NCBI GenBank assembly: GCA_964019135.1
Contig: OZ025264.1
Location: forward strand, 1,178,001-1,242,000
Reading direction: 5' to 3'
Source of the DNA: Arenicola marina
Taxonomy: Eukaryota > Annelida > Polychaeta > Arenicolidae
DNA length: 64,000 bases
Made by a program: the position numbers and the translations under genes. Positions 1 through 64,000 of this stretch are shown here, piece by piece; the stretch's first letter is position 1; every line of letters begins with the position of its first letter. Below the pieces are notes generated by a model. That model saw nothing but the letters and a program-made list of their open reading frames with translations, was not told where the DNA came from and did no database searches.

Positions 1-115
1 CGACGGTGACGGTGACAACGACGACGGTGACCACGTTGACGACGACGGTGACCACGTCGACGACGACGGTGACAACGACGGCGGTGACCACGTTGACGAC
101 GACGGTGACGGCAGG
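1..115 (+). repeat. GAC/GGT-rich coding repeat (Asp-Gly-rich stretch)
   Basis: Degenerate tandem units built from GACGACGGTGACCACGTTG run from the window start to about 115. In the reading frame used by the protease gene they give an acidic Asp/Gly/His/Val low-complexity linker before MRPDFDTSPK. The full length of the repeat is cut by the window edge. Confidence 0.7.
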
Positions 116-3100
116 GACGACGTGATGAGGCCGGACTTCGATACATCGCCAAAAGCTTGGACACAGGCTATGATAAGGAATTGTAAGTGTGCATTATGGT
201 ACAAACCCTTCGAGGCTCTTTGTTAATCATATATAGTGACAGGTTTTTGGGCGCACGACCGATTATTAACACGATTTACATCTATACATTTATCTTTACT
301 CAGAAAATCCATAAGATAATTCTGGGCAAGCTAGATCGAACTCTTAAACCTTTAAATAACGTCGAACAAATTCTCGCCCCTCAGAAATGTTTTTTTTTTC
401 ATATTTCCCGTCAAATAATAACAGACATCAATCAAGTTTGGTCGAATGGTGACCAGCAAAATGTTTTGCTTTCCACTATTGGTCCAGCAAACATTTTCAC
501 GGAGTCGGTGGTGGCCACAAATAGTTTGATCCCGGACGAGGTAAGAAATGATTATAGATTAGATTAGAATAGAGATCAGAAACATGCAGGCCGCTCATCA
601 TATCGTACATTACGCAGAAAACAAAGGGCTCTCAAGAATACTATTTAGTCGCGGGTATTTTATAAAAATGTAACATATAATATCGTTTGAGATGAGGGTA
701 AACTGTGTTGGGGGTTGTCATTTTATGGATGCACCATCAAATAATATGTTGCGTAATTCATTGTAGGTCATCGATGCATACCTATCGGTTCTTGTGGCTG
801 ATTATCCAGTAAGATATCAACAGTTAAAGCTAGATACCGCACGCAAGCAGTATATAGTCTCACGTGGCGATACGAGTTTATCTCAGGTTGAAAATTGTTT
901 TGTGTAAACAATATTTATTGATTATTGGTAAACAGTACATACTACTTATATAGTACATAATACTATTAAAAAATTGAAAATTTGTTGCTGCTCTGTCTAA
1001 AAATATGGTCGTAGTCGTATCTACTAAAGATAGGCTTTAGAACTGTGGCAATTACATAATGCCCAAAATGCTTACACGATATTTACTATATACCATGCTC
1101 TGCTAGTGGTACGATTTTTGTTTGGGAGTACCAATACAATCTTTGCAAATTATTATATTGCGGTTTTATTTTTCTTGTAGGATATTGAATATATACCTTG
1201 CTCCGTCACTGCAATGGTTTTCAGACGGAAGCCTCAGTCCAGCATTCGCAACGTAAGAATTTGGCTCTTTTATCAGCTCAAACAAAAGGCATGCACAATA
1301 TAGTTACATGGAGGCTGGTTAATGCTGGAAATATCACCAGATTATATAGCCGACGTACGTCATCATCACACGGTCATAAAGCAAAGAGTAACAAGTGTCA
1401 CATGCAGTTCTGAGCCACACACTTCTTTACGATATACATCTTTAATTTTATGACATTTGTTATCGTTCAACTATATTTATATACTATATATTATCGTTCA
1501 ACCAAGTCTTATCCTTGAACAGAATATATTGATTCTCATTCACAGATCTCCACCAGTGCCACGAAACAAATCTGTGTATTAAATACACATGGACATTGGA
1601 TATTCTTGGTAAATTTGGCCTGGATATTATTATTAGCGATGCTACGATAGAAGATATTTGTCCAAAATTTCACCATGCTTGAGTTTTGTAAGATAAAACA
1701 ATCCAGTTATGTCTACAGGAATCCTATATATCTTCGCAATTCCGCTATATATATATATACATTAAGTTGAATGGTCCGTGTTTTGTATCATCCAGGGCAT
1801 TGACATGCAGAGACAAATCATGACAATCATGGATCCACTAGGGAAGCGAGAACATCAATGTCGCGAGATCTTGGAGATCTGGAAGTAGGCCTTCACGTGT
1901 CGATGCTGATGGGCATATGATCGCCTAGTAATAAGTTGACACCTATCTTTAAAGATCACGGATATTTTTATTTCAACAATGCATATACATGGCATCTAGC
2001 AGACGCATTGGAAAACACTCAATATTTTTCATTATTTAGGTAGGCCATTTCCTTATATCACATACTTATTTTATACCATTGCAGCAAAGTCATAGGAGCC
2101 CCAAAACGAGGCCCATGGGTTACCACCTGCCCCCCTCACGAACTTCAACGCGATGGCAACTCCTGTGGATTATTCTGCATGAAGGTTTCTGAACGTTTGG
2201 CACCTCACATTAACAAACCGTGGTCACTTCATCAATTCAATACGTGCAGAATGACAGTATGGTAAAATAATATCACCTTATCTCCGCGACAACTTGTGGT
2301 ACTAAAAACGGTTATGCATATAGCCCATACAAATTTTCAATCCACATAAAATTGCTTTAGGTTGCACAAACTTTTTCTTCTGTGTTTAGTTCGCTGAATG
2401 GTACCTGCGGGCCAAATCGTGCCCGATGTGCGACATCCAAGAAGAAAAAATGAGAATATTACAAACAATCATGGCGCGCTCAGGTGAGAGTTTTACGGCG
2501 GTCACCCACCTATCGCCTACATAGTTCTTATAACCACTATATTTCACCTTTACATTCACTCATCATGTGGAAACTATCATCTACGTCACCGCTTAGTTTA
2601 AATCAAATATATAATAACCATTTCGGAATAAAATCCTGATTTCATTACAGACAAGACAATTGGAGAAGTGTGCAGGGTTTGCGCCCGAAGGTGCCCACGA
2701 ACACGCAAAAGGAGAACTGTCAACTGGGTAAGAATGGCGTCGTTGACTGTCTACAAGAGTAGGATATCCTATTCACCTATCCCATGGTCCTGCATACGTA
2801 ACATTTAATTTGCCTCCATTAGTCGAAGTAAAGAGGCCAGCGGCTGAGATTCTCCCTTCTGCAAAATACTTAGTCTAAATATACGCGCCCAATTGTAATG
2901 TAATCGCCATTATTTTCTGACTACATCTAATGTTTCAGGTGGGATGCGATGCTTGTACCACCTATTGGGTGCATGATGTATGCATGGCAGCCAAAATATC
3001 GCAGAGGCAGTTGTTCCTTTGCCCTGTGTGCGAAAGGTACGTATGTTGCCGATTACCGTACGTTATTAACACATATTTCATATTCATAAGAGAAGCGACT

Positions 3101-3225
3101 TAAGAGCCGCCTACTAGTATCTTTTTTATGCTTAGTAACTGAGACCACTATTTAAGTCTTGCTCATTGTTTCTTTGTCAAAGATTCCTATATATTTCTTG
3201 CAGAGCTTTCAAGTCGGGCAACTAA
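1..3225 (+). CDS. Ulp1/SENP-type (C48) cysteine protease with C-terminal PHD finger; 11 exons, 5' partial
   Basis: Exons read at <1-182, 425-540, 767-886, 1181-1252, 1546-1608, 1796-1884, 2085-2256, 2390-2483, 2651-2727, 2939-3036 and 3204-3225 (stop TAA). All have AG/GT borders and every junction keeps phase, which makes the model strong. The N-terminal part in view is Asp/Gly-rich. The middle is a Ulp1 fold: SLIPDEVIDAYLSVL matches the family's entry motif, THGHWIFL gives the catalytic His, MDPLG the Asp, and LQRDGNSCGLF the oxyanion Gln and nucleophile Cys. Exons 9-10 form a PHD-like zinc finger (CRVC, CDAC, WVHDVC, CPVC). Known: Ulp1 enzymes cleave SUMO-like modifiers, and Ulp1 proteases are also carried by several eukaryotic DNA transposons. 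Inferred: the mix with a chromatin-reading finger and the nearby KDZ transposase suggest a transposon-borne protease, but a host gene is not excluded. AATAAA at 3771 is a candidate poly(A) signal. Confidence 0.82.
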
Positions 3226-4910
<1,685 letters not shown>

Positions 4911-5092
4911 AAAAAGTAAAAAACTATTATTGTTGTCTTTAGTCAGAATTGGTAGCTAGATTTGCTGAGGACTTCTTTACTTTAGTAAACAGAGAAATTT
5001 TCCACTTGCCCAACAAGCAGTCCGAGGAATTACGGAATCCCTATTTGTAATGTAACTTTACAATATGTCTCCTGTACAACCATAGAAGTTTG

Positions 5093-5195
5093 CAGAGATG
5101 GGATTCAAATCGCAAACCGGCCAGTTGGGTTTGCCCAGCAGAGCACACTCGACAATAGCCGAACACGCTACCGACTGGGCCACGGGGGCGCCCCG
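5093..5195 (-). mobile_element. tRNA-derived SINE fragment (family 2)
   Basis: Read on the minus strand it begins GTGGCCCAGTCGGTAGCGTG (pol III A-box type) and contains GGTTTGCGATTTGAATCCC (degenerate B box) at tRNA-like spacing. It does not fold as an intact tRNA. The flanking 5' GGGGCGCCCC is palindromic. Confidence 0.55.
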
Positions 5196-6449
5196 CAAAT
5201 GTGTCTAGGGTATTTCTTGAATTAAAGAAGTGTTCTAGCCCTTGATCGAGTGACGTGCAATAACAAGCGACATTTACATATCACAGTAATAAATCATTAA
5301 AACCAACTTGCATATTTTGTGAACAAACACAAACATTTATTGTGTGCTACAAGCTGATGAAAAGCAAAAATATCCTTGAGAAAATGTCTACGATATATCT
5401 CACATGACCATGCACTCAGCCATCAACGAGCCGTCAAACCACCTTGGATAGGCTTTAATGTACTCACGAAAATATCAAAAAGAAAACGCCAATCTGACGT
5501 TTATAGAAACCCTACTGTATGTATACAGAAAGAGACAGTGATCTAGATCAGTCTAATTTATCAGTTTACCGATGATTTCTAGCTCTCTTTTTACCCACAA
5601 TGCTGAAGATTTCCCACACTAGAACGTGGCACCCCCTCCCCCCCCCCCCCCCCCCGCCCCCCACCCCCACGCGCTCCTCCCTCTATATTTTGCTTCGTGT
5701 ATTATACGAAGAACTACGCATGATTTTGTTATAAAGAGGAATGGAAATACAATGATGAAAGGTGAATAATTAAATTTGCAAAATGTTGCATTACAACGAA
5801 CACCTATAAGGAAGGAAACGAAGTTTCCACCACGATTATCAATCACCATAGCACCATCGGAAATCTAAATGTGAGAAAAGGACAACCATGCTTATTTAGG
5901 TACTCCAATTGGGCCTCCTTCTATACAAGACCAGTTTGTATGAAAATACGAATATTCATGAACAACCAGCGTCTCTGCGCCACGGCTTAATTACCGCGCG
6001 GTTGCACACCGGTTAGAACGATGAGCGACAGCGAGAGTTGACGAAGGTGCGCTTTGTCCTTGTAAAGTGCGCCGTGAATGAGTACCCTATGAAATGTTAG
6101 AAGAAATAAGTTGAAAAAACACTTGCATCACTTGCAAGGGAATGATCGCAAGAAAGTCCTGTTATATAGTGAGATATACATAATCTTCTTTTTCATTGCT
6201 ATCTATACAAATACCAGACACGAATTGTAGAATAAAAAAACTGATTTCCCCCGCCATGGAGCCCTAGAAGAGCGCATATAGTGGACTAGCATCGAAATAG
6301 CAACCTTAGTTGAATATAGCAACAGTGAATTTTGTAACCAGAGTACCTGATAGCTGAAAGAGCCCGACGATATTGCATCTGACAGCAAGCATGACGGCTT
6401 TGTACGGTTTGAGATCGAAGCATCTAATTAGCCACTGAATTCACATGGT

Positions 6450-6451
<2 letters not shown>
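5196..6451. other. Non-coding stretch with a C homopolymer
   Basis: No gene is recognised. It holds a long C run at about 5639-5656 (G run on the other strand) next to a C-rich patch, and otherwise AT-rich single-copy-looking DNA. Confidence 0.5.

Positions 6452-6481
<30 letters not shown>
6452..6481. repeat. (TA)n microsatellite
   Basis: About 15 consecutive TA/AT steps. Confidence 0.9.
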
Positions 6482-6485
<4 letters not shown>

Positions 6486-7402
6486 TCATCTCTGGTAACG
6501 ATGTGGCAACGTTATGACAACGTTGTGAGAATAACGTTTCGGTAACGTTGTGATGTCTTCACACCGTCATAATGACGAACCCAACCAGAGATCGGCACTA
6601 CCTACACTGTCAACAGTGCCCTTACGTGTACCTAGAATGACGTCACGAGTCGTCGGCCTTCCAGAGGACACATATGACGTCACACTGCTGGCTCCGATGT
6701 GGTCATAACCCAAGTGCTACATGCTAATTTCTAAAGTCTGTTTTAAGCCGTACATGCACTGGTGTCAGTGTCCGCCAAGTGTAATCTCATATCATGTCGA
6801 TAACCAATACTGTTCTCGAGAAACGTGGGATTTTCTTCGACAAACACACTGTTCATTTTGCTTTCTCAGAATTGTCTTCTCGATGCGATCGTTGACACAT
6901 GCACAACCTCGGGAGAAGACAAACAATTGTTGTCTGCACAACTTCGTCTAAGCTACTTGGCGTGTGTGCCAGGAGAGCATCGGTTCAGCGGATCAGGAAT
7001 GTATCGTTTCAATGTCCTGTTTCCATAGCAATAATAGACATAGACGACCAGGGAACGCGATGTTTTTGCCGTTTGTCAACAGAGGTCGCCCCTATGCAGC
7101 ATATATTTCGATTGTTTTTTAACAGTTTTTTTCCACGAGAGGTAAATCGAATCGAGTGTCGCCAAACGTAAACAATCGAGAGCCGTATCATTTTCCTCCA
7201 TACGGCGAGACTGTATATATTTTTCACGCTCGTCACATGGCGCAAATCCAGGCCGCTATAACTGTATTAACGTCCACTTGGGGCCGCCTCTTCACGTGGC
7301 CACGGTTCCATGACTGTTCACATGGGGGCGCCCCGGACACAACGATGCCCTCCGAGGTCCAACTGATCGGGGAATAATACAATAGAATCCAGACTAGGTG
7401 GT
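6482..7402. other. Non-coding stretch
   Basis: Begins with clustered AACGTT-type words (6496-6555) that make several short palindromes. The overlapping ORFs at 6721-7245 show no family features. Nothing else is supported. Confidence 0.4.
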
Positions 7403-7618
7403 TCAAGTGTGGATCGTTCGCTTTCTGAGATCCAGAACGACCCCCTCTGAGTGTTTGAGCATCGCCTCCGGCTCCAGACGCGGTGCTTTGCCGGGCGGCA
7501 GAACGTGGCTGGCCGGCCCGGACTTGCGCTTCCGGACGCTGAGATCCAGCGCCCCGCAGCTGTCGTAGACCAGCCCCGTGTGGGCCGGGAGCGCCGCCAG
7601 GGACAGCGGGGAGGCCAT
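7403..7618 (-). CDS. Unidentified 71-residue ORF with two LDL(S/R)-x-(R/K)KR motifs
   Basis: A GC-rich ORF in otherwise AT-rich flanks, starting at ATG 7618. It contains ALDLSVRKRK near residues 24-33 and VLDLRKR near residues 61-67, separated by a Pro/Leu-rich linker. LDLS next to basic residues resembles short repressor-docking or nuclear-targeting motifs of transcription cofactors, but that is only resemblance. No good splice donor lies before the stop and no good acceptor before the ATG, so it could be a one-exon gene, an unrecognised last exon or a fragment. It lies about 70 bp from the edge of the giant minisatellite. I do not recognise the family. Confidence 0.35.
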   Translation of the reverse strand: MASPLSLAALPAHTGLVYDSCGALDLSVRKRKSGPASHVLPPGKAPRLEPEAMLKHSEGVVLDLRKRTIHT

Positions 7619-7687
7619 TATCTTAATCCCGTCGTTTCCACTCTATTCTGACCGACCTCTAGAAGACCAAAAAGATAGATCCTATCC

Positions 7688-10600
7688 TATCCTTCAGTGA
7701 TACCGCGCATATCCTTCTCCAGTGATACCGCGCATGTCCTTCTCCAGTGATACCGCGCATATCCTTCTCCTCCAGTGATACCGCGCATATCCTTCTCCAG
7801 TGATACCGCGCATATCCTTCTCCAGTGATACCGCGCATATCCTTCTCCAGTGATACCCCGCATATCCTTCTCCTCCAGTGATACCGCGCATATCCTTCTC
7901 CAGTGATACCGCGCATATCCTTCTCCAGTGATACCCCGCATATCCTTCTCCTCCAGTCATACCGCGCATATCCTTCTCCTCCAGTGATACCGCGCATATC
8001 CTTCTCCAGTCATAGAGCGCATATGCTTCCCCGGTCATACCGCGCACATCCTTCTCCTCCAGTGATACCGCGCATATCCTTCTCCTCCAGTGATACCGCG
8101 CATATCCTTCTCCTCCAGTGATACCGCGCATATCCTTCTCCTCCAGTGATACCGCGCATATCCTTCTCCTCCAGTGATACCGCGCATATCCTTCTCCTCC
8201 AGTGATACCGCGCATGTCCTTCTCCAGTGATACCGCGCATATCCTTCTCCTCCAGTGATACCGCGCATATCCTTCTCCTCCAGTGATACCGCGCATATCC
8301 TTCTCCTCCAGTGATACCGCGCATATCCTTCTCCTCCAGTGATACCGCGCATGTCCTTCTCCAGTGATACCGCGCATATCCTTCTCCAGTCATACCGCGC
8401 ATATCCTTCTCCTCCAGTGATACCGCGCAAATCCTTCTCCAGTGATACCGCGCATATCCTTCTCCTCCAGTCATACCGCGCATATCCTTCTCCTCCAGTG
8501 ATACCGCGCATGTCCTTCTCCAGTGATACCGCGCATATCCTTCTCCTCCAGTGATACCGCGCAAATCCTTCTCCAGTGATACCGCGCATATCCTTCTCCA
8601 GTGATACCGCGCATATCCTTCTCCAGTGATACCCCGCATGTCCTTCTCCAGTGATACCCCGCATATCCTTCTCCTCCAGTGATACCGCGCATGTCCTTCT
8701 CCAGTGATACCGCGCATATCCTTCTCCAGTGATACCGCGCATATCCTTCTCCTCCAGTGATACCGCGCATATCCTTCTCCAGTGATACCGCGCATATCCT
8801 TCTCCAGTGATACCCCGCATATCCTTCTCCTCCAGTGATACCGCGCATATCCTTCTCCAGTGATACCGCGCATATCCTTCTCCAGTGATACCCCGCATAT
8901 CCTTCTCCTCCAGTCATACCGCGCATATCCTTCTCCTCCAGTGATACCGCGCATATCCTTCTCCAGTCATAGAGCGCATATGCTTCCCCGGTCATACCGC
9001 GCATATCCTTCTCCTCCAGTGATACCGCGCATATCCTTCTCCTCCAGTGATACCGCGCATATCCTTCTCCTCCAGTGATACCGCGCATATCCTTCTCCTC
9101 CAGTGATACCGCGCATGTCCTTCTCCAGTGATACCGCGCATATCCTTCTCCTCCAGTCATACCGCGCAAATCCTTCTCCAGTGATACCGCGCATATCCTT
9201 CTCCTCCAGTCATACCGCGCATATCCTTCTCCTCCAGTGATACCGCGCATGTCCTTCTCCAGTGATACCGCGCATATCCTTCTCCTCCAGTGATACCGCG
9301 CAAATCCTTCTCCAGTGATACCGCGCATATCCTTCTCCAGTGATACCGCGCATATCCTTCTCCAGTGATACCCCGCATGTCCTTCTCCAGTCATACCGCG
9401 CATATCCTTCTCCAGTGATACCGCGCATATCCTTCTCCTCCAGTGATACCGCGCATATCCTTCTCCAGTGATACCCCGCATGTCCTTCTCCAGTCATACC
9501 GCGCATATCCTTCTCCAGTGATACCGCGCATATCCTTCTCCTCCAGTGATACCCCGCATATCCTTCTCCTCCAGTCATACCGCGCATATCCTTCTCCTCC
9601 AGTGATACCGCGCATATCCTTCTCCTCCAGTGATACCGCGCAAATCCTTCTCCAGTGATACCGCGCATATCCTTCTCCAGTGATACCGCGCATATCCTTC
9701 TCCAGTGATACCCCGCATGTCCTTCTCCAGTGATACCCCGCATATCCTTCTCCTCCAGTGATACCGCGCATATCCTTCTCCTCCAGTGATACCGCGCATA
9801 TCCTTCTCCTCCAGTGATACCGCGCATATCCTTCTCCTCCAGTGATACCCCGCATATCCTTCTCCTCCAGTGATACCGCGCATATCCTTCTCCTCCAGTG
9901 ATACCGCGCATATCCTTCTCCTCCAGTGATACCGCGCATATCCTTCTCCTCCAGTGATACCCCGCATATCCTTCTCCTCCAGTGATACCGCGCATATCCT
10001 TCTCCTCCAGTGATACCGCGCATATCCTTCTCCTCCAGTGATACCGCGCATATCCTTCTCCTCCAGTGATACCCCGCATATCCTTCTCCTCCAGTGATAC
10101 CGCGCATATCCTTCTCCTCCAGTGATACCGCGCATATCCTTCTCCTCCAGTGATACCGCGCATGTCCTTCTCCAGTCATACCGCGCATATCCTTCTCCAG
10201 TCATACCGCGCATATCCTTCTCCTCCAGTGATACCCCGCATATCCTTCTCCTCCAGTGATACCGCGCATATCCTTCTCCTCCAGTGATACCGCGCATATC
10301 CTTCTCCTCCAGTGATACCGCGCATGTCCTTCTCCAGTCATACCGCGCATATCCTTCTCCAGTCATACCGCGCATATCCTTCTCCTCCAGTGATACCCCG
10401 CATATCCTTCTCCTCCAGTGATACCGCGCATATCCTTCTCCTCCAGTGATACCGCGCATATCCTTCTCCTCCAGTCATACCGCGCATATCCTTCTCCTCC
10501 AGTGATACCGCGCATGTCCTTCTCCAGTCATACCGCGCATATCCTTCTCCAGTCATACCGCGCATATCCTTCTCCTCCAGTCATACCCCGCATATCCTTC

Positions 10601-12067
10601 TCCTCCAGTGATACCGCGCATATCCTTCTCCTCCAGTCATACCGCGCATATCCTTCTCCAGTCATACCGCGCATATCCTTCTCCTCCAGTCATACCCCGC
10701 ATATCCTTCTCCTCCAGTGATACCGCGCATATCCTTCTCCTCCAGTGATACCCCGCATATCCTTCTCCTCCAGTGATACCCCGCATATCCTTCTCCTCCA
10801 GTGATACCGCGCATATCCTTCTCCTCCAGTGATACCGCGCATATCCTTCTCCTCCAGTGATACCGCGCATATCCTTCTCCTCCAGTGATACCGCGCATAT
10901 CCTTCTCCTCCAGTGATACCGCGCATATCCTTCTCCTCCAGTGATACCGCGCATATCCTTCTCCTCCAGTGATACCCCGCATATCCTTCTCCTCCAGTGA
11001 TACCGCGCATATCCTTCTCCTCCAGTGATACCGCGCATATCCTTCTCCTCCAGTGATACCGCGCATATCCTTCTCCTCCAGTGATACCCCGCATATCCTT
11101 CTCCTCCAGTGATACCGCGCATATCCTTCTCCTCCAGTGATACCGCGCATATCCTTCTCCTCCAGTGATACCGCGCATGTCCTTCTCCAGTCATACCGCG
11201 CATATCCTTCTCCAGTCATACCGCGCATATCCTTCTCCTCCAGTGATACCCCGCATATCCTTCTCCTCCAGTGATACCGCGCATATCCTTCTCCTCCAGT
11301 GATACCGCGCATATCCTTCTCCTCCAGTGATACCGCGCATGTCCTTCTCCAGTCATACCGCGCATATCCTTCTCCAGTCATACCGCGCATATCCTTCTCC
11401 TCCAGTCATACCCCGCATATCCTTCTCCTCCAGTGATACCGCGCATGTCCTTCTCCTCCAGTGATACCGCGCATGTCCTTCTCCAGTCATACCGCGCATA
11501 TCCTTCTCCAGTCATACCGCGCATATCCTTCTCCAGTGATACCGCGCATATCCTTCTCCAGTCATACCGTGCATATCCTTCTCCAGTCATACCGCGCATA
11601 TCCTTCTCCTCCAGTGATACCGCGCATATCCTTCTCCGGTCATACCGCGCATATCCTTCTCCAGTCATACCGCGCATATCCTTCTCCAGTCATACCGTGC
11701 ATATCCTTCTCCAGTCATACCGCGCATATCCTTCTCCTCCAGTGATACCGCGCATATCCTTCTCCGGTCATACCCCGCATGTCCTTCTCCAGTCATACCG
11801 CGCATATCCTTCTCCAGTCATACCGTGCATATCCTTCTCCAGTCATACCGCGCATATCCTTCTCCTCCAGTGATACCGCGCATATCCTTCTCCAGTCATA
11901 CCGCGCATATCCTTCTCCTCCAGTGATACCGCGCATATCCTTCTCCAGTCATACCGCGCATATCCTTCTCCAGTCATACCGCGCATATCCTTCTCCTCCA
12001 GTGATACCGCGCATATCCTTCTCCGGTCATACCGCGCATATCCTTCTCCAGTCATACCGCGCATATT
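7688..12067. repeat. 4.4 kb minisatellite, 25 and 28 bp units
   Basis: Roughly 165 units of GATACCGCGCATATCCTTCT followed by CCAGT or CCTCCAGT. The two unit lengths differ by one extra CTC. Both are 1 mod 3, so successive units rotate through all three frames and neither strand has stops, which creates many spurious long ORFs. Variants (GTCAT for GTGAT, CCCCGC for CCGCGC, CAAATCC for CATATCC, ATGTCC, CCGTGC) recur in blocks. A rare unit with ATAGAGCGC occurs at 8014 and 8971, 957 bp apart in the same context; the CCGTGC variant recurs every 128 bp at 11566, 11694 and 11822. These are higher-order duplications. The right edge lies 9 bp from the KDZ transposase stop codon. Confidence 0.97.
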
Positions 12068-12076
12068 CTTGCTTGT

Positions 12077-15000
12077 TCACTTCACATGGGATTTGGCATG
12101 GTCAAGAGGACTAGGCTGATTCCTCTTCTCATGAACTTGTTTGTTGTTATACCAAAGAAACAACTTCAGCATGTCCATAAAGTTGTCCTGGCGCATGTAC
12201 GAGAGGGACGTTTTGAGTTTCTTGAGTCTGGCATTTTGCTGCTCCACGACTTGCGTGTTGATACCGCGCATTCGCGGGTATCGCAGCGCCTCGTACCCAC
12301 TGGCGCATCCTGCGATTGTAAATAGAAATGGACATACGAAATCAATCCAATATCAAAGAAACGACACACCATATAGCCCTCTCTCTTTATCGCAGTTACA
12401 ATATCTGCCTAATATTTTGTTCCTTATTTCATTGCACCTCTCCATGACATGAATTGTACTGTGGTGAACAAAAAAGAAAATGTGTGCCAGTGATTGCTTT
12501 CGTCATCCAGAGAACGAAAATAAGCGATACAATGCCAGAGTTTCATTTCATAATTGTTTCGACATCTAAAGCAACAACATCTAATTATGTGCTTAATTGT
12601 TTCATAAAATGGTATTGACCGCTATAATACGTAAAAAATATAGCTCACCCTTATGATTGAACCAATGTAAACCATCAACAAAAAAGTAAGAGTTGCGAAA
12701 ATACGCTGGGTCACGATTGAGGCAATACTCCCATAGATGACAGGCGTTGTCATATATGACAGTCTGGGGAGGAGCTGCAAGATATTAACAGACCGTTAAC
12801 TGAGCAGTGTGTCTCCTCAAGAACAAGGTATTAAGGCATACAGGCAAGGTTTCTTCTATATAATGTTTAATCAGAGTACGCTAATATTATTGCCCAAGCC
12901 CGAATGCATCAAAGTATAAAATAAGTGCATTACACTTATATATATAAGGCTATCCTCCTCTGGTGTAACAGGCTTTTCACAAATTCGTTTACTCACAAAG
13001 GCGCGAAAAAAACCCACAGGAAAGCCGAAATCAGTTAATTTCACAATGTTTTGTTAAACGTACGAATTTGTGAATTCCAGCTCTATTCTAATATACCCCT
13101 CTCAATATTATTATGGGAAGTTACTACGATCTCAACTTTCTTTTACAATAGTAAACTTACTGGGAAACATAGTTTTGAAAAACGTGAATGGCGCATTGGG
13201 TGACTCTGTTACGGCCATGACTTCGAAGCCGTAACATACACCTGCAAAAATAGAATTATTATCATGCAAATACCAATATGGAGTTTAAACTGAACAAATT
13301 TAGCGAGAATTCATGAGAGTCGTTTCCGTTTCCTGGCAGGAAAGCAAGTAGATCACAACCAAAAGGTACGATAACTATTAAGACCTAATTCACTAACCAA
13401 TTTTAAGCCCAGTTGCCAGAAGCCCAAATATTGCAAAAAAGTTACTGAAATGAAACGGCCCGCCTATATAGCTGCCTACTTGCCTAGCTGCAGGTGCCAC
13501 GTTTCTTGGTCACTGTATAGTGATAAGGTGTAAAGAAGGCGACTGGCTCACAAGAGGAAGGCTTGTAAGCGCTACACATTATACTTCGAACGTTGTATGC
13601 GATAGTTGAACCAAAGAAGGAAGGAGACATGTTAAGGCCATCCCATGTGAGGTAAACTATGTTAAATTCAACTCTTAATAATATTAAAAAGCAAGAGTTT
13701 TGCATGGCGTTAGACATTTCATTGGCCCTTCATCAACCGGTAGCAGCCCTTCATTAATTAAAATTGGCGGGCTGCTACAGCTATGTCGGGGCAAAGAATT
13801 TGCCAAATGCCCCGCTAACTCGCGCTATTGTTATAGTATTGGTTCAAAGTATTAGCACTGGGAAGACCACATGGGCCACGTGCATTAAATATATTCTTAT
13901 GAGTTATGGGTTTGGGTTAGTCTGGCTACAGCAATTGGGATACCCTCAACTGTTTCTTATAGATTTTCGTACTAGAGTAGAGTATATTCACGACAAGAAT
14001 GGTCTTTAAGAGTAAATAATAGTAGTAAAGTAGCCTTATACTGTACATTTAAATCCTTGTTACAACCGGAGAAATATTTCATGCCGTTACAGCATGCAAA
14101 ATATCGGAGGGCTTTGGCCAAGTTGTTCCGCACACAACTTAGCAATAGAAACTGTGAGGCCGCCACAATCTATAGCCCTAGAAAATAGCATTTGTCCGTA
14201 TTGAAACGTCGTTGTATGTTATATGTTATAAGCACTCCGTTTCTCACGTACCAATATGTTTATACTTTGGCAAAAGCTTTCATAACTTAGGCCTGTGGTC
14301 TTGAAATTCAAATAAACTATACCATACCATGCACTACAACTAAGACACGTGAACGCACTAACCATGTGGGCAGCACACAGTAAACACGCCAGGCAATAGT
14401 GAGGGGTGTCTAGAGTTCTTCTTGCAGCTTGCTGGCGATTTCTTTGAGTCCGCAGCGTAGGACCCCCTGCAGCGCTGCTTACTTAGTGAAGGGTAACATG
14501 TTAAGGGGCAGCGCGTCAGTGCAGACGTTGAAGTCTCAACCGGATGTCTCCCCTTGAAAGGCGCCAGCGCTTTCCGTTGTATTTCCTGCAACAGCGTAAT
14601 CATGCTGCCTGGTAAGCACTGAAGGGCTGCGAGTAAAACAAAAAGAACGGGAATCCGCTGTTGGGAGTCCTTCAGGAGTCCATTTGGGATTGGGGCGCCA
14701 GGTTGTAGCGCCAACAGCCGTTCCAAAATGTCCACGTCCGCATAGTGGAATGTGGCACACACTGGGGAAGTAGTGGCTAGAAGCAAGATAAGTTCCTTAT
14801 ATTCTGACGAACATTGCTGCGTTGCTGCATCTGCAAAGAAAGATTATAGGTGTCAAATGTGTAACAAATATTTTGTTAAGACATTTTTTGGCGTTAATAG
14901 GCTTATTTCCTCATCATAAATCATTTCACGCAATACCTTTAGCCTCGAAAGACCGGAGCAAAGGATCCATAGATGGTTGGTGTTTTTTCACTAGTTCCAG

Positions 15001-17210
15001 AAGCTTAGCGAATTCTTCTTTTGAGGCTCCTTTGCTGCAGAAGGATTTTACTGCGTCTCTAGTGGTTTTATCGTCGATAAAGACCCTCTCACTGAAACTG
15101 GTAAATAAAGAGGCTCTATTGAATATTTCAGACACGCTGGAAATGTTGTCATTATTATCATTCAGCGGAGCCACAGAATATTCTTTTTGTGTAATCCCAA
15201 CATAATATAAAATCATTCGATGAAGGATGGATACATCGTTTCAATTCAATGTTTACACGGGATAATCAATCACTATAATCCAACACTTATTGAGATAATG
15301 ATTTGATGGCTGTCCGGTATAGAGTAATTTTATGCATCTATGTAAGGGTAAGGAACCTCGTTGTAAGATGAAGGAGGAGGGATGATACAGCCTCGAGTTT
15401 CTAAGATGCCCGGACCGAAATTCGAACCCGGGATCAATGGATTTGTAGGCCAGTGCACCATATACTGCACCACGGAGACCCTGATCGACATATAGAAGAG
15501 AATACAGACATATATATATACTTATCTTCCTTTATGAACTAACTCTTCTTTTGCTGGAGGCAACGGCTGCTTTAGAGCACTTCTGTGAAACGCAAGTGCA
15601 GTTCCATCAAGTACCAGAACTTCTGGCTGCAATAAACAGCTGGACTCCCGACAAACGAAACCTAAATAGAGAAAAGAGTACTACAGTAGTTTTTGTAAGA
15701 GTTCTCGTTTCCATGCAAAGTAATTTAAGTATAGATTGATGATGATTACTGAAGCAAAGTACGCTTGGACTATGCAGAACACGCAGAAAATCACTGATTC
15801 AGCATTGCGTCTCCACACATTGTGATAATCATTGAGTGCAGTTATCAGGAATAAAAGAAAACGGTTATATGATGATATGGAATGAGGATCCAATATCGCG
15901 CTAAGTAGATCTTCCCACTAGGATTATATTTACTATGAACAAATATTAACCCTACAAACGCATATTTTATTTTACCTTGCTTGTAATTAATATCCAGCAA
16001 TCGCATGAAGTTGTACCAACACAGGCGGAAGTTTGAATAGGAAAAATGTTCGCCAAAAAGCAAAGTGTTTCCAGCATCATCTTGATGCTGACGCCAAGTG
16101 TCGAAGAAGGCGGACATGGGACACCTGTAATAACACGGACATACGCTAATCGCTCGGCGCTGATTGGCTTGCTCGAATATATGAGCACCTTGCATTAATT
16201 GGACGGAATGATGTATTCAGACTAGGACTTACAATTTATTAATGAAGAAGAGAAAGCAACAATACAAAAAATTAGACAGCGCCAATATAACATACCTTGC
16301 ATGAAAGAAATGAAACATGTAGTCTCGCAGGACACCATAATGCACTAAAAATCGGCCACAGTGTAGGTAACACTCGTTTCCTCCGTCGTAATGAATAACA
16401 GTGTCGCAGCCTTCACACTTCTTGACAAAAACTACAAATGACATTCATACATGATGCAACACAATTTACATGTAAACGGTGTAGTGAGATATTGTGTTGC
16501 TTGTTACTCGGCAAAGGAAAAGTGGACTGCCACTACCCCAGTCATACTGTCTTATTATAACACGAAAGTATAATAATCCTGTCATTTCACAAGACATCTT
16601 TTTATTATATTGTGTCTGCAAGACGGTATATAAATTAGAATGCTAATGTTACGCGTATGCGTTACAAGGAAAAACTACGCACAAGTATACCAAACGTCAC
16701 CAAACATTTCCAAGCAACCTTAATCTTTCTTAATATAATACTCTCACCTTGCACTTGAAGTATATCAGATCTCGTGAGAAGCCAAGACGTATTGTCCATG
16801 GGCAGATAGTCTTCGTTCAACGGGCTTTCACAGTTCGGACAATGCGTGATCGTGGACGGATAGATTCCGAGGATGTCATTGTCCTCCTGACTTGCAAAGA
16901 TATCATCTGGCCTTTTTACAAGATTAGATCTCAAGTCGGGAGAAAGATCGAAGGGAATGGGTTGGATTGACCAACTTTTCAGCGAGTAACTCTTGTCACT
17001 GGAGTGACCAGATAACTTAGCAGTTATCTCAAACAGTAGGTCATCCTCGAAATCCATAGACTCGACTCGCTGGACGTGATTGCAGTGACGTGGGCATGAC
17101 AAACATTTCAACTGCCGTCCTGAGACACCGATAACACCGTGATGATGTTCATTGGTGTACACGGAGTACGTGTCCTTCAATATCCAATCCAGCTCCAAAG
17201 TCACATCCTC
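12077..17210 (-). CDS. KDZ (Kyakuja-Dileera-Zisupton) DNA transposase, multi-exon
   Basis: Minus-strand exons, in order: 17210-16748, 16431-16296, 16124-15976, 15661 to about 15550, 15182-14937, 14830-14363, 13241-13161, 12774-12649, 12309-12077 (stop TGA). Splice sites are GT-AG and phases fit at every junction except between the fourth and fifth exons, where I could not fix the donor. The first exon has cysteine clusters (CLSCPRHC, CPNCESPL), then KKCEGCDTVIHYDGG. Catalytic motifs follow KDZ order: PEVLVLDGTALAF (first D), CYGFEVM, TVIYDNACHLWEYC (second D), NTQVVEQQNARLKK (E). KDZ enzymes are nuclear DDE-type transposases. The reading frame is open throughout, so this is a young transposon or a domesticated gene. 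A SINE lies in one intron. Confidence 0.85.
15385..15485 (-). mobile_element. tRNA-derived SINE fragment (family 3) in a KDZ intron
   Basis: On the minus strand: GGTCTCCGTGGTGCAGTATA (A-box region) and CCCGGGTTCGAATTTCGGTC (near-perfect B box). The spacing is tRNA-like, but the sequence does not close as a cloverleaf. Confidence 0.6.
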
Positions 17211-17756
17211 CTACATAACAAATATGTAATAAATTCATAACAAGGTTATGTTAAACACCATCAGCTCTAAATAAAAGAAAGCGTTCTGTGTGCTAGTTCT
17301 TATGACTAGAAACATTAAAGTGTAATCTCCAAGAACAATGTTCACAGTTATTTTGGCTTAAGACTGCCACAAGACATATATCACGCGAAAATTATGTTGT
17401 ATGTTATGTTGTAACTGCTGTATCGAACAATGCTACTGCTTGAACGGGTGTCACCGAAGGCTGGCTAAGTTGTGCAGTAGCCGTAAAAACACACTTGTCA
17501 ACCGAAACTTAATAGCACTATTACTATTAGAGTACGTGGTAGAGGTGAACAATTATAAAGTAGCAACATACTGACTCAAACAATAAGCAAAAAGAACATA
17601 ACTAAGATTTTGGTTGGCGATCACACCCCTCCTTATTAACGTTTGGGGCATAATTGTGATCTGAAAAATAAGTATAAGAGGTATATGTATAAAAAAAATC
17701 TGATGACGTAGCTTACATATCAGTGTAAATCTATCCTAACCCCTACCCTTTGACAG

Positions 17757-17865
17757 ACGTGACCACAGCTGGGCTCGAGCCACCGATCCACGTGCCGTTA
17801 GGTATTCAGGTGGCCAGAGCACTCAAGGCGCTCAAACACACTGAGCTATCGAGGCGGCCCCACAT
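17757..17865 (-). mobile_element. tRNA-derived SINE, family 1, head only
   Basis: Minus strand carries GGCCGCCTCGATAGCTCAGT, then AACGGCACGTGGATCGGTGG and CTCGAGCCC. The same words are found in the SINE copies at 32441 and 39959. The 3' tail part is not evident here. Confidence 0.65.
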
Positions 17866-18592
17866 GCAACATTAAACAAAGACAAACCCTACTTTCTTTA
17901 AATGTTACTCCAAATGATAACAATATGATACAGGACGTATATATACCGGCCTATCACCCGGATATATCGACTTTCAAAGCGTCTGTACTGAAATGCACAC
18001 ACCCGCAAGTCCTGTCACTAGCTCACAATGTTATTTTGAAATGACCACCCCTAAGCTTTTGCAGCTTAGACCGAGCGCAGCCCTGTTTGTGGGCGGGGAC
18101 AAGGTTGACCAATAAGACAGCGCTACCTACATAGGCCTAAATATCACTATCGGGGCCTTTCTGACGCTTGCGCAATGAAACACAATAAAAATAGGCGTAC
18201 TTCACAGCCCATTAGGGCTTTTCTGCAGATTCCACAATCCTTATTAATCCAAGCCAAATATTTGTATATTATTGGTGCATTGATGGTGTACTCGGTGGCC
18301 TAGAATTACTGAAATTCGTCAGCGAAGCGGGATTTGGCCATATTGTTTCACGCACAGCAATCCTATAGGTGTTTGCAAAGACGCGCTTCCCTAAAAAACT
18401 GATTTTTTATTGGAAAACTACAAGTACAATCAACGATTATATAAGCATCTATACTCGCTTTAATTACCTCTCTCACCGGAATTCTCCACTCAAAACAGGT
18501 ATTACTATTACAAAATAATGTCCTGTTTATAGCGAAACTTAAGGAAGCAAGGGAGCTATCGAGTTGTTAAACAACACGGACGATTAACCAAC

Positions 18593-18691
18593 CTTGGTCC
18601 TCTCCAGGAATGTCATTGACTTGGAAAAATGAGTCCAGGAACCCGTCAACCACGTGCAGATGTATACACCGCTCATACTGGACTTCCAATT
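18593..18691 (-). CDS. Possible 5' exon of the KDZ gene
   Basis: A 99-base minus-strand stretch with a good acceptor (TTCTGCTTTAG) and a GTTGGT donor. It is open in two frames; one (ending THFSKSMTFLERTK) joins the 17210 exon in phase 0, the other (LEVQYERCIHLHVVDGF) looks more protein-like but does not fit the phase unless another small exon lies between. The link is therefore tentative. Confidence 0.35.
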
Positions 18692-18831
18692 CTAAAGCAG
18701 AAACGCAAAATAACTAATGTGAACTAGAGGCCGGAAAGGGCTGGTCAACACGTAATAATATTTCAAACTTTCAGGACAATTTCACGATTCAACACAGTAT
18801 CTTTGAATGGTGCGATGTAGGATATATGACA

Positions 18832-21800
18832 GGGTTCCCACAGGAAAGCCACAAACAAATTCCCTGATTTTTCCCTGAGCCATTTTAAGTTTCCCTGAGT
18901 AAGCAAAAAGTATGTGGCCTCCAACCTCCCCTCATAGCCACACCTACACCATCAAGCTTTTAATTATGACGTAAAATCGAAGATTTTACGTCACTTCACT
19001 TCGTTCGTTGTCGGTGTCGGTGTGTTCGGTTATTAAGACGAAAATTTTCAATTTTCGTCTTCCAAATTCACAGAAAGATGCGAAATGGCAATCGTCAGGC
19101 TAAGTTCGTAGATGGGCCATGTAGGTCAAAGGTCAAGGTCACAGGAATTTTTCGAAATTCGCTTAACCATTGTAAGATAGGACCAAAAAACGGGAAAATC
19201 GCTATAACGTTCGCAGTTTCCAATCAATGGTGCTGCCAATTATTTCACGTATTGGGCCCATTAGTACCTTCTATATCGTCTTTCATTTGTGCAAATCGCC
19301 CGTATAGTTTTCCCGCTAAAAATTCCCAAAGTTTAACATGGGACCCTATGGGAGCATTTTGGCGGGAATCAGGCCTTCTTAATTTCTCCATGAAGGGGAC
19401 ATGTCAGACAAACGACACCTTGCGTGAGAAATGACATTAGTATTTGGGCATAAAATATTATATTGACCAAGGTTACGCTTCCAAGGTCAAGGTCACATCA
19501 AGGTCAAGGTTACGAAACATGTTTTCCCGTGTATCTTCGTTAATATTTGGTCTAGAGATTCGCTGTTTGTTTGAGAGTATTCGTCAGGGAGAGGTGGGGA
19601 CGCAATACTCGCTCAGATTCTCCGGATACTGAACGATTTTCGAGTAATCGGCCAATCAATATTCGGCGTACGTGTCAAGTGGCGTTTTGAACTTTGCGAG
19701 GCCATAACTCGGTCAATATTTGAGCTAGGGAGCCCAGATTTGGCATGAATGTAGAGAGAAATGTGAGCTAGGTTGATCGAAACCACCTCAGAATTGCTCT
19801 AGGACGCTTAGTTTGGCCGCTAGAGCGCTCGCAAGAGGTGCACCCCCCTCCATGCCGACGCTCCCATTACGAGTCAACGGCGATATGGACCGGCACTCTT
19901 TCGGGGTTGCGATGGCCGCCGTTCGCTTAAAAGCGACGCTAAAGAGTCGGGACCGGTTGCCAAAGACGGGCAAACGTCGACTTGGGTATGGAATCCGCCT
20001 TCGCTTTTAGCTTATCACGCTTAGTTCCGCCGCTAGGGGGCTCCGTAATTCACCGATGACGAGTCCGAGATAAGCGATTAGGGCGCGACCAAGGACGCGT
20101 AGAAAGTCGTGATTTGAACGTATTCACTCTAAACGAAGGCCTCGACCTGGAAAAATAGCCCGCGTTCAACAGCAGCCGTTAGATGGCGCTCGTCCAGTAC
20201 ATCACGATCCATTTTGGGCTAATTTGCGCTTTCAGCCAGCAATTTGGCCTCAGTACTACAGCTTTAAGGGGGCGATATGGTCTCCAACACCAGGCTGAAC
20301 AACCAATGAGCGAGTGGCGATGGGTCTTAACATAGTCGAATTGGTCCCATAACCACAATTTTCGTCTTCCTTCTCAAGCTGTGCTTGACGGTCTAGGTCT
20401 GTCTGTCTGTGTGTCTGTCACGCTGCGCATTATCTTTCGAATGCCTTAAGATATCGACTTCCAAATTCACAGAAAGATGCGGAAAGGCAATCGTCAGGCT
20501 AAGTTCTTAGATGGGCAATATAACTCAAAGGTTAACGTCACGATGACGTCATACGTCCAAAACACATTTTCGCCCTCTAGCTCACTTAATATTGCAGCTA
20601 GAGAGCCGCAATTAGTGTCAAAATACTCAGCTTCTCAAAATCTTTCGCGTTACTGACATCAGATTTGACGTAGGATAAAAAGTTTTCGCGCCACAGGTTT
20701 TTTTTTTTTTTATAAAGTTTGAGATATCGACTCCTCCTTCTGCACAGACAATGCCACGGCCCACCGTCAGGCTAAGTTCGTAGATGGGCCATGTAGGTCA
20801 AAGGTGAAGGTCACAGGAATTTTTCGAAATTCGCTTAACCATTGATAGATAGGACCAAAAATCGGCAAAATCGCTATAGCGTTCCGAGTTTTTGCTTAAT
20901 GACGCTCAGAATTAATTCACGTATTAGGCTCGTAAGTACCTTGTATACAGTGTTTTAATTTTGAAAATCGTCCGAATAGTTCTTCCGCAAAAAATTCCCA
21001 AAGTTTAACATGGGACCCTATGGGACCATTTTGGCGGGAACCAGGCCTCCTCAATTTCTCCATGAAAGGGACATGTCAGACAAACGACACGCTGCGTGAG
21101 ACATGACATTAGTATTTGGGCGTAAAATATTATATTGACCAAGGTCACGCTTTCAAGGTCAAGGTCACATCAAGGTCATGGTTACGAAACATGTATTCCC
21201 GCGTAATTTCGTTAATATTTGGACTAGAGATTCACGGTTTGTTTCAGAGTATTCTTCAGAGAGATACGCAACGGTAATGTGTCCTCAGATTTCACCTCAC
21301 ATTTATAGTTTTCGAGTAATTGGATGATCAATTTTGACATTGCCGAAAGCGCAAAAAAATCACTGTGACTACATAAATGCAGGTAGATAACTCATATGTG
21401 GTGGAATATGTACCCATATTACTGGCATCATAGTTGCCAAATTGCATCAAAATCAAAGCAGTAGTTTGGACGCAAATAATCACACGTTAACATGGCCAAG
21501 CCCACTATAAGGCCTCGATACGCCAAATGACTGACGGCGTGCCATGCCAAAGTCATGAAATGGGCCTTAAAGTCCATCTCTTGGGGGGGTATTTGTTTCT
21601 AAACCACTGTCAAATATACATTTCTCAGTGGTTACTAAAGCCATTTATCAGATGCAATTATTTTACAATGTCTCGTATGCCATAAATATTAATATCTAAA
21701 GTCACCAAAATAAACTCAAGCAGCGAACGATCCATTTCCAAACCCCCGCCCAGAGTAGAGATTGGTGACGTCACAAGATGATCCGGTTTGAGTGCGCCTC

Positions 21801-23320
21801 GCTCGCTTCGACTGCCCGCGGTGTTTCAATGTAGCTTACGTGCAGGGAAGCTCTAACTCAGATGTGTATTTCGATTAACATTAACTCATGATGAATATTT
21901 GCCACATGTAGATGTAGATAGACCTAGATCAATTACATTATAGGTGTGTGATTGTTGGTTAGTGCAACATTCGTGACACTGACACTGAGAGAAAACAAAC
22001 AGCTGCAGTGGCCGCCGCCACTGCCAGAGTGTTGACAGCCTACGTTTCTTCCCAAAAATGAAAAGGGTGCCACAGTAGTGGACGGGCCGTCGCGGGGATG
22101 TCCGTCGAATCGTAGACATAGAATCTAGATCCAGGGTTAAATGAAATGTATGTACTAAAAGACGCCAAATGACTGACGGCGTGCCATGCCAACGTCATGA
22201 AATGGGCCTTAACATAGTCGAATTGGTCCCATAACCCAAATTTTCGTCTTCCTTCTCAAGCTGTGCTTGACGGTCTAGTCTGTGTGTGTGTGTGTACGCG
22301 CTCTGTAGGTCTGTGTGTGTGTGTGTTCGCGCTCTGTAGGTCGCAAAACGCAACATTTCGTTCTATAACTTTACCCATCGATAGGTATCCGACGTGGCTC
22401 GGTCAAGTTCGTCAGCGGAGTATGTAGGTCGAAGGTCAAGGACACAGGATTTTTTAGTTTGTTCCTTAACCATTGGTAGATAGGACCAAAAATATGTAAA
22501 GTCGCTATACGTTCACAGTTTTTATTTAATGACGCTGTACATTATGTCACGTATTGAGCCAGTAGGTAACTTGTATCACGTCTTTGAATTTTGCAAATCG
22601 CCTAAGTAGCTTGTCTGCAAAAAATTGCTAAGCTTTAACATAGGACCCTACGAGAGCTATTAACTACTAAGAACAGCTGGATGACATCAATGATGTGTCG
22701 CCGGAGACTCGTCACTTGGCTTATCGAGATGTCAACACAGCGAGACTCACTAATATTCTTATAACAACATTGCAGCGAGGCGCATCAATGTCGCGAGCTA
22801 TGGCAGCGACCGCGGTGTAAGTGTAGGCCTACTATTGTGGGGGCGGGGCGGGGAAAAGGGGGGGGGGGGCGGGGTCAAGCTGGGGTGGTGGGATGATTGT
22901 GTTGGTTGCTATGAAACTAATGTGCATGGTAGGGATATCGAAACTAGAAATGTAGACCGAAACTGAATAAACAGGCAGTTTGGTTTCAGATGTCCACCGA
23001 GTGAGATCGTTGAACCTCGGGGCGAAACTGAAGAGTGACTTACTTTTGGGATGGGGATAACAATTGAGAGGATGCTCACTATAACGACAGTTATGGAGCT
23101 GCCGGATCTGAGGGGTCAATATGGGTGAGGTATCAAATCTGAATCTAAGGGGCTAAACACGTATCTGAATGGTCAACTCTGGATCTCAGGGTGTGTCTGT
23201 GCACTCTTTGTAGGCCACAAAACGCAACATTTCGTCGTATAAATTTACTCATTTAGGTATGTAGGTCACAGGTCACAGTCAAGTCAATTCTTAAGATCAA
23301 GGTCATTGTAGTGGACCGAA
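18832..23320 (+). repeat. Cluster of an unidentified interspersed repeat
   Basis: Several copies of one family: 19065-19640, 20450-20600, 20745-21340 and 22370-22660, with a short piece at about 23215-23300. Shared words include CCAAATTCACAGAAAGATGC, CAGGCTAAGTTCGTAGATGG, GGTCAAAGGTCAAGGTCACA and TTAACATGGGACCCTATGGG. A second shared block (CTTCTCAAGCTGTGCTTGAC) occurs at about 20370 and 22255, and GGCGTGCCATGCCAA at 21537 and 22177, so the unit has been duplicated as a larger block. CAGGGTTCCCACAGG at 18831 resembles a hAT-type terminus. No long ORF is present; the family is unknown to me. (TG)n runs lie near 22280-22325, and a G run near 22857-22870. Confidence 0.6.
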
Positions 23321-24816
23321 GACATAATCCGGATTTTACATTTTACGTCATCTTACCCTACGGGTGACGCAATCTCGTGTTAAATCTCGTGCAGAGAACT
23401 CAATAAAAGTCATGTTTCCGGAGTTTGTATTGAAAAAAAAATGTTCATAAATGTGCATATTTACCACAATATTAAAAGTTGTAGCCATGCTTATGTGACA
23501 GGGTGGAGGGGGGTGTTGTTCTGGCTGTTCTCTGTATCGACTCACACAACCCAGCAAAGTGGCACTGAATTACTTTATTTCGGGTCAGAAGAGAACCTGT
23601 AATATTAAGATATAAAAATAATCAAAGTTCCATTAAAACATGGGCTCCGAGTAACATCGCGGACAAATACTAATTAAACTACCCATATGCATGGGACATT
23701 ATGACGGAACGCGAACATAACAGGACATGACAACCCTACATGGGGCGTCATGACGGAATGCTATCACATTCGAGCCACTTCCCAAACTGTAATTTAACCA
23801 ACTGGATTCCAATAAAGCTCTGTTCTACACATAACGGGTATATATAAGACAATATGCCTGAGGACAGAGACCGATAGCAATAAACAATATTGCCTTTAGC
23901 CGAAAATTGCTGTGACTACCCACTCTGTCGACCGACTTAATCGCTAGGCGCTACAAATTGGCTGCATTCCTTAGAAAATGCACCAAATCCAGACAGTGAA
24001 ACTTTGTATAGGATCCCCCTCATTGGGCAGCACCGGGATATAACCCCAAATCCATTAAGTAGTCAATAATCTATCAATATCTTGGTTACACCGCTAATAA
24101 TAATATATAAATCTCCATATGTTGTTGGCCCTACAGCAATATATGTAATAAATCCATTCACAACAGCAAGTCAGACCCAAGTGAGGTAATTTATCCTGTC
24201 CATGGTATATGGACTGAAAGGCTCATGGTAACCGCCAACCAGTTTATACCGGTTTACAATCAAGACACAATTAATGGGATTAACCGCCATTTGGCATTAA
24301 ATTCTATAACAAATAACTGCGGCACCTGAGGTTATATGAATCAAAACCCGGTGTGCACAGCTTACATGTGTAAATAATCCAATATTGTATACACCCGGGG
24401 AGAACCCCACAAAATCCAAACTGGGCATTGCAAATTCTAATTGCTGTATAAACATACCCAATATAACTGAGATTAATAATATATAGGTTTTATACCTGGG
24501 GGCTGTAAATACTGCCAACCAGTAAAACAGTAGGACATAAATGTGGCTGTAGATCACCCTTATTATAACAACCCACCACATTTACTGGCTCACAATCAAT
24601 TAATTCAAATTCTACAACTCAAAACACATGTCTGAAAAAACAACTAAATATGTACCCACAAATAGCTTAAGGTAAATAGGCGCTCAGTAAGTTTATATGT
24701 GGAATAATACTTGATTCCAGAATATGGAAATAGAAATAAACTCCAGCCTTTAAGCTACCATAAGAGACTGCACCACGAAATATAAATTCGGAAAACCGTA
24801 ATGGCGGCCCAACCAC
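23321..24816. other. Non-coding stretch
   Basis: No recognisable gene. The 23820-23960 part has a TATATAAG box, an AATAAA and a TACA end, reminiscent of an LTR tail, but without a target duplication or partner. The rest (23960-24800) is AT-rich and featureless. Confidence 0.35.
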
Positions 24817-25865
24817 GTGTTCCACGATAAGTATAATTATGCTGATGATAATACTGTGGCGGCTCAAGGTAAGGAGTTTAACAAGGTTAAAGTAACTCTA
24901 GAGAAGGCGTTATCGGAGATAACAACGTGGTTCGTCGACAATTACATGAAAGCGAACCCAAGTAAGTACCAGGCAATCGTGTTTGAAAAGAGAAACGAAT
25001 TAAGTCAGCACAGATCGTTTTCGATTTCTGGAACAGAACTGGCAGCACAACAGGAAGTAACATTACTAGGTATTCAACTGGACGCTAGGTTAACTTTCGG
25101 CAACCATATATCAAGTTTATGCAAGAAGGCTGGAAAAAGTCTCAATGTCTTAGCTAGAGTTTCTAAATTAATGGATGTTGATAGCAAACTTACGTTATTT
25201 CATGCTTTTATTCTTTCACATTTTAATTATTGTCCCGTTGTATGGCATTTTTGTGATATGAAAAATATGCGTTAGATTGAAAAGCTACAGGAGCGGGCAT
25301 TGAGGTATGTGTTTAATGACTTTAGATCAGAATACGCAGAGTTGAGGAAGAGAGCGGGTAGACCATTGCTATATGTTGAACGATTGCGCTGCATATCATT
25401 AGAAGTTTACAAGAGTATCAACAAGATTGGGCCTAGTTATCTTCAGGACATGTATAACGTGAAGGAAAACAATTACATTTTTAAAAATGGGCCAAATTTA
25501 TGTATGCCACGCGTTAAGACAACAGCTTATGGCCATAATTCATTGAAGTATCAAGGTAGCAAGCTATGGAACATGCTCAACAAGGAAACGAAGTTAGCCA
25601 AATCTGCCAAGCAATTTAAAACAACGCTGTCAACCTCGGATGTGTTCTTGTGTCACTGTAATTCGTGCACATTATGTAACATAGCTAATGGGTAAGGTTT
25701 TATGAGATGCAAAGATTGTTATATTTTCATTGTCATATGTATATATATCTCATCCGCTCATGTCATTTTATCATTGTCGGTCAATAGCACGTGTGCTAAT
25801 GTTTATTGTTGACTTTTACATACCGACGTTAAATAAAACTTTATCTTATCTTATCTTATCTTCAA
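24817..25865 (+). mobile_element. 5'-truncated non-LTR retrotransposon (CR1/L2-like LINE), RT C-terminus
   Basis: The coding part starts inside the reverse transcriptase at YADDNTVAAQG (catalytic YADD). It continues through KANPSKYQAIVF, TLLGIQLDARLTFGNHI and SHFNYCPVVWHFC, a typical LINE thumb, and after an in-frame TAG at 25273-25275 through LQERALRYVF and a Cys-rich tail (CHCNSCTLC). The end is a short TTATC repeat (25842-25861), as seen in CR1/L2-group LINEs. It is a dead 5'-truncated copy because most of ORF2 is absent. Confidence 0.85.
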
Positions 25866-26215
25866 CACGCACCCCATTCTATCCGATCCAGAACTAAGTC
25901 TGATCAGTCTGATACATACATAAAAACTCACAGTAGATAACCATGGGATTACACACAGTAAACATATAACAATTAACAGTAAAGCATGACATTTAAGGTG
26001 CTCACCGGGAGTTGTGGCCGAGTGGTCTGAGCGGGTAAAAAGATGTTTCCGGAAGACTAAATCTTAAGGTACGTGTTTTCTCTGTGGATCCTCAGCAGCA
26101 AGTGATGCTCTGAGGACCACCGGAATCTGGCGCATCGGAAGCCCGCGAACTCCCGCACAAAATTAACATGCATGAACTAAATACCGAAAACACCGCTCAG
26201 ACTACCCGGCAACAC
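25866..26215. other. Short spacer with tRNA-like A box
   Basis: GTGGCCGAGTGGTCTGAGCG at about 26018-26037 resembles the pol III A box of a serine-type tRNA, but no B box follows at the right distance, so at most it is a decayed SINE head. Confidence 0.3.
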
Positions 26216-26279
26216 TCTCCCCCGCTTTACGTCACAGCCCTCTGTGACGGCCACGAGAATTTAACGGCACAGCTAACAA

Positions 26280-27071
26280 AATCAAAGTCACTCTAACAGA
26301 GACAGCGTCTCACAAAGGCGTGTGAACCAGTCCGTGCAACCAGACCAGCTCTCCTGGCTGTTGACGACTGCAGAGCGAGGTGCGTTATGCACGTTACGGT
26401 GTTGGCCCGCGTTGCTCCGTTGCGGCTTGCGGCGCCCCACCACGTCACACCCGAACACCGACGTCAGCGTGTTCATGACGCCTGGCAGTGTTCTCGGCGG
26501 CGGCTGCAGGAGTACCTCCTGTCGGGCCGGACCCTCCAAGTGGGCCAATACGAAGTCCACAGCGTCCGCATCCGTGCGGTGGCGTGTACGGACGACATGA
26601 CTGACCTCGTCGCGGAAGTCCTCAATCGGCTGTCCGCCGTCCCGGTACCCGCCAAACTTGGCGATCTTCCGCTCACGCGGGATGTACAGGGGCTGCTCCC
26701 GCCCCCTAGCAGCCTCGGTGGTAGCCATGGCCGCCTGCGCCTGTTCATGGCTCTCCTTCAGCTGCTGCAGCTGCGCCCCCATCTCCTCCAGGGTGAGCAT
26801 GATGTTCTTGTAAGTCCCGGTTTCTTCTCACCCTCCACACCGTGACTTGCTGCTGAAAGATCCTGCCGACTGCGCCAAAATGTTACGGGGTGGCGGGGGT
26901 GTTTTTCCTGGTTGTGGTCCGGCGCTCATGCACGTATCTCCGAAACAGAGAGCAAGTTTTACAGTCAGAAGAGACAACTGAAGGGCGAGCTGTGTGTCCT
27001 GCTCAGCCCCGCCCTCCTCCCTGTATTGGAATGAATATACCCTTCGGTGCAGGATTCATATCTCAGTTAAC
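26280..27071 (-). mobile_element. LTR-retroelement fossil: gag-like piece plus LTR-like end
   Basis: Reading on the minus strand, an LTR-like segment (about 27071-26881, TG...CA ends) is followed by a primer-binding-type sequence and a gag-like capsid region (about 26800-26290) with PIEDFRDEVSHVV and ALAHLEGPAR-like capsid features. This fits a Ty3/gypsy-related gag. Protease, reverse transcriptase and integrase are absent and no matching second LTR was found, so it is a broken remnant of moderate age. Confidence 0.6.
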
Positions 27072-27417
27072 ATGTTTTTATATTTTTGGAGGGTCTAAGA
27101 GCTTAAACTTCATGAACGAAAGCAAGAGGGCTTTAATGTCATATATGCCATTGCATAAGTTACAAGATCAAACCTATAACTTATGGCATAAGACCATTTA
27201 TTCTGAATTACTACGAATTAATCATATTAGGATATTAATAACCATATAAGACAGGGAATTCATAACCTTTCCGATATTAGTAATAATTGCGATGGAACAC
27301 TTACCAAAATGTGATCTAGGTTTCGTAAAGTCCCTGATTTTCTTTACGAAAATGGAATTCCCTAATTGTTCCCTGCAGGGATTTTTAAAAATAATTTTCC
27401 CTGTTTTCCCAGACCTA

Positions 27418-28342
27418 TTAAAACCCTGCATCCATATTAAGATTAAGAGTTGATTTGTGTACAGGCAATTGCAAACCTTCCGCATCACATGACGTGACCC
27501 TGTTTGCGAAGTCTGTCCTTTCGCCATCGCACGAGCAGACATCTCCGGTGGAATTCCGCTGGACAATGACCACTTTCGCCTTCTTGTAGAGGATAGAATT
27601 AATATACATTACAATAGACAAGGTATAAAATTACAGATTTTCTTATAAGATTCCTTAAACATATTCCCATCACTTATGAAAACATCACCAGCTAATTTTT
27701 ATGTCATTTATGACATGCCTTTTATAATGTTATCACATAAAATCAAGGGTTTGAGAACTGAATGCAGCGGCAGCAGAAGGATTAATCACTAACCTTTAAG
27801 CATTTCTGCTGCGCATCCCAGTCAACCAACGCGATAACCGATAAATCGCAGGTAAGTTGCACTAAGCCTTGGTGCTGAACCAAGGCAAAACTGTACAACT
27901 TTAGAGTGTTCTCGGCGTCACACAAGGAGGCCGATCCACCGACGGAGCCAGGAACGTCCTGCTCAGCCACTCCCTCCTCCCTCTCCTCTTCCCTCTCGCC
28001 AGCCACTTGCACAGCTCGCCCTTCAGACTGTGGAAGTTGCTCTCTCTGTTTCTGAGATAAAATATTTGAGCGACATATGATTCAATATTTGGGATGTATG
28101 AACAACTGATTTTAGTTAGGCAAGTTAAGCTTCATCCCTATTACTCATATATTGATATGATTACACTATTTATGCAAGATAATACAGAACTGATGTACCA
28201 GTATGTTTTTTCTACATACTTTTGCTGGTTTACTTCTTTTCGCATGTTGTCCTCGCTTTCCTGGTATTAATGCAATATTCAGGGCACAGTCGCCTTGTAA
28301 AGCAAAGTTCTTTCTAAAGCTGGACACATGTTGCCTAGACAT
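27418..28342 (-). CDS. Unidentified three-exon gene piece
   Basis: Minus-strand exons 28342-28220, 28051-27794 and about 27612-27418 (stop TAA) have AG/GT borders and all join in phase 0. The first encodes MSRQHVSSFRKNFALQGD and a basic tail (PGKRGQHAKRSKPAK). The second is rich in Glu/Arg (VAGEREEEREEG) and then hydrophobic. The third has KAKVVIVQRNSTGDVCSC and ends LNMDAGF. The protein would be about 190 residues. No catalytic motif or family is recognised and upstream exons may be missing. Part of exon 2 (about 27955-28020) shares two blocks with the LTR-like segment near 26985-27020, which hints at transposon origin. Confidence 0.4.
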
Positions 28343-28639
28343 CTGAAGAAAAAGAGCAAAACATCTCACTGCATGAATCAACCAATAACACGTTCCTGGA
28401 AGTTGACAAGAGAGGAAAACTCATGAAAGAAGAATATGTTTCGTGGATGATTTCTGAAAGCTTGTACTCACATTTTGGGATGCTAGCAACACAACCATTT
28501 TGTGGTGAAATCAATTACCATTTTGTACAATCAATGATGAACAGACTACAGATTCGATTTATTGTTCTTATAAATAAGCAAAAGCTATAGCACATTAGAA
28601 ATGAATATTTCTAATGTCTTTCTTTAAATAAGTCATCCA

Positions 28640-29330
28640 GGAATACAAATATATCAGCCTCTATACTTCATGGTCTTCCGTAGATAATTCGTTTTGGCCT
28701 TAGGTATGTGGTATAACTTGTATCCTCGAGTCCCATAAGCGTGTATTTGATAATTATTAAAAAATAAAGAGGCAATCACCTTTGGTAGATGACCTGTATT
28801 GAGTTTGAAGATAAATATCAACATGCAATATTCAGCCATATTCAAAAAAGGTAAAATATTCAGCTTTCTAAACAGCAGATCTCTATGAGCATTTCTTTCT
28901 ACACCACTAATAATTCTAATAGCTCTTTTTTGCAACACAACAAGTGGCCAAAGATAAGATTGGCAAGCAGTTCCCCATTGTTCATGAGCATAAAGAATGT
29001 ATGGATGGATAAATGAAATGTAGAGCGTACAGAGGATTTCAGTTTTAAAATACTTTCGAGCTTTAGTAATTATGCCTAAGCCTTGCGCAATTTTTTCCTT
29101 TTATATATGCTGTGTTCCTTCCAGGTTACATTACTATCGATATATGCCCATAGAAATTTCGTTTTTGTAATAAATTAACCCATTATTTCAACATTAGCGG
29201 AAGCTATAACTTTCTTACGGCTTGATGTAAATACCATATACTTTGTTTTGTTTACATTCAGTGTACTTTTATTTAAGCGTAACCAGTGCACAATAATATC
29301 TAATTCCTTATTTAAATAGGGTTGTCATAT
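28640..29330 (-). mobile_element. Degenerate LINE reverse-transcriptase C-terminus
   Basis: Minus-strand translation gives LNVNKTKYMVF, then after several stops LQKRAIRIISGVERNAHRDL and FRKLNILPFLNMAEY, the usual order in CR1/L2/jockey-type LINE ORF2 ends. The frame is interrupted several times, so it is older than the copy at 24817. Confidence 0.7.
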
Positions 29331-29689
29331 ATTAGGCTTACTTAACAGGGTCAGGATGCAGTAAGTTGACACTGACAGGGACAAATTTGAATTAACACAG
29401 GGGTACTGACACAGGCGGTCTGCCCAGTTTATAAGGCTTTTTTTATGGTAATATAAAAAGCGGAAAAGACACTATTCTCGTGAAAAGACAGCCCAGATAC
29501 CAATTAACCCCGATTTGAAGCTGATTCAGTTTGTAATGTCTTTACTGCTGGTAGGAAATTAATGAAAAAATGTATTGTTTAATAGGATTCATATGCATAT
29601 TTAATAAATATTTCAACACGGATGCCGTTCAGCGATCGGTACGGCTGTATCGTATACATGTTTGCATTATGAAGTATTTTTTTTGCAAA

Positions 29690-30180
29690 AAGATGATAAT
29701 GCGACAATCTAATCGTAAATAAGAAATGTATCGCCTGAAACTTTTTTTTTTTAATTCATCAAGATTGGGTTGCCATTTTCTATGAAATAAAATGTTAGTA
29801 TTATTGGGGTAGGAGATACGCATGCTGCAGTTATGTGACACCAATTAGTTGAGGCAGAAGTCGGAAGACACCTGGTTTCGGGGCACCGGTTTCGTGTAGG
29901 ACTAATCAGTTAAGGAAGGAAAACTATGCAACCTCATCAAGACACGGCATCTCAGCATCTTGGATAAACAATCATGTGATCAAATTGAAAACCGAATGGA
30001 AACCCCAATCCCTGGTAGGACTGGTCGACATGCTGCGCACAACGTTGTGGTCACCAGTACCACCAAGTAGAGCACAGCATGGTTGGCTGTGGGGACTACG
30101 AGCTTCGCTGAATTTAAAAAAAAAACGTTTCATGCGATACCTGTCCCATTTATGATTAGATTGTCGCATTATCATCTTTT
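29690..30180. repeat. Inverted repeat, about 65 bp arms, 360 bp apart
   Basis: 29690-29755 (AAAAGATGATAATGCGACAA ...) matches in reverse complement 30114-30180. Both arms continue into a T/A run. It is likely a foldback or MITE-type element; no ORF lies between. Confidence 0.65.
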
Positions 30181-30258
30181 CGCAAAATGACTAGTCTTTT
30201 CACTATAAAGTGAGACCGACCTCGGATCACTGTATAAACCAATACTTGGCAATAGACT

Positions 30259-30829
30259 AAAGTCAAAGTCATAAATGCCGTAGACACACGTTTCGGCCCA
30301 TATTTTCCGCGAATTTGCCTCGATCACTCTTAAAATCCCTGACGTGAGAAAGCAACACTAGACCATTTTAATGATACCAAACTTACGTTTGTACTGCGAT
30401 GTTATCCTTTTTTATGACACAAAGAATATTTCTCCATGCTGACACGCCATTGGCAGAAAACGCTCTGTCGCCAAAATACTAAAACACGCGTCATAAAATG
30501 ATGGTTGCCATGGCGCCGAACGTGCTTTGAACAATACATGCTCTATATTTATACAAGCCACGAGGATGCCATGGCAACTATAGAGCCTTTCATTGTCTGG
30601 GATTTAGTCTATTTGCGAAAGTGTGTCTGCTGCCAATGGAGTGTCAGCATGGAGAAATATTGTTTGTGTCATAAAAAAGGATAACATCGCAGTACAAACG
30701 TAAGTTTGATATCATTAAAATGGTCTAGTGTTGCTTTCTCATGTCAGTGATTTGTAGAGCGATCGCAGCACAATCGCGGAAAATATAGGCCGAAACGTGT
30801 GTCTACGGTATTTATGACTTTGACTTTAA
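30259..30829. mobile_element. Palindromic MITE with long terminal inverted repeats
   Basis: The left arm from 30259 (AAGTCAAAGTCATAAATGCC) and the right arm ending at 30828 are reverse complements for over 200 bp, including the interior words GTTTCGGCC, CATTTTAATGATA and TCCATGCTGACA. Flanking TA at both ends suggests a mariner-type TA target duplication. It is non-autonomous; no transposase is present. Confidence 0.75.
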
Positions 30830-30848
30830 GCTTAGTAAATTTAGGTAT

Positions 30849-30936
30849 TCTAAAAGTTCAGACTTACAGTTTGACAGTTGGACATATCCAACTGTCAAAC
30901 TGTGCAAGTCATGACAGTCTGAACTTTTAGGCTAGT
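30849..30936. repeat. Short perfect-stem palindrome
   Basis: The inner stem ACAGTTTGACAGTTGGA pairs with TCCAACTGTCAAACTGT around a five-base loop, and an outer stem CTAAAAGTTCAGACT pairs with AGTCTGAACTTTTAG. It is a compact foldback of about 88 bp just right of the MITE. Confidence 0.75.
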
Positions 30937-32440
30937 TCATAAGGTTTCGTTCATTACTAAATTCTAGTAATGACATGAACAAAGTCATTGGCAAAGACTT
31001 CTCTTCTAGATAAAGCGTCTTGTGAGCAGAGATCGTACATTACATTTTTCGCTGTGCTTTTTAACCAGGCGGAAGTGGTAGTTGGTGAGCATGCGCATTA
31101 AAACCCGGTGCTTGTCCCGGTGCGTGAATACGATTTTTATCCCAAAACTTAAACCTTGGCCTACCGTGATGATCCGTAGTCAATCCTTAGCAAACCGTAG
31201 TAGTACCGGCATCCACGGTGGTGACACCTTGATATACCGTGGCATACCGTACCAGCACCGTAGTAAAACCGTGGCCTAGTGTTCTAGCGCCAAAATATTG
31301 CGAGATGGCCCCGGTTCGTCCCGGTATATACTGATATAGACCGGAAAGGACCGGGGAGGACCGGGGTAAACCGTAGCCAACACCGGCCCAGTGTGAGCTG
31401 GGCTTTAGGATCGATGCCTGTACTGCAATGAAACGTTGGTGTTTTAGGCCACTATTGAGCACATCATGGTCCAACTGGGCCAACCGAGACAATGAAATGG
31501 GGTTAGATAAAACATGCCTCAGATGCAGATGCCAGGGGACTCTAGCTCCGTTTACGGGCATGGTAAGAGAGGCATGTACCAGGGCTAGGGATAGCCCTGT
31601 TGCATGCCCCTCCCTGGCTTATCCGCTCTGGGGAGCGGGCCGGAGGTGCGAGGTCAAGAGAGCCATGTGTCAAGGCTAGGCTAGGGATGACCATGATCGT
31701 TACATCTGCAGAGTAACTGAGCCTGTTTACCAACTGAGCTACGGAGGCTCCACCTAGTGAGTCATATTGAAACATTGAAAAAGCGATCGAAGCTTCAACG
31801 CCCATTTGTGCTTACACTTATCTCCACCTACCATATTTTTGAGGAATGTTTCCATTCACTAAGCCAACGATATGAGTCAACATTTTGCTTTCTCTATTTC
31901 CCATTTGCAAAGCGGCAAAATTAATTAATGGCAGGTACATACACGTGACCTATAAGCACACATGTATGTTTCAAACAACGCGGGTGGTCAAGTTTTACTG
32001 GTTTGTGCGGCATTGTGCATTGGATGACTGGCTACTGCACTGGCCACTGCCTCTGCAGCTGCATGCTCTCATTCGACAAATTACTTTGCTTTGCCCCGTC
32101 TAAAGACAGTCAACGCAATATATAAACATCTAGCTGTGAATTATTCTCTCCCGATAACTGCGAAAACTGTGACATGCATTCGCAGAATAATAAAAGATAT
32201 GAAGGAAATTCCCTTGGGCTGTGATACGTATGGGCAAAACGTTAGAAAGGCGATTTAATACGTCTTCCCGCAAACGGATCCGGCAAACGTAAATATGTAG
32301 GTCAAGAAACACCCCGAGTTCTGATGACGTAATTGCTCATCGGGTCACATTTAGGTAAACTTGTCCCCTTCCCCAATAACTCTCTAATGACTATAAAACC
32401 TTGATCGTGATTTCGTTCCACCGCTTCCCACGCTTTGGGG
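30937..32440. other. Non-coding stretch with a SINE-like piece
   Basis: 31150-31400 is unusually rich in ACCGT/ACCGG words. 31560-31760 on the minus strand holds CCTCCGTAGCTCAGTTGGTA (A box) but only a weak B box, so it is probably a decayed tRNA-derived SINE. Otherwise nothing is supported. Confidence 0.4.
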
Positions 32441-32672
32441 GGCCGGCGCGATAGATCAGTGAGCTAGAGCGCTCGCATTGAGTGCTCTGGTCACCTGAGA
32501 GCCTAACGGCGCGTGGGTCGATGGTTCGAGCCCTGGTGTGGCCATGTCCCATGTCTTTCTTTGTAAAGAGTAGGGGGTTACCCCCGGAGACATGGCTACA
32601 CTCTCCCTTCCTTCTCCCATTGACGTGATATAACCAAAAAGTGGTTAAAGCGTCCTGAATAACCAACCAACC
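32441..32672 (+). mobile_element. tRNA-derived SINE, family 1, full length
   Basis: The head has GATAGATCAGTGAGCTAGAG (A box) and GGTTCGAGCCC (B box). The body includes AGGGGGTTACCCCCGG, and the end is GCGTCCTGAATAACCAACCAACC. Same family as 39959. Confidence 0.8.
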
Positions 32673-32842
32673 CACGTTTTTCCCCCCACCCCCCGTTATT
32701 TCGTCGCACTACCCCCGGCGACATGTCTACACTCTCCCTTCCTTCTCCCATTGACGTGATATAACCAAAAAGTGGTTAAAGCGTCCTGAATAACCAACCA
32801 ACCCACGTTTTGCCCCCCACCCCCCGTTATTTCGTCGCCTCG
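32581..32842 (+). repeat. Two-copy tandem duplication of SINE tail plus flank
   Basis: A 131 bp unit starting at CCCCCGGAGACATGGCTACA (32581) repeats from 32712. Each copy has the SINE 3' part, the AACCAACCAACC tail and the flank CACCCCCCGTTATTTCGTCG. Confidence 0.85.
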
Positions 32843-33179
32843 TCTGCCCGCCTCTCCACATCCACCTTCTTACCGTGGCTCCATCCTTCACATCCCAACT
32901 TGTCCCCTTCCCCATGCCACCCCCTCTCCCCTGACCCCGACTGCCCGGCCAGTGAGTTTAAGCGATCGTCTAGCAGTGACACCATGAGCCGCCACCCCCC
33001 TTCCACCCCCAGGTAGCCCACTCCCCACAACCCCTCCTTTCACCCCCAGGTAGCCGCCCCGCGCCCACACACCTCCCCCCCGTACAGCGGTCGATCTGTC
33101 CGCCCCCCTCCCCCGTACCGCGGTCGAGCTGCCCGCCCCCCCGTATCTGCTTATCGCGGTCGACCTGCCCCGCGGTCGT

Positions 33180-33630
33180 AGTGGGAGCACCCAGTCTTCA
33201 CGCGCGTCCTTGACATTGAATGACGAGCGCCATCTACCGGGAAAAAGAGTTGGCTTTGGAGCTCCGCCTCTTCCAGTATGGATTTTATACAGCAGTAAAG
33301 CTGGCAAAGATGGCTTCGTTGTGTAAGGTATGTCAAATGCTCATACAGGTTTTGGAGAAAGGAAAGTTTGTTTATTCTCAACAGGTTAAAGGTTTGATGT
33401 TTACATTTACATGTTGTCGAAGAATCTTCATGCCAGTGCCGGGCCGCCATCTTGGTTGTTGTCTTTGGAAGACTCCGAGAGTGATCACTTGGCGGCGCCA
33501 CCTGGAACTACGCAGCTTCGGCGAAACCGACCGGACGAAACTGGCCAGTGGCCTATATCACGTAGCCTACACTGTTGGGGCTACGGGGCTTAGTCAGCTA
33601 AAATTATATATATGTATAATGTCTCAATGA
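33180..33630 (+). promoter_or_regulatory. Candidate promoter and first exon of the acyl-CoA dehydrogenase gene
   Basis: A GC-rich patch contains AAAGATGGCTTCGTTGTGTAAG (33305-33326) ending at a strong GTATGT donor, so the ATG at 33310 could begin a six-codon first coding exon (MASLCK), a size like the short first exon of vertebrate ACADM. GCCGCCATCTTG at 33449 is a YY1-type core-promoter word. The exon carrying the rest of the transit peptide was not found, so the link to 37228 is an inference. Confidence 0.3.
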
Positions 33631-33649
33631 ATAATGTTAGAGTCATGAG

Positions 33650-33796
33650 CATGGACGTGTCCAGGGGTGGGGCACAGGGGGCACGTGCCCCCCTTTCAGA
33701 CCCTAAGATATCTGTGCCCCCGCTTTTCCAGGGCCACCTGGCCAGGGATGCGTGGGGGAGGGCACAGGGGGCACGCGCCCCCCTTCCCTTTCAGAC
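33650..33796 (+). repeat. Twice-repeated GGCACAGGGGGCAC block
   Basis: GGCACAGGGGGCACGTGCCC (33671) recurs at about 33761 with one change. GGGGGCACGTGCCCCC is a perfect 16 bp palindrome. Such words occur at the ends of some hAT-type transposons; assignment is weak. Confidence 0.4.
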
Positions 33797-36215
33797 CCTC
33801 CGGCCGAGTCCTACCCGACAACGCTGTCCCACAGCGCCACCTTCCGGCCGAGTCACACCCGACATCGCTGTCCCACAGCGCCACCCTCCGGCCGAGTCGT
33901 ACCCGACACCGCTGTCCCACAGCGCCACCCTCCGGCCAATACATATCCGACACCGCTGTCCCACAGCGCATCCCTTCGGCCGAGTCACACCCGACACCGC
34001 TGTCCCACAGCGCCACCCTCCGGCCGAGTCATACCCGACACCGCTGTCCCACAGCGCCACCCTCCGGCCGAGTCATACCCGACACCGCTGTCCCACAGCG
34101 CCACCCTCCGGCCGAGTCATACCCGACACCGCTGTCCCACAGCGCCTCCCTTCGGCCGAGTCACACCCGACACCGCTGTCCCACAGCGCCACCCTCCCGC
34201 CAAGTCACACCCGACATCGCTGTTCCACAGCGCCACCCTCCGGCCGAGTGACACCCGACACCGCTGTCCCACAGCGCCACCCTCCGGCCGAGTCACACCC
34301 GACACCGCTGTCCCACAGCGGCTCCCTCCGGCCGAGTGACACCCGACACCGCTGTCCCACAGCGCCACCCTCCGGCCGAGTCGTACCCGACACCGCTGTC
34401 CCACAGCGCCACCCTCCGGCCGAGTCATACCCGACACCGCTGTCCCACTGCGCCTCCCTTCGGCCGAGTAACACCCGCCACCGCTGTCCCACAGCGCCAA
34501 CCTCCGGCCGAGTTACACCCGACATCGCTGTCCCACAGCGCCACCCTCCGGCCGAGTCAGACCCGACACCGCTGTCCCACAGCGCCACCTTAGGGCCGAG
34601 TCACACCCGACACCGCTGTCCCACAGCGCCACCTTAGGGCCGAGTCACACCCGACACCGCTGTCCCACAGCGCCACCCTCCAGCCGAGTCGTACCCGACA
34701 CCGCTGTCCCACAGCGCCACCCTCCGGCCGAGTCACACCCGACATCGCTGTCCCACAGCGCCACCCTCCGGCCGAGTCACACCCGACACCGCTGTCCCAC
34801 AGCGCCACCCTCCGGCCGAGTCGTACTCGACACCGCTGTCCCACAGCGCCACCCTCCGGCCGAGTCATACCCGACACCGCTGTCCCACAGCGCCTCTCTT
34901 CGGCCGAGTCACACCCGACACCGCTGTCCCACAGCGCCTCCCTCCGGCCTAGTCACCCCCGACACCGCTGTCCCACAGCGCCACCCTCCGGCCGAGTCAT
35001 ACCCGACACCGCTGTCCCACAGCGCCACGCTCCGGCCGAGTCATACCCGACACCGCTGTCCCACTGCGCCTCCCTTCGGCCGAGTAACACCCGCCACCGC
35101 TGTCCCACAGCGCCAACCTCCGGCCGAGTCACACCCGACATCGCTGTCCCACAGCGCCACCCTCCGGCCGAGTCACACCCGACACCGCTGTCCCACAGCG
35201 CCACCTTAGGGCCGAGTCACACCCGACACCGCTGTCCCACAGCGCCACCCTCCAGCCGAGTCGTACCCGACACCGCTGTCCCACAGCGCCACCCTCCGGC
35301 CGAGTCACACCCGACATCGCTGTCCCACAGCGCCACCCTTCGGCCGAGTCACACCCGACACCGCTGTCCCACAGCGCCACCCTCCGGCCGAGTCGTACCC
35401 GACACCGCTGTCCCACAGCGCCACCCTCCGGCCGAGTCATACCCGACACCGCTGTCCCACAGCGCCACCCTCCGGCCGAGTCACACCCGACACCGCTGTC
35501 CCACAGCGCCACCCTCCCGCCGAGTCACACCCGACATCGCTGTCCCACAGCGCCACCCTCCGGCCGAGTCACACCCGACACCGCTGTCCCACAGCGCCAC
35601 CCTCCGGCTGAGTCACACCCGACACCGCTGTCGCACAGCGCCACCCTCCGGCCGAGTCACACCCGACACCGCTGTCCCACAGCGCCTCCCTTCGGCCGAG
35701 TCACCCCCGACACCGCTGTCCCACAGCGCCACCCTCCGGCCGAGTCACACCCGACACCGCTGTCCCATAGCGCCACCCTCCGGCCGAGTCATACCCGACA
35801 CCGCTGTCCCACAGCGCCACCCTCGAGCCGAGTCACACCCGACACCGCTGTCCCACAGAGCCACCCTCCGGCCGAGTCACACCCGACACCGCTGTCCCAC
35901 AGCGCCACCTTAGGGCCGAGTCACACCCGACACCGCTGTCCCACAGCGCCACCCTCCGGCCGAGTCACGCCCGACACCGCTGTCCCATAGCGCCACCCTC
36001 CGGCCGAGTCACACCCGACACCGCTGTCCCACAGCGCCACCCTCGGGCCGAGTCACACCCGACACCGCTGTCCTACAGCGCCACCCTCCGGCCGAGTCAC
36101 ACCCGACACCGCTGTCCCACAGCGCCACCCTCCGGCTGAGTCATACCCGACACCGCTGTCCCACAGCGCCTCCCTTCGGCCGAGTCATACCTGACACCGC
36201 TGTCCCACAGCGCCA
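33797..36215. repeat. 2.4 kb VNTR of 44 bp units (about 55 copies)
   Basis: Units read GCCGAGTCACACCCGACACC then GCTGTCCCACAGCGCCACCC then TCCG. Each holds CGCTGTCCCACAGCG, a 6 bp stem with a three-base loop. 44 is 2 mod 3, so frames rotate and long ORFs on both strands are artefacts. A rare variant pair (CTGTCCCACTGCG followed by GAGTAACACCCGCCACCGC) occurs at 34440 and 35056, exactly 616 bp or 14 units apart, showing a block duplication. Confidence 0.97.
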
Positions 36216-37227
36216 CTCTTGTGGTCGTAACCGTAATCGACTTGGCTCCTCCCCCCTTGGCTCTCACTTCCCCTCCCCCCCCCCACCCCCAAACCCCATA
36301 TCTACAGGTGCGTGTCATGATGCAACCGTGTGATGGACTTCCATTTAACGCTGACTATTACCTAATAATGACCGCGACAGTTAGTTTAGCAGCCTGGTAA
36401 AGATGAAATCCTTGTAATCGACATCCACTGACAGTGAAGACCATTCACACATTCGCGTACTTCATAATGTGTTGTTTCAACAGTATTCTACTATTCATTC
36501 ACATATATATATATAATTCATATTTTATACAGTAGACTACTTGAACGGGCAATAAGGATACACTGCTATCTGCTATCTATGTTATGTAGTATATTATATA
36601 GTCTGCTACCTATGTTATAAATAATAGTAATATGTTATGTTTTTGTGTAGTACGTGCGTGGCTGCAGCCGATTGGTCAGCCGGGGACCAATCAGACACCG
36701 TTCAACAGCCGCTGACGGCGCGCCGTCTGCTGGCTTAAACTTTGGTCAGTTCTCAGATTAATCCGAAGTGACACAGCCTTGTCGACAAAGCTTACATTGA
36801 TGGGTCAGAATTGTCCTTTCGCGTTGCGACCTTCAAAACTAAATTGAACATGGTTCCTCATTTATCGACCCTCCCAATAATATGTAAGCCGTCGAAATAT
36901 TTAAGCAATACACATACTGCTCGATACACGAAGGTTGGCGTAGGTTATAATAAGTATATGAAGTATGCAATATGTTCAAATGGATAGAAAATCATAGCTT
37001 GAATATTTATCTGGGAAATACCCATACAGTTAGATATACGATTGAGGTAAAACATATATGAACGCAGACACCCCCTAGAAAAGCAAATGTACAGACACTT
37101 ACATTGAAGAAAACGTCACATAACATAGAGCCCCATGGACATAGCACACTGACTGGAAGCCGTAATTAAACAGGATGCATTTTCCTGGATGCACCGGTAA
37201 TTTGTAACTTACCCCTTCTCTCCGCAG
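36216..37227. other. Non-coding stretch before the first clear ACADM exon
   Basis: AT-rich, with a C-rich patch (36245-36290) and a short (TA)n at 36505. No exon of the expected transit peptide was recognised. Confidence 0.4.
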
Positions 37228-54506
<17,279 letters not shown>

Positions 54507-55180
54507 AACGCCCTCGGCGGCCTAGGAGAAAGTCTTGTAAAAAGGTCCCGGTGGTCCAACAGAAAGTCACATAAATGACTGAATTAAAGCCACAACAGAT
54601 GATACGACTCAGAGAAAAAGCTCCGACGGCAAGCTATGAAAAAACTCACAGTGCATTGGCCTACAGGAAGCTGTAAGAAAATATTGAAAGTGGACCTAAA
54701 TTAATTTGCCACACTGTCTGGCTGGCTATGGTCGAGATATAATTTGTAAACAGTGTAGGATCAGTTAATGGCAGTCGACGTATGTGCCCCTGACAACATA
54801 CGTATAAAGTGTACGCCATTCCCACATGATTACTAGTCGAAGGGAATCATCGTCAAAGTCTACCTTTTTTATATTTATATGTGATATTTTCGTTTATATT
54901 TTGTATTAAACCAATTGTGACTTCCTTTCAATTCATTATCTTACCGTGTCTCTGTGGTTGTCTCCGACACATAACAGTGTAAAACCGCGTATAGTGCGCA
55001 CTTACAACTGCGGCCATATTGCAGCTAGTCAGATATCTGGAGCGTCTTCATGCATTCCGGTCCAGGTGCGGAGGCCGGGAAAGAGGGTTTCGCCGATGGT
55101 CCTAATATTGTAAACGAGATGGTCAAGCGTACGTCAGAGGGAAGACGAACAACTGGAGAGTGGGACCAACTCAAACCTTG
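54507..55180. other. 3' flank of ACADM
   Basis: ATTAAA at 54583 is a candidate poly(A) signal, 77 bp after the stop. The rest is AT-rich and featureless. An 82-residue ORF at 55050-55298 runs into an inverted repeat and is not credible. Confidence 0.45.
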
Positions 55181-55193
55181 TAGTACGATATGT

Positions 55194-55325
55194 GTATGGC
55201 ATTGCTTCGAGGGCGAGATGTCAGATGGGTTTATCTCAGCACAAGTCTTAGGTAGGCTAAAGGCTCAGGCAGGATTTTGGAGATGCGTGCTGAGATAAAC
55301 CCATCTCGCCCGAGAAGCAATGCCG
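55194..55325. repeat. Inverted repeat with arms of about 40 bp
   Basis: GCATTGCTTCGAGGGCGAGA then TGGGTTTATCTCAGCAC on the left pair with GTGCTGAGATAAACCCATCT then CGCCCGAGAAGCAATGC on the right, around a loop of about 45 bp. Probably a small foldback element. Confidence 0.8.
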
Positions 55326-56140
55326 TATATGTATATTTTTTCTATAAATAAATAGGGTATGGATCTATTTAAAAATGTAATAAAAAATATATGTTACTTT
55401 ACTAAAAAAAAAGTTATCGGCATTTTTGTCAATTTTGCTTTAACATGGCGGTCAAGGGGAAAATGTTTCTTTTAGCTTTTGAAGCCCCCCCCCCCCTTCC
55501 CCCCAAAAAAATGGTCCACAGGACTTTCCCAAAAAACTACTTACCTGAAGCCTAGCGTCATGTTGAATACAAAAAATGTTTGCGTTATAAGCTTGATTGT
55601 ACCAAAAAAGGCTATAAAATAGGCCAAAAATTCAGAATTATAACTTTTTTTACCTTTCGGCGCATATATATATGCAATCACTGAATTGTTGTGTATTTGC
55701 TTCTAGTACATAACATACATGCAAATTTGGCGGTGGAACTAATATTTTATGTCACATGGTTTGATATTGGTTGTCATTGGAACCTCGGAATGCAAAAAAA
55801 TTCCGTTTGTTTCGGACAAAATCCGCTAGGCGCCACCCGCTCTTGACACCATGCGCTCAAATTGGGTACTAAACACGTTTAAAGAGTCCAATATCCAATT
55901 ATTGGGGATATCCGAAGCAAACGCAGCTGTTTTTAGCCAAACAACTTTTTTTTTTTTTTTTTTTTTAAACGCGTCAAAAATCTTCTATGCGGAATCAAGC
56001 CAGAAATGACGTCATCGGAGGTGAACCACTTCCCGAAGACCGCCTAGGGCGTCTTTTGTAGATTATCCGTAGGCGTCTGTGCATTTGCATCGTTGTTTGG
56101 CCTGCTTTGCGTGGATATTTAGTTACATCTACCATGGTGA
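55326..56140. other. Non-coding stretch with homopolymer runs
   Basis: C run near 55488 and T run near 55948-55966; otherwise AT-rich without signals. Confidence 0.5.
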
Positions 56141-56320
56141 AGACCTGCTGCGTGTTTGAGTGCTCCAAAAGCTCACTGGATGGAGTGTGTTCAGGTTTGC
56201 TCGGGATGAGGCCTTGAAACGACAGTGGACGGCTCAGGTGCAGCGTACGCGGGCGGCGTGGAGGGGGCCGGGGAAATTTACGTACATGTATAGCGAACGT
56301 TTCACTGATGAACTTTGATA
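56141..56320 (+). pseudogene. Decayed THAP zinc-finger domain
   Basis: ATG at 56133 begins MVKTCCVFECSKSSLDGV, a THAP start with its CxxxC pair. After a one- or two-base shift near 56185 the domain continues in another frame as FRFARDEALKRQWTAQVQ, then RGPGKFTYMYSERFTDEL. FRF, the invariant Trp and the SExFTDE region match the family. The usual Cys-x-x-His zinc ligands read Tyr and Arg, so metal binding is lost. THAP domains bind DNA in host regulators and in P-element transposases. No transposase follows. Confidence 0.7.
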
Positions 56321-57039
56321 TCGATCCCATGGATGAAGGAGGATTTGGGCTTTCAGCGTTTTGGGGCTAACTTAGAAGAGCATTTTAATTTATTACATCA
56401 AGGGTGGTCAGATTATAAAGCAAATAGCAAATTAGTTGTTCCGGTAGAAAGCTAATAGGGCTATAAAGTCTCGTTCGCCAAGACTTCAGGTTTACTTATT
56501 TTGGGGACAAACGAACGAAGCCCGTGTTCGGAACGAGTTTAAAATCTCTGCGCACACTGGTATCCTCACTATCTATGACGTAGGCGTGACGTATATGTTA
56601 CAGAAAGACAGAGACATGGAACCAGACTGTGCCTGTGCCGTTGCATGAACTTATCGGTCTAATCTTAAAACAGTAATGACCACTTTTATGGGAAAATGTG
56701 GTTGTTGCACGAAATGCAGGGAAAAAAATAATTGCACCCCTCGAGAATTGAGGTATCAAAAGGGAAACGCTCTACGGACTGAGCTACGCGGTCTTCCACG
56801 TTACGGAATGCGTTTCAGTGCGTCATATTGTCCCTCCAGCAACCATTCCCTGCACAGTTTGTAATAAAAACACCATTATCGTTTGATTTAATTTGCCGTT
56901 AACTTTCCAATGGACAAATCAACATATGGACCTTAGCTATCTTCCACTAAGCAGATAAGCTCTGTTGAAGTGATAGCATCCCACTGTTGGTCGGCGATAG
57001 CCCCCAGCTGGAGGGGGTAACTATAGTGTACCTATGGGT
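56321..57039. other. Non-coding stretch
   Basis: Contains a weak minus-strand tRNA-like A box (CGTAGCTCAGTCCGTAGAGC at about 56795) without a clear B box. No gene is recognised. Confidence 0.35.
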
Positions 57040-57951
57040 ACCTATGCTCTACGTCAATGCCTAGCATCAACGGCCTGTACGTGCTGCCTACCTTCCGGTT
57101 TGTTGCCTTCACTCGCCTCACACACAAGATCGGCTAAAGCTGTCCTTGGAAGCACAAATCACCACTGAAGTTATGTGCATATCCGAATTATAACCATCCG
57201 AGTAGATTTATGTAATGAATGAGCGGTTAGGCAGTTGATAAACCAGAATGCGGTTGTCTCATGAGTGACTGTCAGTGTCAGGCGATCTAACGTGCTGCGC
57301 GGGGTTTTCCATGTCGTATGACGTAATAATCATCATGACGCGCGTGTCTGCGTGCCGTATGTATGGTTACGTAACAACGCTCCTTATATAGACTGAGCAG
57401 GTGGTCCTCCGTTTGTCGTAGAGCTGTAAACATAGATGATTTGGCTCAAAATACAACGCTTCCAACAGTCTCATCGAACGGACCACATGCATTATGGAGA
57501 GATAAATGTCTTATCTTCAATTATATTATGATTTTATAGTTAACGCAAAAAAACAAAAGCAAACCCACTCGAGTCTTCACGCACAAACCGCGCAGCCGGC
57601 CGGTTCCCAACACTGAAACGTTGAATACAATAGGGCTGTACAGTCACTTCGGGATCTTATCGAGACCCCACGAGACTAGGATACCTATACTCTGCGTCAA
57701 TGCCTAGCATCAACGGCCTGTACGTGCTGCCTACTATCCGGTTGTTTGCCTTCACTCAACGCACACACAAGATCGGCTAAAGCTGTCCTTGGAAGCACAA
57801 CTAACCACTGAAGTTATGTGCATATCCGAATTATAACCATCCGAGTAGATTTATGTAATGTATGAGCGGTTGGGCAATTGATAAACCAGAATGCGGTTGT
57901 CTCATGAGTGACTGTCAGTGTCAGGCGATCTAACATGCTGCGCGGGGTTTT
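57040..57951 (+). repeat. Direct repeat: two copies of about 280 bp
   Basis: 57040-57330 and 57683-57951 share CGTCAATGCCTAGCATCAAC, GATCGGCTAAAGCTGTCCTT, GTTATGTGCATATCCGAATT and GTCAGTGTCAGGCGATCTAA with about 95% identity by eye. The spacer of about 350 bp is unrelated. It could be a duplication or two ends of an unknown element; no ORF is seen. Confidence 0.8.
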
Positions 57952-59130
57952 CATAGCCAACCGCAAAGTAAAAAGCTGTAAGTATTGTGTGTATTCACTG
58001 TAACATATGTCTCTGGATAGTAATCATTTGCATACGATTTTACTTATTGTAGATGACACAACGATGAATAACGTGTTCATGATAGATATATAAAAACATA
58101 CACCTCCGATGAACGAACGGTGTACGAGAAAACTAAATGACTTGTAAATAATATAGATGTGATCCGTACTAAACATGTGTCACAATTGACATGATCGTTT
58201 GATAGAACAAATATCGTTCTTTTCTTTTTCAAGTGAAGTAAATCGGGTTTGCAGACTGTTAAGAAAGTAACCGAGTGCGTAATACAATATATATATAATG
58301 AAGTCATATGTTTAGACACTTGGGAAAAGAGTCGTTATATAGTTTCGCTGTATGTTAACAAAATTGAACACAAGAAAACGGTAACAAAAGTTAATGAATG
58401 ATTGAATGCGAATATTTTCTTTGATATGTTTTGGATGAATTAGTTAACATTAATGCTACTGACTAACAACAACAACAACAACCACGGGAACCGACTGACA
58501 GGAGTAAACTATGCGATGAAATGATTTTGCATTTGAACTAAAATCCATAATCTCGCCAACTGTTTGAGTCAAAGGACAAAGTGTGCATGTGAAAACTTGT
58601 TTTATAAATGTAATGATAATATCAAAGATCTCTATACATCTCCAATGCGACATGAGTCACGATTAATGTTTTGAAGCAGTGTTTTTATATTAAATCGAGT
58701 TCACGTAAGCACAGTCAGCAGTTTTGATTATATGGTTATCAATATGTGTTTACATTTGTATATGTATATCGCATCAGTCAGTCGGTAAACAACGTGGACT
58801 GTAAAAAATCACACCAGAATAGGGTGGATGACAAACTTTCACGAAAACGATATGTTTGTAAGTTAACTTCTGAAGCGTGGTGAGCTGTATCAGACAATGC
58901 GGCAGCCCTCGACAGAGCACTGAATGTGATAAACCTGCGAAGAACTTACACCCTCACAAGATTTCTGTTGGTTGACTGCTGCATTCGAGCAGAGTATGCG
59001 TAAATAAATATAGGTGTTACGATATTACTGCGCTACGTTAAGGAGGGGAGGGGGGGGGGGGTGAAGAAATACGATGGATTTCAGATTAAATACCGTTTAT
59101 TAACATCAAGAATATATATAGTTTAAACAT
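57952..59130. other. Non-coding stretch
   Basis: AT-rich, with an (AAC)n run at about 58467, and a G run at about 59041-59062. Nothing coding is supported. Confidence 0.45.
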
Positions 59131-59132
59131 AC

Positions 59133-59165
<33 letters not shown>

Positions 59166-59185
59166 TAAAATGATTATATATATAT
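59131..59185. repeat. (TA)n(CA)n microsatellite
   Basis: Alternating TA steps followed by about eight CA steps and further TA steps. Confidence 0.85.
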
Positions 59186-59194
59186 GGATCCAGT

Positions 59195-59860
59195 GGAGTA
59201 TCCAATTGAATAAGTTGCATTAAAATATCGTCTTCAGGGCACAGTGGAGGATATGGGGACGGCGATAGAGGCGCCGCAGCTCCGGGTGCACCTGGGCGAT
59301 TTCTTATAAAGATCCATTGTGATTCGTCCTCTTCATCCGACGAAATAGTGATTACTTCTTGTCGGCGCGGGACTCGCCTGATCACCATCTCCAGTTGTGT
59401 GTTTTCGCCTCGCCGCGATAAAGTTGGAGATGGCGTTGGCGAGGGTATCCTATTTTCAATGGGGAGTTGGCGACCTCCCTCGTAGGCCAGACGGATGCCT
59501 GCCGCGAACTGGTCTGGAGATGGCGTCGGCGAGGGTATCCTATTTTCAATGGGGAGTTGGCGACCTCCCTCGTAGGCCAGACGGATGCCTGCCGTGAACT
59601 GGTCTGGAGATGGCGTCGGGCGAGGGTATCTTATTTTCAATGGGGAGTTGTCGACCTCTCTCATAGGCGAGACGGATGGCTGCCGTGAACTGGTCTGGCC
59701 GCAGGATGAGGAAGGGCGGCTGGATTTGTGCAATTTGCTGCGGCTGTCCAGTTGACAAACCGACTCCGGGGAATTGTTCGAGTGGACACGGCTGGTGATA
59801 TTGACCGTCTTGGTCATCCATGCCTGTGTATGCACGATTACTGTGGCTAAACATACCGGA
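59195..59860 (-). CDS. Small Pro-rich repeat protein with a SUMO-interaction-like motif; frame interrupted once
   Basis: From an ATG near 59854 the minus strand reads MFSHSNRAYTGMDDQDG, then QPQQIAQIQPPFLILRPDQF. It then holds three copies of a 30-residue repeat (GIRLAYEGGRQLPIENRIPS plus PTPSPDQFTA). The frame changes once within the first repeat. Downstream it has EVITISSDEEDESQW, which closely fits a SUMO-interacting motif (hydrophobic core followed by Ser/Asp/Glu), and ends LDTPLDPYIYNHF. The tandem repeats are 89-90 bp in DNA. I do not recognise the family. Its first part is copied in inverted orientation at 60205-60385. Given the neighbouring PC4-like genes, origin in a mobile or virus-like element is possible but unproven. 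Confidence 0.45.
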
Positions 59861-60390
59861 CCCGGTGAACCAATTGTTGATTGGTGGCACTTCTTGTCAG
59901 CGAACACGAACTATTTACGTTGTGCTATTTAACCAATATGTCGTGAAGTGCCGCACAGAGCTAAAAATCGCACTGACCACAGGTACGATAGTAGTGATTC
60001 TGTTGCCACCACTGTTTTTTACCCTGGGTCAACGCTCTTTCTCGCTCTAGAACTGAAAACCTACAATGCCAGAGCGCCCATTGAGAGGCACTACTATATG
60101 TTTTTTTCGAGCACCGAAATAGGTGACCAGACTGTCTGGCCGGCGTGTTTCTGACAATAGCGTTACACCATCGACAATAAAAATACGGCTCACCTGGACC
60201 GATGATCCACTCGAACAATTGCCCGGAGTCGGTTTGTCAACTGGACAGCCGCAGCAAATTGCACAAATCCAGCCGCCCTTCCTCATCCTGCGGCCAGACC
60301 AGTTCACGGCAGCCATCCGTCTGGCCTATGAGAGAGGTCGACAACTCCCCATTGAAAATAGGATACCTTCGCCCGACGCCATCTCATAAA
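59620..60390. repeat. Inverted repeat, arms about 175 bp, spacer about 400 bp
   Basis: 59620-59790 and 60205-60385 are reverse complements (CCGGAGTCGGTTTGTCAACT, CCGCCCTTCCTCATCCTGCG, CGTCTGGCCTATGAGAGAGG). The copied segment is the start of the Pro-rich repeat protein. Confidence 0.85.
59961..60218 (-). CDS. Small ORF with a BED-like C2HC finger
   Basis: The minus-strand ORF in the spacer of the inverted repeat reads GEPYFYCRWCNAIV then ARQSGHLFRCSKKT. CxxC followed by HxxxC at this spacing resembles the BED-type zinc fingers of hAT transposases and related proteins. The rest (RERALTQGKKQWWQQNHYY) is not recognisable. It may be a fragment of a larger gene. Confidence 0.3.
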   Translation of the reverse strand: MFEWIIGPGEPYFYCRWCNAIVRNTPARQSGHLFRCSKKTYSSASQWALWHCRFSVLERERALTQGKKQWWQQNHYYRTCGQCDF

Positions 60391-61084
60391 CATAAAGAAA
60401 CAACCAATTAACTCCTCTCTCCCGTTTTATATAGGTCCTGAACAAACAGATGACTAAATGTCAATGACGTCACCATTCACTCCATTATGATTTTAAAACT
60501 GCATCGTTGACGAAGAGGGCAGGTGTAACATGGGAGTCACGTGTTCAGAATCGTCAGTGAATAGATGGGGGAGAGAAAGGGGGGCAGGGTGGGCCTATAA
60601 CACAAGCTTCTTATGTTTCCATCAGTACACAATGACGCCTCGTGCCATATACAACAGTGAATTTTACTGCCACCACATAATAACCAGCTGCCACGCCTAG
60701 TTATCTAGGAGGGGAAGGTATAACGAAATGCCCACAGGCGGTTGTTGAAGAGGTTAACCGGTTGACCTTTCTGGCCGACGTATTAATGGCTTGCAGATGA
60801 AAAACTACCTGAGGTGAAGACCATAGAGACGCTTATTATTATCGAAGTAATAGTCTGAACAACGGTCATAACTCTTCTCCCTCGCGACAAGAGGACGCCA
60901 ACCGGGCGCTTGTCTCCACGACTTGTTTGTTCGAGAGTTTCTAGATGCATCCTTATTACATCGGCGACAGTTGAATAATGTTACAACCGAAACTAAAATT
61001 AAGGTGATTATTCCTTCCGATATTTCACAAAGTTCATATCACAGCGACACTCCCAAACTTGTGCGTACACAGACCGTCGGCCAA
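60391..61084. other. Non-coding stretch
   Basis: No family features. The ORF at 60923-61171 runs into the direct repeat and is unlikely. Confidence 0.4.
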
Positions 61085-61265
61085 TACCCCGCCAAAAACC
61101 ACATGACGCTCCGCCTCCTCGCTCACTGGCTCGCTGGCTCGCCCGGACATTTGAAAATCACTAGGTCGTGACGGCCAGCGGGCTCTGTGTTGAGGGGCTT
61201 GGAAAAAAGATAAAAAATCGATATTTGTCACGGTCGAAGCCCCGCCCCCACCGTCCAGCGCGCCC
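61085..61265 (+). repeat. Direct repeat copy 1 flanking the PC4-like genes
   Basis: CGCCAAAAACCACATGACGC, CATTTGAAAATCACTAGGTC, ATCGATATTTGTCACGGTCG and AAGCCCCGCCCCC all recur in the same order at 62637-62820. The GCCCCGCCCCC word is a GC box, so the repeat may contain promoter elements. Confidence 0.85.
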
Positions 61266-61635
61266 ACGGGCTCGACTCACTGCCCTCCCACCGGTGAATT
61301 CAAACGCGCATTTAAAAAAATAACCGAACGAAAATAAATAATTGTCGCTGCAACTCTACACATCAAGACAAAGACCACGAAACATCTGTCGCTCGCAGAC
61401 AAGTCATTAAAGTCACCGCTTATTCACAAAGATAGCATTCTATTTTTTATGAGTTTTAAAACATCCACGGCCCTTTTCTGTGACCTTTAACATCAATCAC
61501 ACAATTCACACACAGTAGTGCATGAACCAATTATTAGAAAGCGTAGTGAAGCGACTCAGTCTTATTATAACGCGGGCTTGAGATGTTGGGATTAAAAAAA
61601 TGATTGATCGTTCATTTACAGCGATTACCCGTGCG

Positions 61636-61642
61636 TATAAAG
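61636..61642 (+). promoter_or_regulatory. TATA box
   Basis: TATAAAG preceded by a GC-rich run, about 170-200 bp upstream of the first PC4-like ORF. Confidence 0.4.
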
Positions 61643-61804
61643 CCCGTTGACCCTACCCCTCTCTGTCTATCTTTAAACAGATGACAAAGCCACGCCGATG
61701 TATGACGTCAGTCGTGATGCTATTTTTACACCTCGCCAAAGCATGTTCAGACACGTCCCAAGTGGGTGGATGACGAGGAGGGGGAGGGGGGCGTTGTGAA
61801 TATA

Positions 61805-62155
61805 ATGTGCGGGCGGTCTCCATCTTTTCACCACAACGACATGACTTCCCACAAGACAACAGCGAGCTTCGCTCCCTCCAATCGGCTACCACTCATCCCG
61901 CTGGCCAAGACAAGAAAATGGGAGAATACGCAGTGTACTTCCGAGCAAACTCACGATATACGCTGTCAAGTGTGCATCGGAGAGGATGGCTATTTAACTG
62001 TTCAGTATTTCAAAGACGTTTTACGCTTTGATATTAGAAAGTGGGTATGTCAAGACAACGGCCGTGATTACCCTACACAAGTGGGTGTCAATCTCATCGC
62101 AACCCGCTGGAAGATGTTGCAGACATTGACAAACACCATAGATCGAGAATTGTAA
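61805..62155 (+). CDS. PC4/Sub1-like single-strand-DNA-binding protein, copy 1
   Basis: An uninterrupted ORF (116 codons from ATG 61805; an internal ATG at 61841 is in better context). After a Ser/Thr/Lys-rich N-terminal half, residues from about 60 read GYLTVQYFKDVLRFDIRKWV, then GVNLIATRWKMLQTL and NTIDREL. This matches the PC4 fold (beta strands, DIR(E/K)W/Y, conserved G-V/I-x-L, then W-x-x-L helix). PC4/Sub1 binds single-stranded and melted DNA and acts in transcription, replication and repair. The family is intact at its key positions. The compact spacing to the next ORF (42 bp, same strand) is unusual for animal genes. Confidence 0.75.
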   Translation: MCGRSPSFHHNDMTSHKTTASFAPSNRLPLIPLAKTRKWENTQCTSEQTHDIRCQVCIGEDGYLTVQYFKDVLRFDIRKWVCQDNGRDYPTQVGVNLIATRWKMLQTLTNTIDREL

Positions 62156-62197
62156 CAGACCACCAATCCACGGAAATATCATCTCGGAAGTTTGGTG

Positions 62198-62470
62198 ATG
62201 GCCGAGGTCCAGCCCCGTGGCCAGTTTCTAGATATTCGAAAATACTGGTTGCCGGATACACAAGATACGCCCGTGCCGACCCGAAAAGGAGTTACTCTCG
62301 ATTTAAAGCAGTGGAATTTACTTAAGTTCCATCTCAACACGATCCGCGATAAGTGTGTTCCGGAACTCACCGAGTTGGTTGATTGTATGTCATCTCACCA
62401 AAGTCAGAAGGGGTACTTCGACTGTGTTGAATGTTGCCCGAAAGGTTTGGATAAGATACATCTATCCTAA
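62198..62470 (+). CDS. PC4/Sub1-like single-strand-DNA-binding protein, copy 2
   Basis: A 90-residue ORF from ATG 62198: MAEVQPRGQFLDIRKYWLP, then VPTRKGVTLDLKQWNLLKFH and a Cys-containing tail (CMSSHQ, DCVECCPKG). GQFLDIRKYW and RKGVTLDLKQW are close to human SUB1 (DIREYW, GRKGISLNPEQW). The N-terminal strand of the fold is short or missing, so it may dimerise with copy 1, or both may be domains of one tandem-PC4 protein expressed by splicing. No TATA lies between the two ORFs. Both lie between the direct repeats at 61085 and 62637. Confidence 0.75.
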   Translation: MAEVQPRGQFLDIRKYWLPDTQDTPVPTRKGVTLDLKQWNLLKFHLNTIRDKCVPELTELVDCMSSHQSQKGYFDCVECCPKGLDKIHLS

Positions 62471-62636
62471 ATGTTAATGTATCCACTAAATTACATTTGA
62501 TGTATTTATGGATGACTAATCCTGAATTATGGTGAAAGTTACACCATATATATATATTGGTGTTTAGTATACGTACGTGTGTCATTTAAAGTTTATAGTG
62601 TGTGTAAATATTGGCCAATGGGAATACAGCTACCAC

Positions 62637-62820
62637 CACTCCGCCAAAAACCTACGACGCTCCGCTGGCTCTGGCTCGCTGGCTCGCCCGAACATTTGAA
62701 AATCACTAGGTCGTGACGGCAAGCGGGTGCTGTGTTGAAAGGCTTGGACAAAAAAAATCGATATTTGTCACGGTCGAAGCCCCGCCCCCTCCGTCCAGCG
62801 CGCCCGCGCGCCTGCCCACC
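62637..62820 (+). repeat. Direct repeat copy 2 flanking the PC4-like genes
   Basis: About 90% identical by eye to 61085-61265, same orientation, 1.55 kb apart. Confidence 0.85.
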
Positions 62821-63380
62821 GCTTGTACCCTTGCTGCGGAGAATACTGTCTATTTTACTTACATTTCAAATGTCGAAATTACTCCATGTCACGAATCTAT
62901 CGAGAGTATTGGTCTCCAAACACCATGTGCAAGACCTCTTTACCCATGGTCTAAAATGTCATTCATAATAATATGATATGAAGGTGTATGCTTTTGTGAT
63001 ACTAAGTTTTTGACCACGATAGATGTAGTGATATAGGAATAAAAAACTTTGCAAAATGGATGATTGTATTTGCGTTAATATGGTTTACTCGATACATATC
63101 CTTTAACATATTTTTTTACAACCAAACAAACATATTACACATCTTATAGGATCTCACGTGGCCTGTTCAACGCAAACATTGATTATATACACGTGTCATT
63201 GACGATTAATCATACTGTAACGCGAGAATATACAGTTTACATGGCGATATCTATAGCGATTAAATGATTTACTGTTTCATCAAAGCAAAATGACTTGTTC
63301 ATCTATTACCTATTCATAATAGTACCTGATCGCAGTTTGAAGACTTCAAACAATGATTAATGACATAGTTAACACCTTAA
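62821..63380. other. Non-coding stretch
   Basis: AT-rich; short ORFs at 62713-62976 overlap the direct repeat and are unlikely. Nothing else is supported. Confidence 0.4.
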
Positions 63381-63439
63381 TTGCCTCTTCCGCCAGCCAT
63401 GTCTTCTTCATTCACTCGTACTATAGCACGAGAACATAG

Positions 63440-63660
63440 ACAAGCAATGATTAATAACCTTGTTGAATATACCTATTTACATACTAATTTATACTATTTA
63501 TACCCCGTACTATCACGCGGAAACAAAGACTTCAAAACAAGTATGAATGACCTTGTTGACAGATTAATTAGCTATTTACATCATAATTTATGCTAATTAT
63601 ACCCCGTACTATAGCACGGAAACAAAGACTTTTGACAAAAATTAATGTCCTCATTAACTC
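63440..63660 (+). repeat. Tandem repeat of about 95 bp, just over two copies
   Basis: GATTAATAACCTTGTTGAAT to TACCCCGTACTATCACGCGG and AACAAAGACTT recurs from about 63543 with about 85% identity, and a third partial copy starts at about 63643. The 71-residue ORF at 63381-63596 spans it and is probably chance. Confidence 0.65.
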
Positions 63661-64000
63661 ATGACCGGCAATTTCAAATCGATATTTCAAAATTTTCGGT
63701 CCCGATGTCTCTGGACTCACAGTCCATACTACTCCAGAGCCTTATCACACTTGGTAGAAACGAGTTTTAATAAGAAGAAAGTCGCGCCTTAACGGTCGTG
63801 ACGTTCAAAGGCAGAGCATTACGAAGCGCGTAGTGTGTTCTTTGTGTTATATTTTGAGGTAAAATATCGCATAAATAACTTGGGGCGTTCCCATAAAACA
63901 ACTTGTGAAACAGTAACAATTGAAATCTTTTACGTCGAGCACTCAATGTTTCCCAACCGAGTTCTTGATAGATAAGCGAGTGACTAGTGTGTTTAATCGC
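63660..64000 (-). mobile_element. LINE reverse-transcriptase C-terminus, runs off the window
   Basis: Minus-strand translation from the window edge: SLIYQELGWETLSARRKRFQ, LLFHKLFYGNAPSYLCDILP, THYALRNALPLN and, after one stop, FLPSVIRLWSSM. This is the typical C-terminal tail of CR1/L2/jockey-type LINE ORF2. The element continues to the right. Confidence 0.75.

Follow-up and report, generated by a model that had tools for sequence, protein, structure and literature searches.

The pair of PC4-like reading frames at positions 61085-62820 very probably belongs to a Polinton/Maverick right end, within a decayed copy that descends from a palindromic satellite of that Polinton. By the window we mean the whole 64,000-nucleotide stretch of Arenicola marina DNA that was analyzed (C19:1178001-1242000); the genome searched comprised 867 Mb, and L-numbers denote the genomic pieces compared. 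The first-pass annotation had considered either a small mobile cassette or the remnant of a virus-like element, and the second description fits, the element being a Polinton/Maverick. Homology to the satellites starts abruptly at 57953 and runs to a terminus at 63733, where a terminal ACTACT motif, recognized by eye, closes the right arm. The copy consists of a loop up to 60205, an internal inverted bit with a deletion, and the right arm from 60389, and its decay is seen in a left arm that is almost absent, a stop in the PC4 gene, and a protease reduced to residues 101-140. The features of the window copy are as follows.

57953-58410, no strand assigned: inner part of the left arm of a palindromic Polinton satellite, all that remains of this arm; 93-94% identical to L009 7538-8052, and to L010 2632-2176 in inverted orientation
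58410-60205, no strand assigned: satellite loop, non-Polinton DNA; 93-95% identical in blocks to the centre of L009/L010
59086-59907, minus strand: SIM-like ORF in the loop; relatives just upstream of gag-like and RT ORFs in L045
59961-60218, minus strand: zinc-ribbon-like partial ORF in the loop; relatives likewise just upstream of the gag-like and RT ORFs in L045
60206-60385, no strand assigned: inverted copy of a loop part; 98% inverted repeat with 59607-59786, 91% identical to L010 292-114 inverted
60389-63733, plus strand: right arm, a short inner-arm piece and then the Polinton right end; 87-97% identical in blocks to L010 5125-8391 and L009 5046-1775, up to 63704
61086-61265, no strand assigned: copy 1 of the direct repeat; lies upstream of PC4
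61805-62470, plus strand: tandem PC4-PC4 gene with an in-frame stop (PF02229)
61991-62122, plus strand: PC4 domain 1 (PF02229, 25.4 bits)
62153-62155, plus strand: in-frame TAA between the domains, from the translation
62225-62326, plus strand: PC4 domain 2 (PF02229, 28.3 bits)
62638-62805, no strand assigned: direct repeat copy 2, at the cut in the protease gene; also in the C8 element L004
62832-62969, plus strand: cysteine protease remnant, residues 101-140 of the 169-aa ORF of L039 (tblastn 76%, E 5.7e-20 and 2.2e-18)
62835-63733, plus strand: right TIR of the Polinton; matches the left-end TIR of L039 in inverted orientation (blocks of 92-97% identity, reaching 63704), last bases by eye

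A deletion of most of the inner right arm adjoins the inverted segment at 60206-60385, and the alignment jumps there to L010 5125. When seven Polinton proteins were used as tblastn queries, the protease remnant was the only match in the window, and PolB and integrase were absent. The protease cut adjoining repeat copy 2 is common to the window copy and to L004.

The 1,736-base stretch gave 44 matches from 40 scored of 320 candidates, in tens of dispersed places at 92-100% identity, a recurrence beyond chance; the full 1,736 bases were matched at four places among the 40 scored candidates, namely three C19 copies and L004. As for the surroundings of the other copies, a check that the first-pass annotation had singled out, many PC4 matches lie inside Polinton ends. 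The C19 copies, at 943, 1077, and 1239 kb, are near identical (99-100%), as if a larger block had been duplicated locally.

The 180-bp direct repeats reported earlier are real, with 86.7% identity over 181 aligned columns between 61086-61265 and 62638-62805 and a GCCCCGCCCCC block in common, but they bound no 1.5-kb unit, the homology extending over 57953-63733. In L040, blocks like the direct repeat are found in the interval that separates PolB from the divergent PC4 gene, and a 212-bp block neighboring the repeat blocks recurs, inverted, beside the capsid-region ORFs of L039. In a genome scan with the repeat (40 scored of 212 candidates), many matches fell at PC4 or PolB loci and a few, such as C4:37353020 and C5:19671931, were tied to no PC4 or PolB among the matches listed; an independent life of the repeat is therefore possible.

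The tandem-PC4 gene and its Polinton family

The two "PC4 genes" are the halves of one reading frame split by a stop. From 61805 the frame runs for 116 codons to a single TAA (62153-62155) and continues in the same frame to 62470, and the 42 bp that had been taken to separate two ORFs are merely the distance to the next start codon. Both domains recognized in the first-pass annotation are genuine PC4 domains, PF02229 lying marginally above its curated cut-off in each ORF (25.4 and 28.3 bits against 25), but they belong to one gene and not to two. An open copy encodes a protein of about 221 aa with PF02229 in two stretches (56.8 bits in all, E 1.5e-15). No stop was present in 133 of the 150 scored matches to the intact form (of 284 candidates), and one stop was present in the other 17; the stop-free matches spanned at least 216 of the 221 residues in 124 of 133 cases and were shorter in nine. 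A TAA is also found in the copy at C19:944090, while the frame is open in that at C19:1077462, which lies on the same contig as the window at a distance of 162 kb.

Similarity between the two domains is weak (36% identity over 39 aligned columns). Human PC4 and domain 2 share a 43-residue alignment (8.3e-5) that includes DIR-YW, P-RKGI-L, and QW-LK, and domain 1 matches 4bg7, a 'putative transcriptional coactivator p15', at 0.03. The PC4 domain is common to the element protein, cellular PC4/SUB1, and phage PC4-like proteins, from which the element protein differs by its two tandem domains, its one uninterrupted frame, and its location in a mobile element. Phage records contained no relative of the protein, and in IMG/VR, with scans that detect close relatives only, neither the PC4 protein nor one PolB ORF had any. 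An AlphaFold model of PC4-PC4 reached a mean pLDDT of 39 from an alignment of 14 near-identical rows, probably because such rows give little diversity.

The reference relative is a 15.5-kb element at C3:21139839-21155311, of which the pieces L039 and L040 were read apart. Its genes are ordered as protease, capsid-region ORFs, integrase with chromodomain, an ATPase-like ORF, PolB in two ORFs, and PC4 on the opposite strand, all enclosed by 1.1-kb TIRs that are 97% identical. The integrase (PF00665, 1.8e-13, 51 bits), the chromodomain (PF00385, 2.7e-7, 30.8 bits), and the larger PolB ORF (PF03175, 1.2e-6, 28.2 bits), a protein-primed, viral-type family B DNA polymerase, scored above cut-off; the smaller, second PolB ORF had no Pfam match. 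For the protease, the PF00770 match (0.0039, 17.3 bits) falls below the cut-off of 21.3, and the best PDB match is the S273R cysteine protease (E 0.015). The ATPase-like ORF, a candidate for the FtsK-like packaging ATPase, gave weak matches, both below cut-off (ATPase_2, 2.6e-4; Pox_A32, 0.12), and no relevant PDB match. The capsid-region ORFs occupy the block expected for double and single jelly-roll capsid proteins and had no Pfam or PHROG match, and one of these genes seems truncated. Family ends read AGTAGT...ACTACT, and no matching target site duplication (TSD) was seen for L039/L040.

Across the genome, 61 PolB matches merged into 55 loci, at least 31 of which have a divergent PC4 gene within 8 kb; two of these 31 show a second PC4 match, differently placed. 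The remaining 24 have no PC4 within 8 kb among the matches listed, and they may be without the gene or carry one that ranks below the matches listed. The tandem-PC4 gene is a single gene of this Polinton family.

A second PolB lineage is represented by L047 (C3:3311500-3319500), in which the PolB protein is 53-58% identical to that of the main family, the PC4 gene is 98% identical, and the right end (5059-8001) shows 94-97% DNA identity, with an 88% block just inside. The right end is therefore exchanged between Polinton lineages. As a shuffled module, the right end with PC4 is found joined both to the second PolB lineage and to non-Polinton satellite DNA. A fossil on C6 retains a PC4 remnant, 67% identical, beside a PolB fragment that is 85% identical to the second lineage.

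When the common PC4 form was compared with this C6 fossil, dN/dS was 0.145 over 97 codons at a dS of about 1.3, a single-pair value that shows signs of long-term constraint on PC4. Single comparisons with closer copies gave dN/dS values of 0.32 to 1.24. For 22 recent copies pN/pS was 0.78, against 0.94 and 1.18 in the other forward frames and 0.75, 0.77, and 1.05 in the reverse-strand frames; recent constraint was undetectable in these copies, since 0.78 lies within the reverse-strand range of 0.75-1.05.

Vertebrate Mavericks, in the parts of the published account considered here, have (AGT)2//(ACT)2 ends and 6-bp duplications, and their size is constrained at about 17 kb (PMC8097293). The annelid elements resemble them in PolB, the rve integrase with chromodomain, a putative adenain-like protease, TIRs, the end motif, 6-bp TSDs, and a size near 16 kb, and differ in the tandem-PC4 gene divergent from PolB; the same parts of that account name no such core gene and describe the accessory ORFs as 'diverse proteins' (PMC8097293). 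In the open-licence literature we found no paper with both "polinton" and "PC4", and the papers with both "maverick" and "PC4" included none on mobile elements by title. The kind of element is known, and the tandem-PC4 gene together with the amplified right-end palindromes is a variant for which that literature yielded no paper among those listed.

Palindromic satellites and their loops

The satellites consist of two Polinton right ends as inverted arms, are mostly 15-16 kb long, and have no PolB; their loops are foreign DNA or an integrase fragment. At least 33 inverted PC4 pairs were found, 26 of them spaced 11.6-13.4 kb and 30 with no PolB in between among the matches listed. In three pairs the arms measured 5.8-6.3 kb and were 99.0-99.5% identical within the element. 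The Polinton right end makes up the outer ~3 kb of an arm, with the TIR, a 3' part of the protease gene, and PC4, and the inner ~3.3 kb had no real match to the Polinton pieces. A genome scan with the inner arm returned 42 matches from 40 scored of 176 candidates, nearly all at 97-100% identity. When seven Polinton proteins were compared by tblastn with eight satellite pieces (L009-L016), the 3' protease part was the sole match (residues 58-169 in six pieces and 148-169 in two); PolB, integrase, and ATPase were not found in these pieces, nor was a capsid gene. Retention of PC4 in the satellites may come only from its position near the element end.

The palindromic elements inserted as units, because 6-bp target duplications stand at their TIR ends: all five elements examined have perfect 6-bp TSDs, the first of these read by eye. 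They comprise four satellites or derivatives (C12 at 1.23 Mb, C3 at 6.60 Mb, C12 at 17.4 Mb, and C185) and a fold-back on C9, with lengths, from their ends, of 15.8, 15.7, 15.0, 10.5, and 16.5 kb. The C9 element (L017, L018) is a plain right-half fold-back that carries PC4 and PolB ORFs (1198 and 1186 aa) in both arms around a small, lopsided loop. Its 1198-aa PolB ORF (L017:5083-8679) also contains C2H2 zinc fingers (PF00096, 1.2e-18, three stretches). A sixth candidate, L019/L020, was rejected as a palindrome and left out of the count, as it showed no matching left arm and no ends by motif.

Two types of loop were seen. In the first, a 115-aa zinc-ribbon-like ORF is accompanied by an ORF with an acidic ITISSDEE stretch, and in L045 relatives of both immediately precede an RT ORF (RVT_1, 2e-12) and a gag-like ORF (zinc knuckle, 1.3e-4). 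The zinc-ribbon protein of the satellite is 72% identical to that of L045 with a dN/dS of 0.095, by which measure the L045 ORF is strongly conserved. The second type holds a Polinton integrase fragment, about residues 48-129, and 10 of 12 such fragments adjoin loop copies. All 40 scored loop copies (of 389 candidates) were 96-100% identical; PC4 lay inverted on both sides within 11 kb in 27, on one side in 10, and on neither in three. The loop as a simple Polinton piece was considered and discarded, since the tblastx comparison of inner arms and zinc-ribbon loop left L039 and L017 without a match and gave just a few short, weak ones in L040 and L018, although the second loop type does hold the integrase fragment.

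By eye, L045:4542-6935 is a Ty3/gypsy-like element, with the zinc-ribbon-like and acidic SIM-like ORFs upstream of gag. In L046 (C7:28437000-28446000), zinc-ribbon loop copies are clustered about 2.3-2.7 kb apart beside a frameshifted PC4 gene, and the satellite loop seems to have been amplified there in tandem.

Satellite origin and the role of the tandem-PC4 protein

PC4 domains bind single-stranded DNA (ssDNA) as dimers, and the tandem protein could therefore be a self-contained unit, with the dimer of this fold built into one chain. Protein priming, the mode of replication presumed for animal Polintons, calls for an ssDNA-binding protein, and we are aware of none that has been named in their case; the displaced strand is coated by DBP in adenovirus and by p5 in phage phi29. 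Given its place beside PolB and the signs of old constraint, PC4-PC4 may be the protein that coats the strand displaced in protein-primed replication, which would make the gene a direct candidate for the Polinton ssDNA-binding protein. The satellites would arise by fold-back of a replicating strand or by inverted-end recombination, either of which would copy one end onto both termini and so produce a molecule with two good origins and with its integrase ends kept. Gene loss suggests that PolB and integrase from complete Polintons are used in trans by the satellites, and their length, near that of a full Polinton (mostly 15-16.5 against 15.5 kb), is in line with packaging. We put forward, tentatively and as one possibility, a two-level system of parasites in which an integrating Polinton virus is accompanied by palindromic satellites, one loop type of which has retrotransposon-derived genes, and these are replicated by the helper, packaged to capsid length, and reintegrated, with the tandem-PC4 protein as the shared ssDNA-binding protein. 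The satellites illustrate that elements of this kind can lose almost all of their genes and transport other DNA without ceasing to spread.

Instead of fold-back, the inverted ends of two Polintons may have undergone recombination or gene conversion (TIR expansion), a plausible origin to which we assign somewhat less than an even chance. It would agree with arms that are 99% identical within an element, as ends may be homogenised, with right ends that are swapped between PolB lineages, and with the existence of two loop types, whereas the small, lopsided loop of the C9 element is as fold-back predicts.

For the protein, the main rival to a replication role is that PC4 is a transcription factor of the element, acting on late or capsid genes or in host takeover, which we regard as possible though rather doubtful. 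The best phage-family match of the protein is phrog_4053 of the 'transcriptional regulator' group (1.5e-8), PC4 stands head to head with PolB with the repeat blocks in between, and the 212-bp block of the PolB-PC4 region recurs inverted beside the capsid-region ORFs. Eukaryotic PC4 is, moreover, described in the bay scallop paper, as far as the passages used here go, as a Pol II coactivator (PMC9223095). A role in transcription sits less well with the satellite pieces, in which PC4 is still present where no PolB, integrase, or ATPase was found.

Sequencing artefacts can create large inverted repeats, and the palindromes might in principle be read or assembly artefacts; this is very improbable, given that 27 separate places have one common loop with inverted PC4 on both sides, that the arms of three elements are 99.0-99.5% and not 100% identical, and that the TSDs vary from place to place. 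Slighter still is the chance that the genes are paralogues of host SUB1 or make up a gene family domesticated by the host, even though the PC4 domain is the host SUB1 fold. The strongest PC4 match in the genome (C8:27989174, 58.5 bits) lies away from the element and is probably a host SUB1 exon, and tblastn of either element PC4 half against this 3.1-kb locus gave no match at E up to 10, in agreement with the earlier opinion that the feature is not a normal SUB1 gene. With this likely exon elsewhere and at least 150 scored matches, many of them inside Polinton ends, the two ORFs were rejected as exons of host SUB1. Least probable of all is that the 180-bp direct repeats, which do flank the PC4 gene in the window, are the borders of a small mobile cassette; as the unit of movement this cassette is refuted, since the whole stretch was matched in the three C19 copies and L004 only (40 candidates scored) and the insertions examined are whole elements of 10.5-16.5 kb with 6-bp duplications at the TIR ends; of the mobility first supposed for the cassette, what stands is the right end as a shuffled module.

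Related systems and neighboring repeats

Ad12 SYREC and other symmetric recombinants of adenovirus have foreign DNA enclosed by long inverted arms, each arm a copy of the same viral end. The satellites share this architecture, but they are resident in the genome in tens of copies and known from sequence alone; no paper on adenovirus symmetric recombinants was found in the open-licence literature. Virophages and other satellite viruses depend on the replication and packaging machinery of a helper, and the palindromic satellites may be similar in helper dependence and in shared machinery, with the difference that the satellite pieces yielded no capsid gene and that helper use is deduced from gene loss only.

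Expansions of PC4 genes have been linked to stress response in bivalves (PMC9223095, PMC5499747). According to the portions of these papers drawn on here, three of five PC4 genes of the bay scallop have two PC4 domains, two of these three being single-exon (PMC9223095), and in the Manila clam the 62 expanded families include PC4, which is named beside transposase and phage integrase (PMC5499747). From these published descriptions only, some bivalve PC4 genes may be Polinton genes.

Other repeats were noticed in the window. A Ty3/gypsy-like retrotransposon at 48260-52253 (plus strand) contains zinc knuckles and RT in a gag-pol ORF of 814 aa, after which come integrase-like ORFs (by eye). Two long minisatellite arrays with 28-bp and 44-bp units occupy 7694-11873 and 33612-36000, limits being approximate, and are open as repetitive ORFs, and a 91-nt unit is repeated about a dozen times at 40268-44388 with the terminal copy inverted. 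Just beyond the Polinton terminus, at 63767-64000 (minus strand), an ORF fragment resembles, by eye, the end of a non-LTR retrotransposon protein.
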